This document shows positions 1 to 64,000 of a stretch of DNA of 64,000 nucleotides, piece by piece. Origin of the DNA: Thalassobius sp. I31.1 (GTDB taxonomy: Bacteria; Pseudomonadota; Alphaproteobacteria; Rhodobacterales; Rhodobacteraceae); contig NZ_PWAA01000042.1 in the NCBI RefSeq assembly GCF_003031585.1, positions 62,001 through 126,000 on the forward strand, read 5' to 3'. The stretch's first letter is position 1. The number at the start of each line of letters is the position of its first letter. The position numbers and the translations under genes are program-made. Under the pieces are notes generated by a model. It had not been told where the DNA came from, did no database searches, and was given only the letters and a program-made list of their open reading frames with translations.

Positions 1-339
1 GAGGCGCAGCTTGCGGCCCATTGTGATGCGATGCCGATGGAAATGATGGGTATGATGGTTGATTTTCAGCGTCTGCGGGATGCAAGCCTTGCCCGCGTTG
101 CCCATCAGGCCTTCACAGAAACCGGTGGGCCGGTTGTGGTGATCACCGGCAATGGCCACGCCCGAATGGATCACGGCGCGCCTTATGTTCTGACGCAGGC
201 GGATAGCACAGTGAAACAGTATAGTTTTGGTCAGTACGAACTTGAGGCAGGCGAAAGGGCCGCAGTACAGTTCGTCAGCTGGGAGATCACAGAGGCCATC
301 GAGCGCCCCGATCCTTGTGAGGCTTTTGCAGGTAATTAA
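1..339 (+). CDS. ChaN-family haem-binding lipoprotein-like protein, 3' end only
   Basis: The reading frame is open from the first base, so the gene begins before the window; about 112 C-terminal residues are visible. The segment has the family pattern: a His-Cys-x-x-Met-Pro stretch, then an Arg-Asp-Ala-x-Leu-Ala helix, then a strand ending in ITGNGHAR. These are typical of ChaN/DUF399 proteins of the haem-binding uptake (Tiki) superfamily, which are usually lipoproteins proposed to take part in haem or iron handling. The N-terminal lipobox cannot be checked here. The next gene starts 54 bases downstream on the same strand, so the two may be co-transcribed. Family assignment is by motif recognition. 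Confidence 0.75.
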   Translation, partial: EAQLAAHCDAMPMEMMGMMVDFQRLRDASLARVAHQAFTETGGPVVVITGNGHARMDHGAPYVLTQADSTVKQYSFGQYELEAGERAAVQFVSWEITEAIERPDPCEAFAGN

Positions 340-393
340 GATTGCGAATCTGATCGTGCCTTCTATCCTTCTGACAAAACGCAGGAGGATAAC

Positions 394-1377
394 ATGCGCG
401 CCATCACTTATGATCGTTTCGGACCGGCATTTGAGGTTCTGACCCTGACTGATCTGCCTGTGCCGACTGTGGCCCCGGGCGAGGTTCTGGTGCGTCTGAC
501 AACCTCTGGCGTGAACCCATCAGACATTCGTGCCCGTGCCGGTGGGCGTCCGGGTGTGGCAAAGCCGCCGTTTCCGCAGATCATCCCGCATAGTGACGGG
601 GCGGGCGTGATCGAGGCCGTGGGCGAAGGTGTGGATGCGGCGCGTATCGGTCAGCGTGTCTGGGTCTGGAATGGTCAGTGGCAGCGGGCTTTTGGCACGG
701 CGGCGGACTATATCACTTTGCCGACAGAGCAGGCGGTGGAATTGTCGGACCACATCAGTTTTGAGGAAGGCGCAATTCTGGGCATCCCGGGCCTGACAGC
801 GGTGCATGCGGTGCTGGGCGGCGGTTCAGTTGCAGGCAAGATCGTGTTGATCAGCGGTGGCGCGGGCACGGTCGGGCGGATTGCAGTGCAGGTGGCGAAA
901 GCATCTGGTGCGTGGGTGTTGACCACGGCCCGTCCGGCGGCGCATGAGGATCTGAAAGCCCTTGGGGCAGAGGTGTTTGATTACAGCGCGCACGATCTGG
1001 CAGAACAGATCCTGGCCGTGACAGATGGCGTACCGGTTGACCGTATTGTTGAGGTGGAGTTCGGCAAAAACGTTGAAACAAACGCGCAGGTGATTGCGGA
1101 ACGCGGCACAATCGCGGCCTTTGGTTCGGCCCTTGATATGGCCCCGGTGATGCCCTTTTATCCCTTGATGTTTAAGGCGGTGAACATTGATCTGGTGCTG
1201 GTCTATCTGCTGGCCGCGGCGGAACGTCAGGCGGCGATTACGAACCTGACGGATCTGCTTGAACGTAAGGCGCTGGATCTGCGGATTGCGGATGTCATAC
1301 CTCTGGAAGATTGCGCCCGCGGCCATGATCTGATCGCAAGCGGCGCGCGCGCGGGATCTGTGGTTCTGACGATTTAA
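394..1377 (+). CDS. NADPH:quinone reductase / zinc-independent medium-chain dehydrogenase
   Basis: A 327-residue medium-chain dehydrogenase/reductase of the quinone oxidoreductase type, expected to be a soluble NADPH-dependent reductase of quinones or enals. The N-terminal GroES-like domain has the VNPSDIRAR and PHSDGAGVIEAVGEGV motifs. The Rossmann domain (about 130-270) carries the nucleotide loop SGGAGTVGRIAVQVAKASGA. The catalytic zinc Cys ligands of alcohol dehydrogenases are absent, which favours the quinone reductase branch. A strong ribosome site, AGGAGG, lies 7 bases before the ATG. The stop overlaps by 4 bases the stop of the convergent aminotransferase gene. Substrate is not predictable. 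Confidence 0.88.
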   Translation: MRAITYDRFGPAFEVLTLTDLPVPTVAPGEVLVRLTTSGVNPSDIRARAGGRPGVAKPPFPQIIPHSDGAGVIEAVGEGVDAARIGQRVWVWNGQWQRAFGTAADYITLPTEQAVELSDHISFEEGAILGIPGLTAVHAVLGGGSVAGKIVLISGGAGTVGRIAVQVAKASGAWVLTTARPAAHEDLKALGAEVFDYSAHDLAEQILAVTDGVPVDRIVEVEFGKNVETNAQVIAERGTIAAFGSALDMAPVMPFYPLMFKAVNIDLVLVYLLAAAERQAAITNLTDLLERKALDLRIADVIPLEDCARGHDLIASGARAGSVVLTI

Positions 1378-2489
1378 ACCCTGGCGGCCTGCAGGGCTGC
1401 TGGCAGAGCTTTTGCAAAGAGATCCAGTTCGGCCTTCGGCCCGGCAGAGACACGAATGCAGCGGTTCTGAGGATCAGAAAAAGGCATGCGAATGAAGATG
1501 CCTGCTTTGCCAAGTTCGGACACAATACGGGCAGCGAAAGCCCCGTCACGCCCACAATCAATTGCGACGAAATTTGTGGCAGAGGGAAGGGCGGTCAGGC
1601 CGTTTTCTGCCGCGATTTCGCCGATGCGGATGCGGGCCTCTGCGATCTGTGCAAGCGTTTGTGTCAGGTGAGGCTGATCGTTTAAGGCTGCCAGCGCCCC
1701 GGCCTGAGCAGAGCGGTTCATGCCGAAATGATTGCGGATTTTGTTGAAGGCGGAAATGATTTTCGGCGTGGAAATCCCATAGCCCACGCGCGCGCCTGCC
1801 ATGCCGTAAGCTTTTGAAAAGGTGCGGAAGCGGATCACGCGGGCATCTGTTGTGTCAATGGCGGGGGCTGTGCCTTCCGGGGCAAATTCCACATAGGCTT
1901 CGTCCAGCACCAGCAGCGCGCCTTCGGGGACATTGTCGATCATCTGCTGAATGGTCGCGGCGGAATGCCATGTGCCCATCGGGTTGTCCGGGTTGGCGAT
2001 GTAGATCAGCTTTGCTTTGACCTCACGGGCCTTTTCGATCAGCGCCAGCGGGTCTTCATGATCACCTTGGTAGGGCACTTTGTGCAGCGCACCGCCGAAG
2101 CCCGCGACGTGGTAGTTGAAAGTGGGATATGCGCCCTCTGACGTCACCACCGCATCACCTGCATTTATGAACAGCCGGACAAGATAGCCCAGAAGCCCGT
2201 CGATGCCTTCGCCGATCATGATGTTGTCCGGGGCGATCCCGTGGCGGGCCGCCAGGGCCTGGCGCAGGTCGTGGCTTTCCGGATCGGCGTATTTCCAGAT
2301 CTCAGTGGTCTCTGCCTGCATCGCGGCAATGGCCTTGGGTGAGGGGCCGAACCCAAGTTCATTCGCACCCAGCCGGGCGTCAAAGGCTGCGCCACGTGTG
2401 CGTTCCTGCGCTTCGGGGCCGACAAAGGGCACAGAGGCGGGCAGGGTGGCGGCAAGCGGGGTGAGGCGGGGATCGGTGGTGTCAGTCAT
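1374..2489 (-). CDS. PLP-dependent aminotransferase, histidinol-phosphate aminotransferase type
   Basis: A 371-residue fold-type I class II aminotransferase resembling HisC. Visible features are the N-terminal ANELGFGPSP segment, the IGEGIDGLLGYLVR cofactor loop, the ANPDNPMGTW motif, the LDEAYVEFAP Asp motif that contacts the pyridine nitrogen, and FRTFSKAYGMAGARVGYG with the Schiff-base Lys. Such proteins transaminate histidinol phosphate or aromatic amino acids. There are no other his genes nearby, so it may be a second, aromatic-specific copy. The start MTDTTDPRL at 2489 was chosen over a longer frame reaching 2633, because the upstream extension is Cys/His-rich and unlike the family. The gene diverges from the small Tat protein. 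Confidence 0.85.
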   Translation of the reverse strand: MTDTTDPRLTPLAATLPASVPFVGPEAQERTRGAAFDARLGANELGFGPSPKAIAAMQAETTEIWKYADPESHDLRQALAARHGIAPDNIMIGEGIDGLLGYLVRLFINAGDAVVTSEGAYPTFNYHVAGFGGALHKVPYQGDHEDPLALIEKAREVKAKLIYIANPDNPMGTWHSAATIQQMIDNVPEGALLVLDEAYVEFAPEGTAPAIDTTDARVIRFRTFSKAYGMAGARVGYGISTPKIISAFNKIRNHFGMNRSAQAGALAALNDQPHLTQTLAQIAEARIRIGEIAAENGLTALPSATNFVAIDCGRDGAFAARIVSELGKAGIFIRMPFSDPQNRCIRVSAGPKAELDLFAKALPAALQAARV

Positions 2490-2553
2490 ACCGCCAGATA
2501 ACCTTGCCGGTGCATCCGGGGCAAGGGTTGAAAATGTGCAAATTGTGACTACA

Positions 2554-2568
2554 TGAGAATCATTCGCA
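2554..2568. promoter_or_regulatory. Possible Fur-family binding site
   Basis: The 15 bases TGAGAATCATTCGCA form a 7-1-7 inverted repeat with one mismatch. This resembles Fur/Mur-type boxes. It lies in the 98-base divergent region between the aminotransferase and the tiny Tat protein, 20 bases before the latter's ATG. The match is by eye; no -10 or -35 was fixed with confidence. Confidence 0.35.
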
Positions 2569-2587
2569 ACAACGCAACGGGTGAGGC

Positions 2588-2749
2588 ATGAAATTGACGA
2601 GACGTGGATTTTTGGTGACCGCAGCGGCGGCAACTACCGCGCGGGTCGTGCCCCAGATCGCGGCGCGCACAGGCGGTAAACGCGTTCTGACGCTGGTCTA
2701 TGACAAAGGCATGGGGTCTATGCGCGCTGTCGAGCGTCTGGTGTACTGA
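2588..2749 (+). CDS. Tiny twin-arginine signal protein (53 aa)
   Basis: A 53-residue protein beginning with MKLTRRGFLVTAAAATTAR, a twin-arginine (Tat) motif followed by a short hydrophobic stretch. The mature part would be only about 25-30 residues and ends in a basic/hydrophobic segment with VLTLVYDKGMGSMRAVERL. I believe similar tiny Tat-signal proteins occur in Rhodobacteraceae but know no function. The small size suggests a periplasmic cofactor-associated peptide, or a protein retained by its Tat signal; this is speculation. A GAGG sits very close to the ATG, so the ribosome site is poor. A candidate Fur-like box lies just upstream. Confidence 0.65.
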   Translation: MKLTRRGFLVTAAAATTARVVPQIAARTGGKRVLTLVYDKGMGSMRAVERLVY

Positions 2750-2757
2750 CGCATAAA

Positions 2758-2790
2758 GTGGGGGCCAGCCCCCACGCCCCCGGAGTATTT
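2758..2790 (+). repeat. Dispersed intergenic hairpin repeat, copy 1
   Basis: A GC-rich element with GTGGGGGC-CA-GCCCCCAC able to fold into a hairpin, followed by CCCCCGGAGTATTT. Related copies are at 14020-14049, 50855-50900, 54447-54479 and 54528-54571, all between genes and mostly just after stop codons. Confidence 0.75.
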
Positions 2791-2801
2791 CTGGCAAGAT
2801 G

Positions 2802-2831
2802 AAAAAAAACGCCCGGTTGAGGCCGGGCGTT
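2802..2831 (-). terminator. Rho-independent terminator of valS
   Basis: On the minus strand a 9-bp stem (AACGCCCGG with CCGGGCGTT, 6-base loop) is followed by eight T. It lies 22 bases past the valS stop. Confidence 0.88.
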
Positions 2832-2852
2832 CTGAGGTTCATTTGGGCTGGT

Positions 2853-5800
2853 TTAGCCGATTTCTTTCAGGCGGGTGAGGGCAGCGTTAATGGTCGCTTC
2901 TTCCTCTTCCCGCAGGGCCAGATTTTCGCGGGTCTCGGCCACAACTTCGGCAGGGGCGCTGTCCGCGAATTTCGGGTTCTTCAAACGGCCGCGCAGACCG
3001 CCCAATTCCTTCGCAAGCTTTTGCAGGCCCTTTTCAAGACGGGCGATTTCCGCATCCACATCAATGATATCGGCCAGCGGCAAAGCAAATGTACCGCCAT
3101 CCACAGGCACAGGGCTTGCGCCTTTCGGCAGGTCGGCCATTTCCGTGATGCTGTCGATCCGGGCGAGCTTTTTGATCATCACCTCATTGTTCGCAAGCGC
3201 CGTGCGGCCTTTGTCATCAAGGTTTTGCAGGATCACCGGGATTTTCAGGCCGGCGGGTACACGCATCTGCGCACGGGCAGAACGGATACCGTCGATCAGG
3301 GAAATCACCCAGTTCATTTCGCGGTCGGCATCTGCATCCACGAGATCTGCGGAAAGTTCCGGCCAGTCGGCGTGGATCACAGGTTTTGTGCGATCCGCCG
3401 TCAGACCCCAGAGCTCTTCCGTGATGAACGGCATGATCGGGTGCAACATGATCAGCGCCTGATCAATGGTCCAGGCCAGTGTCGCTTTGGTTTCCGCGAT
3501 CAGGGCTGCGTCATCGCCGCCAAGCAGGGGTTTTGAGAACTCGATATACCAGTCGCACAGCTTCCCGCGTGTGAAAGCGTACAGCGCCTGGGCTGCGTCA
3601 TTGAAACGGAAGCTGTCAAAGGCTTCATTCACCTCGGCCTGCACTTTCGCGACTTCACCGATGATCCATTTGTTCAGGGCCGCGGTGGTGGCGGGCGGTT
3701 GGGCGGAGGGTGTGTAATCGGCGTAGGCTTCGACGTGGGTCAGGGCGAAAGAGACCGAATTCCACAGTTTCGTCCCAAAGTTACGATAGCCCTGGATGCG
3801 GGCTGTATCCAGCTTCAACGTACCGCCCAGGGACGCCATGGCAGCAGAGGCAAAACGCAGGGCATCCGCGCCGTATTCGTCGATCAGTTCCAGCGGATCA
3901 ATGACGTTGCCGACGGATTTGGACATTTTCTTGCCCTTAGAGTCGCGGACAAGACCGTGCAGGTAAACCGTATCAAACGGGTTCTGGCCGACAACCGCCT
4001 GCTGCATCATCATCATACGGGCCACCCAGAAGAACAGGATATCCTGGCCGGTGATCAGCGTGGAGGTCGGGAAATAAGTGCTATATTCCGGGGTGTCTTC
4101 GGGCCAGCCCAGGGTGCCGATGGGCCAGAGACCGGAGGAGAACCAGGTGTCGAGCACGTCGGGGTCGCGCCAGAGAGGATAGACGAGCTTTCCTTGCTCG
4201 TTTGCATTCTGAACTGCGGTGACTGCTTCTCGAACATCAGACACGAATACAAACTCAGCTGCGCCCAGTTCTAAGTTGTTTTCGAGAATTTGAATGTAGG
4301 CTTGTGCCTCTTTGGAAACTGCGGCTTCATCCGTCGCGCAAAAGCTAATTTGCTCCGCGCCTATTGCGCCTGTGGCGTCGGTGAAAAACTCAGCTCCATA
4401 CCCTGCATCTCCAGGCAAATCATAGTCGATGTGGTCGGACATCTTTAGCCCATACCAAACCGGGATCTGGTGGCCCCACCAGAGCTGGCGGGAGATGCAC
4501 CAGGGCTCAATGTTATCCAGCCAGTGGTAGTAAACTTTTTCACCGCTCTCCGGCAGGATCTGCACATCGCCATTGCGCACAGCATCCAGCGCCGGGCCGA
4601 CGATTTTCTCGGCGTCCACAAACCACTGATCGGTCAGCATGGGTTCGATCACGACTTTGGAACGATCACCAAAGGGCTGCATGATTGGTTTGTTTTCGAC
4701 ATAGGCGACGGTCTCAGTGACCTGTACCTTATTGCCGTCTTCGTCCTTTTCTTCACGCGTGACTTCATGCATCACGGCGAGGCCCTCAGATGTAATCTGA
4801 TCAACCACGGCCTTGCGGGCCTCAAAACGATCCAGACCGCGCAGTTCTTCCGGCACAAGGTTGATTGCGTCGGCTTGGTTTTCCGTCAGGGTCTTCTGCC
4901 CCTTTGACACGGCCATGGCGATGGTTGCGGCTTCTTCGTAAGAATCCCCATCCGCCCGCATCGCGCCACGTGTGTCCATCAGACGATACATCGGAATGCC
5001 ACCGCGTTTCGCGACCTGGTAGTCGTTGAAGTCATGCGCGCCGGTGATTTTCACGGCACCAGATCCAAAGTTCTTATCCGGGTATTCATCGGTGATGATT
5101 GGGATCAGGCGGCGGTGTTCTTTCGGACCAACCGGGATCTCACACAGTTTGCCAACGATGGGCGCGTAACGTTCATCTGACGGGTGCACCGCAACAGCAC
5201 CATCACCCAGCATGGTTTCAGGGCGCGTGGTGGCGATGGAGATGTAGTCGCGCTCTTCTTCAAGCGTCACATTCCCGTCTTCATCTTTCTCGATGTAAGT
5301 ATAAGTGACACCGTCAGCCAGCGGGTATTTGAAGTGCCACATGTGACCGGGGGTTTCGATGTTTTCGACCTCTAGGTCAGAAATCGCGGTTTCAAAATGC
5401 GGGTCCCAGTTCACCAGACGTTTGCCGCGATAGATCAGGCCCTTGTTGTACATATCAACAAAGACTTTGATCACAGCGTCATGGAAGTTGGGGGCACCTT
5501 TGCCAAGGTCGGGATCACCTTGCGCGCCACCCATGGTGAAGGCTTCGCGGGACCAGTCGGCGGATGCACCAAGGCGTTTCAGCTGACCAATGATGTTGCC
5601 GCGGGATTTGACTTTCTGCTGCCAGACACGATCGAGGAATTTTTCACGGCCCATTTCGCGGCGGGTTTCTTCGCCGTTGGCGGCCATTTCGCGTTCTGTC
5701 ACCATCTGGGTCGCGATGCCTGCATGGTCGGTGCCGGGTTGCCAGAGAACATCAAAGCCCTGCATGCGTTTCCAGCGGATCAGGATATCCTGCAGGGTGT

Positions 5801-5978
5801 TGTTGAACGCATGCCCCATGTGCAGAGCACCGGTCACGTTGGGCGGCGGGATCATGATGGTGTAAGGATCGGCACCGTCGCGTTTGTTTGCGCCCGCTTT
5901 GAAAGCGCCATCCGCTTCCCATTTCGCGTAGATTTCTGCTTCGCGTTTGCCCGCGTCAAAGTTCTTTTCCATCGCCAT
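2853..5978 (-). CDS. valS: Valyl-tRNA synthetase
   Basis: Class Ia synthetase charging tRNA-Val. The HIGH signature appears as [14 protein letters not shown] near residues 44-57 and KMSKS as [11 protein letters not shown] near 685. The [10 protein letters not shown] and [21 protein letters not shown] blocks mark the editing domain; a C-terminal coiled-coil arm with [14 protein letters not shown] ends the protein. Length is about 1041 residues. Between IPVWYG and [11 protein letters not shown] there are about 95 residues where I would expect roughly 45-50; the extra part (about bases 4180-4450) looks more AT-rich than its flanks. The start at the internal ATG 5978 is preferred over a GTG at 5999 because the protein then begins [10 protein letters not shown] as usual. 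Confidence 0.97.
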
Positions 5979-6220
5979 ATCAGGCCATCCCGCTGTCACT
6001 GAATTCCGTTTTGCCCGGTCTAAAGCAGGGGCGTGTAAAGGGCAATGGGGTGCGGTGGCCTTGCCGGGCCTGTCGCCTGCCTGTCGGCGCGTCTGACGAG
6101 AGTGGCTTTTGTTAACGCTGTTGTGTCAGGCTGAGGCAGACCGGGGAAGGCGTGATCACGGGATCGTTTATGGATTATGACCTGTGCAATGCTGATATAA
6201 TAAAGGTATGCTGACCTTAG

Positions 6221-7408
6221 ATGAAAAGGATGATTGGATCGCAGATGCGCCTGTTGCGCCATATATCAGATTGGTTCCGCCCCTCCGCCTGGCGCAGTGA
6301 AGCGCCTGCGGTTGCACGGCGGGGCGCGGTCAATCACGTGGTGATCCTTGATGGGACGATGTCATCCCTGCATCCTGAATGTCATACCAATGCTGCGATC
6401 ACTTATAAACTGATGCAGGAACGCACACCGGCCAGCGATATGACCCTGTTTTACGGCGCGGGTGTGCAGTGGAAATCCTGGCGCGATACGGCGGATGTGA
6501 TCCGGGGCCGGGGGATTAACCGGCAGATCCGGGCAGCTTACGGGCATCTTGCATCAAAATACCGGCCTGGCGACAAGATTTTTCTGTTTGGCTATTCGCG
6601 CGGGGCTTTTGCCGTGCGCTCGCTTGCGGGCGTGATTGACCGGATTGGTCTTTTGCGTGCGTCAGAGGCGACAGAGCGTAATATCCGTCAGGCATATCGC
6701 CATTATGAATGTTCGCCGGGGTCTGAGATGGCAAAGACCTTTGCCCGCTTGCATTGTCATGAGGAACCCGTTGAAGTTGAGATGATTGGTGTCTGGGATA
6801 CAGTGAAGGCGCTGGGCTTCCGTGCGCCGCTGATCTGGCGGTTTGTGCCGGATGCTTATGAGTTCCACAACCACACGCTGGGGGCATCGGTGCGCCATGG
6901 CTATCAGGCGCTGGCGCTGGATGAAACGCGGCAGGCCTTTGCGCCGGTGCTTTGGGATACGCCGGGGGACTGGCAGGGCAATGTGGAACAGATGTGGTTT
7001 AAGGGCGCGCATGGCGATATTGGCGGGCAGCTTGGTGGGCGTGAAGAAAGCCGGGGCTTGTCCAATATTCCGCTGATCTGGGTGCTGGACCGGGCAGAGG
7101 CGCTGGGCCTGCAATTTCCTGAAGGCTGGCGCAGTCGATTTCCGCGTGACGCAGATGCACATGCTGTCGGGTCTTACCGGGGCTGGGGGATGTTGTTTCT
7201 GAACCGTCGTCGCCGTCTGGTCGGGCGGGATGTGTCAGAGGTTCTGCATGACACAGTTGTAGGCCATAAGCCTGCCGCACGTATTTTGCGGGCGGATCTG
7301 GCGGAGCAGATCCTGGGGGAAACATCAGAGGTGCGTACCTCTGATGGGCCGCGCATCCGGGATGTTTTGCCGCCGGAGCATGGCAAGACAGTCACCCCGG
7401 GCGAGTAA
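6221..7408 (+). CDS. DUF2235 domain alpha/beta-hydrolase-like protein
   Basis: A 395-residue cytoplasmic protein of the DUF2235 family, a predicted alpha/beta-hydrolase group related to some type VI secretion phospholipase effectors. Evidence: an N-terminal VVILDGTMSSLHPE (the family has FCDGTWN), TNAAITYKLMQ, FYGAGVQWKSW, the segment PGDKIFLFGYSRGAFAVRSL with the nucleophile elbow GYSRGA, IGVWDTVKALG, and WFKGAHGDIGGQ with the His-Gly-Asp motif. There are no secretion neighbours, so a housekeeping lipid or ester hydrolase role is as likely as an effector role. Start is uncertain: ATGs at 6221, 6230 and 6245 are all in frame. A TATAAT-like hexamer lies at 6196-6201. Confidence 0.85.
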   Translation: MKRMIGSQMRLLRHISDWFRPSAWRSEAPAVARRGAVNHVVILDGTMSSLHPECHTNAAITYKLMQERTPASDMTLFYGAGVQWKSWRDTADVIRGRGINRQIRAAYGHLASKYRPGDKIFLFGYSRGAFAVRSLAGVIDRIGLLRASEATERNIRQAYRHYECSPGSEMAKTFARLHCHEEPVEVEMIGVWDTVKALGFRAPLIWRFVPDAYEFHNHTLGASVRHGYQALALDETRQAFAPVLWDTPGDWQGNVEQMWFKGAHGDIGGQLGGREESRGLSNIPLIWVLDRAEALGLQFPEGWRSRFPRDADAHAVGSYRGWGMLFLNRRRRLVGRDVSEVLHDTVVGHKPAARILRADLAEQILGETSEVRTSDGPRIRDVLPPEHGKTVTPGE

Positions 7409-7410
7409 CT

Positions 7411-7893
7411 TCAGGCCTTCATGATAATGCAGGTGGTGGAACCCGTGGCGTAGAGTTTGCCATCTTTAACGCCGCGCAATTCCCCGCGTGAAATTCCGGT
7501 GGAGCGGCCCGCGTGCTGCACCTCGCCCACGGCTTCGACTTCGGTGCCAGGCGGGATGCCCCGGTTGATGTTTATCTTATATTCCAGGGTGGTGTAGATG
7601 GACCCTTTCGGAACCTTCGTCATCACCGCACAGGCCATGCAGCTGTCAAGAATTGTCCCATACCAGCCGCCATGCACCGTGGACATCGGATTGGTGACGT
7701 TGAATTCCGGAGTGCCGCGGAATATCACTCGCCCGTCTTCCACCGCATGCAGATGAAACCCCATGGTTTGCCCGATGGGTGGGCCGGAGAGTTTCCCGGC
7801 AAGAATATCCTGCATGAATTCCAGCCCGGATCGCGTCATCAGATCGTCAGATGTTGGCATTTCAGCGGGGGATGGGGCGATGAATGGGGGCAT
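7411..7893 (-). CDS. PaaI-family hotdog thioesterase
   Basis: A 160-residue single hotdog-domain protein. The central helix motif VHGGWYGTILDSCMACAV contains the HGG and the Asp commonly used as catalytic base in PaaI-type acyl-CoA thioesterases. It would hydrolyse an acyl- or aryl-CoA in the cytoplasm; chain specificity is not predictable. The strand ending SIYTTLEYKININR and the later GRSTGISRGELR fit the fold. It converges on the DUF2235 gene with only 2 bases between stops. A second, unrelated PaaI-type gene is at 62612-63016. Confidence 0.85.
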   Translation of the reverse strand: MPPFIAPSPAEMPTSDDLMTRSGLEFMQDILAGKLSGPPIGQTMGFHLHAVEDGRVIFRGTPEFNVTNPMSTVHGGWYGTILDSCMACAVMTKVPKGSIYTTLEYKININRGIPPGTEVEAVGEVQHAGRSTGISRGELRGVKDGKLYATGSTTCIIMKA

Positions 7894-7944
7894 GGTCTGT
7901 CCTGTCTGTTTGTCTGGAAGAGGCCATGCGCGAACATAGCAAGC

Positions 7945-8045
7945 AAGTGTGACGCTGCGGCGCGAGGGGTGGCTCCCGCCCCTTTGACAACAGCAAAGCT
8001 GTCGTAAAAGCGTTGGGGGTGGCGCGCTGCGCGCGCGGCTGGCAT
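7945..8045. repeat. Structured intergenic element, likely dispersed repeat
   Basis: The space between the thioesterase and dioxygenase genes has several adjacent inverted repeats: AGGGG..CCCCT (about 7963-7982), ACAGC-AAA-GCTGT (about 7991-8003) and alternating GCGC near 8021-8037. The minus strand gives an open frame that looks like a spurious product of this element. I recall similar segments in other Rhodobacteraceae intergenic regions, but this was not checked and no second copy was noticed here. Confidence 0.35.
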
Positions 8046-8074
8046 GGTGTGGCAGAGGTCACAGGAACGTTGAG

Positions 8075-8737
8075 ATGACAGATCAGGACAGGGCAGAGTT
8101 TGATCGCAGAGGCTGGCTTATGTTGCGTGGCATGGTTGCGCCAGATGATGTGGCGCGGCTGTGCAAGGCTGCGAAGCTTGCGGGGAAGCCCGGTGCGCGT
8201 GAGGTGCTGGATGGCGATCTGGCACGGGCTGTGCAGGCCAGCGGGGTCATTGAAAACCTGCAGCAGATCTGGCCTGGGATGCAACTGGTGCGGCTGGTGT
8301 TTTTTGACAAATCTCCCGCCGCCAACTGGGGTGTGCCCTGGCATCAGGACCGGGTGATTTCTGTTGCGGGTCGCGCGGATGTGGCGGGATATACGAACTG
8401 GTCGCGCAAGGGCGGCACCTGGCATGTGGAGCCGCCGGAGGATCTTTTGCAGCAGATGTTATTCGTGCGCCTGCATCTGGATGACAACCTGGCTGAAAAC
8501 GGTGCCATGCAGATTGTGCCGGGGACGCATCAACAGGGGAAAATCCCGGCGGATGCGGCAGAGGCCGTGGCATTACAGGATAAACCACAGGTGATGGAGG
8601 CGCGGGCCGGGGATGTGCTGGTTCTGAAGATGCTGACCCTGCATGGGTCATCGCCCGCACACATCCCGACACGCCGTCGGGTGTTGCGTCTGGATTTCGC
8701 GCCTTTTGATCTGCCGGAACCGCTTGCCTGGGCGTGA
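8075..8737 (+). CDS. Phytanoyl-CoA dioxygenase family Fe(II)/2-oxoglutarate oxygenase
   Basis: A 220-residue protein of the PhyH family, non-haem iron oxygenases that hydroxylate substrates with 2-oxoglutarate. The metal triad is visible as WHQD (His and Asp near 91-93) and the distal His in LTLHGSSPA (about 191). Further signature parts are GAMQIVPGTHQQGK and the Arg-rich RRRVLRLDF that binds 2-oxoglutarate. The opening DRRGWLMLRGMV fits the family. AGGAAC lies ahead of the ATG. No neighbour suggests the substrate; amino-acid-like or small secondary metabolites are common. Confidence 0.85.
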   Translation: MTDQDRAEFDRRGWLMLRGMVAPDDVARLCKAAKLAGKPGAREVLDGDLARAVQASGVIENLQQIWPGMQLVRLVFFDKSPAANWGVPWHQDRVISVAGRADVAGYTNWSRKGGTWHVEPPEDLLQQMLFVRLHLDDNLAENGAMQIVPGTHQQGKIPADAAEAVALQDKPQVMEARAGDVLVLKMLTLHGSSPAHIPTRRRVLRLDFAPFDLPEPLAWA

Positions 8738-8774
8738 ATTGAAACATCGCAGAATTTTTGCGCGCGCCGTCAGG

Positions 8775-9641
8775 TCAGGCGACTTTTTCCAGTTTCAGTT
8801 CCGGTTCAATCCCCAGGGCGCGACAGCAATCGCGGGTCAGGTCCGGGGTGTTGAGCGTGTAGAAATGCAGATCATTCACGCCACCATCCAGCAGGTCTGA
8901 ACACAGTTCGCTACATTGTGCGAGCGCCAGCAGATCGTGGCAATCATCCCGCGCAGCATTGTCATAGGCCTGGGCAATATTGGTGGGGATTGAAGTGCCG
9001 CATTGCTGCGCAAAGTTGCGTGCGCCCTTCCAGTTTTCGATCGGCAGAATGCCGGGGATGATGCGAGTGCCGTCAATCCCTGCGGCCTGACAGGCATCGC
9101 GGAAGCGGAAGAATGTTTCAGCCTCAAAGAAGAACTGCGTGATCGCGCTTGTCGCACCGGCTTCAAACTTACGTTTCAGCCAGGCGATGTTCTGCGCCAT
9201 ATCTGTGCTTTCCGGGTGAGCTTCGGGATAGGCCCCGACGCGGATGTTGAACTCGCCCACGTCAGCCAGGCCTTCGATCAGCGCAACAGAACTGCCAAAC
9301 CCATCCGGGCGCGGGCTAAAGGCACCACCACCGGGCATATCCCCGCGCAGGGCGACGATGTCTTTCACCCCGGCCTTTGCATAGGTCTGCGCAATCTCCA
9401 GGGTTTCCTCCCGGCTGGCGTCAACGCAGGTCAGATGCGCCGCCACACTCAACCCTGTTGATGTGCCGATGGTTGTCACCGCTTCATGGGTCAGCTGGCG
9501 TGTGGTGCCGCCCGCGCCGTAGGTAACAGACACAAAACCCGGGGCGAGGGGGGCCAGCGCCTGCACCGTGTCCCAGAGCCGGAAAGAGGCTGCGAGCGAT
9601 CTGGGCGGGAAGAATTCAAAAGAAATATTCGGGCGTGTCAT
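8775..9641 (-). CDS. metF: Methylenetetrahydrofolate reductase
   Basis: A 288-residue flavoprotein reducing 5,10-methylene-THF to 5-methyl-THF for methionine synthesis. Signatures are SFEFFPPRS at the N-terminus (the Glu is catalytic), VTYGAGGTTR, HLTCVDASREE, VALRGDMPGGG and TQFFFEAETFFRF, ending in the cluster IIPGILPIENW. Length is that of bacterial MetF. AAGGA lies 8 bases before the ATG. It is transcribed divergently from a MetR-type regulator with an exact MetR box in the 96-base intergenic region, so activation by MetR with homocysteine is likely. Confidence 0.96.
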   Translation of the reverse strand: MTRPNISFEFFPPRSLAASFRLWDTVQALAPLAPGFVSVTYGAGGTTRQLTHEAVTTIGTSTGLSVAAHLTCVDASREETLEIAQTYAKAGVKDIVALRGDMPGGGAFSPRPDGFGSSVALIEGLADVGEFNIRVGAYPEAHPESTDMAQNIAWLKRKFEAGATSAITQFFFEAETFFRFRDACQAAGIDGTRIIPGILPIENWKGARNFAQQCGTSIPTNIAQAYDNAARDDCHDLLALAQCSELCSDLLDGGVNDLHFYTLNTPDLTRDCCRALGIEPELKLEKVA

Positions 9642-9691
9642 GACATCTGTCCTTGTTGCGGCTTGTCCCTGTGATCGCAGCCGGGTTACAG

Positions 9692-9704
9692 TGAATCAAT
9701 TTCA
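9692..9704. promoter_or_regulatory. MetR binding site
   Basis: TGAATCAATTTCA matches the MetR consensus TGAA-N5-TTCA exactly. It lies 51 bases before the metF ATG and 34 bases before the metR start, where it could serve both divergent promoters. Confidence 0.75.
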
Positions 9705-9737
9705 TAATTCTAAAGATCAATATGAGGATCACTTGAA

Positions 9738-10652
9738 TTGCATATCGAGCTTCGCCATCTGCGTACGATCAAAGCCATTCATGAGGCCGGAGGGCTTGCG
9801 CGTGCTGCGGGTGTGATGAACATCACCCAAAGCGCGCTGTCGCATCAGATCAAAGGGCTTGAAGATCAGGTCGGGGTGGAGCTTTTTGTCCGCCGCACCA
9901 AGCCGTTGCGCCTGTCTTCTGCCGGGTTCCGTTTGTTGCGTCTGGCCGAAAAGATTTTGCCCGAAATTGCCGCAACGGAAGAGGAATTCCTGGGGCTGCA
10001 CGCGGGGCGTCACGGGCGTCTGCATATTGCGATTGAATGCCACGCCTGTTTTGAATGGCTGCTGCCGGTGCTGGAAGAATTCCGCAAAGCCTGGCCTGAT
10101 GTGGATGTGGATATCCGTCCGGGGCTGGCGTTTGATGCGCTTCCCGCGCTGGGCCGTGAGGATGTGGATCTGGTGATTTCATCCGATCCGGAAAACCTGC
10201 CGGGTGTCGAATTCAAACCGCTTTTTGATTATGAACCTCTGATGGTCGCCTCGGCCACACATCCGCTGGCCGAAAAAGAATGGGTTGAGGCAGAGGATTT
10301 TCGCACTGAAACCCTGCTGACCTACCCGGTTGATCGCACGCGGCTGGACGTTTTCACCGGGCTGCTGACCCCTGCAAAGGTCGAACCCCGCACAGTGCGT
10401 CAGGTGGAATTAACCGCGATGATGCTTTTGCTGGTGGCCTCCGGGCGCGGTGTCGCCGTGCTGCCCGACTGGGTTCTGCGGGAAGTGCGCTATAACCCCG
10501 ATTACATCACCCGTTCCCTGACACAGGACGGCGTGACGAAGCGCCTGTACGCAGCTGTGAGATCCGAGGACGCCAGCCAGCCCTTCATGGCCCACCTCAT
10601 TCGCCTGGCCCGTCAGGAACCGGTGAAATTGCAGCGGGGGATGGAGAGGTGA
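9738..10652 (+). CDS. metR: LysR-type transcriptional regulator, MetR-like
   Basis: A 304-residue LysR regulator. The N-terminal winged helix (about 1-60) contains GGLARAAGVMNITQSALSHQIKGLE in two overlapping parts and the linker follows; the C-terminal effector domain includes HLAIECHACFEWLLPVLEEF-type sequence around residues 94-118. The HACFEWL block resembles the homocysteine-binding region of MetR. The start is TTG at 9738: GAGGA is 9 bases upstream and no ATG is suitably placed. Divergence from metF plus the MetR box make methionine-pathway activation the likely role. C-terminal residues to about 304 look complete. Confidence 0.88.
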   Translation: MHIELRHLRTIKAIHEAGGLARAAGVMNITQSALSHQIKGLEDQVGVELFVRRTKPLRLSSAGFRLLRLAEKILPEIAATEEEFLGLHAGRHGRLHIAIECHACFEWLLPVLEEFRKAWPDVDVDIRPGLAFDALPALGREDVDLVISSDPENLPGVEFKPLFDYEPLMVASATHPLAEKEWVEAEDFRTETLLTYPVDRTRLDVFTGLLTPAKVEPRTVRQVELTAMMLLLVASGRGVAVLPDWVLREVRYNPDYITRSLTQDGVTKRLYAAVRSEDASQPFMAHLIRLARQEPVKLQRGMER

Positions 10653-10732
10653 ACCGGCCAATCATGAATTCAATTTGGTGTTCGCCTGTGCTATGAGGAT
10701 GACTGGATCCAGTTTTTGAAATGAAAGAGATT

Positions 10733-11341
10733 ATGGGACTTCTTAATATATTCCGAAAGAAAGAGAATAATGTGCAGAATGGGGCCGGAGTTTACCTGAC
10801 TGCGCAGCTGAATGCACGAATACAACCAGTTGATCGAGGAGATCAGTTTGAGGATCCGCTGCACGACAAGCTTCAGACTGCTGGCTTGGGTGAAGTTACC
10901 GGAGGCGGTACCCAGTTGGCGGAAGACCCGGATGGGATTGCTTACTGTGATGTAGAGTTTCTCATTAACGATCCGACAGAAGAGAACCTCGCGCAGATCG
11001 TTGCCTTCCTAGAAGAATTGGGCGCGCCGCGTGGATCGATCCTCAAAGGGGTTCCTGGTAAGGCAGATATAGAATTCGGAACGTCAGAAGGCCTGGCCTT
11101 GTTTTTAAATGGAACCGACCTGCCTTCGGAGGTCTACCAGAATGCAGACGTCAATGAGACAATTTCCAATTGCAACGCATTGATGGAAGGCATCGGTATG
11201 ATGTTGGGGCATTGGCAGGGCAATAAAGAAACGGCGCTTTATTTCTATGGCAGCAGTTTTCAAAAGATGGAGATCGCAATAGCCGAGCATATTCTGAAGG
11301 ACCCGTTATGTGAGAAATCTCGGATTGTGCAGATTGCCTGA
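10733..11341 (+). CDS. Uncharacterised protein with EDPLxxxL and GEVTGGGTQL motifs
   Basis: A 202-residue protein that I cannot assign. It begins MGLLNIFRKKEN, and contains LNARIQPVDRGDQFEDPL, then GLGEVTGGGTQLAEDP, a DVEFLINDPTEENL strand-helix, FLEELGAPRGS and a C-terminal IGMMLGHWQGNKETALYFYG. The layout, with an acidic alpha/beta body and Gly-rich turns, recalls unassigned immunity-like proteins of polymorphic toxin systems, but no toxin is adjacent. Codons are more AT-rich than in the flanking genes, which may indicate transfer. An in-frame ATG at 10721 is possible; 10733 was chosen because the sequence after it looks like a natural N-terminus. Confidence 0.7.
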   Translation: MGLLNIFRKKENNVQNGAGVYLTAQLNARIQPVDRGDQFEDPLHDKLQTAGLGEVTGGGTQLAEDPDGIAYCDVEFLINDPTEENLAQIVAFLEELGAPRGSILKGVPGKADIEFGTSEGLALFLNGTDLPSEVYQNADVNETISNCNALMEGIGMMLGHWQGNKETALYFYGSSFQKMEIAIAEHILKDPLCEKSRIVQIA

Positions 11342-11504
11342 CATGGTACGCTTATTCTGACGCAGGCGTGTTGATTGAGACATGTTCTCTCATATCCGAC
11401 ACCACAGCGTCGCATTTGCGCGATATCGGGTCGCGCGGCTCTTTCCCTGATCTTTCGTTTCGGGGCAGATTAAGCGTAACATTCTGACAGAGAGAGTCGT
11501 ACCC

Positions 11505-14012
11505 ATGAAAACACAGGTCAAAGCCCTTGTTGTCGGTGGCGGTGCCATCGGGACTTCCATTGCCTATCACCTTGCCAAAGCGGGCTGGGATGATGTGATG
11601 CTGATTGAACGCGACGAGCTGACTTCCGGCTCCACCTGGCACGCCGCTGGCCTGCTGCCGCTGTTCAACATGTCCTATGCGACAACACACATCCACAAAT
11701 ATTCCGTGGATTTCTACAAGCAGCTGGAAGAAGAAACCGGCCTGAATGCGGGTTTTGCTGTGGTAGGCAACCTGCGTATGGCGCAGACAGATGAGCGTAT
11801 GGATGAATATATGCTCTATGCCTCCACTGCGGAAACCTGCGATGTGGATTACGAGTGGCTGACACCTGATCAGATCAAAGAACGCTGGCCGCTGATCGAA
11901 ACCGAAGACCTGAAAGGTGCGATTTATCACACCGAGGATGGTTACATTAACCCGGCCGATGTGACGCAGGCGATGGCCAAAGGTGCCCGTCAGCGCGGTG
12001 TTGATATCGTGCGTAAGATGCAGGCGGATGAATTCCACTGGAACGGCACCCACTGGGAAGTGACCTGCACCAAGATGGTGGAACAGGGCGGCAACCTTGT
12101 GCCATCCGACGAAAAGGTTGTGATCACTGCAGAACATGTTGTGACCGCATCCGGCAACCACGCACAGCGCACCGCGAAACAGTTGGGCATCAAAATGCCG
12201 GCAATCCCTGTGGAACACACATTCATCGTCATGGACAAAGATCCAGAGCTGGTGAAATGGCGCGAGGCCGGCAACCCTGAACATCCTGTTGTGCGTGACG
12301 CGGATAAAGAATCCTATGCCCGTGAAGAACGCGGCGGCTGGATCCTTGGTATTTACGAACACGGCGCACCGGCGCGTTTTGAATATGGCGTGCCTGACAG
12401 CTTCCGTGCGGATCTGTTCCCGCTGGATCTGGATCGCATCGCAGAACAATATATGGCGATGACCGAACGCGTGCCTTCCTGTGCGGAATCCGGCCTGAAA
12501 GACGACTTCAACGGCCCGATCTGCTACACCCCTGACGGCAACCCGCTGGTGGGTCCGGCGCCGGGCCTGCGCAACATGTGGCTGGCGGAAGGTTTCTCCT
12601 TCGGGATCACCGCAGCTGGCGGCACAGGCTATTACCTGGCGCAGATGATGGTCGATGGCGAAGCTGAAATCGACATGGCAAGCCTTGATCCGAAGCGCTA
12701 TTCTTCCAACTGGATGACCACTGAATTTGCGGCGCGTAAGAACGAAGAATGCTATGAGCACGTTTACATCCTGCACCACCCGGATGAAGAACGCCCGGCC
12801 TGTCGCCCACTGCGGACTTCCCCTGCGTTTGACCGCCAGGCGGCAAAAGGTGCACAATTTGGTTGGGTTAACGGCTGGGAACGTCCGAACTATTACGGGC
12901 CACTTGATGCACCTTCCAACTTTGATGAAGAAGCACGTTCTTTCCGCCGCGGTGGCTGGTGGCAGCATGCTGTGGATGAAGCAAAAGCGATCCGTGAAGG
13001 CGTTGGCCTGATCGACGCAACCGCCTTTACCAAACACGTTGTCAAAGGCCCGGGTGCAACACAGTTCCTTGACTGGTTCACCTGTAACAAACTGCCAAAA
13101 ATCGGCCGTATCAACCTGACGTATGCGCTGACATCCGCAGGCACCACACGCACCGAATACACCATCGTGCGTAATGGCGAGGATAACTATTACCTGGTGT
13201 CTGCCGGTGCCTGGACGGAATATGACGCTGACTTCCTGCGCAAAGCTGCGGAAGATAAGATGGAAGAATTCGGCTACATCGAAATTCAGGACGTCACCAC
13301 GCAATGGGGTGTTCTGGCGATTGCCGGGCCGAAATCCCGGGATGTGCTTAAGGAAGTCATCAAAGATGCCGATCCGGAAACCGCGCTGTCCAACAAGCGT
13401 TTCCCATGGCTGTCTGCCCGTCAGATCGAACTGGGCATGTGTCCGGTGAATGCGATCCGTGTGGCATATACCGGTGAACTTGGCTGGGAACTTCACCACC
13501 CGATCGAGATGCAGAACTATCTCTGGGATCTACTGGTCGAAGCGGGTGAGAAACACGGCATGAAACTGGTTGGTTCCCGCGCCCAGAACTGGCTGCGTCA
13601 GGAGAAATCCTACCGCGCGTTCGGCACTGAACTTGGCCGGGATGCGACCCCTGCAGAAGCAGATCTGCCGCGCTTTATTGACCTGGAAAAAGATTTCCAC
13701 GGGAAAGACAAGATGGTGGAAACCGGTGTGCGTTTCAAATGCTGCACCCTGCTGATTGATGGCCCGTCTGATGCGGATCCATGGGGCCGTGAGGTTCTGT
13801 ATACACCTGATGGCGAACGCGTGGGCCGTCTGACATCTGGCGGCTACTCCGTGGCCTTTGAAAAGAGCATCGGCATGGGCTACGTGAAGCCGGAACAGGC
13901 GGTGCCGGGCACCAAGCTGAAGGTGAAAATGTTCGATCAGCTCTGGGATGCAGAAGTGACTGTGGACAGCCCATATGACCCGAAGAACGAAACCATCCGT
14001 GTGAACGGCTGA
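11505..14012 (+). CDS. Dimethylglycine/sarcosine dehydrogenase-type flavoprotein with GcvT domain
   Basis: An 835-residue enzyme that oxidatively N-demethylates a methylated glycine (dimethylglycine or sarcosine) and passes the methyl group to tetrahydrofolate. N-terminal FAD domain: VVGGGAIGTSIAYHLAKAG (about 8-26), then SGSTWHAAGLLPLF, where the His matches the covalent FAD-attachment His of dimethylglycine dehydrogenase. A linker domain (FAO_M type) follows around 370-430, then the aminomethyltransferase T-like domain with YTGELGWELHHP and GSRAQNWLRQEKSYRAFGTEL. C-terminal TSGGYSVAFEKSIGMGYV is the GCV_T C-terminal barrel. AGAGAG lies before the ATG. Upstream 160 bases are non-coding. Exact substrate is uncertain; the family is large in roseobacters. 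Confidence 0.88.
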   Translation: MKTQVKALVVGGGAIGTSIAYHLAKAGWDDVMLIERDELTSGSTWHAAGLLPLFNMSYATTHIHKYSVDFYKQLEEETGLNAGFAVVGNLRMAQTDERMDEYMLYASTAETCDVDYEWLTPDQIKERWPLIETEDLKGAIYHTEDGYINPADVTQAMAKGARQRGVDIVRKMQADEFHWNGTHWEVTCTKMVEQGGNLVPSDEKVVITAEHVVTASGNHAQRTAKQLGIKMPAIPVEHTFIVMDKDPELVKWREAGNPEHPVVRDADKESYAREERGGWILGIYEHGAPARFEYGVPDSFRADLFPLDLDRIAEQYMAMTERVPSCAESGLKDDFNGPICYTPDGNPLVGPAPGLRNMWLAEGFSFGITAAGGTGYYLAQMMVDGEAEIDMASLDPKRYSSNWMTTEFAARKNEECYEHVYILHHPDEERPACRPLRTSPAFDRQAAKGAQFGWVNGWERPNYYGPLDAPSNFDEEARSFRRGGWWQHAVDEAKAIREGVGLIDATAFTKHVVKGPGATQFLDWFTCNKLPKIGRINLTYALTSAGTTRTEYTIVRNGEDNYYLVSAGAWTEYDADFLRKAAEDKMEEFGYIEIQDVTTQWGVLAIAGPKSRDVLKEVIKDADPETALSNKRFPWLSARQIELGMCPVNAIRVAYTGELGWELHHPIEMQNYLWDLLVEAGEKHGMKLVGSRAQNWLRQEKSYRAFGTELGRDATPAEADLPRFIDLEKDFHGKDKMVETGVRFKCCTLLIDGPSDADPWGREVLYTPDGERVGRLTSGGYSVAFEKSIGMGYVKPEQAVPGTKLKVKMFDQLWDAEVTVDSPYDPKNETIRVNG

Positions 14013-14019
14013 TAGCGGC

Positions 14020-14049
14020 GTGGGGGCCAGCCCCCCCCCGGGGATATTT
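14020..14049 (+). repeat. Dispersed intergenic hairpin repeat, degenerate copy 2
   Basis: GTGGGGGCCAGCCCCC followed by a C-run and GGGGATATTT, 8 bases after the preceding stop. It has lost the middle of the element seen at 2758-2790. Confidence 0.6.
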
Positions 14050-14065
14050 CCTGAGACAAAATAAC

Positions 14066-14093
14066 AAAGCCCCTGCAGAAATGCGGGGGCTTT
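14066..14093 (+). terminator. Rho-independent terminator
   Basis: A 12-bp stem with one G-U pair (AAAGCCCCTGCA with TGCGGGGGCTTT, four-base loop) followed by TATTTGTG. It ends the dimethylglycine-dehydrogenase-type transcript. Confidence 0.85.
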
Positions 14094-14182
14094 ATTTGTG
14101 TCACAGCATGAGAGATTGCATCGGCTGTTCAGGCTGCTTCGTTACAGTACTCTGTGCAGAACAGGCTTTTCTGAGATTTCTT

Positions 14183-14653
14183 ATGACAGAATATTTTTCA
14201 GACCTTTCCCGCAATTGCAATGTTGCTATTTGTTTTTCAGTGGTGGTTCTGCCCACAGCGATGCATGCGCAGCAGTCTCTTTATCATCAGCCTGGCTTTA
14301 CCTCTCCCAGTGGCAATATTTTGTGTTACCCGCAAAGCTGGCACCAGAACGACGAGACGGATGGCGTGACCTGCCTGATTTTTGAAGCAAAATGGCAGGC
14401 CCCGGTGGCTCTGCCTGATTGCGGGGTGGATGAAACCAATGCGTTTTTTCTTGGTCGCTCAGGCCCGGCGCAGGGGGAGCTTGCCTGTCATGGCGATATT
14501 TTCTGGCCCTATACGCAGGAGGTTCTTGAATATGGTCATCAGGCAGAAATTGAAGGGGTGACATGCTTTTCTGAAACCAGTGGCATGCGCTGTGAAAACC
14601 AGGAAGGGTATTATTTCGGCCTGTACCGGAGAGGCTATGAAACCGGCAAGTGA
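14183..14653 (+). CDS. Small secreted Cys-rich protein, DUF6636-like
   Basis: A 156-residue protein with a signal peptide (first about 30 residues, ending TAMHAQ). The mature part has FTSPSGNILCYP, then a series of Cys residues, GELACHGDIFWPY, EYGHQAEIEGVTCFSE and GMRCENQEGYYFGL. The alternating C-x(n)-C pattern with the FxSPSGNIxC opening is that of DUF6636 proteins, small exported proteins of unknown role; the even Cys content suggests disulphides in the periplasm. The start is the second long option; the frame extends to 14081, but MTEYFSDLSRN gives a proper signal peptide. Confidence 0.65.
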   Translation: MTEYFSDLSRNCNVAICFSVVVLPTAMHAQQSLYHQPGFTSPSGNILCYPQSWHQNDETDGVTCLIFEAKWQAPVALPDCGVDETNAFFLGRSGPAQGELACHGDIFWPYTQEVLEYGHQAEIEGVTCFSETSGMRCENQEGYYFGLYRRGYETGK

Positions 14654-14674
14654 CGCGCGGCCAGCGGACAGTGG

Positions 14675-15148
14675 TCAGATATCCTGCGCCCGGGCGGCGG
14701 CGGTGATGGCATCCTGGAAACCACTTTCACGCACACGTTGTTCCGTCAGGGCATTCATGCCGCAATCTTCCGAAATCTGATATTGCATCTGCGCCGGCAG
14801 GGTCAGTTCTGCGATGTGGCGTTGGGCTTGCATCAGGTCAGTACGGCTGGTGAACCCGGCTTTTGCGACTGCGGCGGTTTCCAGCAACATCACATCCACA
14901 AGTTCCGGCCCGCCAATGTTTTGCCATTGATCCAGAATACAGGCACCTGCCAGTCTGAAATCATCATCCCAGGACAGATCGGGCAGGGGCAGGTCAGCGC
15001 GCATCTGATCGGAAATGGATTGAAGGATCATTGTGCCTAAAGCTTCGGAGATGGCTTCGAACTGCTCAAGCCGCGTATCGGCCTGCGCGGACACCGGTGA
15101 TAGTATCATCGCGATGATGACGCCAGCTGAAGGGATACTAAATTTCAT
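14675..15148 (-). CDS. Small exported protein of unknown function (possibly DUF5333)
   Basis: A 157-residue protein starting MKFSIPSAGVIIAMILSP with a cleavable signal ending near SAQA. The mature region is helical and has two Cys residues (GACILDQW and SEDCGMNAL). It may belong to DUF5333, a short Rhodobacteraceae family, but I recognise it only weakly. ATG 15148 is preferred over an upstream GTG (15157) because AAGG lies 8-10 bases before it. The gene converges with the DUF6636-like gene (21 bases between stops). Confidence 0.68.
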   Translation of the reverse strand: MKFSIPSAGVIIAMILSPVSAQADTRLEQFEAISEALGTMILQSISDQMRADLPLPDLSWDDDFRLAGACILDQWQNIGGPELVDVMLLETAAVAKAGFTSRTDLMQAQRHIAELTLPAQMQYQISEDCGMNALTEQRVRESGFQDAITAAARAQDI

Positions 15149-15276
15149 AACGGTCACCTTTTCACACCACTTAAGACAACCCTAGGTGGTGTTGAATGGT
15201 TTGGCAAATGGAGAATTGTAAGAAATAAATGACATCGTTAAACGTCGGTTCGGAAAGCAAAAAGCGGAGACCCACC

Positions 15277-15741
15277 ATGGCCATTTGGCGACCACATCAG
15301 AACATCAGGGTGAAGGCGCTTGGGCTGCATTGGCGCGCAGGCGGGCTTTTGGCGGCTGAAGTGCATGATGATTCAGGTGCTTTGAAAGGCGTGCGGCCCA
15401 TGGGGGGCACAGTTGAATTCGGCGAAACCTGGCAAGAGACATTGCACCGCGAGTTCCGCGAAGAGCTTGACGTGCATGTTGTGATCCAAAGCGGGCCTTT
15501 GGTTCTGGAGAACATCTATGAACACGAAGGGCAAACCGGGCATGAAATCCTATTTGTTGCAGACGTAAAGTTCCCCTCTGGCGCTTTTGTGGATCAGGAC
15601 GTGATCAAATTCTCTGAGGACAAGGGTCAGATCTGCACCGCGCGCTGGTTTGCGCCGGAAGATCTGAAAAGTCAGGGAATTGCGTTATTCCCTGCCGGGC
15701 TGTCTGACCATCTCAGAGCCGGTTGGGGGCAATCCGGGTGA
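15277..15741 (+). CDS. Nudix hydrolase
   Basis: A 154-residue Nudix protein hydrolysing a nucleoside diphosphate linked to another moiety. The Nudix box is at about residues 43-65: GGTVEFGETWQETL then HREFREELDV, giving G-x5-E-x7-R-E-F-R-E-E with Asp in place of the final Gly. It has the strand FVADVKFPSGAF and CTARWFAPEDL typical of MutT-like proteins. GGAG lies 7 bases before ATG 15277; an upstream in-frame ATG at 15229 lacks support. The last 29 bases overlap the 3' end of the convergent flavoenzyme gene. Confidence 0.88.
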   Translation: MAIWRPHQNIRVKALGLHWRAGGLLAAEVHDDSGALKGVRPMGGTVEFGETWQETLHREFREELDVHVVIQSGPLVLENIYEHEGQTGHEILFVADVKFPSGAFVDQDVIKFSEDKGQICTARWFAPEDLKSQGIALFPAGLSDHLRAGWGQSG

Positions 15742-16789
15742 TGACGGTGTTGTCGATTTCTGGTGCCCGTCCGGTGATCAGATCGGCCACCAGCTGCCCT
15801 GTCGCGGGTGAGCTTTGCATGCCATAGCCGCCCTGACCGGCGCACCAGAAGAAACCGGGCGCCTGCCGGTCAAACCCAAGAACCAGATTGCGATCCGGGG
15901 CAAAGCTGCGCAGGCCCGCCCAGTTTGAAATCACACGGGTGACGTCTTCGGTGACGACTTCCTGATAGCTGGCGATGCCTTCCGCAAGTGTCATGTCATC
16001 GGCCCAGGCGTCATGGGGATCAACCGGGTCTTCATCCGCAGGTGAGATAATCAGCGCGCCTGCGTCCGGTTTTGCATACCATGTTTCACCAGGACCAAAG
16101 AGCATCGGCCAGGATGACACATCCAGGCCACCTGGCGCGGGAATGCGGGCGACAGAGCGGCGGTAGGGTTGAACCGGAATATCCTGGGCCCCGGCCATGT
16201 GTGCAATCTGACTGGCCCAGGCCCCGGCGGCATTCACCACCACATCGGCAGCGTAACTTTCGCCACCGGCAATCACCTGCCAGCGGCCATCCACGTGCCA
16301 CACGTTTTCCACCCGCGCATTGGTGACGATCTGCCCGCCATGAGCGCGCATCAACCTTGTGTAACTCTGCATCAGCAGATCAGTGTCAATATCCTGCGCG
16401 TCATCTGCATGGGCGAAACGTGTCAGGTGATTTGTGTTCAGGATGGGAACACGGGCGAGGGCGTCTTCTGCGCTGATTTCGGACAGCTGCATGGTCTTAA
16501 GGTCGTTTTCAAAAGCCGCATTGTCATCGCGTGACCCAAGCAACATAAACCCGCGCGGTGACAGAAAACCGCCGTCGTGATGTTCCAGGAACGCCTTGCT
16601 GGCCTTGTTCAGGGCGATGGTGGTTTCCTGCCCGTATTTTTCTTCAAACAGTGCCGCAGACCGGCCGGATGTGTGATAGCCAGTGGCGCTTTCGGCCTCG
16701 AGTACAGTGACTGAAGCATAGGACGCGAGGTGGGCCGCGGCAGACAGTCCGGCGACCCCGCCACCAACAATGAGAATATCCTGTTTCAT
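15713..16789 (-). CDS. FAD-dependent oxidoreductase, glycine/D-amino-acid oxidase type
   Basis: A 358-residue DAO-superfamily flavoprotein. The dinucleotide-binding loop is ILIVGGGVAGLSAAAHLA at residues 5-22; the second conserved region is TGYHTSGRSAALFEEKYG, and the C-terminal FAD contact is FFWCAGQGGYGMQSSPATG. Members oxidise glycine, D-amino acids or related imino acids; the specific substrate is unknown. A longer frame starts at 16909 but MKQDILIVGGG at 16789 is the natural N-terminus. No subunit or carrier partner is adjacent. The 29-base convergent overlap with the Nudix gene is unusual but both ends look intact. Confidence 0.85.
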   Translation of the reverse strand: MKQDILIVGGGVAGLSAAAHLASYASVTVLEAESATGYHTSGRSAALFEEKYGQETTIALNKASKAFLEHHDGGFLSPRGFMLLGSRDDNAAFENDLKTMQLSEISAEDALARVPILNTNHLTRFAHADDAQDIDTDLLMQSYTRLMRAHGGQIVTNARVENVWHVDGRWQVIAGGESYAADVVVNAAGAWASQIAHMAGAQDIPVQPYRRSVARIPAPGGLDVSSWPMLFGPGETWYAKPDAGALIISPADEDPVDPHDAWADDMTLAEGIASYQEVVTEDVTRVISNWAGLRSFAPDRNLVLGFDRQAPGFFWCAGQGGYGMQSSPATGQLVADLITGRAPEIDNTVITRIAPNRL

Positions 16790-16908
16790 GAGTGTCAGAG
16801 TGACATGCAAGGATAAGATTTCAAGTGGAATTCCTGACTGTGGCTGTCTTCCGTACGGGCAGAGAATTGCAAATTCAGGTGCCGTGGTTTTCCCCGGCGC
16901 AAAATACA

Positions 16909-16938
16909 CAAAAAACGCACCCGGTATGTTCCGGATGC
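16909..16938 (-). terminator. Rho-independent terminator of the DUF427 gene
   Basis: On the minus strand GCATCCGG pairs with CCGGGTGC (one G-U) across a 6-base loop and is followed by GTTTTTTGTG. Confidence 0.8.
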
Positions 16939-16965
16939 GATGTGATCTGCTGTCTTCTGACAGGT

Positions 16966-17310
16966 TTACAGTTTCTCTACGGTCACTTTTTCGTTGCTGT
17001 AAAAGGCGATGTGTCCGGCAATCTCCGCCACATTTTCATGCGGGGTTTCATAGCTCCAGGCTGCATCTTCAATCACAGTGCTTTTGGTCTGGATTGAATA
17101 GTAACGCGCATCACCCTTATGCGGGCAGTGGCTGGTGGTGTCACTGTCATCAAGAAATGCTGTGGCGATGTCGGCAGCCGGGAAATAGATCACCGGATCC
17201 ATGTCGCCTTCCTGCAGGATCATGGCCGCACGGCTTTCCCCGAGAATTGCCCCGCCAGCCCGCACAGTGCAGAGGCTGCCTGCGGGAGAGATCGTAATTT
17301 CTGTGGTCAT
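16966..17310 (-). CDS. DUF427 domain protein
   Basis: A 114-residue cytoplasmic protein of the DUF427 (nucleotidyltransferase-like superfamily by name) family of unknown function. Diagnostic parts are the VYFP-like VIYFPAADI, the SHCPHKGDARYYSI segment with conserved Cys and His, and the C-terminal WSYETPHENVAEIAGHIAFY. Starts at 17322 and 17310 are both possible; AGGA is about 12 bases before the latter. It is followed by its own terminator and is downstream of, but separated from, aminopeptidase P by 72 bases, reading in the same direction. Confidence 0.82.
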   Translation of the reverse strand: MTTEITISPAGSLCTVRAGGAILGESRAAMILQEGDMDPVIYFPAADIATAFLDDSDTTSHCPHKGDARYYSIQTKSTVIEDAAWSYETPHENVAEIAGHIAFYSNEKVTVEKL

Positions 17311-17382
17311 AAGTGTCTTCATCCTGCGGCGTATATAGGTGGCGCTTGTAACAGAAATGTTTCTGCGCACGCCAGTGTGACG

Positions 17383-19185
17383 TTACAGCGGTGCGCAGGC
17401 TTTTCGCAGCCAGTTTTGCGTCGCTTCAGTCACCACATCCGCCAGAAGTTCATATGTTTTCGCATGATAGGCGTCCAGCCAGGCCTTTTCATCGCCCGAC
17501 AGCATCTCTGTGACAATCAGATTGCGATCAATCGGCGTGAAGGCCAGAGTTTCGAAATCGAGCATATCACGCGCGTCTGCACCAGGCAGATCACCTGCGG
17601 TCTGAACCGCGACGAGGTTTTCGATGCGGATGCCAAACGCACCTTCGCGGTAGTAGCCCGGTTCATTTGACAGGATCATACCGGGTTCAAGCGGGATGTC
17701 AGAAACCCTGGAAATCCGCGCGGGCCCTTCATGGACCGACAGAAACGCCCCAACACCGTGGCCTGTGCCATGATCAAAATCATGCCCGGCCAACCAGATC
17801 GGATAGCGTGCGATCGGGTCCAGATCACGGCCAGACAACCCACGTGGCCAACGGGCACGCGACAAGGCAATCATCCCCTGAAGAACGCGGGTGAAACATT
17901 GTTTTTCATCCAGACCGACTTCGCCCACGGCTATCGTACGGGTGATGTCGGTGGTGCCGTCCTTATATTGCCCACCGCTGTCGATCAGAAAGAGCTGGCC
18001 CTGTTCAATCGGCAGGTTCGTATCCTCGGTCACACGATAATGGCAGATCGGCGCATGAGGGCCGGTGGCGGAAATCGTCTCAAAGCTGATATCAAACAGC
18101 GCATTGGTCGCCCGGCGGAAACCTTCCAGTTTCTGCGCCACAGCAACCTCGCTCAGTCCGCCCTTCGGGGCCTCTTCATGCAGCCAACACAGGAACTCTG
18201 CCATGGCCGCGCCATCCCGCAGATGGGCCGCGCGCATGCCTGCAAGTTCCGTGTCATTCTTGATGGCTTTCGGCAGAATGCAGGGATCCGGGTTGCGGGA
18301 GATCTCACAACCAGCAGCCTGAAGGACGGAGGACACTGCAAAAGGTGCCGTCACAGGATCAACGCGCACAGTGCCTGTAAGCTGTGTCAGGGCCTGGGGA
18401 AAATCACCTTGCGGATGGCAGGTAATGTCTGCCCCCAGATGGTCAGAAATGCCTGCGGTTTTTGCCGGGTCAATGAACAGATCAGCACGCCCGTCCGCAT
18501 GCAGGATCAACAGGCTTTGCACCACCGGGTTATGGGCGACATCATGCCCCCGGATATTCAGCAGCCAGCAGATTGAATCCGGCAGAGTAATCACAGCATG
18601 ATCTTCCCCCGCATCCCGCAGGGCCTGCGCCATACGTGCACGTTTCTCTGCGTGGCTTTCGCCTGCAAATTCAACCGGATGGACAAAGGCAGGCACGCGC
18701 GGCACCTCTGGCTGATCCTCCCAGATCGCATCCACAAGATTCTGGCACGGGCGCAGAGACCGCCCGGTTTTCGCAAGCCGCGCATCGGTTTTTTCAACAT
18801 CCGCAACCGTGTGCAGCCAGGGATCAAATCCGATCACAGCACCTGAGGGCGCATGTTCATTCAACCAGTCCCCCGCCTGGTTTTTCGGCCAGGCAACGGG
18901 GGTGAAATGCGCAAGATCCACCTGGCTTTTCACCTGAACGGTATAGCGACCGTCAATAAAAACGCCTGCGCTGTTTTCCAACGCCACACAAAACCCGGCA
19001 GACCCCTGAAACCCGCTCAACCAGCCCAGACGCGCATCGCGTGCGGCCACATATTCGCCCTGATGCACATCCGCGCGCGGCACGATGAAACCCTGAAGGT
19101 TCTCGGCAACCATCTGCGCGCGCAGGGCCTTCAGACGGGCCGGGCCTTTTTGTGGTTCTGAACGGGTTTCATAGCTCTGGAACAT
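17383..19185 (-). CDS. Xaa-Pro aminopeptidase (M24B), three-domain type
   Basis: A 600-residue aminopeptidase P removing N-terminal residues before proline. It has two creatinase-like N-terminal domains (residues about 20-310; FIVPRADVHQGEYVAARDAR is seen near 40) and a C-terminal pita-bread metallopeptidase domain. Metal ligands appear in LIDSGGQYKDGTTDITRT (two Asp), DHGTGHGVGAFLSVHEGP (His) and SNEPGYYREGAFGIRIEN (Glu pair). The long form is the eukaryotic-APP1-like type common in alphaproteobacteria. GAGG is 6-9 bases before ATG 19185, so the longer frame to 19266 is rejected. Confidence 0.93.
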   Translation of the reverse strand: MFQSYETRSEPQKGPARLKALRAQMVAENLQGFIVPRADVHQGEYVAARDARLGWLSGFQGSAGFCVALENSAGVFIDGRYTVQVKSQVDLAHFTPVAWPKNQAGDWLNEHAPSGAVIGFDPWLHTVADVEKTDARLAKTGRSLRPCQNLVDAIWEDQPEVPRVPAFVHPVEFAGESHAEKRARMAQALRDAGEDHAVITLPDSICWLLNIRGHDVAHNPVVQSLLILHADGRADLFIDPAKTAGISDHLGADITCHPQGDFPQALTQLTGTVRVDPVTAPFAVSSVLQAAGCEISRNPDPCILPKAIKNDTELAGMRAAHLRDGAAMAEFLCWLHEEAPKGGLSEVAVAQKLEGFRRATNALFDISFETISATGPHAPICHYRVTEDTNLPIEQGQLFLIDSGGQYKDGTTDITRTIAVGEVGLDEKQCFTRVLQGMIALSRARWPRGLSGRDLDPIARYPIWLAGHDFDHGTGHGVGAFLSVHEGPARISRVSDIPLEPGMILSNEPGYYREGAFGIRIENLVAVQTAGDLPGADARDMLDFETLAFTPIDRNLIVTEMLSGDEKAWLDAYHAKTYELLADVVTEATQNWLRKACAPL

Positions 19186-19351
19186 GCGCGCCTCATTTAG
19201 GTTAATCTGGTGCGGAGGTTCATACAGTTGAAGGGGTTTGTCTATGGGGAAATGTTGCACCCGCAACTGAACAGGGCGCCCAGATGTCTGTTGCCGGTTT
19301 TCTGGTTTCTGGTGACACTTCCCCTAAGGCAGCACGCAGAAAGTCCAAAAC

Positions 19352-20050
19352 CTATACGGCTTGTTTTTCCACCTCAATCAGCAGGCCATCCTCAAGCTTC
19401 ACCACCCGATCCATTTTTGCTGCCAGCTCATGGTTGTGGGTCGCAATCAGCGCCGCCATACCAGTATCGCGTGTGATGCCCAGCAACGTGTCAAACATCT
19501 GATCCGCAGTCACAGGGTCCAGGCTGCCTGTCGGTTCATCTGCCAGCAGAAGCTGCGGCGCATTGGCCATGGCCCGGCAAAACGCCACGCGCTGTTGCTG
19601 ACCGCCAGACAATTCCGCCGGGCGGTGGTGCATGCGTTCACCGATGCCAACCTGTGTCAGCAGATCCTCAGCACGTTGTTTTGCGGCTTTCTCAGCAGCG
19701 CCATTCGCCAGCTGTGGCAGCACAACATTTTCCAGCGCGGAAAATTCCGGCAGCAGATGGTGCGACTGATAGATAAACCCGATCTGGTTGCGACGCGCGC
19801 GGGTGCGCTTGCTGTCAGACGCGGCAGAGAGGGACTGACCGTTCAGGCAAACTTCGCCCTTCGTGGCCTGATCCAACAATCCGGCCACATGCAGCAGCGT
19901 CGATTTCCCCGCGCCCGAAGGCGCGATCAGGGCAACAATTTCGCCACGTTCAATCGTAAGATCCGCGCCTTTCAGCACAGAAACCTCAATCGCTTTGCCC
20001 GGGTTGTAGGTTTTCTCAACCCCGCGCAGTTCCAGTACCGGATCAGTCAT
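19352..20050 (-). CDS. lolD: Lipoprotein-releasing ABC transporter ATPase
   Basis: A 232-residue ABC ATPase. Walker A is APSGAGKSTLL (about residue 43-53), signature motif LSGGQQQRVAFCRAMA, Walker B LLLADEPTGSLD and the switch His in ATHNHELA. It energises removal of lipoproteins from the inner membrane for outer-membrane transport. It overlaps the upstream permease gene by 8 bases, indicating translational coupling. Confidence 0.93.
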   Translation of the reverse strand: MTDPVLELRGVEKTYNPGKAIEVSVLKGADLTIERGEIVALIAPSGAGKSTLLHVAGLLDQATKGEVCLNGQSLSAASDSKRTRARRNQIGFIYQSHHLLPEFSALENVVLPQLANGAAEKAAKQRAEDLLTQVGIGERMHHRPAELSGGQQQRVAFCRAMANAPQLLLADEPTGSLDPVTADQMFDTLLGITRDTGMAALIATHNHELAAKMDRVVKLEDGLLIEVEKQAV

Positions 20051-21332
20051 TGTTCAGAGCCTCCACCGGGTTCATACGCGCCGCGCGGCGGGCCGGGAAA
20101 ATAGTGATGCCAAAGGACAGGAACAGCGACAGACCAACAGCCTTCAGCACATCCTGCCATTCCAGTTCCGCAGGCAGACGATAGATCCCCCGCACGGATG
20201 CGTCCCAGGTCTGGCCGCCGGATGCGCCGTTGATAAAGGCAAGGATACTGTCGAAATATGTCGCAAAGAGACAGCCCAGGATCACCCCAAACGCTGTGCC
20301 AATCACGCCAACCAGCGATCCGCAGATAAAGAACACCCGCATGACGGATCCCTCAGACAGTCCCATGGTGCGCAGTATGCCGATGTCGCGGGTCTTGTTC
20401 TTCACCAGCATCACCAGACCGGAAATAATGTTGAGCGAGGCGATCAGCACAAGGATGCTCATCAGGACAAACATCACCGTGTCTTCAATCGCCAATGCGT
20501 TCAGGAAGCCGGAAGATGAATCCCGCCAGGTCCAGAGCAACGTGCCCTCACCACCCGCCGCCAGCAAAGGCAGGGTCAGCGCGTCAATGCCTTCGGGATC
20601 TTCCACGAAAACCTCAATCTCATCGGCCACGCCTTCGCTGTTAACGAAGCTCTGTGCTTCTGCGAAAGGCATATAAATCCGTGTTTTATCAATCAGATAC
20701 CGCCCGGACTGAAAGATATGCACGACCTCATAAGTGTTGATGCGCGGGCTTGTACCACCAAAGGGGCTTTTGACGCCATTGGGGGAAATCAGCTTGATAC
20801 GATCCCCGACCAGAAGGCCGAGTTCACGGGCCACCTGAATGCCAACTGACACACCTTCATCAAAACGTGCCAGATCCCCACGTGATGTTTCCGTATTGGC
20901 AATGCGTGGGATCGTCAGGATGTCTTCCGCACGGATGCCGTAAACTTCGACACCTGCGTTATTGTCGCCATTGTTCGCCATAACCTGATTGCGCACCAGA
21001 GGGGCCGCGCGGGTGACGCCAGGCACCTGACGAATGTCTTCCGCGCGGGCTTCAAAATCCGGCATGGCATTGGTCAGCAGCCCGTTTTCATTGACTTCGC
21101 TTTGTTTATACACGGTCACATGGGCATTTGCGCCAAGGATTGTGTCGACAAATTCGTTGCGAAAGCCGGTGCGCACGGCCAGCGTAATAATCAGCGCAGC
21201 CACTGCCAGCATAATGCCAATGAGGGAAATCCAGGTCATGGTACTGACCCCGCCTTCCGCCTTGCGCGCCCGCAGGTAACGCCATGCGATCATCCATTCA
21301 AAACGTGAAAACGGGCGGGTTGATCCGGCCAT
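20043..21332 (-). CDS. Lipoprotein-releasing ABC transporter permease (LolC/E type)
   Basis: A 429-residue inner-membrane protein with four predicted membrane helices: one at the N-terminus after FEWMIAWRYLRARK, and three in the last third (VMFVLMSILVLIASLNIISG; VFFICGSLVGVIGTAFGVIL; the last near the C-terminus), enclosing a large periplasmic domain. The C-terminal FPARRAARMNPVEALN is typical. Only one permease gene accompanies lolD, so the transporter may be a homodimer of a hybrid LolC/E (LolF) subunit rather than a LolCE pair. AGGAG is 6 bases before ATG 21332; the longer start at 21386 is rejected. Confidence 0.92.
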   Translation of the reverse strand: MAGSTRPFSRFEWMIAWRYLRARKAEGGVSTMTWISLIGIMLAVAALIITLAVRTGFRNEFVDTILGANAHVTVYKQSEVNENGLLTNAMPDFEARAEDIRQVPGVTRAAPLVRNQVMANNGDNNAGVEVYGIRAEDILTIPRIANTETSRGDLARFDEGVSVGIQVARELGLLVGDRIKLISPNGVKSPFGGTSPRINTYEVVHIFQSGRYLIDKTRIYMPFAEAQSFVNSEGVADEIEVFVEDPEGIDALTLPLLAAGGEGTLLWTWRDSSSGFLNALAIEDTVMFVLMSILVLIASLNIISGLVMLVKNKTRDIGILRTMGLSEGSVMRVFFICGSLVGVIGTAFGVILGCLFATYFDSILAFINGASGGQTWDASVRGIYRLPAELEWQDVLKAVGLSLFLSFGITIFPARRAARMNPVEALNND

Positions 21333-21420
21333 GACTGCTCCTGTCTTTGTTGGGTGGAACATGGGCCGCAACCCCTGAAAGATCAAGCGCTATGTCTTGT
21401 AGACGACCGTTATCGGCGCA

Positions 21421-21909
21421 TCACAGCCAGCGCCGGAACGGCAGGCGAATAAGTGCCATAAAGGCCAAAAGCAAAGCCCAGCCCGCAAGGAAGCCAGCCC
21501 CGGCAAATCCTGCCCCTTCCATGGTCAGGGGTAACCCCGGGCGGAAGGCCTGTGAGGTGGCTGTGATCAGTTCCGCATCGCCAAACCGCCAGCTCGCCGC
21601 GGCCCGGCCCCAGGCGGATTGTGTTTTTAGGGCTTCCAGATCGCCACGCAGGCCGGTGAAGCGTGTGATGGTTGCCTGCATGTCTTCACGGCGGCGTTCC
21701 AGAAACGCTGTGCCCTGCATCTGATCAAGCGCGGCTTCGCGGCTTAACCCTTCGGCCACGGCAGAGGCATCAAAATCCGCAACCACCTGTTCCAGGGCCT
21801 CAACAGCGCCGCCCAGGCGCTGCAGATATTGTTGGGAAAACTCGGGGAACTGCGAAAATCCCGCAGCGCCTGTCAGCCCACCTGCAAATGCAATGACACG
21901 TAAAAACAT
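21421..21909 (-). CDS. DUF2937 family membrane protein
   Basis: A 162-residue protein with an N-terminal membrane helix, a helical body (QFPEFSQQYLQRLGGAVEAL, the DUF2937 hallmark) and a C-terminal membrane helix (GAGFLAGWALLLAFMALIRL). Function unknown. It lies between proS and the lol permease on the same strand. ATG 21909 with GGGG 7 bases upstream is preferred over TTG 21921. Confidence 0.8.
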   Translation of the reverse strand: MFLRVIAFAGGLTGAAGFSQFPEFSQQYLQRLGGAVEALEQVVADFDASAVAEGLSREAALDQMQGTAFLERRREDMQATITRFTGLRGDLEALKTQSAWGRAAASWRFGDAELITATSQAFRPGLPLTMEGAGFAGAGFLAGWALLLAFMALIRLPFRRWL

Positions 21910-21920
21910 CTTAAACCCCA

Positions 21921-21951
21921 AAGAAAAATGCGGCGCCTGGGCACCGCATTT
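21921..21951 (-). terminator. Rho-independent terminator of proS
   Basis: On the minus strand an 11-bp stem (AAATGCGGTGC with GCGCCGCATTT, one G-U, CCAG loop) leads into TTCTTT, six bases beyond the proS stop. It implies that the DUF2937 and lol genes have additional promoters. Confidence 0.82.
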
Positions 21952-21957
21952 CAGATC

Positions 21958-23295
21958 TTACAGATTGGCGTAGATCGCGATGATCTTGTTGATCGCGGCC
22001 TCCGGCGTCATCTCTTCGCTTTCGCCGGTTTTGCGGCTGGTCACTTCAACCACACCGTTTTTCAACCCGCGCGGGCCAACCGTGATGCGCCATGGCAAAC
22101 CGATCAGATCCATAGTCGCGAATTTGCCGCCGGCACGTTCCTTGCGGTCATCATACAGCGGCTCAAGCCCCGCTTTGGTCAATGCCGCATAAAGATCTTC
22201 ACAGGCTGCATCGGCTTCGTCATCACCCTGCTTCAGGTTGACGATACCACAATGGAACGGTGTCACGCCTTCGGGCCAGATGATGCCTTTATCGTCGTGG
22301 GATGCCTCAATGATCGCGCCGAGAAGGCGGGAGACACCAATGCCGTGGGAACCCATATGCACAGGCACCTGATTCTGGTTCTCATCCACCACTTTCGCGC
22401 CCATGCTTTCAGAATATTTGGTGCCGAAATAGAAGATCTGGCCAACCTCGATGCCACGCGCGGAACGACGACGTTCCTCAGGCACCTCGTTAAAGATCGC
22501 CTCATCATGGGTTTCGTCGGTGCGGGCATAACGGGTGGTGAATTCTTCCAAAATCGCCTGGCACTGTGCTTTGTCGTCAAAATCAACGTCGCGCTGACCC
22601 AGTTTGATGTCGGTCACTTCAGAATCGTAGAAGACCTCGGATTCACCGGTTTCGGCCAGCACCAGGAACTCATGGGTGTAGTCGCCACCAATCGGGCCAC
22701 CGTCCGCACGCATCGGGATCGCCTGCAGGCCCATACGTTCATAGGTGCGCAGGTATGTCACCAGGTGGCGGTTGTAAGCATGCAGCGCATCTTCTTTGGT
22801 CAGGTCAAAGTTATAACCATCCTTCATCAGGAATTCACGACCCCGCATCACGCCAAAGCGCGGGCGGCGTTCATCGCGGAACTTCCACTGGATCTGATAC
22901 ATGGTCAGCGGCAGATCTTTGTAGCTGTTCACATGGGACCGGAATGTATCTGTGATCTGCTCTTCGTTGGTCGGGCCATACAGCATATCGCGGCCGTGAC
23001 GATCGGTCAGACGCAGCATTTCATCGCCGTAATCATCATAACGACCGGATTCACGCCAGAGATCAGCAGACTGAACGGTTGGCATCAGCATCGGCATGTG
23101 ACCTGCCTTCTGCTGTTCCTCATGCACAATGTTTTCAAGCTTGCGCAGAATCTTAAAGCCCAGCGGCAGCCAGGAATAGATCCCGGCGCTGGCCTGTTTG
23201 ATCATGCCGGCACGCAGCATATAGCGGTGGCTGACAATCGCGGCTTCAGCCGGGTTTTCTTTGAGAACGGGCAGGAAATAACGGCTGAGGCGCAT
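21958..23295 (-). CDS. proS: Prolyl-tRNA synthetase, short alphaproteobacterial type
   Basis: A 445-residue class II synthetase. Motif 1 region [20 protein letters not shown], motif 2 [23 protein letters not shown] and the motif 3 [16 protein letters not shown] are present. It lacks the about 180-residue editing insertion that E. coli ProRS has between motifs 2 and 3, as expected for the alphaproteobacterial form. Charges tRNA-Pro in the cytoplasm. Followed by its own terminator. Confidence 0.96.
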
Positions 23296-23433
23296 GGTCT
23301 CTCTCTGTCTTATAAGGTTTCCCCTGCTTTATGGCATTGCGGGGATGCGGGCAAGAGAGAGCATTTGTTGTATCCCTGTCAGGCACAGAATATATCACAG
23401 GATGTATTCTGTTCCGGTTTTTGGTGGTTTTAT

Positions 23434-24564
23434 ATGTTTCGTTCTTTCTGTTTTTCCTTCCTGATGATGACAAGCGGCGCAGCAGCCTGCGAAAATCCAA
23501 CGGATGTTCTGACCCGCAATCCTGTTCCTTCGGAAGAACGCGCCGCGTATGAAGCCCGCGTAGATAACTGCCTTACGTTTTTACTGAGCAAGTTCCCGGA
23601 GGACAGGCATGCCTTCATCCGCGACGCGTTTCTCGATTTTGCGTTCAATGGTGGTGACGTCGCAACTGTCCGGAAGATGATGGCGCAGGATGCTGAGCTG
23701 ACTGCACGGTATGAACTGCCTGAACTGACGGCACGCGCTGCGGATCGCGGACATTTGGAAATGGTGAGGTTTCTGCTGACGCAAGGGGCCGCGCCCGACG
23801 GAGAACCACACCGTCTGAGCCCACTTATGCTGGCAATTCACCAAGGACATACAGAGGTGGTGCGAACTCTGCTGGAGGCAGGCGCGACACGCCCACCGGA
23901 CCACAATCTTTTGGAAGAAGCCATGCGCACGGTCGATAAAAGCCACGCTGATCTGGTGCAGCTTCTGATCAACGCGGGTGAAGATCCAGGGGAACCAGAT
24001 TCGGACGGAGCCCCTCTGATCCACGCCGCTGCACAAAGAGGTGATTTCAGAACGGTGCAGGTATTGTTACAGGTCGGGGTGCTGGTAGATGTACTGAATC
24101 AACAGGGCAGAACGCTTCTGGAAACTGCATCAGAGCATTTCAGATCTCTCCCGGCCATACCCGCGCTACTGGTCGGTGGTGCCTCCCGGATGGATGAAGC
24201 CCTTGATCGTGCAGGGCTGAGACATGCCCCTCTGACAAAGGCCTATTTACAAGCACAGGGAAATCCCGCAGCGCAACAAGCAATCCTTGATCAGGCACTC
24301 ATAGAATTTGTGCAACGCAGAAGATCTGAGGCTTACTTCCTGCTTGATGCAGGCGCAGACCCGAATGCGTTTTCAGGGGAGTTCAACATTTTTAACGCCT
24401 TGCTCTGCGCACCGGAGCTTGGACATCATCTTATGGATCACGGGGCCAACCCGGATCTTGCACGCATCAATGGCGAACCTCCGGGTTGGATTGAAGATTG
24501 TCTCTATTTTGACGAAGAGATCGCGATCGACTATGTGCGCAGACTCGGCTTTTGGGAAGACTAG
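23434..24564 (+). CDS. Exported ankyrin-repeat protein
   Basis: A 376-residue protein with a signal peptide (MFRSFCFSFLMMTSGAAA, cleavage near AAAC) and at least four ankyrin-like repeats. Clear units are GHLEMVRFLLTQGAAPDGE and GHTEVVRTLLEAGATR, followed by HADLVQLLINAGEDPGEPD and GDFRTVQVLLQVGVLVDV, with a later AYFLLDAGADPNAFSG. It may be a lipoprotein since Cys follows the signal, but the lipobox is not canonical. Ankyrin repeats bind proteins; no partner is predictable. The frame stays open to 21928 but that part is antisense to proS. The ribosome site is weak. Confidence 0.8.
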   Translation: MFRSFCFSFLMMTSGAAACENPTDVLTRNPVPSEERAAYEARVDNCLTFLLSKFPEDRHAFIRDAFLDFAFNGGDVATVRKMMAQDAELTARYELPELTARAADRGHLEMVRFLLTQGAAPDGEPHRLSPLMLAIHQGHTEVVRTLLEAGATRPPDHNLLEEAMRTVDKSHADLVQLLINAGEDPGEPDSDGAPLIHAAAQRGDFRTVQVLLQVGVLVDVLNQQGRTLLETASEHFRSLPAIPALLVGGASRMDEALDRAGLRHAPLTKAYLQAQGNPAAQQAILDQALIEFVQRRRSEAYFLLDAGADPNAFSGEFNIFNALLCAPELGHHLMDHGANPDLARINGEPPGWIEDCLYFDEEIAIDYVRRLGFWED

Positions 24565-24574
24565 CGCGCAAGCT

Positions 24575-24871
24575 TTACCGCCCTTCGGGATAATCCACCG
24601 CTGGCTTTGAGGAAAAGATCACAACTCCCTGCACAGATGGCCGGGCGCGGCCGCCTTTTTCCTCGGCGGCAAGCTGGTCGAAGATCTCCTGCGCGCGGGG
24701 GCTGTGGCCGGGCACATTGAGGGGGGCGGATGGCATGTCTTCATGCACATCAGTGCGAACAGGGGGGAAAGCCCGCTGCCCGTCGACAGAGGGATCAGCC
24801 GACGCATTCGCCCCGGATACGCCCAGGGTCAGGACCGCCATCATCGCAACTTTTCGCATAACCATCTTCAT
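24575..24871 (-). CDS. Small exported protein, unknown
   Basis: A 98-residue protein beginning MKMVMRKVAMMAVLTLGVSG with a signal peptide cleaved near ANASA. The mature part is about 75 residues, Pro-rich with VPGHSPRAQEIFDQLAAEEKG, with no Cys. I do not recognise a family. ATG 24871 follows GAGG by 7 bases; a GTG two codons upstream is also in frame. It converges on the ankyrin gene with 10 bases between stops. Confidence 0.6.
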   Translation of the reverse strand: MKMVMRKVAMMAVLTLGVSGANASADPSVDGQRAFPPVRTDVHEDMPSAPLNVPGHSPRAQEIFDQLAAEEKGGRARPSVQGVVIFSSKPAVDYPEGR

Positions 24872-25075
24872 CTGCACACCTCATTCACCTGAAGGGACAA
24901 TTTACCCGCTCCCTTTGAGTCGTCTTAATTCTGTTACATTCTATCTGGGCTTCATCATCACAGTTTCCACCCTGCGGGAATGCACAAACACGTGTGCCTG
25001 CGTTGGTTGCATAGCGGATATGCGCTGGGTGCAAGGGCCGACTAAGGAACCCGGACCAGAAAGCCCGGGTATATT

Positions 25076-25099
25076 GTCAGCCATATCCTGATGGCTGAC
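25076..25099. terminator. Inverted repeat past the ClC gene
   Basis: GTCAGCCAT-ATCCTG-ATGGCTGAC is a perfect 9-bp inverted repeat 5 bases beyond the ClC stop. No T-run follows on the minus strand, so termination is only plausible. A second imperfect hairpin (ACCCGG with CCGGGT) is at about 25049-25070, and TTGCA..TGCAA brackets about 25008-25035. Nothing else is seen in 24872-25103. Confidence 0.5.
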
Positions 25100-25103
25100 G
25101 ATG

Positions 25104-26783
25104 TCAGCTGTGTTCTTCCGCCGCGGTTTCTGCCAGGGCATCGTTGAAGGCATGCAGGGCGTCGACCTCAAAGAGCGCACCCCAGAGTTCGGGGGGTTGG
25201 TCTTCGCCGCCAAGGGTCACAACCGGGATGAAATCCGCGCCGGAAGTGCCAAAGATCGGCATCGCAGCTTCAAGGGTTGCATTGCCGTCGACATAAATGC
25301 CTTGTTCCACAAGCTCCCAACAGGCTTCCTCAGATGCGGCATGTGGGTGTTTATCTGTGCGCATCACATCGGCCACTGAGAAGGTCGCAAGCAGCCAGGC
25401 CTGAGGCCCCGCAGCAAGGTGGATATTGCGGTGTTCCAGTTGCGTGAGAAAGAAACTGCGATCAACCAGGCGGCTGGCAAGTGCTGTGGACAGGGACACG
25501 GCGACCATCACAGCAAGGCCGGTCTGCCAGTCACCGGTCAGTTCAAACACGATCAGGGTTGTGGAAATCGGTGCGCCCAGAACGGCGGCGGCAACAGCGC
25601 CCATCCCCGCAAGCGCATAAAGGGTTTCTTCGCCGGACACAGAAGGAAAGATGCTGGTCGCAACCATACCGAAGGCAAGGCCTGTCATTGCCCCGATCAT
25701 CAGCGAAGGTGAGAAGATCCCGCCGCCCATGCGCCCGCCAAAGGTGATCGCAACCGCAATACATTTCAGGACGACAAAGAGGATCGCCTGCAGAAACAGC
25801 AGCTGTCCCGTCAGTGCGGCGGATGTGGTTTCATAGCCAACCCCGATGATATGCGGGAACCAGACCGCGAGAATGCCCAGCAGCAACCCGGAAATGCCCG
25901 GGCGCAGCCAGCCGGGTATGTTCCAGCGGGCCTGCAGCAGGTTGCCGGCTTTCTCGGCGAAGAAAACCGAACGCATGAAGATCGCGGCGACAAGGCCGGA
26001 GATAATCCCAAGGATCAGGAATGCAGGCAGCTCAATATAAAACTGCATCTCATTGTTCTGTTTCAGAACGAATTCGGTCACATTGCCAAATTGCAGGCGG
26101 CTGACCACCGTGCCCGCGACAGAGGCAATCACAATCGGCGCAAATGCATGCACGGCGAAATGGCGCAGAACGACTTCAAGTGCAAACAGCGCGCCGGCAA
26201 TCGGGGCGTTAAAGCTGGCAGAAACGGCCCCGGCCACGGCGCAGCCCAACAGATCGCGCCCGGTGATGCCGGATGCATTGATGCGGTTTGAAACCCAGGT
26301 GGAAATCACACCCGCAAGATGCACAACAGGGCCTTCGCGCCCGGAAGATCCGCCAGTAGAGAGCGTCACGATGGAGGCCAGCGCCGATCCGATCCCGGCG
26401 CGTTGTTCCACCCGACCTTTGTGAAGCGCAGAGCCTTCGATCACATCGGCAACAGATCGTGCCCGCCCATCAGGCGTCAGCCAATGCAGGATACAGCCGG
26501 TGATCAGACCTCCGACCACCGGAATTGTGACGATCCAATACCAGGCCAATGCGCTGAGGTAAGAATGCAGGGTCCGACTGTCATCCGCGCCATAAACAGC
26601 GGTTTGCAGCCATTCAATCGCGTTGCGAAAGCCAAGGGCGGCAAAACCGGCCCCGATCCCGACGGTCAGCGCGATAAACCAGAACTGGACTTCGCCCGGG
26701 CCCTTTTCCTTCAGAACATTCCAGGCCTTGTCCAGATCCTGCATATTTTTGCGGATCAGCGATTTCACATAAGCTGACATCAT
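25104..26783 (-). CDS. ClC-type chloride channel/transporter with C-terminal CBS-like region
   Basis: A 559-residue inner-membrane ClC protein. The gating motif GREGP is in STGGSSGREGPVVHLAG and the third motif is GGGIFSPSLMIGA; the second helix set has SFNAPIAGALFALEVVLRHF. At the position of E. coli ClC-ec1 Glu203 (proton glutamate, in FIIEE) there is Val, as in channel-type ClCs, so passive Cl- conduction may be more likely than H+/Cl- exchange. The usual first motif GSGIP is replaced by GRARSVADVIE. The C-terminus from FSVADVMRTDKHP resembles one CBS motif pair. Start 26783 is tentative; the frame extends to 26840 without a better ribosome site. Confidence 0.88.
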   Translation of the reverse strand: MMSAYVKSLIRKNMQDLDKAWNVLKEKGPGEVQFWFIALTVGIGAGFAALGFRNAIEWLQTAVYGADDSRTLHSYLSALAWYWIVTIPVVGGLITGCILHWLTPDGRARSVADVIEGSALHKGRVEQRAGIGSALASIVTLSTGGSSGREGPVVHLAGVISTWVSNRINASGITGRDLLGCAVAGAVSASFNAPIAGALFALEVVLRHFAVHAFAPIVIASVAGTVVSRLQFGNVTEFVLKQNNEMQFYIELPAFLILGIISGLVAAIFMRSVFFAEKAGNLLQARWNIPGWLRPGISGLLLGILAVWFPHIIGVGYETTSAALTGQLLFLQAILFVVLKCIAVAITFGGRMGGGIFSPSLMIGAMTGLAFGMVATSIFPSVSGEETLYALAGMGAVAAAVLGAPISTTLIVFELTGDWQTGLAVMVAVSLSTALASRLVDRSFFLTQLEHRNIHLAAGPQAWLLATFSVADVMRTDKHPHAASEEACWELVEQGIYVDGNATLEAAMPIFGTSGADFIPVVTLGGEDQPPELWGALFEVDALHAFNDALAETAAEEHS

Positions 26784-26901
26784 CTGCCGTATTGCGCCCT
26801 TTTGCCTCTGGGGTTCTCGCGCCCATGGGCGTAAAACCATAGCGCAGAGGTCTTAACCATTTCTTCCTGTCCTTCCCTGCCTGCCATGTCTGAGGTGTAA
26901 A

Positions 26902-28269
26902 ATGAAAGCCAAAACCGCCATTTCCGCGTTGAAATCCGTGTTATCTGAACGCATCAGCACATCTGAAGCCGATCGTAACAACCATGGCGGCAGCGAGACC
27001 TGGTTTGCACCTGCACCGCCTGACGTGGTGGTTTATCCGGAAACGACGGATGAAGTGGCTGAGATCGTGAAAATCTGCGCGGCCCATGATCTGCCGGTGA
27101 TCGGTTACGGCGCAGGGACATCGCTTGAGGGGCATACATCTGCGGTAAAGGGTGGGGTCTGTGTGGATTTTTCCCGCATGAACAAAGTGTTGCAGGTAAA
27201 TGATCAGGATCTCTCTGTGCGCGTGCAACCGGGCATTACACGCGAAGACCTGAACCAGGAACTGCGCGCAACCGGGCTGATGTTTCCCGTGGATCCGGGG
27301 GCGAATGCGTCGATTGGGGGCATGGCCTCGACGCGCGCCAGTGGCACAACGGCGGTGCGCTATGGCACCATGCGCGACAATGTTCTTGCGATGGAAGTTG
27401 TCCTGGCCGACGGGCGTATCATCCGCACGGGCACAGGCGCGCGCAAATCAGCATCGGGCTATGATTTGACGGCCCTGTTTTGCGGGGCAGAGGGCACGCT
27501 GGGCTTGATCTCTGAGCTGACCCTGCGCCTGCATGGCCAGCCTGAGGCAACAGCCGCCGCCGTTTGCGCTTTCCCCGATATGGACGCGGCGGTGAATGCG
27601 GTGATCATGACGGTGCAATGCGCGATCCCCATGGCGCGGATCGAATTTCTCGACAGCCTCGCTGTTGAGGCCGTGAACAAAGATGCTGACATGGGGCTGC
27701 CGGTGCAGCCGCATCTGCTGGTGGAATTTCACGGATCAGAGGCGGGGGTTGCGGAACAGGCAGAACGTTTTGGCGAGGTGATCGCAGATTTCGGGGCCAG
27801 CGGGTTTGACTGGTCGGCAAAACCCGAGGATCGCTCGCGTCTCTGGGCGATGCGTCACCGGGCCTATTACGCCTGTCTGGGTCTGCGTCCGGGGAAGACG
27901 GCGGTGGTCACAGATGTCTGCGTGCCCGTGTCGCGGCTGGCAGAGGCCGTGACTTATGCGCGCGAAGCGATTGACGCGGCCGGCCTGACCGCCCCGATCC
28001 TGGGCCATGTGGGAGATGGAAACTTCCACGCGATCCTGTTGATTGATCCCGAGAATGGGGAAGAACTGGCCCGTGCCAAAGTTGTGTCGCATCAGATGGT
28101 GGAACAGGCCCTGTCTATGGGCGGGACTGCAACAGGCGAACATGGGATTGGCATGGGGAAGATGGATCTTCTGGTGCAGGAACATGGCGCAGGCGTTGAC
28201 GTGATGCGGGCAATGAAACAAGCGCTGGACCCAAAAGGGATCATGAACCCGGGCAAAATGTTCAGCTAA
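26902..28269 (+). CDS. FAD-linked D-lactate dehydrogenase / glycolate oxidase GlcD-type
   Basis: A 455-residue FAD-binding (PCMH) oxidase. The FAD domain has the motifs GYGAGTSLEGHTSAVKGG and DPGANASIGGMASTRASGT; the C-terminal domain has PILGHVGDGNFHAILLID, TGEHGIGMGKMDLL and the final DPKGIMNPGKM. Such enzymes pass electrons from D-lactate or glycolate to cytochrome or quinone. It stands alone without GlcE/GlcF, so cytochrome-type D-lactate dehydrogenase is the better guess. A promoter-proximal region of 60 bases separates it from the divergent ClC gene. ATG follows GAGG by 6 bases. Confidence 0.88.
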   Translation: MKAKTAISALKSVLSERISTSEADRNNHGGSETWFAPAPPDVVVYPETTDEVAEIVKICAAHDLPVIGYGAGTSLEGHTSAVKGGVCVDFSRMNKVLQVNDQDLSVRVQPGITREDLNQELRATGLMFPVDPGANASIGGMASTRASGTTAVRYGTMRDNVLAMEVVLADGRIIRTGTGARKSASGYDLTALFCGAEGTLGLISELTLRLHGQPEATAAAVCAFPDMDAAVNAVIMTVQCAIPMARIEFLDSLAVEAVNKDADMGLPVQPHLLVEFHGSEAGVAEQAERFGEVIADFGASGFDWSAKPEDRSRLWAMRHRAYYACLGLRPGKTAVVTDVCVPVSRLAEAVTYAREAIDAAGLTAPILGHVGDGNFHAILLIDPENGEELARAKVVSHQMVEQALSMGGTATGEHGIGMGKMDLLVQEHGAGVDVMRAMKQALDPKGIMNPGKMFS

Positions 28270-28343
28270 TCCTTTGTGTTGCTGCAATGATCTGGTTTAA
28301 GCTGACAAAGCATTAGATTTTTTTTACGGGTAAAGGGTTAATT

Positions 28344-29192
28344 ATGGGGCCAGTTCTTATGTCTCTTCTGATCGGTGTCGGTTTTGCCGGGCTGATGGAT
28401 TTATTTTCAAATGACGATGATACGCCGCCAGAGGGCGAAAACCTGATATATGACGGTAGTGACATCCTGCACGGGACAGAGGGGGATGACACACTCACAG
28501 CTGACGATCAGGATCCGGATATTGATTCCCCAGACACCGTCTATCTTTTGGGGGGAGACGATACTGTTGAGCTTGGAAGGGACGGACCTGGGGCGGTTGA
28601 AATATTCGGTGGTGCCGGAGACGACAGCATGCATGTTTTCTCGGTCACTGGTCTGTATGGCGAGGAAGGCAATGATACGCTGACATCCTATAGTGGCTCC
28701 AGTCTTTATGGCGGTGAAGGTGATGACGTGCTGCAACATACATCCGGGGGCGGCGATTATTCGGATCAGGTCTCAGGCGGGGATGGGAACGACACCATTA
28801 TCCTGAACAGCTACTTCGGCAGTGGAATGGAATCTGATGCTGGCAATGTATCCGTGAGCGGCGGCAGTGGGGCAGACCATTTTGAAGTGAACCTTGAACT
28901 GGAGAGGAACTCTCTGGAGGAAGATGAGGGGACAGCGGGGGAACCACTTTACTTCAGTGACTTTGTGCCCGGAGAGGACACTCTGGAAGTGAATATTTCC
29001 CGTAGTTCAGGACAGGAGGACCGGGAAATGCAGTTTGCAGAACTCAGACATCGAACGGATGGGGATCAGGATATTACCGAATTGGCGATGCGATTTGATG
29101 GTGCGACTGACACAAGTGACGCCTGGGTGAAGCTCAGATTTGCGGGGCATCTTGATCTGACACTGGCTGACATCCGGATCAATCAGGTCTGA
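28344..29192 (+). CDS. RTX-like calcium-binding repeat protein
   Basis: A 282-residue acidic protein. It opens with a hydrophobic helix (MGPVLMSLLIGVGFAGLMDL), then an acidic linker and a series of nonapeptide-type Ca2+ repeats: GTEGDDTLT, GGDDTVELG, GGAGDDSMH, GEEGNDTLT, GGEGDDVLQ, GGDGNDTII and GGSGADHFEV. The pattern GGxGxDxUx is that of hemolysin-type beta rolls. The C-terminal 90 residues, ending DLTLADIRIN, are a cap domain common in roseobacter RTX proteins. No type I secretion genes are adjacent; the N-terminal helix suggests membrane anchoring or a non-standard export route. Confidence 0.83.
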   Translation: MGPVLMSLLIGVGFAGLMDLFSNDDDTPPEGENLIYDGSDILHGTEGDDTLTADDQDPDIDSPDTVYLLGGDDTVELGRDGPGAVEIFGGAGDDSMHVFSVTGLYGEEGNDTLTSYSGSSLYGGEGDDVLQHTSGGGDYSDQVSGGDGNDTIILNSYFGSGMESDAGNVSVSGGSGADHFEVNLELERNSLEEDEGTAGEPLYFSDFVPGEDTLEVNISRSSGQEDREMQFAELRHRTDGDQDITELAMRFDGATDTSDAWVKLRFAGHLDLTLADIRINQV

Positions 29193-29207
29193 ATGATGTG
29201 ATCATGA

Positions 29208-29396
29208 TCAATGAAGTGCTTCGGCATCGAGATGTTTTCCGTTGATATAGATGGGATCCCCGAACAGGGTGTGTGCTATAGGCTGGCGTTGGTTCTGCAT
29301 GGGATCACGAACCCCGATGTTTCTGAGTTGATAATCAACAATCATGTAGTTGGCTTCCACACAGGCAAAACGCTGCAGTTCTGCGGCGTATTTCAT
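29208..29396 (-). CDS. Possible small protein or gene remnant (62 aa)
   Basis: The 311-base gap 29193-29503 holds no strong gene. On the minus strand a 62-residue frame (MKYAAELQRFACVEANYM start) has plausible protein-like composition. Its ATG overlaps by ATGA the stop of a 26-residue frame (29393-29473, MMRIYNNNVEALTDAFDARR). The two look like either a coupled tiny pair or one gene split by a frameshift. No family or clear ribosome site is recognised; a plus-strand frame over the same bases is equally unconvincing. Confidence 0.28.
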   Translation of the reverse strand: MKYAAELQRFACVEANYMIVDYQLRNIGVRDPMQNQRQPIAHTLFGDPIYINGKHLDAEALH

Positions 29397-29503
29397 TTCA
29401 GCAGATCAGATTGCCTTCGTGCGTCAAAAGCATCTGTTAAAGCTTCGACATTATTGTTATAAATACGCATCATGAAACTTACGCAGGTCTGCCTGCGCAT
29501 TCT

Positions 29504-30514
29504 ATGTCTTCCAAAAGTCACCGTAAGCTCCGTAAGCGCGCAGATTTTCCGCGCGTCTGGGATCTGTCCCGCCGATCTGTCTGGTCCGCGCTGCGCTATG
29601 CGCGGGGCCCGCTTGAAAACTTGCCACTGCCGGACAGTGATGGCGTTCCGACGAATGTCTTTGACTGGCCGATGCCAGTCAGGCCCGGGATGTATCTGGA
29701 TGATGATCTGATCCGGGCGATTGTGAATGTGCTAAGGATGCCAGCCAGGTCACAGATGTATCGTTTGTATGAAATCCTGCTTCAGCCCTGGTTTCTCCGG
29801 GAACCTGAAGTGACTGCAGATCGCCTGCGTCGGCATCCCGCCGTTGCACCGGAACCTCTGGCACGACTGTCAAAGTTTCTCATATACAACGCGCCAGATC
29901 GACATGCGGTGCTTTATGGGCTCTCCTGGCTCAGTCTGTGTCAGGACCCGGAAGCAGAAGAGCTGGCCGGGTTTCTCGGGCAGCATGAATTTTTCATGAC
30001 AGAAGCGATTCCTGCCCTACAGGAAAACGCCGCCGATCCGGAAATTGCGATCTGGGGGCTGGCGCAACAACTGAAAAGCTATGGGCGTATCAGGACGGTA
30101 AATCTTTTATTGAAAACGGATAAACCCGAGATAATGAAGTGGCTGCTGCTGGAAGGGTTCCGCAACCGGATTGCGCATGAATATCTTTCCCTACAGGTTG
30201 CCCTGGCCGGGGATCTGATAAGCGCCTTGCGCAATCCTGGCGTTGAGCATGCTCTGATTGATGCTGCAACCGACATTTTTCTGGCATTCTTTGACGGCGG
30301 GCTCACGATGGGGTGGTCCGGCTATCCTGACGGGGAGGAGGCATTTGCGCTCTGGCTGGAACATGTCGGGAAAACACTGGATGAGAAACAACACCGCCTG
30401 GTTGAACAGATGTGTGTTTACTTGAAGGAAAAACGGCGCATTCCAGATGTCCTGCCATGGAGCGATCAGGCGGTTGCTGAAACGTTAAAACGTTGTGAGG
30501 CCCTATTGGCGTAA
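29504..30514 (+). CDS. Uncharacterised alpha-helical protein (336 aa)
   Basis: A 336-residue protein not recognised as a known family. It is Arg-rich and basic at the N-terminus (SHRKLRKRADFPRVWDLSRR), then made of repeated amphipathic helices (MYRLYEILLQPWFLREPEV; AEELAGFLGQHEFFMTEAIP; MKWLLLEGFRNRIAHEYLSL), which suggests a HEAT-like solenoid. It has no signal peptide. No Shine-Dalgarno is visible; the CTATG context is weak. Ends 36 bases from the convergent cobT with a shared terminator hairpin between. Confidence 0.7.
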   Translation: MSSKSHRKLRKRADFPRVWDLSRRSVWSALRYARGPLENLPLPDSDGVPTNVFDWPMPVRPGMYLDDDLIRAIVNVLRMPARSQMYRLYEILLQPWFLREPEVTADRLRRHPAVAPEPLARLSKFLIYNAPDRHAVLYGLSWLSLCQDPEAEELAGFLGQHEFFMTEAIPALQENAADPEIAIWGLAQQLKSYGRIRTVNLLLKTDKPEIMKWLLLEGFRNRIAHEYLSLQVALAGDLISALRNPGVEHALIDAATDIFLAFFDGGLTMGWSGYPDGEEAFALWLEHVGKTLDEKQHRLVEQMCVYLKEKRRIPDVLPWSDQAVAETLKRCEALLA

Positions 30515-30526
30515 GGGAAAAAGCAG

Positions 30527-30548
30527 TCAGGGGCCGTATGGCCCCTGA
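30527..30548. terminator. Bidirectional terminator between convergent genes
   Basis: TCAGGGGCC-GTAT-GGCCCCTGA is a perfect 9-bp stem. AAAAAGCA on the left and TGCTTTTTT on the right extend it in both directions; the latter overlaps the end of cobT. Confidence 0.82.
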
Positions 30549-30550
30549 GA

Positions 30551-32425
30551 TCACCTTGCTTTTTTGATGCCCATGATACGCGCACGGGCGCGGGGATCGG
30601 CGTCAAACAGGGCGGCCAGTTGTTCGGTCATGGCCCCGGCCAGCTGTTCCACATCGGTGATTGTTACCGCGCGGTCATAATAACGGGTCACGTCATGGCC
30701 GATGCCGATGGCAAGTAGTTCCACTGCGCGGCGTTTCTCAACCATGGCGATCACATCGCGCAGGTGTTTTTCCAGATAATTCGCCGGGTTCACAGACAGG
30801 GTGCTGTCATCCACCGGTGCGCCATCAGAAATCACCATCAGGATCTTGCGCGCCTCAGGACGGGCCACCATACGGCGGTGGGCCCATTCCAGCGCCTCAC
30901 CGTCGATGTTTTCTTTCAGCAGGCCTTCTTTCATCATCAGACCCAGGTTCGGGCGGGACCGGCGCATCGGCGCGTCGGCTGACTTATAGATGATATGGCG
31001 CAGGTCATTCAGACGGCCGGGCTGTTCCGGACGGCCCTCTGCCAGCCATTTTTCACGGGACTGTCCGCCCTTCCAGGCGCGGGTGGTGAAACCAAGGATT
31101 TCAACCTTCACCTGGCAACGTTCCAGCGTACGGGCAAGCACATCTGCACAGATCGCAGCAATGGAAATCGGACGCCCGCGCATAGAGCCGGAGTTATCCA
31201 GCAGCAGGGTCACAACCGTGTCTTTAAATTCAGTGTCCTGTTCCATCTTGAAGGACAGGGGCGTTGTTGGTGAAACCACCACACGGGCCAGACGGCCGGC
31301 ATCCAGCACACCTTCTTCCAGGTCAAATTCCCAGGACCGGTTCTGTTGGGCCTGTAGGCGGCGTAGCAATTTGTTGGCCAGCCGTGACACGGCACCTTTC
31401 AGCGGCTCAAGCTGCTGATCCAGATAAGCGCGCAGACGTTCAAGTTCCTGTTGCTCAGCCAGATCTTCGGCGCGGACCTCTTCGTCAAATTCGGTCTCAA
31501 AAACATTGTAATCCGGGTCAGCTTCAGAGGCCGGGGCAGGGGCCGGCGGTTCCATCGGGGCATCGCCTTCGGGCAGCTCAGCTTCATCGCCTTCTTCCTG
31601 ATCGGCCATATCGTCAATCGAGACCTGGGCCTCGGTTGCGTCCATGCTATCGTCCTGGCTTTGCTCTGGCTGGGCTTCGGCTTCTTCCTGGTTTTCCTGG
31701 TCGCCCTGGCTGTCTTGTTCCTGTTCTTCTTCGCCGTCTTCCTGGGCTTCGTCATCAGATTCGTCATCTTCCGAATCCGGGTCATCGCCCAGCTGATCAC
31801 CATAGCCCAGGTCTTCGATCATCTGACGGGCGAATTTGGCAAAGCTTGCCTGATCTTTCAGAGCGTCCTGGAGGCTTGCCAGCGTGCCGCCGGTCATGCC
31901 TTCAATGTAATCCTGCCAGAGGGTTTTCACATTTGCAGCGCTTTCCGGCAGGTCCCGTCCGGTGGCAAGTTCCCGCACCAGATACCCCGCAGCCGTGGCC
32001 AGAGGTGCCTGAGCGCGGTCGGTGATTTCGCCGTAGCCTTTTGATTTGGCCTCTGCTTCCAGCTTTACGTCGATGTTGGAGAGCGCGCCGGGCATTTCAC
32101 GGGCGCCCATCGCTTCGCAGCGGGCGTCTTCCATGGCGGTGTAAAGATCACGCGCCATCTGGCCCTGGGGCAGATAGCGGTTGTGGGTGGTGGCATTATG
32201 GTGACGGTGGCGCATGGCCAGGGCGTCGGCGGTGCCCCGCGCCATCAGAACCTCATCCCGTGTCATACGGCGAGTGACCTGGGGCAGGCGGATGGTATCT
32301 GCCGTCTTACCCGCCGGATCAACCGTATAGGTCACGTTCAGATCCGTGTCATTGGCCATGGTTTTGGTGGCCTCAGCCAGGGCCTTTTTGAACGGATCAG
32401 CAGGGTTGTTGTTCGGTTTGCTCAT
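30551..32425 (-). CDS. cobT: Cobaltochelatase subunit CobT
   Basis: A 624-residue subunit of the aerobic ATP-dependent cobaltochelatase (CobNST), which inserts Co2+ into hydrogenobyrinic acid a,c-diamide. The C-terminal von Willebrand A domain (about 390-624) carries the MIDAS motif DNSGSMRG and [14 protein letters not shown]. The middle (about 215-320) is an acidic, Glu/Gln/Asp-rich linker typical of CobT. The N-terminus starts [16 protein letters not shown]. It follows cobS with 134 bases between. CobN is not in the window. Confidence 0.95.
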
Positions 32426-32559
32426 AGTGCCAGCCTAACGGTTTTCAAAGTGACCTTGCAACAGGGCGGCGCCTGACCCTGGGTGGGTGCAAAGCGCCCT
32501 CCCGTGGGGAGGGTCGGGCGCTGCCCGGGCAAGCCGGGCAGAACAAATCACCTGGGCGT

Positions 32560-33531
32560 TTAACCCATTGCCGCAGATGCAGCGCTTTCCGGCAGTTCTT
32601 CGTCGAAGCAACGCTGATAGAATTCAGCCACAGTCTGACGTTCAAGTTCGTCACATTTGTTCAGGAAGGACAGGCGGAACGCATAGCCGACGTTGCGGAA
32701 AATCTGGGCGTTCTGGGCCCAGTTGATTACGGTACGCGGGCTCATCACAGTCGACAGATCGCCGTTCATGAATGCGGTACGGGTCAGGTCAGCAACAGTC
32801 ACCATCTGTGACACGGTCTTGCGACCGCTTTCGGTGTTATAGACCGGGTTCTTCGCCACAACGATATTGGCTTCGGCGTCATGAGACAGATAGTTCAGGG
32901 TGGCAACAAGGGACCAGCGGTCCATCTGCGCCTGGTTGATCTGCTGTGTGCCGTGGTAGAGGCCGGTGGTGTCACCCAGACCTACAGTGTTTGCAGTGGC
33001 AAACAGGCGGAAGTTCGGGTTTGGTGTGATGATTTCGTTCTGATCCAGAAGGGTCAGCTTGCCATCGGTTTCCAGAACACGCTGAATCACGAACATCACA
33101 TCTGCGCGACCGGCATCATATTCATCAAAGATGATCGCGACATTGTTGCGCAGAGCCCATGGCAGGATGCCTTCGTGGAATTCAGTGACCTGCTTGCCAT
33201 CAACCAGTTTGATCGCGTCTTTACCGATCAGATCGATCCGGGAAATGTGGCTGTCAAGGTTCACACGAACAGCGGGCCAGTTCAGACGGGCTGCAACCTG
33301 TTCGATGTGGGTGGATTTACCCGTGCCGTGATAGCCCTGGATCATAACGCGGCGGTTATAAGCAAAACCAGCAAGAATCGCGAGGGTGGTGTCCGGATCA
33401 AACTTATAAGTCGGATCGATTTCAGGCACACGATCGGACCGCTCAGCAAAGCCTTTAACGACCATATCCGTGTCGATGCCAAAAACGTCGCGTACGGAAA
33501 TTTCTTCGGTTGGTTTTACATCAGTCGTCAT
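32560..33531 (-). CDS. cobS: Cobaltochelatase subunit CobS
   Basis: A 323-residue AAA+ ATPase. Walker A is [16 protein letters not shown], Walker [19 protein letters not shown], sensor-like [22 protein letters not shown] and C-terminal helical subdomain ending [12 protein letters not shown]. With CobT it forms the motor of the cobaltochelatase. The start [18 protein letters not shown] at 33531 gives the expected length; a longer frame begins at 33642 with a low-complexity basic extension and was rejected. GGAG lies ahead of the ATG. Confidence 0.95.
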
Positions 33532-33792
33532 AATCGTATCCGTCTCCAGAAGGGTCTGGTCTGTGGCTGTCTCCGTGCGGCCAGATTGACGCGCCCGGGG
33601 GTGAATTCTGGCCATAAGGGCCTGTTTTGTTGGCTCGCACACCTGTCACAGGGGCGCTTTCCCGCTTTGGTGCCCGAATTTCCGGGCTTTCGCAAGGGGA
33701 GCAGAGCAGCTTATTTCTCATAGCCGTATTTTCACGGTGCGCGCGTCTGAATGCGTCTTTGCGCCGGGTCGTTTACGTCAGGTTCGTGCGGG

Positions 33793-35796
33793 TCAGTTCC
33801 CAGGCAGTTCCATCGTGGTGTTCCGGCTGCCTTTGACATATTGCAGACTGTTCTGTCCGATCGCCTGAATACGTCCGCCATCAATGCGATCCCCCACTTC
33901 CACGCGGCGATAGCGGCCATTGCGGGTGCGCATCAATGCACGTCTTGTGCCGCCGGTGTTATAGATGCCGACAAGGGAAAGACGGTTCAGTCGGATCGCA
34001 TTGCGGATCGTGGCCTGGCTGGCGACGGATGCGCTGCTTGGGATGCTGGGGCTGGAAGAACGCGCACCGGAAGAAGAGCTGCTGGCAGAGGCTGTGGAGG
34101 CGGTGCCACCGCTGTTGCTGCTTTGGGTTTGGGCTGCATCGCGGGCGGCCTGCGCAGCCGCGACGACGGCGGCAAAATCATTCGGACGTGTTGAAGGGAC
34201 GATGGACGTCGCCACGGCAAATTCGGTTGGGGCCAGATCCACATCCGGCGCGCTCTGGGCGGATTCAGGGCGCAGTTCAGGTTTGCGCTGCGCCAGTTCC
34301 GCGCGGGTCAGCCCGCCGTAGATGTTGCGTTCATGGTTCTGGATCAGATCAGTTGGACGCAAACGTGGTTTAAAGCCTGCAAAGTCGGGCTGTTCTTCGG
34401 CTTCTTCCGTTGCAGCTTCTGCATCGGTTTCCGTTGTCGTTGGCTCATCCGTTGGACGTGGGGGGATCAGATAATCCGGCCGTCCGGCAAAGATCCGGAT
34501 ACCTTCGGCGTTTTCTGTCCCTTCCGGGGTTGGAACGACCAGCCCCAGTTCATTTACAGCAAAAACCGTGCCGGGGGTGGCAGGGTTGTTAATCTGTGGC
34601 ATAGGCCCGCCGGCGGTGCCCGTATTCAGGATGGGCAGAGCCAGAGCATCAAAGGATGGTGTGGCCGGGTCATGGGAGGGGATGTAAAGATTTCCAGCCC
34701 CTCGGGTGCCCGCTGCTGCGGTTGAAACATCCACGCGGCCATTGGCATTATCAGTTTGCCCTACATCCGGCGGCAGGATCCAGATTTCATTCTCAGCGTA
34801 GAAGTCTTCTGCATCTTCCTGTGTCGGGATAACCGGGGCAGGTTGTTCTGTTTCAACGGCCTGAACCGGCGTTTCCGTTGCTGTTTCGGTCTCTGCGTCG
34901 GTTGTGGCGACTTCTTCAGCTACCGGTGTGGGCGTTGATGGCGCAGATTGACTGAGCCACAGGGCCGCCAATACACCGGCTGCGATGGCGCCACCGCCCA
35001 GCAGGGCAATTTTACCCATGCCTGGCCCGGACTTGTCCGGTTCTGGCTGCAAAGATTGCACACCGGCAAGCGCGATGGCCTCTTGTTTTTCCTCATGCGC
35101 CTGATCTGGTTTCTCAGTCTCAGTCTCAGTCTCAGTCTCAGTCTCAGTCTCAGTCTCAGTGGCGGAGGGGGCGTCCGATACGATTGCTTCTGCCGGAATG
35201 GTGGCAAGTGTTTTCACTGGCGTTGATGCCGCGTCCATTTCTGGTGTGACGATAACAAGGGGCTGGTCTTCACGCTCAATATAGTCCTCATCCAGCATAA
35301 AGCCCGCAGCACAGGGGGCTTCGCCAAAGAAAAGTTCGCGTGTAAAGCCGGATCCGTTTTCTGGCACAGCAGCAAAAGACACCGGGTTAAAGCGGTGTTC
35401 CGTCGCGAAAGATTCGGCTTCTGTCAGGGTTTCCCGGGCAATTGCGGCAATATGCAACGTGTCGCCATCCCGCTGCCAGTCCAGCGCGAGATCCTGAATG
35501 TCATAAGGTGTCAGACCTTCAAGGGAGGTTTCAACAAATTTGCGTTCTTCGCTGCGGCTGTTCAGCGGGTCCGGGCTGGTCGCTGATGTATAGAGTATCT
35601 GTGTGTCAGGAATGATCAGCTTGCAGATCACGGCACCGGGTTCAAGTGCGGCGGCTTTGTCACGCATGTCTGAAAGCTGCTGCGCGAACTCAGAGCTTTC
35701 TGGCTGCGCTTCCGCGATGACCTGCCAGCCCCCGGAAACGCGGTGCAGCAAAAGAATGCCGCTATGGGTCAGGTTCAGCGCAAATCCGGGTTTCAT
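33793..35796 (-). CDS. PilM/GspL-like plus PilP-like membrane protein
   Basis: A 667-residue single-pass protein. The first about 170 residues (NLTHSGILLLHRVSGGWQVI; then LPETYPE-like strands) resemble the actin-like cytoplasmic domain of GspL/PilM. A Thr-Glu repeat, (TE)8 at about 212-228, precedes the membrane helix IALLGGGAIAAGVLAALWLS (about 258-280). A long Pro/Thr/Glu-rich periplasmic region follows, and the last about 75 residues (LSLVGIYNTGGTRRALMRT; YRRVEVGDRIDGGRIQAIG) look like a PilP/GspC HR domain. No other pilus or type II secretion gene is near. Rhodobacteraceae keep this gene next to cobS; earlier annotations by other names exist. The two domain calls are inference by fold pattern. 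Confidence 0.72.
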   Translation of the reverse strand: MKPGFALNLTHSGILLLHRVSGGWQVIAEAQPESSEFAQQLSDMRDKAAALEPGAVICKLIIPDTQILYTSATSPDPLNSRSEERKFVETSLEGLTPYDIQDLALDWQRDGDTLHIAAIARETLTEAESFATEHRFNPVSFAAVPENGSGFTRELFFGEAPCAAGFMLDEDYIEREDQPLVIVTPEMDAASTPVKTLATIPAEAIVSDAPSATETETETETETETETEKPDQAHEEKQEAIALAGVQSLQPEPDKSGPGMGKIALLGGGAIAAGVLAALWLSQSAPSTPTPVAEEVATTDAETETATETPVQAVETEQPAPVIPTQEDAEDFYAENEIWILPPDVGQTDNANGRVDVSTAAAGTRGAGNLYIPSHDPATPSFDALALPILNTGTAGGPMPQINNPATPGTVFAVNELGLVVPTPEGTENAEGIRIFAGRPDYLIPPRPTDEPTTTETDAEAATEEAEEQPDFAGFKPRLRPTDLIQNHERNIYGGLTRAELAQRKPELRPESAQSAPDVDLAPTEFAVATSIVPSTRPNDFAAVVAAAQAARDAAQTQSSNSGGTASTASASSSSSGARSSSPSIPSSASVASQATIRNAIRLNRLSLVGIYNTGGTRRALMRTRNGRYRRVEVGDRIDGGRIQAIGQNSLQYVKGSRNTTMELPGN
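35113..35160 (+). repeat. Perfect hexanucleotide repeat (CTCAGT)x8
   Basis: Eight perfect copies of CTCAGT in frame inside the preceding gene; on the coding strand each unit is ACTGAG, Thr-Glu. Gain or loss of units would not shift frame. Confidence 0.97.
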
Positions 35797-35943
35797 GGAA
35801 CGTCCCGTCCTGTGGTCGTCTATAATGTTGCGACTGTCCTACCGCAGAAAACCGCCAGGTAAAAGACAACCGGAAAAAAATGCCAGGAAACTGCCCCCGG
35901 CATGCGTCATAAGAACATGAAAGCTATGACGAAAGGAATTAAG

Positions 35944-36642
35944 ATGCGTTTTCTGACGATGATGACGGCGGCAATTTGCCTGGCGGGCAGTACAGTTGTG
36001 GCTGTGGCCGAAAATGCCGCACCCCGGGTGATCACTGTGCAGGGGGAAGGGCAGGTTTCTGTGGTGCCGGATATGGCGCAGGTGGGCATCGGGGTTGAAA
36101 CCCGCGCCGCCAATGCCGCCGATGCCATGGCAGGCACGTCTGAGAAGATGGCAGCGCTGATGGCGGTGGCCACAGAGGCCGGGGTCGAGGCGCGAGATCA
36201 GCAGACCAGCAACCTCAACCTGCACACCGATTTGCGCCATACAAGCGGGAATGCGCCCCAGGTCGTGGGTTATGTTGCAACCAATATGCTGACCATCCGC
36301 CTGCGGGATCTCGATAGTGCGCCGCAGATCCTGGATCAGCTTATCTCTGCCGGGGCGAACCAGTTGCATGGGGTGCGGTTCACTGTGCAGGATCCGAAAC
36401 CTCATCTGGATGAGGCGCGCCAGTTGGCGGTGGCTGATGCCCTGGCCAAAGCCGCGCTTTATGCCCAGGCGGCAGGTGTGGAAACCGGGAATGTGCTGCG
36501 CATTGAAGAACCACAAAGCGGTGGCGGGGGTGCCTATCCGATGGCGCGTATGGAAATGGCGGCGTCTGCCGGCGTTCCGGTGGCTGCGGGTGAACAGAAT
36601 ATCTCAGCCAGTATCAACCTCGTGATTGAAATCGCGGACTGA
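35944..36642 (+). CDS. SIMPL domain (DUF541) periplasmic protein
   Basis: A 232-residue exported protein. The signal peptide runs from MRFLTMMTAAICLAGSTVVA to about residue 23. The SIMPL domain starts with ITVQGEGQVSVVPDMAQVGI (about 31-50), then ARDQQTSNLNLHTDLRH, and ends with AASAGVPVAAGEQNISASIN. Family members form ring-like periplasmic oligomers of unclear function. AAGGA lies 8 bases before ATG 35944; the upstream frame to 35902 is not used. A bidirectional terminator follows. Confidence 0.88.
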   Translation: MRFLTMMTAAICLAGSTVVAVAENAAPRVITVQGEGQVSVVPDMAQVGIGVETRAANAADAMAGTSEKMAALMAVATEAGVEARDQQTSNLNLHTDLRHTSGNAPQVVGYVATNMLTIRLRDLDSAPQILDQLISAGANQLHGVRFTVQDPKPHLDEARQLAVADALAKAALYAQAAGVETGNVLRIEEPQSGGGGAYPMARMEMAASAGVPVAAGEQNISASINLVIEIAD

Positions 36643-36649
36643 CAAAAGA

Positions 36650-36674
36650 AAAGGGCGCCTCCGGGGCGCCCTTT
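36650..36674. terminator. Bidirectional terminator
   Basis: AAAGGGCGCC-TCCGG-GGCGCCCTTT-type hairpin between the convergent SIMPL and J-domain genes; A and T flanks serve both strands. Confidence 0.88.
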
Positions 36675-36677
36675 CAT

Positions 36678-37316
36678 TTATGCTTTGTCTTTGAAGTTCC
36701 GGCTGGCCTTGATCGTATCCCAGGCCCAGACAACTTCCTGCAGGCGTTCTTCATCAGAACGATCGCCGCCGTTCAGATCCGGATGCAGAATCTTGATCAG
36801 CTTCTTATAAGCCTTGCGGATCTCAGCTTTGGCCCAGTGATCTTTTGCTTCCAGAACCTCAATCGCTTTGCGTTCCGATGGCGGCAGTTTGCGGGTGCTG
36901 CCGGTGATGGATTTGCCCGGGTTGCGGGTCGCGTTTTCACCCAGAACCTGATGCGGGTCATCAACGCCCAGCCGTTCCCAGGCGCGCTGTTCATCGGACT
37001 TGCGAATAGGTTTGGTCGGACGGCCACCAACGCGATCAGATTGAATCTGTTCGTCGATCTCTTCTTCAGTGGCCCCGTCAAAGAAGTTCCACTTCAGGTT
37101 AAATTCTTTCACATGGTCCTTACAGAACCAGAGATATTCATCCAGATGATCTGGCGAGCGGGGCGCGCGATACTGGCCTGCTTCTTCACAACCCGGATGT
37201 TCACATACCCGTTTGGAGGTTTCGAACGCGCCGGACATGCCGCGCTTGCCGCGCGGGTTTTTCTTTTTTGCCGAGCTCACCGACATATCGAACCCGAATG
37301 GGTCATCTTTCTTCAT
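36678..37316 (-). CDS. J-domain (DnaJ-like) protein
   Basis: A 212-residue protein whose C-terminal third is a J domain: KAEIRKAYKKLIKILHPDLN contains the HPD motif (about residue 180). The preceding region has two Cys residues in CEHPGCEEAGQYRAP and CKDHV, which may bind zinc. The family is a Rhodobacteraceae DnaJ-like protein often beside bolA and cobS. It probably stimulates DnaK ATPase with an unknown client. AAGGA is 9 bases before ATG 37316; the frame to 37361 was rejected. Confidence 0.9.
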   Translation of the reverse strand: MKKDDPFGFDMSVSSAKKKNPRGKRGMSGAFETSKRVCEHPGCEEAGQYRAPRSPDHLDEYLWFCKDHVKEFNLKWNFFDGATEEEIDEQIQSDRVGGRPTKPIRKSDEQRAWERLGVDDPHQVLGENATRNPGKSITGSTRKLPPSERKAIEVLEAKDHWAKAEIRKAYKKLIKILHPDLNGGDRSDEERLQEVVWAWDTIKASRNFKDKA

Positions 37317-37426
37317 GATCCGTATTCCTTCTTGCGCCATCGATCCTGTTGCAGACGGCACCTTTCCGACTCAGACGCAAGAGTTTAGACCAAACTCAGC
37401 CGGATAGAAGGGGGCGAACGAAAAAA

Positions 37427-37687
37427 ATGAGTGTTGCCAGTGAAATTCATCAACGCCTGACGAAGGCGTTTACACCTGAAAAGCTTGAGGTTGTGAACGA
37501 AAGCCATTTGCATGCAGGACATGCGGGGGATGACGGATCGGGCGAAAGCCACTTCCGCGTGGTGATCGTTGCAGCCGATTTTGCCGGGAAGACACGCATC
37601 GCGCGTCACCGGGCTGTTCATGCTGCGATGGGGCCAGATCTGATCGCGCGTATTCATGCGCTGGCGTTAGATATTTCTGCGCCATAA
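37427..37687 (+). CDS. bolA: BolA family protein
   Basis: An 86-residue BolA protein. The helix-turn VNESHLHAGHAGDDGSGESH contains the metal-binding His/Glu set, then the conserved FRVVIVAADFAGKTRIARHR. With monothiol glutaredoxin, BolA proteins bind [2Fe-2S] clusters for iron signalling. It is divergent from the J-domain gene. Start MSVASEIHQRL at 37427 is the family start; the longer frame from 37349 is ignored. Confidence 0.93.
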   Translation: MSVASEIHQRLTKAFTPEKLEVVNESHLHAGHAGDDGSGESHFRVVIVAADFAGKTRIARHRAVHAAMGPDLIARIHALALDISAP

Positions 37688-37689
37688 AC

Positions 37690-37722
37690 AAAAAGCCACC
37701 TGGCGATGTCAGGTGGCTTTTT
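37690..37722. terminator. Bidirectional terminator between bolA and DUF4177 gene
   Basis: AAAAAGCCACCTG pairs perfectly with CAGGTGGCTTTTT (13 bp, 7-base loop). Confidence 0.93.
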
Positions 37723-37741
37723 GATGTGATCTGCGCAGTGA

Positions 37742-38176
37742 TTATTCTGCGTCTGCCTTCTTATTCTCAACAGGGCTTTCGTCGCGTTTGGCCAATTCCA
37801 TGGCTTCGTCAGCCAGGGCTTCTGCCGAGGGCGCGTCCTCTTTTGTGGTGGTTTCCGCCGGAACCGGGGCCTGAACGCGGCGCAGGACCGGCGTGTCTGG
37901 CAGGTCGGCTTCGCTTTCCGCAGCGGCGGGTGCAGATTCGTCCGCGATCTCGCGGGCAAAGACCAGCATATTCATATATTGGGTGGATTTCTTACCCATC
38001 GCACTGCGGCTGTCGCAGGGCAGGGTATCGCTGCGCTGATATTGCCAGCCTTCAGCACCCAGTTCGTTCATCACTTCCATCAGGGCAGAGGCGAATCGCG
38101 CATCGGTGCCGCGGACACCTTTGGCCTTGATTCCACGTGTGGGGGCTGGGACGACTTTATATTCAAAGGCAGACAT
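37742..38176 (-). CDS. DUF4177 domain protein
   Basis: A 144-residue protein. The first 75 residues are a DUF4177-like domain (EYKVVPAPTRGIKAKGVRG, then LNELGAEGWQY-type core seen here as VMNELGAEGWQYQRSDTLP). The last 60 residues are Ala/Glu/Pro-rich and probably disordered. Function unknown. GGAG lies 6-9 bases before ATG 38176. The 645-base region upstream holds the two RNA/promoter modules described separately. Confidence 0.8.
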   Translation of the reverse strand: MSAFEYKVVPAPTRGIKAKGVRGTDARFASALMEVMNELGAEGWQYQRSDTLPCDSRSAMGKKSTQYMNMLVFAREIADESAPAAAESEADLPDTPVLRRVQAPVPAETTTKEDAPSAEALADEAMELAKRDESPVENKKADAE

Positions 38177-38416
38177 TGATTTCTCCGGCAGTGTGCAGCT
38201 TCGCCGGGCTATCACATGACAAAGGGAACTGTCTAAGGAAACGACAGCAAAATGTTTGCGAAATCTGATTTGTTGCGATGAGAACGCATCCTGAGGCAGG
38301 GAAGAGGAAACAATCCGGGAGCGCTGACGCAACCTCAGAATCAAGATGTGTGGGAAATCCGGAGTTCTGAAGTTGCTTCGGCCAGGACAGGGCCTTCAGC
38401 GTCAAACCATACGAAT

Positions 38417-38502
38417 GTGGTTGCGCCCAAACAAACAGGCGCAACCACGAATGTGATGACTTAACTCGTAAACACAGTACTGATAACACTCACCGCTACT
38501 GT
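38417..38502 (-). ncRNA. Predicted small structured transcript, module A
   Basis: Predicted on the minus strand from about 38502 (after a CATAAA -10-like hexamer, 38514-38509) to a terminal stem at 38417-38448. Close to its 5' end is a block nearly identical to module B: CAGTAGCGGTGAGTGTTA followed by CAGTACTG and GTGTTTA. CAGTA can pair with TACTG across a 17-base loop. The 3' stem is an 11-bp perfect helix (GTGGTTGCGCC with GGCGCAACCAC). No U-run follows the stem, so the 3' end is unknown. An in-frame stop in the GTG reading frame argues against a peptide. Start and end are inferred. Confidence 0.45.
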
Positions 38503-38537
38503 AGAATCTTTATGCCATAGCACCGCGTGGCGGCGCA

Positions 38538-38553
38538 TACCCCAGATTGGGTA
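38538..38553. promoter_or_regulatory. Regulator-binding inverted repeat, module A
   Basis: TACCCCAGATTGGGTA, a 7-2-7 inverted repeat with one mismatch in the half-sites. It sits 43.5 bases upstream of the predicted start of module A, the position for a class II activator overlapping the -35 region. Its half-site is similar to the NarL-type heptamer TACYYMT. Confidence 0.5.
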
Positions 38554-38673
38554 AAAGGTTTATAATTCGCTAATTATGGTCGCCACCCGGAAGGGGGGCG
38601 TTTATCCGACGACAGAGAACAGGCCTGTGTTGATCCCGGACCCTTCCAATCTGAACAGCACTTCAAAGTAATT

Positions 38674-38758
38674 GTGGCCGTGCCCGAAAAACGGGCACGA
38701 CCACAGAAAAGACGATATTACTCATAAACACAGCACTGTTAACACTCACCGCTACTGC
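38674..38758 (-). ncRNA. Predicted small structured transcript, module B
   Basis: The second copy, exactly 256 bases from module A at the stem end and at the binding repeat. Minus-strand start predicted near 38758 after a CAATAT -10-like hexamer. The conserved block CAGTAGCGGTGAGTGTTAAC is followed by AGTGCTGTG; CAGTA pairs with TGCTG using a U-G pair. The 3' stem at 38674-38704 is GTGGTCGTGCCCG with CGGGCACGGCCAC (one G-U). Compared with module A, two base pairs in the stem have changed on both strands. A GTG-start frame of 28 codons (38663-38749) with AAGGGG 8 bases upstream runs through it, but is not conserved in module A. Confidence 0.5.
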
Positions 38759-38793
38759 CCCTTGATATTGCCATGACTCGGCTTTCCGGCGCG

Positions 38794-38809
38794 TACCCCA
38801 TATGGGGTA
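38794..38809. promoter_or_regulatory. Regulator-binding palindrome, module B
   Basis: TACCCCATATGGGGTA, a perfect 16-bp palindrome with a 7-2-7 layout. Centre lies 52.5 bases from the GTG codon, exactly as in module A. It is 12 bases beyond the stop of the regulator gene. Confidence 0.55.
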
Positions 38810-38821
38810 AAGTTGCGGGTT

Positions 38822-40621
38822 TTATCTGAACTGGCCAATCTTTTTCAGCACTTTGTCCCAGTGGCTGTAAATCAACAGCTGTCCGGCACCTTCAATAAGT
38901 TCATAGCTGACCCAGGGATGATCCTGGAAGAAGGGTTCAATGATCTCCATCGTGGCCTGGCCATCCAGTGTGCCATTGATGAAATGTACGGGCAGCTTAC
39001 CTTCGAGGGCGCAGAATTCGGCATGCCAGCCCCTTATTTCCTCGGAAATTGTCCGTGTGAAAGCCTTGTGGGCGGAATGTGTGTCTGACAGGCAGATCTG
39101 AATGCCTGTTGTCACAGCTTCCCAGATTTCCGGGTCGTTGAACTGTTCCTTATCCGCCGGTGAACGATGGTAGACATGTTCCAGGAATTTACGTTGCCCG
39201 TATTTGCGCGCCATAAGAAAGCCGGTTTTGACTGTGAAGGTCAGCAGATGCGGCGTGTAGCGTGCGCAAACCAGAAGGAAACGCTGCCAGAGATCCATGT
39301 GATCATATTCCCCTGGAGAATCAGGGGGCGGCGTACCCGCAACCGCAATCAGGCTTTGCATGACGCCCGGGTAATACTTTTCGATATGGGCGGCGAAACG
39401 CACATCCGCGCACAGCGAGACCACATGGCATTTTTCGATGCTTTCGGCCTTCAGTACATGCATGATGTCATCCACAACGCCGCGGGTGAAATCGGTTTTG
39501 TCAGGCAGCGGGCTGCTGTTGCCATAACCCGCCCGAATGGGGGTTATGATGCGAATCCCGGCCTTCCGGGCAGCTTGTTCACCGGATTTGGGCCAGCGGG
39601 ACATGCCGATTTCAACATGAAGGTGAATGACTGGGACGCCATTTGGGTCGCCCCAGGTCAGATAATCCAGCCGTCTCCCGTCCGGGGTGTTGATTGTATG
39701 CAGTTTTGCGGCACCGGAAGCGTCCGGATTACCTGTGTAACCCCGGCTCCAGGCCTCTGTTGTCTGCTGGCCCGTTACAGCAAAGCCGGTCATATCCATC
39801 ATGGAAAGAATAAGGCGGATCAGTTCCACCTGAGATCGCGTTTCTGTTTTTGCCAGAATGGATTTGATCTGGGCGCGAATGGTATCGACAGATCGCCCGC
39901 GCTGTTCCGCAATATCTTTGATTGAACAGCATTCAATCAGCATACGTACGATTTCAACTTCGGTTTGGGTGAAGCTGAATGCTTCTGTCAGGATGCCGTC
40001 AAACGCAGGGGGCCATGCCAGTTCTGAGGTCGCAACAACAAGGCACTGGGCGCCATCCTGCAGTGTGCGACGCCGGATGTGGAACACGATGAAATGCCCG
40101 CAGTCTGAAGATCGCACACGGAAGAGCGATATGTTTGAACCGCGTCCGGCCAGCATATTCCGCATTTGTTTCAGAAGGTTGGGCAGGTCATCCTGGTCTA
40201 CAGGCAAAGCCGCAGCCGGTGCACCTTCAGTGACGCCAAGTGACGCTTGCGCCCCGGAATTTGCGGTGCCGATCGTCAGATCGCTGTCGATCAGGAAAGC
40301 CGCTGCCATGTCGAAATATTCGATCAGGGTCTGGCGTTCATTCGGGGGTTCCAGCGTATTGGCATAGCGTTCGAGAAACCGGTCAGCACGGGCAATATGT
40401 TCTTCCATCGCACTGTCATTCAACAGCACGATTTTCTGCTGATCCGCAGTCGCACGCAATGGATTGACCAATGTATTCCATTGCTCAAGCATTTCAGAAG
40501 CGCGCCCGGGGTCCATGGCTACTTCATACAATCGATCGATCAGCACATCGCGACCGCGTTCAGGCGGGGCGGTTGTGCCGTTTTTTGTCTTACTCACTAT
40601 GTCCACACTTCCGATAAGCAT
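38822..40621 (-). CDS. LuxR/NarL-type regulator with degenerate alpha/beta-hydrolase domain
   Basis: A 599-residue cytoplasmic protein with three parts: an N-terminal sensor-like region (1-205, possibly PAS-like), a NarL-type helix-turn-helix in the middle (about 212-270: FTQTEVEIVRMLIECCSIKD then RSVDTIRAQIKSILAKTETR), and a C-terminal alpha/beta-hydrolase fold (about 310-599). The nucleophile elbow reads VVSLCADVRFA, so Cys404 replaces Ser and both Gly are lost; the usual terminal GHL is GQL (Gln581), so the catalytic His is missing. The domain is thus likely to sense a ligand. A central HTH is unusual. The start 40621 is tentative; GTG codons just downstream (about 40606 and 40600) are also possible. 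Two tandem promoter modules lie directly downstream. Confidence 0.85.
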   Translation of the reverse strand: MLIGSVDIVSKTKNGTTAPPERGRDVLIDRLYEVAMDPGRASEMLEQWNTLVNPLRATADQQKIVLLNDSAMEEHIARADRFLERYANTLEPPNERQTLIEYFDMAAAFLIDSDLTIGTANSGAQASLGVTEGAPAAALPVDQDDLPNLLKQMRNMLAGRGSNISLFRVRSSDCGHFIVFHIRRRTLQDGAQCLVVATSELAWPPAFDGILTEAFSFTQTEVEIVRMLIECCSIKDIAEQRGRSVDTIRAQIKSILAKTETRSQVELIRLILSMMDMTGFAVTGQQTTEAWSRGYTGNPDASGAAKLHTINTPDGRRLDYLTWGDPNGVPVIHLHVEIGMSRWPKSGEQAARKAGIRIITPIRAGYGNSSPLPDKTDFTRGVVDDIMHVLKAESIEKCHVVSLCADVRFAAHIEKYYPGVMQSLIAVAGTPPPDSPGEYDHMDLWQRFLLVCARYTPHLLTFTVKTGFLMARKYGQRKFLEHVYHRSPADKEQFNDPEIWEAVTTGIQICLSDTHSAHKAFTRTISEEIRGWHAEFCALEGKLPVHFINGTLDGQATMEIIEPFFQDHPWVSYELIEGAGQLLIYSHWDKVLKKIGQFR

Positions 40622-40745
40622 CGAAATTTGCTGCGGGCCTGTCCTGCCACGCTGCATTTTTTGTTTATCAGGGAAACAATTTTATCGAAAGTTAAACTCT
40701 GAACAATGCGGTTCACTGTTGTCAGAGAGCCATAAGAGTTCTGTG

Positions 40746-40784
40746 CAAAAAAGAAGAGCTGGCAACCTGTGATTGCCAGCTCTT
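40746..40784 (-). terminator. Rho-independent terminator of gatB
   Basis: On the minus strand AAGAGCTGGCAA pairs with TTGCCAGCTCTT (12 bp) followed by CTTTTTTG. It ends the gatB transcript, 24 bases past the stop. Confidence 0.88.
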
Positions 40785-40807
40785 GGTATTGATACTCTTT
40801 GGAAGGC

Positions 40808-42319
40808 TTACAGCCCCAGTTTTTTGCTGACCAGTTGGTTCACCACGGCAGGATTCGCTTTACCACCGGTTGCTTTCATCACCTGACCAACAAACCAGCC
40901 CGCGAGTTTTGGGTTCGCCTGGGCTTTTTCAACCTGGGCGGGGTTGGCCGCGATGATTTCATCGACAGCAGCTTCAATCGCGCCAGTGTCTGTCACCTGC
41001 TTCATACCGCGGGCTTCAACGATCTCTGCCGGATCACCACCTTCGGTATAGACGATTTCAAACAGATCTTTTGCGATCTTGCCGGAAATATCACCCTTTT
41101 TGATCAGGGCAATGATGCCACCCAGCTGCGCCGGATCAACAGGGCTGTCCTGAATGGTTTTGTCGTCTTTCTTCAGGCGTCCGAACAATTCATTGATCAC
41201 CCAGTTCGCCGCCAGCTTGCCGTCGCCGGCTTTGGCGACTTCTTCAAAGAAGTTCGCGTTTTCAACTTCGGCGGTCAGCACGGACGCATCATAATCAGAC
41301 AGGCCAAAATCACCCATGAAACGGATTTTCTTAGCATCTGGCAGTTCTGGCAAAGTCGCCGCGATGTCATCTACCCAGCCCTGTTCAATTTCCAGGGGCA
41401 GCAGGTCAGGGCAGGGGAAATAGCGGTAATCATGCGCTTCTTCTTTGGAACGCATGGAACGGGTTTCGTTTTTGTCCGGATCGTACAGGCGGGTTTCCTG
41501 ATCGATCTTGCCGCCGTCTTCGATAATCGCAATCTGACGGTTGGCTTCGACCATGATTGCCGCCTGTATGAACCGCATAGAGTTCATGTTTTTGATTTCG
41601 CAGCGGGTGCCGAGATGACCAAAATCACCGGTTTCCATGAATTTTTCGTACTGGCCGGGCTTACAGACGGACACGTTCACGTCTGCACGCATGTTGCCGT
41701 TCTGCATGTTGCCGTCACATGTGCCAAGATAACGCAGGATCTGGCGCAGTTTGCCAACAAATGCAGCGGCTTCTTCCGGGCTGCGAATGTCCGGGCGTGA
41801 CACGATTTCCATCAGGGCAACGCCTGTGCGGTTCAGGTCCACAAAGGACATGGTCGGGTCCATGTCGTGGATGGATTTACCGGCGTCCTGTTCCATGTGG
41901 ATGCGTTCAATGCGCACGTTGCGCGCCACGCCTTCTTCCAGTTCCACCAGAACTTCGCCCTCACCGACAATCGGGTGATACAGCTGAGAAATCTGATAGC
42001 CCTGGGGCAGATCCGGGTAGAAATAGTTCTTACGGTCAAAGGCTGATTTCAGGTTGATTTCAGCTTTCAGACCAAGGCCTGTACGCACCGCTTGTTCAAT
42101 GCAGTATTCGTTGATCACAGGCAGCATGCCCGGCATGGCCGCGTCAACAAAAGCCACGTTGGAATTGGGTTCATTGCCGAATTTGGTGGACGCGCCGGAA
42201 AACAGCTTTGCTTCGCTGCTGATCTGCGCGTGGATTTCCATCCCGATCACAAGTTCCCAATCATCGCGCATACCAGCGATCACTTTGGGTTTCGGGGCTT
42301 TGTAGGTAAGATCAAGCAT
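40808..42319 (-). CDS. gatB: Asp/Glu-tRNA(Asn/Gln) amidotransferase subunit B
   Basis: A 503-residue subunit of GatCAB, which amidates Glu-tRNA-Gln and Asp-tRNA-Asn. Signatures: [75 protein letters not shown] and the C-terminal YqeY-like tail ending QLVSKKLGL. GatA and GatC are elsewhere. The long gap upstream to the lytic transglycosylase gene (159 bases) holds the promoter region. Confidence 0.97.
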
Positions 42320-42478
42320 TCGGTCCGGGCCTCTTAATACGTTACGCTTCTTCTATGTCAGCCAGGCTCCGGGGGCAAGAGCCCGCGCAGAGTGGGACAG
42401 ACTGTAATCGGGGGTTGCCCCATTCGGTGTGGGCGTAAAAGATGTCACCCTGTGTGGAACGTGGATCATGGGGTGAAT

Positions 42479-43063
42479 ATGCGTAAATCAATGACTTTTG
42501 CAGCTTGTCTGTTTCTGGCGGCCTGCGGCGGTGGAGATGAACCTGTGTCACGTGAGACACCAGCAGGCTTACCAGACCTGCGCTGGAGCCACCTGGCACA
42601 GGGAGATACCTGGAGCCGGGCCTCTCTGGCGGCGATTGAAAATCATGGTCAGGCACTGGTGCAGATGGTACCAGGTGATGCCGCTGTATGGTGTCCGGAT
42701 TATGAAAATCAGACCTCTGAGGGGCGGGCGGCCTTCTGGGCCGGGCTGTTGTCAACGCTTGCCAAACATGAAAGCACCTGGAACCCGCAGGCTGTCGGTG
42801 GCGGAGGGCGCTGGTTTGGGCTGGTGCAGATCACGCCTGCGACTGCGCGGGGCTATGGATGTGAGGCCCGCACCGGTGAAGCCCTGAAAGACGGTGAAGC
42901 CAACCTGTCCTGCGCGGTTCGCATCATCGCCCATACCGCTGTGCGCGACGGGGTGGTGTCTGAGGGCTGGCGCGGTGTTGCTGCCGATTGGGGACCGTTT
43001 CATTCGCAGCGCAAGCGCGAAGATATGATCGCCTGGAGCCGCGCACAGCCTTATTGCAGCTGA
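42479..43063 (+). CDS. Lytic transglycosylase-type lipoprotein
   Basis: A 194-residue lipoprotein: MRKSMTFAACLFLAACGGG has a lipobox LAAC. The mature domain is a small SLT-like fold with AKHESTWNPQAVGGGGRWFG, where the Glu of HES is the catalytic acid, then LVQITPATARGYGC and the Cys pair that may form a disulphide. It should cleave peptidoglycan glycan strands at the outer membrane. The start MRKSMTFAA gives the lipobox; the longer frame from 42392 is rejected. Confidence 0.85.
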   Translation: MRKSMTFAACLFLAACGGGDEPVSRETPAGLPDLRWSHLAQGDTWSRASLAAIENHGQALVQMVPGDAAVWCPDYENQTSEGRAAFWAGLLSTLAKHESTWNPQAVGGGGRWFGLVQITPATARGYGCEARTGEALKDGEANLSCAVRIIAHTAVRDGVVSEGWRGVAADWGPFHSQRKREDMIAWSRAQPYCS

Positions 43064-43072
43064 CGCGTGAGG

Positions 43073-43600
43073 TCAGCGAATGTGGAAGGCGCGTTTGACA
43101 TCTTCAAGCGCGTCTTTCTGATTGTCGCTTAATCCGTTTCCGGCAGTGGCAATTGCACCAAGGATATCCATCAGCGGTTCAAAGCTATCGCCGCCATTCA
43201 GCTTGAACAATTTGCGTGAGATCCGCGCAACGGCTTGTCCGGGCGTGCCACATTCTCCGACAAACCAATGGCCCAGAACAGTCAGTTCAGCCGCATCTTT
43301 TTGCGGCAGGGTAAGACTGCGGGAAAGTCCGCCTTCCAGTGCCATGCGCTGCTCAGAGGTCGGCAGTTCATCCAGTTCAAGGAAAGCGGCGGCAAGGGCT
43401 GCAACCGCAACATCCGGGTCTTCAATCGATTCCACCGGATGAATGTTTGCGCGGCGTCTGAACCCAAATCGCCGTGCCGCCAGACGTACATCATTGGCCG
43501 CATTGGCCAGATCGCCTGCGATATCGACGGTATTCCTTGCGCGGTTGAACCAGAAGTAAGCGACCGTGGCAGCACTGATAAGGGCAAGAAGAATGGGCAT
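43073..43600 (-). CDS. TerB-like membrane-anchored protein
   Basis: A 175-residue protein with one N-terminal membrane helix (MPILLALISAATVAYFWFN), then a helical domain resembling tellurite-resistance TerB proteins (DPDVAVAALAAAFLELDELP; LTVLGHWFVGECGTPGQAVA). Function unknown. AGGA is 7 bases before ATG 43600; TTG 43618 is rejected. It converges on the lytic transglycosylase gene with 9 bases between. Confidence 0.68.
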   Translation of the reverse strand: MPILLALISAATVAYFWFNRARNTVDIAGDLANAANDVRLAARRFGFRRRANIHPVESIEDPDVAVAALAAAFLELDELPTSEQRMALEGGLSRSLTLPQKDAAELTVLGHWFVGECGTPGQAVARISRKLFKLNGGDSFEPLMDILGAIATAGNGLSDNQKDALEDVKRAFHIR

Positions 43601-43868
43601 AATATATCCTGATTTCAAGAAATGTATCAGAAAACTGCCCGATCAGCCCAACCGGTGCAAGGCCATAATATCGAGGTCCGTTACTCATACCCTGCCGGTG
43701 GCCTGAGGCGATTTGCGCAAATCGACTGGCAGACTCAGACCTAGCCTACTTGATAACCATACGGACACTCTCTTTTAAACAAAACAATTTCACTCTTATG
43801 CAATCAACCTATGCGAAACCATTTGCACGCTTAAGGGGAAAGGTGCTGCATTTTTCCCGCTTTGATTT
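43601..43868. other. Intergenic region without recognisable feature
   Basis: Between the TerB-like gene and the end of pepN I see no convincing open frame, terminator or structured RNA. A promoter for the TerB-like gene is presumably here, but was not fixed. Confidence 0.4.
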
Positions 43869-46412
43869 TCAGGCTTTCAGGATCCGCGTCACCATTTCCC
43901 CCAGGTTCCGGCTAAGGTCCGGAGTTGTGTTGATACGCTTCAGTGCCGCACAGGCCTTTGCCTGACGATCGGCGTCATAGCGTTTCCAGGTTTCATAACC
44001 CGTGGACATGCGGGCGGAAATCTGGCCGTTGACCGGATCAAGTTTAATCAGCCAGTCTGCCAGAAGGTTGTACCCACTGCCATCCGCCTGATGGAAACCG
44101 GCGTGATGCATCATCATTGCCCCAAAGACCGCACGGAAACGGTTCGGGTTCTTCCAGTTGAAATCGGCATCCTCAGACAGGCGTTTTGCGGTGGCGACAC
44201 AGTTTTCCGGGCTGGCATAGCTGACCTGCAGGCCAAACCATTTATCCATGACCAGGCGATCATGCTGCCATTGTTCACGGAAGGCTGCCAGTTCATCGGT
44301 GCCCTTTTCCACGGACAACAGACAGGCAAGCGCGGACAGTTGCTCCGTCATATTGCCCGCCGCCGTATAGGCCGCCTTGGCCGCCGCGCCGCCGTCGATT
44401 TGTGACAGATAAGCCAGGGCCACGCCATGCAATGCGCGTTTACCAGCGTGTTCCGCATCCGGTGAATAGGGGCCAGGTGTTGCCATTTCTGCCAACAAAC
44501 GCGGCCAGACGTCCTGCAGATGTTGGGCGATTGCCTGTTTCAGAGTCTGATGGGCGCGCCAGATTTTATCCGGGTCCGGCGTGATACCGCGGGCGGCCAG
44601 GGTTGCGGCGATATCATCCTGGGCTGGCAGGCCAAGGGCCAGGGCGCGGAAGGCGGGATCAAGGCTGTGATCACGAGCAACAGTGGCCATGCCATCAAGC
44701 AACCCCTGATCCGGCGTGCCGCCCTGTGTCATAGCAATCAGGCAGTCTTTTGCCAGCGCCTGGCCCGCTTCCCATTTGTTGAACGGGTCAGTGTCATGGG
44801 CCAGCAGGAAGGCCTGTTCTTCTGCCGAAGTTTTGCGTTCCAGCACCACAGGGGCCGAGAACCCGCGCAGGATGGATGGTACGGGTTTCGCGCTAAGGCC
44901 TTCAAAGGAAAAGCTTTGTGTCGCTTCTGTCATCTCAAGGATCTGCGTTGGCAGAACCTCTTCGCCTTTCGGGCTTAGCAAACCTACAGCGATCGGAATC
45001 ACACGCGCAGGTTTGTCATCCTGTCCCGGCGTTGGCGCGGTTTCCTGGGTGAAGGTCAGTGTATAGGTGCCATTGTCAAAGCTGTCGGTCACCTTCACAT
45101 GCGGCGTGCCTGCATCGGTATACCAGCGCTTGAACTGGGTCAGGTCGCGGCCTGTTGCATCTTCAAACACCTGCAACCAGTCTTCAATCGTCGCAGCGTC
45201 CCCGTCATGCCGGTCAAAGTAAAGATCCAGCGCTTTTTTGTAACCCGCGTCGCCCACCAGATGCTTTAGCATATTGATCACCTCAGCGCCTTTTTCATAG
45301 ACGGTGACGGTGTAAAAGTTATTGATTTCAACGAAGTGGTCCGGACGCGGCGGATGCGCCAGCGGGCCTGAATCTTCGCGGAACTGGCGGCTGCGCAGGG
45401 TGACAACATCGTTAATGCGTTTGACCGCATGGCCGCGCATATCGCCTGTAAACTGCTGGTCGCGGAAGACGGTCAGACCTTCCTTCAGGCACAGCTGAAA
45501 CCAGTCACGACAGGTGATGCGGTTGCCGGTCCAGTTGTGGAAATATTCATGGGCGATGATCGCTTCGATCCGCTCAAAGTTCGCATCGGTTGAGGTTTCG
45601 GGGCTGGCCAGCACGACGGCGGAGTTGAAGATGTTCAGACCCTTGTTTTCCATCGCGCCCATGTTGAAGTCGTCAACGGCAACAATGTTAAAGATATCAA
45701 GGTCATACTCGCGTCCGTAGACCTCTTCATCCCAGGTCATGGACTTCTTCAGCGCGTCCATCCCAAAGGCACATTTGCCTTCATCGCCAGGGCGCACCCA
45801 GAGGTTCAGTTCAACATTGCGGCCGGACATGGTTTTAAAGCTGCCCGGATAGTTGCGAAGATCACCGGCGACCAGGGCAAAAAGATAGGCAGGTTTGGGC
45901 CATGGATCGTGCCATTCGGCCCAGCCGTCACCACTGTCCACAGGGTTGCCGTTTGACAGAAGAACGGGGTTATCTCCTTCAATTCTAACGGTAAATACAG
46001 ACATCACATCCGGGCGATCCGGGTAGAAGGTGATGTTGCGGAACCCTTCGGCTTCGCATTGGGTGCAATACATGCCGTTTGACATATAAAGCCCTTCCAG
46101 CGCTGTGTTGCCCTGTGGGTCAATTTCGACCTCGCATTCCCAGGTGAACGCTGCATCCGGCACGTCACAACGCAACCCGCCTTTGACCAGATCAGGCGTC
46201 ACATCCGCACCGTCGATCCTGGCACATTGCAACTTAAGCCCTTCACCATGCAGAAAAAAATCACGGGACGGGCTGTCAGGGTTTGGCGCAAAGCGAATGC
46301 GGGAGATCACGCGGGTTGTCGTCGGGGCCAGCTTAAATGTCAGATGCACATCTTCCACGATAAAGCCAAAAGGCGTGTAATCTGAAAGGTAAATGGTTTC
46401 CTGAATGGTCAT
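43869..46412 (-). CDS. pepN: Aminopeptidase N (M1)
   Basis: An 847-residue zinc aminopeptidase. The substrate-binding GAMENKGLNIF and zinc site HEYFHNWTGNRITC then E in LKEGLTVFRDQQF are present near residues 255-310. The C-terminal ARM-like superhelix ends at RNLGEMVTRILKA. GGAG is 6-9 bases before ATG 46412; a weaker start at 46427 adds five residues. The upstream region carries four 11-base direct repeats. Confidence 0.95.
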   Translation of the reverse strand: MTIQETIYLSDYTPFGFIVEDVHLTFKLAPTTTRVISRIRFAPNPDSPSRDFFLHGEGLKLQCARIDGADVTPDLVKGGLRCDVPDAAFTWECEVEIDPQGNTALEGLYMSNGMYCTQCEAEGFRNITFYPDRPDVMSVFTVRIEGDNPVLLSNGNPVDSGDGWAEWHDPWPKPAYLFALVAGDLRNYPGSFKTMSGRNVELNLWVRPGDEGKCAFGMDALKKSMTWDEEVYGREYDLDIFNIVAVDDFNMGAMENKGLNIFNSAVVLASPETSTDANFERIEAIIAHEYFHNWTGNRITCRDWFQLCLKEGLTVFRDQQFTGDMRGHAVKRINDVVTLRSRQFREDSGPLAHPPRPDHFVEINNFYTVTVYEKGAEVINMLKHLVGDAGYKKALDLYFDRHDGDAATIEDWLQVFEDATGRDLTQFKRWYTDAGTPHVKVTDSFDNGTYTLTFTQETAPTPGQDDKPARVIPIAVGLLSPKGEEVLPTQILEMTEATQSFSFEGLSAKPVPSILRGFSAPVVLERKTSAEEQAFLLAHDTDPFNKWEAGQALAKDCLIAMTQGGTPDQGLLDGMATVARDHSLDPAFRALALGLPAQDDIAATLAARGITPDPDKIWRAHQTLKQAIAQHLQDVWPRLLAEMATPGPYSPDAEHAGKRALHGVALAYLSQIDGGAAAKAAYTAAGNMTEQLSALACLLSVEKGTDELAAFREQWQHDRLVMDKWFGLQVSYASPENCVATAKRLSEDADFNWKNPNRFRAVFGAMMMHHAGFHQADGSGYNLLADWLIKLDPVNGQISARMSTGYETWKRYDADRQAKACAALKRINTTPDLSRNLGEMVTRILKA

Positions 46413-46479
46413 GATGTGCTCCTGCAAAGTTACAGAATTTGTAGCGCATCCATGGGGCAGGGCAAGGGGCGAATATCAT

Positions 46480-46523
46480 ATGCACAAAGCATGCACATGT
46501 TATGCACAACTTATGCATATCGG
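46480..46523. repeat. Four direct repeats with 11-bp period
   Basis: ATGCACAAAGC, ATGCACATGTT, ATGCACAACTT and ATGCATATCGG follow one another at exact 11-bp spacing (starts 46480, 46491, 46502, 46513). They lie 68 bases ahead of pepN and 80 bases before the gene at 46603. Helical phasing suggests an operator array. Confidence 0.6.
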
Positions 46524-46602
46524 GCGTGCGGTGGGTGGAAGGAAATGTTAGGGTGATTTGCAAGGCATTTGAAACAGAAACCTTTGAGGATATTCACGGG
46601 CT

Positions 46603-46899
46603 ATGGACTATACATATCCAATAAATTTAGTCGGCGCAGAAGAAGAGGGCAACAGCGGGGAAGTTGTGCCCCGTCATGGTGAATATATTGGGACCTGGTC
46701 ATTCTCGAAGAATGAAGCGCAAGAGACCAGCGTGTTCGAGTTTGTCGCAGACGGCGAGACAGGGGTACGGTTCTCAGAGGATGTGCCGTTTCTCGACAGC
46801 GGGAGTTTGATGGGGTTAGCCATGAGCCGACTTTGCGGCTTTATTCGTGAATGGCATGAAGAAAAAGAAAAATCTGAGGGACATCACTTCCCGCTATAG
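46603..46899 (+). CDS. Uncharacterised small protein (98 aa)
   Basis: A 98-residue acidic protein beginning MDYTYPINLVGAEEEG, then GEYIGTWSFSKNEAQETSVF and a helical C-terminus (LAMSRLCGFIREWHEEKEKS). Its codons are more AT-rich than in neighbours. No signal, no family recognised. A GAGGA is about 17 bases before the ATG, farther than normal. The phased repeats at 46480 are its nearest regulatory-like sequence. Confidence 0.6.
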   Translation: MDYTYPINLVGAEEEGNSGEVVPRHGEYIGTWSFSKNEAQETSVFEFVADGETGVRFSEDVPFLDSGSLMGLAMSRLCGFIREWHEEKEKSEGHHFPL

Positions 46900-47104
46900 C
46901 TCAGCTTCGCTTGCATCGGGCTGAGTGTTTGCCAACTGCATTTTCCTCGTTGCCTTGAAAAAGACGAATGTCTGGGGCAATTATCAAATCCGTCAGGAAA
47001 GCTTTTCGCTGCGTCATTGGTAAAATGATCTGACCATTGGATTGTCTCGCAGAGGAAACTTTCGTATCAATTCGGGGAATTGTGAAATCCTGAGGAAACC
47101 TCCC

Positions 47105-49249
47105 ATGCCCGCATCTTCCAAGTCCACATATATCGAGAAATCCGGCCTGAAGGTCGACAGTCAGGTTGTTGAGTTTATCGAAGGCAATGCGCTGCCGGGC
47201 ACCGGTGTGGCGGCGGATGATTTCTGGACGGGCATGTCTGATCTGGTCAATGGCTTTGGTGATGAAAACCGTGCGCTTCTGGCGAAACGGACAGAGATCC
47301 AGGGGCAGATTGATGCCTGGTATAAAGAACAGGGCGATGCGGCGCTGGATCCTGCGGCCCAGGAAGCCTTCCTGCGTGAGATCGGTTATCTGGTGCCTGA
47401 GGGCGCAGATTTCGCGATTGAAACCACGAATACCGACCCCGAGATTGCGAAGGTTGCGGGGGCACAGCTTGTGGTGCCGGTGATGAATGCGCGCTATGCG
47501 CTGAACGCGGCGAATGCCCGTTGGGGCAGCCTGTATGACGCGCTGTATGGCACGGATGCGCTGGGCGATTTGCCAACAGGCAAGGGCTATGATGCGGAAC
47601 GCGGCGGGCGTGTGATTGCCTGGGGTAAGGCGTTTCTGGATGATGCTGTGCCTCTGGCAAGCGGATCCTGGGCGGATGTGTCTGCGATCAAAGCGGGCGC
47701 GGATCTGACCCCGGCGCTGAAGGATGCTTCGGGCTATGCGGGTTACATTGGTGCTGCAGATGCGCCGACTGCGATTGTTCTGAAAAACAACGGCTTGCAT
47801 GTGATCATTGATATTGATGCAAGCACGCCTGTGGGGGCTGCGGACCCGGCGGGCATTTCTGACATCCGCATGGAAAGCGCCATGTCCGCGATCATGGATT
47901 GCGAAGATTCCGTGGCTGCGGTGGATGCCGAAGATAAGGTTCTGGCCTGGGGCAATTGGCTGGGTCTGATGCGCGGTGATCTGACGGAAGAGATCAAAAA
48001 GGGTGACAAAGTCTTCACCCGCGCCCTGAACCCGGATCTTGAGGTCACTACGCCTGCGGGCGGATCTGAAACCCTGAAAGGCCGCGCGCTGTTGCTGGTG
48101 CGCAATGTGGGTCATCTGATGACCAACCCGGCCGTGTTGGATGCCGAAGGTCGTGAGGCGGGCGAGGGCTTCCTTGACGCGATGGTGACGGTTCTGGGAT
48201 CCATGCATGATCTGGCGCGCGAAGGCGGGAACTCGGTCCATGGCTCTGTATATGTGGTGAAGCCAAAGATGCACGGACCGGAAGAAGTCGCCTTCACCGA
48301 CCGTATTTTCACCCATGTGGAAAAGGTCCTGGGCCTGCCGCAGAACACCGTGAAGATCGGGATTATGGATGAGGAACGCCGCACCTCCGCCAACCTGAAA
48401 GAATGTATCCGTGCTGCAAAATCGCGGGTTGCTTTCATCAACACAGGCTTCCTTGATCGCACCGGCGATGAGATCCACACCGCCATGGAAGCGGGCCCGA
48501 TGATCCGCAAAGGTGATATGAAAGCAGCACCCTGGATCGCATCCTATGAAGATCGCAACGTTGATATTGGTCTGGCCTGTGGTCTGTCCGGTAAGGCGCA
48601 GATCGGCAAGGGCATGTGGGCGATGCCGGATCGTATGAAAGAGATGTTGGATGTGAAGATCGGCCACCCGAAATCCGGCGCGAACTGTGCCTGGGTGCCA
48701 TCCCCAACTGCTGCGACCCTACATGCCACGCATTATCACAAAGTGGATGTTTTCGCGCTTCAGGCGGATCTGATCAAGGGCGGTCCGCGCGGCACATTGT
48801 CTGATCTTCTCAGCGTGCCTGTGGCGCGTGGTCAGAACTGGTCACCGGAAGACATCCGCGAGGAAATCGAAAACAACGCCCAGGGTATTCTGGGGTATGT
48901 TGTGCGCTGGGTGGATGCCGGTGTGGGTTGTTCCAAAGTGCCGGATATTCACGATGTTGGCCTGATGGAAGACCGCGCGACCTGCCGGATTTCATCGCAG
49001 GCTATGGCGAACTGGTTGCACCACGGTGTGATCACGGAAGATGAAGCCATGGCGGCAATGCGCAAGATGGCGGCGATTGTCGACGGGCAGAACGTGGATG
49101 ATCCAGGCTATAAGGCAATGGCACCCGGTTATGATACGGTCGCGTTTAAGGCGGCCTGTGATCTGGTGTTTAAGGGGCGCGTGCAGCCATCCGGCTATAC
49201 GGAACCTGTGTTGCATGCCCGCCGTCTTGAGGCGAAAGCAGAAGGATAA
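47105..49249 (+). CDS. glcB: Malate synthase G
   Basis: A 714-residue malate synthase joining glyoxylate and acetyl-CoA. Markers: [19 protein letters not shown] at the N-terminus, [71 protein letters not shown] and [20 protein letters not shown]. Length is typical for the G form. AGGAAACCTCCC precedes ATG 47105; the frame extends to 47042 without need. An imperfect repeat TGGT..ACCA at 47018-47036 could be a GntR-type site. glcG follows with a 3-base gap. Confidence 0.96.
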
Positions 49250-49252
49250 GAC

Positions 49253-49681
49253 ATGACTGAAATTACAATGGATCAGGCGCAGACCATGATGAAAGTCGCG
49301 CTGGAAAAAGGCCGCGAGATGGGGCTGAAGCCGCTCTCTGTGGTGGTGTTGGATGCGGGCGGACACGTGAAAGCATTCCTGCGCGAAGACGGTGCGGCCC
49401 CTGGTCGTTTCCCCATCGCCCATGGCAAGGCTTATGGTGCCGTGATGCTGGGCATGGCAGGCACAGCCCAAATGGCGCGCGCCGAACAACAGGCGTACTT
49501 CATGGCAGCGGTGAACGGTGTTTACGGTGGCCAGGTTGTGCCTGTGCCTGGCGGTGTGCTGGTGCGTGATGCGGATGGTGCCGTGATCGGTGCAGTTGGC
49601 CTGACCGGTGACACATCCGACAATGACGCGATTGCGGCGAAGGCCGGGATTGAGGCCGCAGGTCTGACTGCGGAAATCTGA
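49253..49681 (+). CDS. glcG: GlcG/HbpS family haem-degrading-type protein
   Basis: A 142-residue single-domain protein of the GlcG/HbpS (PF03928) family, named for the glc operon. Core motifs: VVVLDAGGHVKAFLREDGA and FPIAHGKAYGAVMLGM, and GGVLVRDADGAVIGAVGLTG-type C-terminal strand. AAGGA lies before the ATG, and the gene starts 3 bases after the glcB stop, so the two are co-transcribed. Terminator follows. Confidence 0.9.
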   Translation: MTEITMDQAQTMMKVALEKGREMGLKPLSVVVLDAGGHVKAFLREDGAAPGRFPIAHGKAYGAVMLGMAGTAQMARAEQQAYFMAAVNGVYGGQVVPVPGGVLVRDADGAVIGAVGLTGDTSDNDAIAAKAGIEAAGLTAEI

Positions 49682-49702
49682 TCCGCACTTAATAATACCT
49701 TT

Positions 49703-49739
49703 AAAACGCACAGGTCACGTAGCGGACTTGTGCGTTTTT
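49703..49739 (+). terminator. Rho-independent terminator of glcBG
   Basis: AAAACGCACA pairs with TGTGCGTTTT and then T and G. The inner part GTC..GAC extends the stem. Confidence 0.85.
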
Positions 49740-49816
49740 GCGTTGTGAAACCTCTCGACCCACTCAGGCGCACAGGTTAGATTGACGGGCAATTCACATG
49801 CCTCAGGAGAGAGATC

Positions 49817-50572
49817 TTGCGCCCGGTCATCGGTATCATTTCCAATTTTTACGAACTGAACGATCAATATCCGGTCTATTCCGCCGGAACCATGAACACC
49901 GAGGCCATTGCCCGTGTCTCCGGCTGTATTCCCCTGATTGTGCCCGCAATTCCGGATTACGCCAGCGTTGAAGACCTGATGGCGCATTTTGATGGGTTTG
50001 TGCTGACCGGTGGGCGCCCGAATGTGCATCCTGAAGAATACGGCCATGAAGAAACCGAAGCTCACGGCGAATTTGACCGCAACCGCGACCGCCTGGTGCT
50101 GCCGCTGGTACGCGCCTGTGTTGAGGCCGGGCAGCCGGTGATGGGGATCTGCCGGGGGTTTCAGGAAGTGAACGTCGCCATGGGCGGCACGCTGCACCCG
50201 GAAATCCGCGAACTTGAGGGCCGTCAGAACCACCGTATGCCGCCCGATGGCACTTTGGAAGAAAAGTTCGAGCTGCGCCATGAAGTGGAAGTTTCTGAGG
50301 GCGGCCCGTTTCATAGCATGTTTGGTGCAAAACGGGTTCTGACCAATACGCTGCACGGCCAGGGCATCTGCCAGCCCGGCCCGCGCATTGTGATTGACGG
50401 GCGCGCGGATGACGGCACGCCGGAAGCGATCTATGTGCAGGACGCCCCCGGTTTCACTATGTCTGTGCAATGGCATCCTGAATGGAACACAGAAAACGAT
50501 CCGGTCTCAAAACCCCTGTTCGAAGCCTTTGGGGATGCGGCGCGTGCGTTCAAATCCGGGCGGGTGGCATAA
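49817..50572 (+). CDS. Class I glutamine amidotransferase (peptidase C26, PuuD-like)
   Basis: A 251-residue cytoplasmic hydrolase of the gamma-glutamyl-GABA hydrolase type. The nucleophile elbow is PVMGICRGFQEVNVAMGGTL (Cys near residue 112); the His and Glu of the triad are in SVQWHPEWN. VLTGGRPNVHPEEYG forms the oxyanion region. TTG at 49817 is the start: AGGAGAGAG is just upstream, and the ATG at 49798 is out of frame. It may cleave gamma-glutamyl amides; no other put gene is seen. Confidence 0.85.
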   Translation: MRPVIGIISNFYELNDQYPVYSAGTMNTEAIARVSGCIPLIVPAIPDYASVEDLMAHFDGFVLTGGRPNVHPEEYGHEETEAHGEFDRNRDRLVLPLVRACVEAGQPVMGICRGFQEVNVAMGGTLHPEIRELEGRQNHRMPPDGTLEEKFELRHEVEVSEGGPFHSMFGAKRVLTNTLHGQGICQPGPRIVIDGRADDGTPEAIYVQDAPGFTMSVQWHPEWNTENDPVSKPLFEAFGDAARAFKSGRVA

Positions 50573-50778
50573 TCTTTATTGACGGTATCCGGGGCAAACG
50601 GTTTTTCTGACGATACAGTCATGGATGCAGCGCCCGGAGGTGGAATCTGCACATAGATCAATCTTTGTATTGATGCTTTGAATGTAATAGCCGCAAATAT
50701 GCCCAGGACAAAGGTGCCAAAGGCGATTGCTGTGGTGGCAATTGTCCAGCCGCCTAGTTTCTTGAGTGTTTGTAGCAT
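50431..50778 (-). CDS. Possible small membrane protein overlapping the amidotransferase gene
   Basis: A 115-residue frame with a clear membrane helix (WTIATTAIAFGTFVLGIF) after a short basic start MLQTLKKLGG. The last third (50431-50572) is antisense to the amidotransferase and is probably not selected; a real protein may be shorter. GGGAG lies about 12 bases before the ATG. No family recognised. If this is not a gene, 50573-50854 has nothing else visible. Confidence 0.38.
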   Translation of the reverse strand: MLQTLKKLGGWTIATTAIAFGTFVLGIFAAITFKASIQRLIYVQIPPPGAASMTVSSEKPFAPDTVNKDYATRPDLNARAASPKASNRGFETGSFSVFHSGCHCTDIVKPGASCT

Positions 50779-50854
50779 TGCGGCCGATACTCCCGGCTGT
50801 GAATGCCCGGCAGGCTACAGAGTAGAAGTAACCTCTGCAACTTCATCTTGCCCT

Positions 50855-50900
50855 AAATACTCCGGGGGAGTCAGCGCAGCTGACGGGGGATGGCCCCCTT
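50855..50900 (-). repeat. Dispersed intergenic hairpin repeat, copy 3 (inverted)
   Basis: AAATACTCCGGGGG, then GTCAGC-GCA-GCTGAC, then a GGGGGATGGCCCCC hairpin. This is the longer form of the element, with the extra GTCAGC hairpin also seen at 54528-54571. Confidence 0.72.
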
Positions 50901-50999
50901 CGATTTTTCGTGAAAAATCAGGCGCGCGATGCGTGGGGTGGGATACTCTGGCACGCGAAGCGTGCCCGGCCCAACAGGTATCGCCCATAAGGGCGTAAA

Positions 51000-51027
51000 C
51001 CTGGCGGGAGCACTCCCTCCCGCCAGG
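51000..51027 (-). terminator. Inverted repeat beyond the molybdenum hydroxylase operon
   Basis: CCTGGCGGGAG pairs perfectly with CTCCCGCCAGG across CACTCC. It is 7 bases beyond the stop but has only a short T-run, so terminator activity is moderate. A GGCACGC-GAA-GCGTGCC hairpin is at about 50950-50966. Confidence 0.6.
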
Positions 51028-51034
51028 CACAATG

Positions 51035-53275
51035 TCAGTATTTGAAATCAAACACCTTGTTCAGCGGCAGCTCACGGGCACGGGTGCCGGTGAGGTCGTA
51101 CAAAGCATTGGCAAGGGCGGGTGCAATTGGTGGCGTGCCGGGTTCACCTGCGCCGCCAAGATGTTTCTGACCTTCAAGGATCGCAACCTCCACCTCTGGC
51201 ATTGTATGCATGCGGGTGGCGTCAAAATCCGGGAAGTTGAACTGTTCGACCTCCCCGCCAGAGAAGGTGATTTCTTCATAGATCGCCGCTGACAGACCAT
51301 AGACCATGCCGCCGAACATCTGGGCCTCGATGATCGATGGATCAAGCGCCGTGCCCATGTCACAGGCAATCCAGACCTTATTCACGTGAATGCCACTGTC
51401 CTGCTGCACGACTTCCACCACCTGGGCGACAGGCGTGCCAAAGCTGTAAGCAAAGCCCACGCCGCGCCCGACACCTTCCGGTGTGGTGCCGGTCCAGCCG
51501 GACATTTCGCGCACTTTTTCAAGGCAGGCTGCCCCTTCGGGAAATTCCTCACGCATGTGCTGCAGGCGGAATTCCAGCGGGTCAACCCCGGCCGCAATCG
51601 CCATTTCATCCATAAATGAATCCTGGAAGAACGCATTGAACGAAGCCGCAACAGAACGCCAGGCCCCGACAGGCACATCCACATCCGCGTGATAGCCGCG
51701 CACCCGGTGGTTTTCGATCGCGTAAGGGGCGTTAAACAGCGCATCCACATGGCCTTTGTCCGGACCGCCTGCTTCGAAATCCATCCAGCGTTTCATGATC
51801 TGAACCGTGGTGGATTGGGCGGACACCTGACCATCCAGCAGCACCGCGCGACCATCCTGCACAGCGCCCTTCATGCGGGCCAGCGCACCGGGACGGTAGA
51901 AATCATGGCGCATGTCTTCTTCGCGTGACCAGGTCAGCATGACCGGCGTGTCGGGCATCAGTTTCGCCAGGCGTGCGGCATAAACCGTGTAGTCAAATTC
52001 ACCACGTCGCCCAAAGCCACCGCCCAGGTAAGGCGTGTGCAAAGTGACGTTTTCTTCCGCAAGCCCCACTTCGGTTGCCGCGTGCTGACGGTGCAGCATT
52101 GGTCCCTGGTTGCCGGACCAGATTTCCAGGTGATCGCCTGTGTAAAGCGCGGTTGTGTTCAGAGGTTCCATCGCCGCGTGGGCGAGATAGGGCACCTTAT
52201 AGCTGGCCTCAACAGGGGTGCTGCCTTCGGGGGCACCAGCTTCTGCATCGCCATCGTCGCGCATGGTGGAGTTTGGCTCTGTGTCAAACCCCTGTTCAAT
52301 GCGGGCAAAGATCTGATCGGTTTCGTTCGGGTAGTTCGCGGCACCCCAGGTGATCTCCACGGCTTCCGCCGCCTGCATCGCTATCCAGGTGTTGTTGGCG
52401 ACCACAGCAATCGCGTCGCCCAGGCCATAGACGCCTTCGACACCGGGCATGGTCAGGGCGGCGGCCGCATCAAAACTGGTCATGCCGCTGCGGCGTGGAT
52501 TGGCGCGCAGGGCGGCGAATTTCAGACCTTCGGGACGCACATCCATGCCGTATTCTGCGGTGCCCGTGGCTTTGGCAGCCATATCCACACGGGGCATGTT
52601 TTTACCGATGTATTTCCATTCGGATGCCGGGCGCAGTTCGGGTTCAGACAGATCCATCTGGCCTGCTTCTGCTGCCAGTTCAGTATAGGCAAGCGCTGTG
52701 CCATCCGGTGCAATTACCTGGCCGTTTTCGGTTTTCAGATCGGCTTTGGTAACGCCCAGGCGCGCGCTTGCGGCGTCTTTCAGTGCTTCGCGGGCAGAGG
52801 CACCGGCTAGGCGCATCTCGGTAAACCCGTCTTTCATCGCGGATGAGCCACCGGTCACCTGCATGTTCAGAACTTTGCCAAGCACGCCCAGGGTTTCGCC
52901 AAGGGCGTGAGCGAAATCACCACGATCATAACCTTTGCCAGGCAGAACCTCGCCCAGAAGGGCGCTGTTGTAATAGGCTTGTGCAGGCTGGCCCTGCAGC
53001 ACTTTTACGTCTTCAAGCCGTACATCCAGTTCTTCTGCAATCAGCGCCGCAAGGGTCGTGCGCGATCCCTGACCCATTTCCACGTGTTTTGCGATCAGCG
53101 TTATGCCGTTCTGATCAATCATCACGAATGGATTAAAGGCCGCGCCGCCTTCTGGTGTTGTCAGGGGGTTTTCAGCCGGGCGGCTGACATACCATGCGCC
53201 AAAGGCGGCACCCCCAACAATGGCGGCGGAGCCGATCAGGAACGTCCGGCGGGCGATTTTTTTGAAATTGGCCAT
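51035..53275 (-). CDS. Molybdenum hydroxylase large subunit, isoquinoline 1-oxidoreductase type
   Basis: A 746-residue molybdopterin-cytosine-dinucleotide-binding subunit of the xanthine oxidase family, IorB-like. It begins with a Tat signal (KKIARRTFLIGSAAIVGGAA), so the complex is exported to the periplasm. Mo-binding motifs are GQGPMLHRQHAATEVGLA, TPYLGGGFGRRGEFDYTV and AWRSVAASFNAFFQDSF; the C-terminal EAQMFGGMVYGLSAAIYEE precedes the active-site Glu region GEPGTPPIAPALANALY. The substrate (N-heterocycle or aldehyde) is unknown. It starts 3 bases after the [2Fe-2S] subunit stop; a TetR gene diverges from the pair. Confidence 0.9.
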   Translation of the reverse strand: MANFKKIARRTFLIGSAAIVGGAAFGAWYVSRPAENPLTTPEGGAAFNPFVMIDQNGITLIAKHVEMGQGSRTTLAALIAEELDVRLEDVKVLQGQPAQAYYNSALLGEVLPGKGYDRGDFAHALGETLGVLGKVLNMQVTGGSSAMKDGFTEMRLAGASAREALKDAASARLGVTKADLKTENGQVIAPDGTALAYTELAAEAGQMDLSEPELRPASEWKYIGKNMPRVDMAAKATGTAEYGMDVRPEGLKFAALRANPRRSGMTSFDAAAALTMPGVEGVYGLGDAIAVVANNTWIAMQAAEAVEITWGAANYPNETDQIFARIEQGFDTEPNSTMRDDGDAEAGAPEGSTPVEASYKVPYLAHAAMEPLNTTALYTGDHLEIWSGNQGPMLHRQHAATEVGLAEENVTLHTPYLGGGFGRRGEFDYTVYAARLAKLMPDTPVMLTWSREEDMRHDFYRPGALARMKGAVQDGRAVLLDGQVSAQSTTVQIMKRWMDFEAGGPDKGHVDALFNAPYAIENHRVRGYHADVDVPVGAWRSVAASFNAFFQDSFMDEMAIAAGVDPLEFRLQHMREEFPEGAACLEKVREMSGWTGTTPEGVGRGVGFAYSFGTPVAQVVEVVQQDSGIHVNKVWIACDMGTALDPSIIEAQMFGGMVYGLSAAIYEEITFSGGEVEQFNFPDFDATRMHTMPEVEVAILEGQKHLGGAGEPGTPPIAPALANALYDLTGTRARELPLNKVFDFKY

Positions 53276-53278
53276 GGA

Positions 53279-53740
53279 TCAGCCTCCGATCTTGCTGGCG
53301 GCGTCATGGATGGCGGCGCGAATGCGGGGGTAGGTGCCACAACGGCAGAGATTGCCCTGCATGGCGTCGTCAATATCCTGGTCTGTCGGCTGTGGATTTT
53401 CTGCCAGCAAACTTGCCGCCTGCATAATCTGGCCAGACTGACACCAGCCACATTGTGCCACCTGATGATCAACCCAGGCCTGCTGCAGCACGGCCATATC
53501 GTCCGGTGTGCCAAGGCCTTCGATTGTGGTGACTTCGCCCCAGATATCGCCCAGACGCACCTGGCAGCTGCGTTGGGCTTCGCCATCAATATGCACGGTG
53601 CAGGCACCACAGGCAGAAACACCACAGCCAAACTTGGTGCCGGTCATGTTGAATTCATCCCGCAGCACCCAGAGCAGGGGCACATCTTCGGGCAGATCGG
53701 TTTCAAGTGTCTTGCCGTTTACAGTCAGTCGGGTGGCCAT
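53279..53740 (-). CDS. [2Fe-2S] subunit of the molybdenum hydroxylase
   Basis: A 153-residue small subunit. The first Fe-S centre is plant-ferredoxin type: [20 protein letters not shown] with a later Cys in QRSCQV; the second is in [19 protein letters not shown] and [16 protein letters not shown]. It passes electrons from the Mo site to a cytochrome or membrane acceptor. Start [13 protein letters not shown] at 53740; the frame to 53779 is rejected. It is exported with the large subunit, as it has no signal of its own. Confidence 0.93.
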
Positions 53741-53789
53741 TGCTTCCTCCGGTTCAGCTTTCTGACAATATTGCCGCAAAGTGTCAGTG

Positions 53790-53801
53790 TGTCAATTGAC
53801 A
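53790..53801. promoter_or_regulatory. Palindromic operator candidate
   Basis: TGTCAATTGACA is a perfect 12-bp palindrome in the 90 bases between the hydroxylase pair and the divergent TetR gene. TCTGACA at 53761 and TGTCAGA at 53816 form an outer inverted repeat. Probably bound by the TetR protein. Confidence 0.55.
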
Positions 53802-53830
53802 TTTTTTGTTAAAACTGTCAGAGGTGGGGC

Positions 53831-54442
53831 ATGACGACTGAGATCCCGAATATTCCCCGTGCCCAAAGCCTTGATCCAAAGGTGAAATCCATTCTTGAGG
53901 CCGCTTTCACCTGTTTCATGAATTACGGGGTGCAGCGCACATCTATGGCGGATATCGCGAAGGCTGCGGGCATGTCCCGTCCGGCATTATATCTGCATTT
54001 TCCGAATAAAGACGCGATCCTTGAGGCCTTGATTTCCGGCTATTTTACCCAGGCTGCGGCCGACATGGCTGATGCTTTGCGTCAGGCCGGGAGTGCTGCG
54101 GATTGCCTGTTGGCTGCCATGCTGGCCAAGGATGGTGAGGTGATCGAAAAGATGATGCTGACGCCTCATGGGCCGGAACTTCTGGATCTGAAACAGACCG
54201 TTGCCCGTGAGGTTGTCGCCGCGGGTGAGGATCAGATGCGGGCGGTGTTTGCTGTCTGGGTGAAGGAAGGTGTTGCAGCGGGAAGCCTTACGCTTGCGCG
54301 CACATCCGGAACGGCGGAAGGCTTTGCCAATACGTTGTTGCTGGCATTGCTGGGGCTGAAGGCCGGATTCACAACCATTGAAACTTACCGCGAAGGGCAG
54401 CGTGTGCTGGCTGAAAGCTTTGGCGCGATGATTGAAGCCTGA
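53831..54442 (+). CDS. TetR-family transcriptional regulator
   Basis: A 203-residue TetR regulator. The N-terminal HTH is seen in AAFTCFMNYGVQRTSMADIA then MSRPALYLHFPNKDAILEAL (residues about 20-65); the C-terminal helical ligand domain is family-unspecific. It is divergent from the molybdenum hydroxylase pair with a palindrome between, so it likely controls that pair. AGAGGTGGGG precedes the ATG. Confidence 0.9.
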   Translation: MTTEIPNIPRAQSLDPKVKSILEAAFTCFMNYGVQRTSMADIAKAAGMSRPALYLHFPNKDAILEALISGYFTQAAADMADALRQAGSAADCLLAAMLAKDGEVIEKMMLTPHGPELLDLKQTVAREVVAAGEDQMRAVFAVWVKEGVAAGSLTLARTSGTAEGFANTLLLALLGLKAGFTTIETYREGQRVLAESFGAMIEA

Positions 54443-54446
54443 GGAC

Positions 54447-54479
54447 GTGGGGGCCAGCCCCCACACCCCCGGAGTATTT
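54447..54479 (+). repeat. Dispersed intergenic hairpin repeat, copy 4
   Basis: GTGGGGGC-CA-GCCCCCAC followed by ACCCCCGGAGTATTT, 4 bases after the TetR stop. Almost identical to 2758-2790. Confidence 0.78.
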
Positions 54480-54527
54480 GTGGAAGGTGAAATGGGTTGG
54501 TGCTTTCTTAACCCATTTTTGTTCATC

Positions 54528-54571
54528 AAATATCCCGGGGGAGTCAGCGCAGCTGACGGGGGCTGGCCCCC
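54528..54571 (-). repeat. Dispersed intergenic hairpin repeat, copy 5 (inverted)
   Basis: AAATATCCCGGGGG, GTCAGC-GCA-GCTGAC, then GGGGGCTGGCCCCC. It faces copy 4 as an inverted pair between the convergent TetR and kynA genes. Confidence 0.78.
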
Positions 54572-54577
54572 TGACCC

Positions 54578-55423
54578 TTACAGATCTGTGCGCAGGTGCC
54601 AGAGTTCCGGGAAGATTTCCACATCCAGCATTTTGCGCAGGTAAGACGTGCCAGAGGTGCCGCCGGTGCCGCGCTTGAAGCCGATGATACGTTCCACCGT
54701 TGTCACATGGTTGAAACGCCAGCGGCGGAAGTAATCTTCAAAATCCACAAGCTTTTCTGCCAGTTCATAAAGCTCCCAGTATTTCTGTGGGTCTTTATAG
54801 ACAATGGCCCAGGCTTCTTTGACCGCATCGGATGGCTGATACATTTGCGTCAGATCGCGTTCCAGCACCGAGCAAGGGACGGCTATGCCTGAGGCGGCGA
54901 GGGCGCGCAGGGCGACATCGTAAAGCGAGGGTTGTGTCAGCTCGTTGCGCAACGGCGTGACATATTCTTTGCGGTGTTCATGCGGTTTCAGCATGGCGGG
55001 GTTGCGGTTGCCGACCATGAATTCCACCAGGCGATATTGCCAGGACTGAAAACCCGAACTTTGCCCCAGGGTTTCGCGGAAGGTTGTGTAGTCTGACGGG
55101 GTCATTGTGCGCAGCACATCCCATGCGGAATTCAGCTGTTCAAAGATCCGTGCCACACGCGACAGCATCTTAAACGCCGGGCGGGTGTCGCCTGCCAGCA
55201 GCAGGTTTCGCGCCGCCTGAAGTTCGTGGATGGCAAGGCGCATCCATAACTCGGACGTCTGATGCTGGATAATGAACAGCATCTCATCATGGGCGTCAGA
55301 TATGGGGTTCTGGGCGTTCAGGATCGGATCAAGAGACAGGTAATCGGAATAAGACATCCGCCCGTCAAAGCGCATTTCTGCACCATCATCTTCGGGGTTA
55401 AAGGGGCATTTTGCGTCGGTCAT
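54578..55423 (-). CDS. kynA: Tryptophan 2,3-dioxygenase
   Basis: A 281-residue haem dioxygenase opening the indole ring of tryptophan to N-formylkynurenine. Motifs: MSYSDYLSLDPILNAQNP, DEMLFIIQHQTSELWMRLA with the active-site His, SSGFQSWQYRLVEFM and RWRFNHVTTVERIIGFK then GTGGTSGTSYLRK, where the His is the haem ligand. Start MTDAKCPFNPEDDG at 55423; the frame to 55474 is rejected. It follows the GNAT gene by 7 bases. Confidence 0.96.
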   Translation of the reverse strand: MTDAKCPFNPEDDGAEMRFDGRMSYSDYLSLDPILNAQNPISDAHDEMLFIIQHQTSELWMRLAIHELQAARNLLLAGDTRPAFKMLSRVARIFEQLNSAWDVLRTMTPSDYTTFRETLGQSSGFQSWQYRLVEFMVGNRNPAMLKPHEHRKEYVTPLRNELTQPSLYDVALRALAASGIAVPCSVLERDLTQMYQPSDAVKEAWAIVYKDPQKYWELYELAEKLVDFEDYFRRWRFNHVTTVERIIGFKRGTGGTSGTSYLRKMLDVEIFPELWHLRTDL

Positions 55424-55430
55424 TCTGGCC

Positions 55431-55913
55431 TCACAGGGCAAGCGACATGCGGAAGCGTTCGATTTCCACACCATCGCGGGTAATGGTTTCCGGGGTCACA
55501 ACCTGCCAGCCGTTCTTTTTAAAGAACGGGCGGGCAAGATGGCTGGCCTCGGTGGTGAGCTGGGTTAAACCAGCCCCACGCGCCCATTCAAGCAAGAGGT
55601 CATAGAGATTTTGCGCCAGACCGCGACCCATCCAGCCGGGCCGCACAAAGGCACGATCCAGGTGGCCGTTTCGTTCCATCGCCATGAAGCCTTCAATCCG
55701 TCCCGCGCCGTCAGGATGTTCAGCCACGAAGGCAACCATATCAAGCATCTTATCCGGGGTCTCAGGGGTGAAACCATCCGCGGGTGCCCAGGCGGCCCGT
55801 TGTTCAGGCGTATAAGCCCGGGCTGCGCCTGTGCGGACGGCCTCAAAGAAGACATCGTAACAGGCAAGGCGATCCTCCGGATGATAGGGGCGCAGGGTGA
55901 ATTCAGGTGACAT
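55431..55913 (-). CDS. GNAT-family N-acetyltransferase
   Basis: A 160-residue acetyltransferase. The acetyl-CoA segment is in AFVRPGWMGRGLAQNLYDLL (V-R-P-x-x-x-G-R-G-x-A type), followed by LTTEASHLARPFFKKNGWQV. The substrate is unknown. It precedes kynA by 7 bases on the same strand, so it is in the same transcript. Start ATG 55913; a GTG at 55928 is also in frame. Confidence 0.88.
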   Translation of the reverse strand: MSPEFTLRPYHPEDRLACYDVFFEAVRTGAARAYTPEQRAAWAPADGFTPETPDKMLDMVAFVAEHPDGAGRIEGFMAMERNGHLDRAFVRPGWMGRGLAQNLYDLLLEWARGAGLTQLTTEASHLARPFFKKNGWQVVTPETITRDGVEIERFRMSLAL

Positions 55914-55994
55914 GGATAACTGTAACACAGTTTTTCAGGGGTAAAGACAGCGAAAACCGAGCGCCGCTGCCTTTGTTGTTCGGCGGAATGCGGA

Positions 55995-56477
55995 TCAGCG
56001 CAGCCAGATCGCACCGCTTTCACAGAGCGAACGACAATCGCTGGCGTCACGGCCCAGGTCTTCGAAGTTCAGGATGCTGTGCATCGCGGAACCTGTGAAA
56101 CGCGGATCGTCACATGCACCATCGTTGGAGAAGTTCCCCGCGTCAGTACCGAAGTTGACTTCTGCACACATCGCTGCCGGGAATTCGTCCTGTGTCCGGT
56201 TCACACGGATCTGCCCAATTTCGAACAGGTGGCGGCAGTCGCTGGCGTCTGTTCCGTTGTTGTCGGAATCTGTTGAGGTAGCGACACCCCAGCCGATGAA
56301 GCGGCTGTCGTCACATTCCCAGTCACCGGTGTAAGGGCCGGAATCATCACCAAAATCTACAGTCGACAACAGTTGCGCTGATGGCGGAAGCCCAGCAGCT
56401 TTTGGTGATTCTGCCAGAGCCGGCGCAGAAAGAACTGCGGTAAGGAACACACAGGAAACAAGTTTTTGAATAGACAT
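55995..56477 (-). CDS. Small secreted protein with duplicated Cys-Asp motif
   Basis: A 160-residue protein with signal peptide MSIQKLVSCVFLTAVLSAPALA. Two related units follow, each with a FGDDSG-type turn, CDDSRFIGWG or CDDPRFTGSA, and an Asp-rich loop ending DASDCR. The repeat resembles short Ca-like or disulphide modules seen at the ends of roseobacter secreted proteins. Function unknown. It lies between the kyn genes but is not clearly part of the pathway. Confidence 0.65.
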   Translation of the reverse strand: MSIQKLVSCVFLTAVLSAPALAESPKAAGLPPSAQLLSTVDFGDDSGPYTGDWECDDSRFIGWGVATSTDSDNNGTDASDCRHLFEIGQIRVNRTQDEFPAAMCAEVNFGTDAGNFSNDGACDDPRFTGSAMHSILNFEDLGRDASDCRSLCESGAIWLR

Positions 56478-56587
56478 GGTTTTCTCGTTCTGTTGGAATA
56501 TACAAGCCCATAAGAGAACATGCTGCGCAGACGGGTTCAACCGCTTTGTTCACGCAGATGTTATCTCGATGTTCTCAGGGTGTTTTT

Positions 56588-57781
56588 TTATGTCACGCGG
56601 TTGCGGATCTTATATTCCGGCTGATCCCAAAGGTCGTTCTCCATCACGTCTTTCAGGATAGAAACGGCTTGTGTCACATCGCTTTCGTCAATGTAAAGCG
56701 GGGTGAAACCAAAGCGGATAATATCCGGGGCGCGGAAGTCACCGATCACGTTGCGGGCAATCATGGCCTGCATGATGGCGTAACCTTCCGGATGCGCGAA
56801 GGACACCTGACTGCCGCGATCATCGGCATTGCGGGGAGAGGCGAGTTTCAGCGTCGGGCAGCTTTCTTCAACGCCTGCGATGAATTGTTCACATAGCGCG
56901 ATGGATGCTTTGCGGATGTCATGAATGTCCACCTGATCCCAGATGTCCATTGAGGCTTCCAGCGCCGCCAGTTGCAGGATGGGCGGGGTGCCGACGCGCA
57001 TACGTTCAATCCCGGCACCGGGGCGGTAATCCAGATCAAAGGCGAAAGGCGCATCATGGCCCAGCCAGCCGGACAGGGCCGGGCGGGCCACATCCTGGTG
57101 ACGCGGGGCGACATAGATAAACGCCGGGCCGCCGGGGCCGGAGTTCAGGTATTTATAGGTACAACCGACAGCGAAATCCGCGTTGCAGCCGGCCAGGTCG
57201 ACGGGCAGGGCACCGGCAGAATGGGCAAGATCCCAGATGGTGATAATGCCAAGCGCCTGGGCTTTTTCCGTCAGGGCTTTCATATCATGTTTACGGCCGG
57301 TGCGGTAATCGATCTCTGTCAGCATGAGAACGGCGATGTCTTCTGACAGGGCGGCTTCAACGGCCTCAGGATTAACCGTGCGCACCTCGTAATCCGCGCC
57401 CATGGTTTTGCACAGACCATCCGCCATATAAAGATCGGTCGGGAAGTTGCCATTGTCGGACAGCACAACTTTGCGCCCGGGGTTCATTTCAAGGGCAGAG
57501 GCCACCGCCTGATAGACTTTGATCGACAGGGTGTCGCCCATGACAACGGACCCTTTTTCCGCCCCGATCAACCGCCCGATACGATCACCAATATCGGTGG
57601 GTTTTGCCATCCAGCCCGCTTTGTTCCAGCCGGTGATCAGCATGTCGCCCCATTCATCGGTAATGGTGCGTTCGACTTTCACAGCGGTCGCCCAGGGCAT
57701 GGCCCCCAGGGAATTGCCGTCCAGATAAATCATGTCCTCAGGAATGTGGAACATGGCTTTGGTTTTTGCAAAATCAGACAT
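56588..57781 (-). CDS. kynU: Kynureninase
   Basis: A 397-residue PLP enzyme cleaving kynurenine to anthranilate and alanine. Features: MIYLDGNSLGAMPWATAVKV near the N-terminus, the ITIWDLAHSAGALPVDLAG segment with the Asp that contacts the pyridine N, and the Schiff-base Lys in VGCTYKYLNSGPGGPAFIYV. Last part carries VIGDFRAPDIIRFGFTPLY. The formamidase kynB is not in the window. A TATGT-ATGAA-ACATA repeat lies 45-60 bases before the start. Confidence 0.95.
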   Translation of the reverse strand: MSDFAKTKAMFHIPEDMIYLDGNSLGAMPWATAVKVERTITDEWGDMLITGWNKAGWMAKPTDIGDRIGRLIGAEKGSVVMGDTLSIKVYQAVASALEMNPGRKVVLSDNGNFPTDLYMADGLCKTMGADYEVRTVNPEAVEAALSEDIAVLMLTEIDYRTGRKHDMKALTEKAQALGIITIWDLAHSAGALPVDLAGCNADFAVGCTYKYLNSGPGGPAFIYVAPRHQDVARPALSGWLGHDAPFAFDLDYRPGAGIERMRVGTPPILQLAALEASMDIWDQVDIHDIRKASIALCEQFIAGVEESCPTLKLASPRNADDRGSQVSFAHPEGYAIMQAMIARNVIGDFRAPDIIRFGFTPLYIDESDVTQAVSILKDVMENDLWDQPEYKIRNRVT

Positions 57782-57825
57782 CAGACTTCCCCTGGCCGGG
57801 CGATGGCCCGTGCACGCAATTGTTT

Positions 57826-57840
57826 TATGTATGAAACATA
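57826..57840. promoter_or_regulatory. Inverted repeat upstream of kynU
   Basis: TATGT-ATGAA-ACATA, 15 bases, 45-59 bases before the kynU ATG. It could be an Lrp/AsnC-type or other regulator site; the assignment is weak. The rest of the 342-base region 57782-58123 shows a 9-bp hairpin (57942-57965) and nothing else certain. Confidence 0.35.
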
Positions 57841-57941
57841 TTTATGCGCCAGATAGCAAGCCTCTGCTTATTTTTCGGCTTTTGCCCTGGAGGGGTATAA
57901 AAGTATATCTGGATCGCCCCGGGAGGAAGCGCAATCCCAGT

Positions 57942-57965
57942 GGGGAAAATGCGACAATTTTCCCC
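57942..57965. repeat. Inverted repeat ahead of pntA
   Basis: GGGGAAAAT-GCGACA-ATTTTCCCC is a perfect 9-bp stem between kynU and pntA. It may be a leader structure or terminator of a small transcript; role unknown. Confidence 0.55.
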
Positions 57966-58123
57966 GCAGAAACGCGCCGCGTAACATCCTCACAATTGTG
58001 TCAGGCTGTTGTGAAATATTGTTACCCACGTTAAGCATGCCGGGACTGAAAAATGTCGCTGTGAGGAACTATCTTGTCGCAGAGATGATTTTTCCGGAAA
58101 GTTGCAGGAATAGGGGAACAGGT

Positions 58124-59695
58124 TTGAAAATCGGAGCACCAAAGGAAACATTTGCCGGGGAAGCGCGCGTTGCCATGACGCCGGATTCGGCAAAACAATT
58201 GCAGAAGCTGGGCTATGACTGCGCCATTGAAAGCGGCGCGGGCGAGGCGGCGGGCTTTTCCAACGCAATGTATAAAGAGGCGGGCGTTGAGGTTCTGAAA
58301 ACCGGCGCGGCGCTGTTTAAAGCCTGTGATATCGTCGCCAAAGTGCGCCAGCCGGACGCGACCGAGCTGAAACGCCTGGATAAAGGTCAGACGCTGATTT
58401 CCTTCTTTAACCCTGCGGCCAACGACGAGGGTATGGAAGCGGCGAAAGCCAAAGGCGCAAATGTGATTGCCATGGAAATGGTGCCACGTATTTCGCGCGC
58501 CCAGAAGATGGATGCGCTGTCGTCCATGGCGAACATCGCGGGTTATCGTGCGGTGATTGAGGCTGGCAACAACTTTGGCCGCTTCTTTACCGGTCAGATC
58601 ACCGCTGCTGGTAAGGTGCCGCCAGCAAAGGTTCTGGTTGTTGGCGCTGGCGTGGCTGGCCTGGCTGCGATCGGCACATCGACCAGCCTTGGTGCGATCA
58701 CATTGGCGTTTGACGTGCGACCGGAAGTTGCTGAACAAGTCGAAAGCATGGGCGCTGAGTTTGTTTACCTCGATTTTGAGGAAGAACAGGCGGATGGTGC
58801 ATCCTCTGGCGGTTATGCTTCTGTTTCCAGCCCTGAATTCCGCGAAGCACAGCTTGCGAAATTCCGGGAGCTGGCGCCTGAGGTGGATATCGTGATCACC
58901 ACAGCCCTGATCCCGAACCGCGAAGCGCCAGAGCTGTGGACCGAAGAAATGGTTCAGGCGATGAGGCCCGGTTCTGTGATCGTCGATCTGGCGGCGGAAA
59001 AAGGCGGCAACTGTAAGCTGACCGTGATGGATGAGAAAATCGTCACCGACAATGGTGTGACCATTGTGGGCTATACCGATTTCCCATCGCGCATGGCAGC
59101 GCAGGCGTCGACCCTTTATGCGACCAATATTCGCCACATGATGACTGACCTGACCCCTGAAAAAGACGGTCAGATCAATCACGATATGGAAGACGACGTG
59201 ATCCGCGGCGCAACTGTGACGTTTGAAGGTGAAATCACCTTCCCGCCGCCCCCGCCAAAGGTGCAGGCGATTGCAGCGCAGCCCAAGGTCGAGGTCAAAG
59301 AACTGACGCCGGAAGAAAAGCGTGCAGAAGAAGTTGCGGCGTTTAAGAAAGAGACCCGTAATCAGGTGACCCTGATCGGGGTTGGTGCGGCGTTCCTGCT
59401 GGCGGTTGGGCTTGTAGCACCGGCCAGCTTTATGCAGCATTTCATCGTGTTCGTTCTGTCCGTCTTCATCGGATTCCAGGTGATCTGGGGCGTGGCGCAC
59501 AGCTTGCACACACCTTTGATGGCGGTGACAAATGCGATTTCCTCCATCGTGATCCTTGGGGCCATGACACAGATCGGATCGGGATCCTTCCTTGTGATCC
59601 TTCTGTCGGCACTTGCGGTCTTCATGTGCGGGATCAACATTTTCGGTGGCTTTATGGTGACACGGCGCATGCTCGCCATGTTCCAGAAATCTTAA
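58124..59695 (+). CDS. pntA: NAD(P) transhydrogenase subunit alpha
   Basis: A 523-residue alpha subunit: the NAD(H)-binding domain I (1-390), with [40 protein letters not shown] and [18 protein letters not shown], then three or four membrane helices in the C-terminus ([60 protein letters not shown]). It is the fused (E. coli-like) form. TTG 58124 with GGGGA 6 bases upstream gives the usual MKIGAPKE start; ATGs at 58085 and 57998 are longer. pntB follows after 13 bases. Confidence 0.94.
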
Positions 59696-59708
59696 GGGGG
59701 CCGGATAT

Positions 59709-61142
59709 ATGGATTACGGTTTTACAACAGCGGCTTATGTTGTCGCGGCGGTTCTTTTCATTCTCTCCCTTGGCGGCTTGTCCAGCCAGGAAAGTGCGAA
59801 GCGTGCGATCTGGTACGGCATTGTCGGCATGGCACTGGCGGTGTTTGCAACGCTGGTTGGCCCGGGTTCCGGCCTGTGGTTGCTGACGATCATCCTGATC
59901 GCAGCCGGCGCAGTGATTGGCTGGCAATTGGCCAACAAAGTGCAGATGACACAGATGCCGGAACTGGTGGCGGCGATGCATTCGCTTGTTGGCCTGGCAG
60001 CGGTGTTCATTGGCTATAATGCGCATATTGAGCTGGGCAATGTGATGTCTATGGGCGCAGCTGACAAGGCTGGTCTCGAAGGTTTTGCGGCGCTTTTGGC
60101 GAAGAAATCCGGCGTTGAGATCGCCATCCTGCGGGTGGAGCTTTTCCTGGGTGTCTTCATTGGTGCAGTGACTTTCACAGGGTCTGTCGTGGCTTATGGC
60201 AAACTGGCAGGCAAAGTGAATTCCAAGGCGGAGAAACTGCCCGGTGGTCACATGTTGAATGCAGCGTCAGCAGGCCTGAGCCTGCTGACGCTGATCTGGT
60301 ATTTCAACACAGGCGGTTTCTTCCCGCTGTTCCTGATGACACTGGCGGCGCTGTTCATCGGCTACCACCTGATCATGGGCATTGGCGGCGCGGATATGCC
60401 GGTTGTTGTGTCTATGCTGAACAGCTATTCCGGTTGGGCTGCGGCGGCGATTGGTTTCAGCCTTGGCAACGATTTGCTGATCGTGGTTGGTGCGCTTGTG
60501 GGTTCCTCTGGTGCGATCCTGTCTTACATCATGTGTAAGGCGATGAACCGGTCTTTCATCTCTGTGATCCTGGGCGGCTTTGGCGGCACCACGGGCCCTG
60601 CGATGGAAGTTGAAGGCGAACAGATCGCGATTGAAGCGGACGGTGTTGCCTCTGCTTTGGAAGACGCGGACAGCGTGATCATCATTCCGGGGTACGGTAT
60701 GGCGGTTGCCCAGGCACAGCAGAATGTGGCGGAACTGACCCGTCGTCTGCGGGCCAAAGGCAAGAACGTGCGCTTTGCGATCCACCCGGTTGCCGGGCGT
60801 CTGCCAGGCCATATGAACGTGCTGCTGGCGGAAGCCAAAGTGCCCTATGACATCGTGATGGAGATGGATGAAATCAACGATGACTTCCCGGAAACCGACG
60901 TGGCGATTGTGATTGGCTCCAATGATATCGTGAACCCGGCGGCCCAGGAAGACCCGAACTCCCCAATCGCGGGTATGCCGGTTCTGGAGTGCTGGAAGGC
61001 GAAACAGGTGTTTGTGTCTAAACGTGGCCAGGGCACCGGCTATTCCGGCATCGAGAACCCGCTGTTCTTCAAGGAAAACACCCGGATGTTTTATGGTGAT
61101 GCAAAGGCAAGCCTGGATCAGCTTCTGACCATGATCAGCTGA
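59709..61142 (+). CDS. pntB: NAD(P) transhydrogenase subunit beta
   Basis: A 477-residue beta subunit with about nine membrane helices (N-terminal 280 residues) and the NADP(H)-binding domain III at the C-terminus: [40 protein letters not shown] and [20 protein letters not shown]. Uses the proton gradient to drive NADPH formation. Terminated by a strong hairpin. Confidence 0.97.
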
Positions 61143-61165
61143 CGCATCAGAGATGCTGACAAAAG

Positions 61166-61195
61166 AAAAGGCCCGCGATTTCGCGGGCCTTTTTG
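61166..61195 (+). terminator. Rho-independent terminator of pntAB
   Basis: AAAAGGCCCGCG pairs with CGCGGGCCTTTT (12 bp, ATTT loop), then T and GTG. Confidence 0.93.
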
Positions 61196-61212
61196 TGTTT
61201 TGCCTGGGCGGA

Positions 61213-61497
61213 CTATTGTGCGGGGGCTTCTGTGGCGGTTTCGGCCTCAGTGGTTGGTGCTTCCGGTGTTGCGTCCGCTTCCGGTGCGACATCCAGCACA
61301 TCATTGGCTGCACCAGCCACGCCGTTTTCAAGGCTCAGGCCCAGTTCTTTGCCAAGCGCCTGCATCGCGGGCATCTGAAGCGCCATGCCAAGCACAGAGT
61401 CGAGCGCCTGGTTCACCGGGGTGCCGCCTGATGCAGCGCCGCCATTGCCGGTTGCCGCATTGCCCATGCCCGCCGAGAAACCTTGTGCGCATCGCAG
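61213..61497 (-). pseudogene. Remnant of a flotillin-like gene (C-terminal end only)
   Basis: This minus-strand frame, in a different phase from the upstream gene, encodes GFSAGMGNAATGNGGAASGG and then LGMALQMPAMQALGKELGLS, ending in an Ala/Thr/Pro/Glu-rich tail. It resembles the far C-terminus of SPFH/flotillin (YqiK-type) proteins, which normally follow yqiJ. No SPFH core is present. It is taken as what is left after a deletion. Confidence 0.45.
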
Positions 61498-61966
61498 TGG
61501 TTTCCGTTTTCGGCATGATCAGGGCGACCTGATTGGCGATGATACGTGTCACCGCCAATGCGGGCAGCAGTGCCGCAAACACAGCAAGGGATGTGAACAG
61601 GGAAACCCCCAGCACAGCCATTGCGATGCTTTGGATGATCAGGCCGGACAGGCCGAACATCGTCAGAAAGGACACAAGCCAGATCAGGAAGGGCACATCC
61701 TGAATGCCAAGCCAGCCCAGGAAACCAGAAGGTGCAGCGGCCATTTCAGCCATATCCGCATCCACATCCGGGGCATCCAGATCAATATCCATATCAGTGG
61801 ACAAATCAAAATCTGTATCTACATCAATGTCAGGCCCTTCGCCGCCCATGCCCAGAAAACTGCCGCCGATAAGCGACATGAGAATTTCCAGAATGAACAG
61901 GCCGGCAGTCACAGCCAGAGCAATAGCAAACGGCCAGGAGTTCGGAGCGAGAAATGTTTCGATCAC
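61328..61966 (-). pseudogene. YqiJ/DUF1449-like membrane protein, C-terminus replaced
   Basis: The first about 155 residues are a YqiJ-like protein: MIETFLAPNSWPFAIALAVT, an acidic loop, then membrane helices (FLIWLVSFLTMFGLSGLIIQ; VSLFTSLAVFAALLPALAVT) and LIMPKTETTA. Normally a NfeD-like OB domain follows PKDETTA. Here the frame runs on into an unrelated Arg/Gly-rich tail (61328-about 61490) that is the wrong frame of the flotillin remnant. So the OB domain and most of the next gene appear deleted. It is probably non-functional or only a membrane fragment. Confidence 0.6.
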
Positions 61967-62109
61967 TGGTGTCCTTTCGAGTTATATATAGGTATGATTT
62001 TCAATTTGTTTAGATATATATATGCAAAAACATGACAAAACCATAAAATAAGTTGCTATTTGTTGCTTCTTCGTTAGTTTTATATGGTGAAACAACGAAT
62101 GAGCCCTGC

Positions 62110-62553
62110 ATGCCAGATTTTATCCAGCGCCGGCGCCTGGCCCGTATCCTTGACCGGGCTGCTGCCAGACTGACAGATGTTGAAATGCCGGAAAAGGGCT
62201 GGATCGCGACGATGCGGCTGGCGCTTGGCATGTCTGCGGAACAGGTTGCGCTGCGTAAAGGTGTCAGCCGGAATGCGGTCTATCAGGCAGAACGCAGCGA
62301 AAAAGACGGTGCGGTGTCACTGAAGCAGATGGAAAACCTGGCCAAAGCCATGGGCGGGCGTTTCGTCTATGCGATTGTGCCGGATGAACCGGTGGAACAG
62401 CTGAAATACAAACAGGCCAGGCGCAATGCAAAACGTGCTGCGGGGGAAGATCCGGGGTTTGCAAGGCTGTCCAAAGAGGATCAGCAGGACTGGATTGACG
62501 ATTTGGCAGCGCAGCAGTTGCACGACATGCCATCAGATTTCTGGGCTGACTGA
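62110..62553 (+). CDS. Mobile mystery protein A-like HTH protein
   Basis: A 147-residue protein of the mobile mystery protein A type: QRRRLARILDRAAARL, PEKGWIATMRLALGMSAEQ, then the XRE-like helix-turn-helix (ALRKGVSRNAVYQAERSEKD) and the family's GRFVYAIVPDEPVEQLKY. The usual partner, a Fic-domain protein B, is absent; a thioesterase follows instead. It may be an orphan antitoxin-like regulator. ATG 62110 gives the family length; the frame starts at 62053. An AT-rich inverted region (TATATATA) lies at about 61980-62025. Confidence 0.75.
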   Translation: MPDFIQRRRLARILDRAAARLTDVEMPEKGWIATMRLALGMSAEQVALRKGVSRNAVYQAERSEKDGAVSLKQMENLAKAMGGRFVYAIVPDEPVEQLKYKQARRNAKRAAGEDPGFARLSKEDQQDWIDDLAAQQLHDMPSDFWAD

Positions 62554-62611
62554 CGGCGACTTGTCCTGACGTCGCCTTTGACTTTCCGCGGGTCACACGG
62601 GAAGCTGGCCT

Positions 62612-63016
62612 ATGACTGATATTCTGAAAATGGGCCAGGCGATCCTGGCATTGCAGCCATTCAGCAAATCTTTGGGTGCGGAACTGACGGAACTTGGTGA
62701 CGGAAAAGCCGTGATTGAGCTGCCTTTGCAAGAGGATCACAAACAACAACATGGATTCGCCCATGGCGGTGTGGTCAGCTATCTGGCGGACAATGCGCTG
62801 ACCTTTGCAGCGGGATCGTTGCTGGGCGACGTGTTGACGCTTGAAATGAAGATCAACTACACCCGTCCCGCCAAAGGTGCGCTTTTGATCAGTCGTGCTC
62901 AGGTTTTAAGCCATGGGAAACGGCAGGCGGTTTGTGAAGCAAAAGTCTATGCCGTTGAAAACGGAGAAGAAAAGATCTGTGCGATTGCCCAGGGTACGGT
63001 GATGCCGGCTTCCTGA
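62612..63016 (+). CDS. PaaI-family hotdog thioesterase
   Basis: A 134-residue hotdog protein. The central motif is HGFAHGGVVSYLADNALTFA with HGG and the Asp characteristic of PaaI-type enzymes; LTLEMKINYTRPAKGALLI and GKRQAVCEAKVYAVE complete the sheet. Expected cytoplasmic acyl-CoA hydrolase; substrate unknown. It follows mobile mystery protein A by 58 bases on the same strand. Confidence 0.88.
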   Translation: MTDILKMGQAILALQPFSKSLGAELTELGDGKAVIELPLQEDHKQQHGFAHGGVVSYLADNALTFAAGSLLGDVLTLEMKINYTRPAKGALLISRAQVLSHGKRQAVCEAKVYAVENGEEKICAIAQGTVMPAS

Positions 63017-63170
63017 AGCCGCTATATGATCTGCCTCGAAATTAGTCGGTATACTGTGGTATTCTGTAACATGCTGAAAAATAAGTAAAAACATCTTTAC
63101 CTGCTTTGATTTTGCAGTTTAGCGTCCGCCTGAAGGGCCCCGGAGAGCGTGGGGCACAAGGGGACAGGAC

Positions 63171-64000
63171 ATGACTGCAATCACCGATCACCAGGACCGA
63201 TATGCGCTGACGAATGAGCTGCACGCGCGGCCCTTTCCAACGCTGGGAACGGGGGCGACGGCGCTTTATCTGGCGGTGAAACGCCCGGCAGATGCGGCAC
63301 GACGGGATCGCCAGGCGGATCTTGATCATCTGCTGGCCCTGTTGGATCATTTCGGCGCAGATCACCCGCGCCCCGGGGCCACCCATTATTCCGGGCGCAT
63401 CGGCGGCCATGGCATCAAATGGGAAAGCCACACGGAATTTGTGAGCTACACCCTGTTTGTTGAAGGGAAAGTACCGGATGGCGACGGGTTTGGTCTGTTT
63501 CCCGAGAAATGGCTGAAAGAGATGCCGGGGGTGCGCCTGACGTCGGCGATGATCCGGGTGGTCGAGAAACCGCAGGATAAAGCAAAGCTTGCGCGTATCC
63601 TGAAGGAAGATTTCGTACCCGAAAGCCTGGCTGTCAGCAATGTTCTGGATGGGGCGGCGATCATTGCCGGTGATTTCCGCATAGATGCCCGTGGTCAGAT
63701 GAATTTCCAGGTGATCAGCGCGGCGCAGACCGGATCCCAGCGCATTGGCCGGATTGTGCAGCGTCTATGTGAGATTGAAACCTATAAAGCGATGTCGATG
63801 CTGGGGTATCGGCGCGCGAAAGATGTGCAGCGTCAGTTGGGCAATATTGATATGCGCCTGAACCGGTTGATTGACCGTATGAACGGGGCAGAACCCGAAG
63901 CGGTTCTGGCGGCGCTGTTGCCTCTGACGGCGGAACTTGAAGCATTATCTGCCCAATCGGCGTTCCGCTTTTCCGGCACGCGGGCCTATAGTTCGCTTGT
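63171..64000 (+). CDS. DUF3422 family membrane protein, 5' part
   Basis: The gene runs off the window end; 276 codons are visible. The N-terminus MTAITDHQDRYALTNELHAR then PFPTLGTGATALYLAV is the DUF3422 signature (N-E-L-H-A-R-P-F). Later parts are GGHGIKWESHTEFVSYTLFV and LCEIETYKAMSMLGYRRAKD. Family members are about 400-430 residues with C-terminal membrane helices that would lie beyond the end. AAGGGG is about 8 bases before the ATG. Function unknown. Confidence 0.85.
   Translation, partial: MTAITDHQDRYALTNELHARPFPTLGTGATALYLAVKRPADAARRDRQADLDHLLALLDHFGADHPRPGATHYSGRIGGHGIKWESHTEFVSYTLFVEGKVPDGDGFGLFPEKWLKEMPGVRLTSAMIRVVEKPQDKAKLARILKEDFVPESLAVSNVLDGAAIIAGDFRIDARGQMNFQVISAAQTGSQRIGRIVQRLCEIETYKAMSMLGYRRAKDVQRQLGNIDMRLNRLIDRMNGAEPEAVLAALLPLTAELEALSAQSAFRFSGTRAYSSL

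Follow-up and report, generated by a model that had tools for sequence, protein, structure and literature searches.

A LuxR-type regulator with a hydrolase-like domain adjoins a conserved palindrome and candidate small RNA genes in Rhodobacteraceae

Results

Organisation of the locus

The window, that is, the whole stretch of 64,000 nucleotides from Thalassobius sp. I31.1, contains a candidate regulator gene followed at its 3' end by two tandem modules on the minus strand (Table 1). Each module comprises a palindrome TACCC[CA]A-N2-TGGGGTA, a sigma-70-like -35/-10 layout and a predicted structured RNA. The modules were described in an earlier note made from the sequence alone, and all coordinates and the strand given there check. 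The spacing of exactly 256 nt holds in the window, but not in Paenihalocynthiibacter styelae, where it is 254. The palindrome centre does lie 52.5 bases from the same GTG in both modules, counted to its first G. The 7-2-7 repeat claimed for each module is present in the first, whereas the second copy is imperfect.

Table 1. Annotated features of the regulator locus (positions in the window)
Feature	Position	Strand	Remarks
Regulator gene	38822..40597	(-)	591 aa from GTG; upstream ATG at 40657 possible
Regulator domains	residues 208-262 (HTH)		GerE/LuxR HTH; possible PAS-like N-terminus; C-terminal alpha/beta-hydrolase-like domain
Palindrome 1, TACCCCATATGGGGTA	38809-38794	(-)	Predicted regulator-binding site, module 1
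-10-like CAATAT, module 1	38765..38770	(-)	Read from sequence, position compared with orthologs
Predicted sRNA 1, 94 nt	38666..38759	(-)	5' hairpin with GCGGTGAGTG, linker, 14-bp terminator stem 38705-38673
Palindrome 2, TACCCAATCTGGGGTA	38553-38538	(-)	One mismatch from perfect; predicted binding site, module 2
-10-like CATAAA, module 2	38509..38514	(-)	Read from sequence
Predicted sRNA 2, 94 nt	38410..38503	(-)	Sibling of sRNA 1; 13-bp stem 38448-38416, weak T-run

The block reported as common to both modules is confirmed, as the 15-mer CAGTAGCGGTGAGTG occurs exactly at 38757-38743 and 38501-38487 (-). With up to three mismatches its two matches in the window are unremarkable (1.19 expected); with up to two mismatches the whole genome contains six, the two exact window copies and four elsewhere with two mismatches. 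The degenerate pattern TACCCNANNTNGGGTA (at most one mismatch) is found twice in the window against 0.04 expected, and only the two module sites in the whole genome are within one mismatch of the palindrome. No sigma-54 pattern (at most two mismatches) was observed in 38410-38820, the whole window having 104 against 104.6 expected. Rfam yielded nothing in the window and one tRNA alone across 20 loci.

The fold z score is -5.4 for predicted sRNA 1 and -4.5 for predicted sRNA 2. The sibling terminator stems differ at 5 of 13 pairs, two of them by double compensatory changes, and every pair is kept. Terminal stems are indeed predicted in both modules, but the hairpin of module 2 has no good T-run and was not classed as terminator-like by the terminator scan. 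The GTG frame was considered as a small protein. Its first ten codons contain three differences between the modules, all of them amino-acid-changing, and therefore a small protein is not supported.

The regulator protein

The domain order proposed earlier, an HTH and a hydrolase-like domain, was borne out. GerE scores above the Pfam cut-off in the window protein (1.3e-5, 25.2 bits against 23.5). In a Pfam search (E<=1) of eight orthologs, GerE and Abhydrolase_1 were found in all eight, the latter with a best value of 1.9e-6 and with 0.022, below the Pfam cut-off, in the window protein; PAS_4 was observed in two of the eight only (best 1.6e-4). Neither a LysR domain nor a receiver domain is among the Pfam matches of these eight orthologs. 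Compared with solved structures, the eight-ortholog profile matched hydrolases (best 2e-16), and models of the RcsB, NarL and FixJ types were among the regulator's weak matches. The AF2 model, built on a three-sequence alignment, is too poor for fold assignment (mean pLDDT 39).

The nucleophile position of the hydrolase-like domain in 49 orthologs is occupied by G (40), C (three, the window group), A (two) and L, M, T or D (one each), and in none by serine. The catalytic histidine is absent from all 49, and the acid position is D in 47. On these residues, the regulator does not belong to the active alpha/beta hydrolases, which combine a Ser or Cys/Asp nucleophile with an acid and a histidine.

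Conservation of the palindrome

Of 394 Rhodobacteraceae genomes sampled, 48 have a close ortholog of the regulator. The limit of the 49-ortholog set was placed, once the list was seen, where E values jump from 2.7e-170 to 5.6e-141. From 74 match rows with E <= 7.8e-67, 69 were taken in together with G002; G121, G163, the second G353 match, G033 and G010 were left out of the site listing. Scanned separately, G033 and G010 had best sites with three and five mismatches, respectively.

The search for homologous modules near homologous regulators, suggested in the earlier note, gave a clear result. In 48 of the 49 orthologs the palindrome (at most three mismatches) lies between -20 and +100 nt relative to the regulator stop codon, the exception being G327, whereas 197 permuted palindromes gave a mean of 0.5 and a maximum of 6. 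Among 21 loci below the ortholog cut, a palindrome-like site (at most three mismatches, 300 nt) was observed in two, G077 (+19) and G278 (+248). The site is nearly exclusive to this position. With at most one mismatch, 30 of the 49 genomes have a site and 19 have none, and 31 of the 36 sites adjoin the regulator; the reversed pattern has 21 sites. The exact palindrome is found in 12 of 295 genomes and lies beside the regulator in 11 of the 12, the reversed exact pattern being found in three genomes.

Typically, a locus has one module. Close-match pairs are restricted to the window genome (G000) and P. styelae (G001); in G417 there is a second site with three mismatches.

Promoter geometry

Promoter elements are found at fixed offsets. 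TA, the beginning of a TANNNT-like -10 element, is at offset 38 in 24 of 48 sites (background 0.027 per offset) and at offsets 37-39 in 32 of 48, against 4.7 expected. G is at offset 17 in 47 of the 48 sites, and 22 of the 48 have ATT at offsets 50-52, where about 0.9 per offset would be expected. A -10 is retained across orthologs, but the -35 elements are poor. The palindrome centre is near -42.5, and the class II-like layout suggested earlier for the window recurs across orthologs. The -10-like hexamers of the window modules are present as described, but lack the initial TA and stand approximately 1 nt off the TA position of half of the orthologs.

Candidate RNAs in other genomes

Of 50 modules, 21 have a hairpin followed by a T-run no more than 115 nt from the predicted start, compared to one of 588 control windows, which are mostly coding; the score limit of 30 was set once earlier scores were seen. 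No strong terminator was found within 115 nt in the other 29. The modules of 11 genera share a hairpin with covarying pairs, in which the loop GTGAGTGG is invariant. Two-sided changes occur at all 11 pairs, and the covariation is 0.739, compared to 0.296 for the best slid control.

A covariance model of this hairpin, R1, was searched in 198 genomes and had matches in 13, eight strong and five weak (E 0.0015-0.0066). All eight strong matches are beside the regulator and belong to the model's own alignment; the plasmid locus L185 is missed. The window RNAs were considered as homologs of the hairpin, but R1 does not match them, so that a common origin of the RNAs throughout the family is unproven. 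No recognisable conservation of the RNA sequence was observed across all orthologs.

The motif GGTGAGTG is found in the predicted hairpin of both groups, near +10 in the window and at +57 to +69 elsewhere. Five of its 16 places were not aligned, namely those in the two window modules, in L063 (variant motif), and in L090 and L051 (motif far downstream).

Searches for complementary sites gave no conserved target in the window's own genome or in 8 of the 11 hairpin genomes. The complement of the window loop (TAACACTCACCGC, at most two mismatches) has 24+31 matches in its own genome, including the two RNAs themselves, with no excess over the reversed control (38+42), and the CBU_0592 gene of this genome has no special pairing with the window RNAs. 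The complement of the 11-genus loop (CCACTCACCT, exact) has 23 matches in eight genomes, of which eight are the RNA itself. The other 15 are not in excess (16 in the reversed control) and have no common gene by blastp. One of them, in G310, immediately precedes the ribosome-binding region of an ORF.

Open reading frames starting from an ATG after the palindrome were found in 42 loci. Of these, 24 stop within 20 codons and seven run for at least 60 codons; for other frames the same lengths give 10 and 2 of 48. Such an ORF was rejected as a common gene, the ten frames of at least 40 codons having no mutual similarity.

Discussion

Alternative explanations

The modules could serve the following same-strand gene as 5' leaders or attenuators, so that the regulator controls this DUF4177-like gene rather than free sRNAs. 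In the window the gene runs from about 38176 downwards (22.7 bits, below the Pfam cut-off of 25), and genes of this type are downstream in the three Halocynthiibacter-group loci and in L095. The weak T-run of module 2 points the same way. Furthermore, in three of the 49 loci (L085, L095, L100) the same promoter does face an ORF encoding a CBU_0592-family membrane protein, 18-31 nt past the predicted start and with no evident sRNA; L095 contains both types of gene. However, which gene follows the module varies: it is recN (convergent) in 20 of the 49 loci, ppk2 in 11, DUF4177-like in four and CBU_0592 in three, and in 12 none of these was detected (the RecN, PPK2 and GatB identities were checked for one member each). 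In the recN group the predicted RNA runs against the neighbouring gene. A strong hairpin closes 18 of the 50 modules, its stem beginning 50-58 nt downstream of the predicted start. This explanation is rather unlikely.

Repression, with the RNAs made upon release of the regulator from the palindrome, also seems unlikely. A site abutting or overlapping the -35 element is a classic repressor position too, and the position of the site, which varies between 17 nt ahead of the regulator gene's end and 81 nt past it, may be counted in favour of a repressor. On the other hand, a poor -35 with a kept -10 is expected of an activated promoter, and no palindrome (at most two mismatches) was found within the 49 regulator genes or ahead of them, over up to 1500 nt of sequence, so that autoregulation via this site is not expected. 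It is very improbable that the modules are not transcribed units and that the palindrome and repeats are due to chance, belong to a repeat family or terminate the regulator gene at the RNA level. The palindrome does come after a stop codon, where it might fold into a short hairpin, and module 2 duplicates module 1. However, no T-run follows the palindrome in the consensus, sites not adjoining the regulator number fewer than in the control (5 against 21), and the fixed-offset promoter elements and covarying RNA stems would be left unexplained.

Proposed mechanism

The best explanation, with a probability of about 0.75 on the comparative evidence, would be a dedicated regulator-sRNA switch. The main proposal of the earlier note, activation of two sibling sRNAs by the regulator, is supported, since 48 of 49 orthologs carry the palindrome, the opposite of homologous regulators standing without homologous modules, and the layout is class II-like; the pair, though, is confined to two of the 49 loci. 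A small hydrophobic ligand would probably be bound by the catalytically dead hydrolase domain, the PAS-like domain, or both. The regulator dimer would bind TACCCCA-N2-TGGGGTA, which abuts the poor -35 and has its centre about 42 bases upstream of the start, and recruit RNA polymerase by class II activation, the palindrome being almost its only genomic site. The transcript would usually be a short structured RNA that base-pairs with targets elsewhere. Tandem duplication of the RNA module in the window genome and P. styelae would have yielded two sibling RNAs under matching control sites. The sequences themselves show the linkage of regulator and palindrome, its near-exclusivity, the geometry of the promoter, the covarying hairpin of one subgroup and the compensatory changes between sibling terminator stems; binding, activation as opposed to repression, ligand sensing, the transcripts and their action in trans are inferred.

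More tentatively, and at somewhat less than even odds, the same data may reflect a family-wide single-target receptor circuit, in which a pseudo-hydrolase-LuxR receptor with essentially one site per genome drives a fast-evolving, exchangeable product, either one of several unrelated-looking small RNAs or the CBU_0592 membrane protein. What is conserved would then be the receptor and the promoter, with one output giving way to another.

Comparison with known systems

The Qrr genes of the Vibrio LuxO-Qrr system, named as an example in the earlier note, are scattered and sigma-54-dependent. The likeness is one regulator with several sibling sRNAs, whereas here the promoters look sigma-70-like and the tandem modules lie beside the regulator. 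It is a poor comparison; the nearest known designs are VqmA-VqmR and VtlR-AbcR1/AbcR2. The 7-2-7 site geometry is that of NarL. Regulators of the NarL/RcsB type share the GerE HTH family with the regulator described here, which differs in its extra C-terminal hydrolase-like domain and in having no receiver domain among its Pfam matches.

The vqmA and vqmR genes are neighbours, and VqmA is not known to have a hydrolase-like domain. Vibrio VqmA is described as a receptor-transcription factor with PAS and HTH domains, which senses DPO, dimerises through PAS and activates an sRNA gene via the palindromic promoter element GG-N6-CC (PMC8284805). The regulator described here has an HTH and a possible PAS-like domain, and the predicted promoters beside it carry a conserved palindrome, through which it may activate them; the palindromes of the two systems differ, the RNA sequences would seem to differ as well, and the hydrolase-like domain is a feature of the regulator described here. 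The A. tumefaciens gene for VtlR (VtlR/LsrB, Rhizobiales) is reported to lie directly upstream of two tandem homologous sRNAs, of which AbcR1 alone depends on VtlR and is directly activated, and VtlR also activates the sRNA VrsA and a small-protein gene (PMC7486931). In the window genome and P. styelae, too, the sequence right behind the regulator gene predicts two sibling sRNA genes in tandem. However, VtlR as described there is of the LysR type with another binding box, whereas our regulator is of the LuxR/GerE type with the same site at both modules.

Hence the arrangement, which the note did not know as described, is not new in so far as regulators driving an sRNA, even adjoining tandem siblings, have been described. 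No description of this regulator or RNA was found in searches of an open-access library, passages of the sRNA surveys PMC4809877 and PMC5107571 included. Across dozens of related genera the control site keeps its position beside the regulator, and this points to an undescribed one-regulator, one-RNA switch.

Implications

The single conserved genomic site makes the regulator easy to test, and the promoter allows the RNA start to be predicted in any genome with the module, at 50 (+/-2) bases past the first palindrome base. In an abundant bacterial family, and in some 47 of its genera, the system would connect a pseudo-enzyme that probably binds a ligand with a small RNA. If confirmed, it would provide roseobacters and their relatives with a VqmA-VqmR-like circuit, with a signal to find, and a natural experiment in the turnover of the output of a fixed circuit. 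The family-wide circuit, if true, could serve in metabolite or quorum sensing and would then differ from the systems known in roseobacters.

Locus organization

In the window, the gene of a LuxR/GerE-type regulator with a C-terminal alpha/beta-hydrolase-like domain precedes two tandem modules, each with a palindrome of 16 bp, a promoter-like stretch and, closed by a long stem, a predicted 94-nt RNA. Compared with shuffled sequence, both predicted RNAs have much more stable folds (z -5.4 and -4.5). Their terminator stems, as read from the module alignment and folds, differ at 5 of 13 pairs and retain all 13, two changes being double compensatory. The regulator of Paenihalocynthiibacter styelae, whose genome is a near relative, is 98% identical. 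Elsewhere in the window, a 667-aa ORF (33793-35796, minus strand) contains a Glu-Thr run (ETETET...), a simple-sequence codon stretch.

Features of the regulator locus in the window
Feature	Position	Strand	Remark
gatB	upstream of the regulator gene	minus	Pfam GatB
591-aa regulator gene	38822-40597, between gatB and the DUF4177-like gene	minus	
Two tandem modules	directly 3' of the regulator gene	minus	
DUF4177-like gene	downstream of the modules	minus	Pfam match below cut-off

Linkage of the palindrome and the regulator

The degenerate palindrome pattern has two matches in the window against 0.04 expected, and these are the only sites within one mismatch of the palindrome in the 3.73-Mb genome. 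A search of 394 genomes with a regulator profile gave matches of E <= 1e-30 in 89; 48 proteins from this search (E <= 2.7e-170) and that of genome G002 form a set of 49 close orthologs from 47 genera. A palindrome site with at most three mismatches lies between -20 and +100 nt from the regulator stop codon in 48 of the 49, the sole ortholog without such a site in this interval being that of G327. As a control, 197 permutations of the palindrome, identical in composition, had sites at a mean of 0.5 loci and a maximum of six. Palindrome-bearing modules thus do occur near homologous regulators in Rhodobacteraceae, where the earlier note had proposed to look for them.

With at most one mismatch, 36 sites were observed in 30 of the 49 ortholog genomes, 31 of them adjoining the regulator and five elsewhere; the reversed pattern yields 21 sites in the same genomes. 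As sites away from the regulator are few, and fewer than in the reversed control, nothing points to a wider regulon acting through the palindrome. The exact pattern was found in 12 of 295 genomes, adjoining the regulator in 11, and the reversed exact pattern in three. An exact palindrome also occurs in genome G063 (C106:23323-23338, loci L083 and L115), where the only regulator match (E 1.8e-78) is on another contig; this is possibly a degraded or displaced system.

On a plasmid of Aliiroseovarius sp. M344, a regulator with 44% identity, annotated as a LuxR C-terminal-related transcriptional regulator, is followed by 562 nt with no listed gene in the PLSDB tables, which are incomplete. The palindrome TACCCTATGTGGGGTA begins 4 nt past the stop codon, and the locus contains two further sites, one with two mismatches (inside the upstream Hint-domain gene) and one with three. 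Identity to G398 is 76-82% in the RNA region and 58% in the promoter stretch. As a cytochrome c gene lies further down in both loci, they are not independent contexts. This gene (Pfam), which we take to be norC-like, lies about 920-1450 nt past the regulator stop codon in L067 and at 7427-7707 in the plasmid locus L185; a link of this branch to denitrification is possible. The Paracoccus liaowanqingii plasmid regulator (25% identical) has no palindrome site within four mismatches.

Promoter layout

The palindrome runs directly into A-T-G (47, 44 and 47 of 48 aligned modules at offsets 15-17, counted from its first base), which would form a poor -35 box, ATGACG or ATGCGN, compared with the consensus TTGACR. 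In 24 of the 48 modules a TA starts at offset 38 (binomial p about 4e-25); allowing offsets 37-39 raises this to 32, with 4.7 expected, and ATT occupies offsets 50-52 in 22, with about 0.9 expected per offset. These positions imply a 17-nt spacer and a palindrome centre at about -42.5, near which the class II activator position lies. The layout resembling class II activation, previously suggested for the window, is also that of the consensus over the 48 aligned modules. The -10-like hexamers suggested at the same time are present in the window (CAATAT and CATAAA, offsets 39-44), but are weaker than the family consensus.

Predicted RNAs

In 21 of 50 modules, a strong hairpin followed by T's lies no further than 115 nt from the predicted start, against one of 588 control windows, mostly coding, taken from the same loci. 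The stem begins 50-58 nt past the predicted start in 18 of the 21. The 21 include both modules of the window and both of P. styelae; of the other 17, 15 come from the clade of the tree in which all 11 loci with ppk2 as a neighbour lie.

By prediction, the RNA of the recN-neighbour lineage appears to be longer. Eleven genera of the lineage have in common a hairpin whose GTGAGTGG loop is invariant. In its stem 81% of cells are paired, and two-sided changes occur at all 11 pairs, a count reached by 6 of 500 shuffles. The covariation is 0.739, compared with 0.264 in shuffles and at most 0.296 in slid controls, and the arms pair better with their own partners than when permuted (0 of 5000 permutations as good). 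The covariance model finds all of its 11 members again, at the regulator, and over 198 genomes yields eight strong matches, all members, and five weak ones elsewhere. It has no match to the window's modules, and thus GGTGAGTG of the window is a resemblance whose homology to this loop is undemonstrated.

By eye, many recN-neighbour loci (L045, L049, L051, L054, L055-L057, L059) also share a terminal stem immediately ahead of the converging recN, its core resembling GGCAATGNCGC...TATT...GCG; this stem may represent another RNA motif or a bidirectional terminator common to these loci. No Rfam family was found for the module RNAs of the window and 20 loci. No conserved target was found by loop-complement searches in the window's own genome and eight of the 11 hairpin genomes, or in the own-genome CBU_0592 gene.

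Apparently variable output and varying neighbours

In L085, L095 and L100 (genomes G332, G098, G296), the same palindrome promoter is followed after 18-31 nt by a CBU_0592 membrane-protein ORF (family matches with E 9e-16 to 2e-21), where others have an apparent small RNA. No such ORF was detected in the tree neighbours G398 and G245, G275, and G247. With this ORF in three branches and undetected in their neighbours, the output of the circuit seems exchangeable.

The genes beyond the module vary as well: among 49 loci they are convergent recN (20), ppk2 (11), DUF4177-like (4) and CBU_0592 (3), one RecN and one PPK2 having been verified. These differences favour the promoter itself, with what it drives, over any flanking gene as the regulator's conserved partner. 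Downstream of the module and separate from its promoter, a motif that we take to be FNR-like recurs by eye before ppk2 in L064 (TTGATGCGGATCAA), L053, L066, L070, L086 and L089.

The regulator

At E <= 1, Pfam searches of eight orthologs found GerE and Abhydrolase_1 in all eight and PAS_4 in two. For the window protein itself the Abhydrolase_1 match is weak (0.022); a profile of the eight matches solved hydrolases with values up to 2e-16. At the nucleophile position none of the 49 orthologs has Ser, 40 have Gly, and three proteins of the Halocynthiibacter group have Cys. The catalytic acid is kept in 47; Gln stands in place of the His in 45, and no ortholog retains the His. Lacking the nucleophile Ser and the His, the domain most likely serves as a ligand pocket and not as an enzyme.

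A search of 289 genomes drawn from the class yielded no close ortholog other than the window's own, and distant matches in two. In a second group with a hydrolase-like domain, thirteen regulators (L111-L114, L116-L124) show Met or Leu in place of the nucleophile and Gln in place of the His. No palindrome (up to three mismatches) was found between -30 and +450 nt from their stop codons; they may have dedicated sites of their own.

Proposed mechanism

A regulator driving a small RNA is a kind of system already known, from VqmA-VqmR (PMC8284805) and from VtlR with the tandem AbcR1/AbcR2 (PMC7486931). VqmA is not known to have the hydrolase-like domain of the present regulator, and VtlR is of another regulator family. 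The open-access literature searched yielded no paper on the present regulator or RNA.

In the scheme that seems most likely, the linkage of regulator and palindrome, its exclusivity, the promoter geometry and the RNA structure are read from sequence, and we infer the binding of the regulator, whether control is positive or negative, the ligand and the targets. Ligand binding would shift the dimeric regulator to a palindrome-binding form, which would recruit polymerase to the adjoining promoter, and the resulting RNA would regulate mRNAs in trans. The module duplicated in P. styelae and in the window genome would provide two sibling RNAs under matching control, which may raise dosage or split targets.
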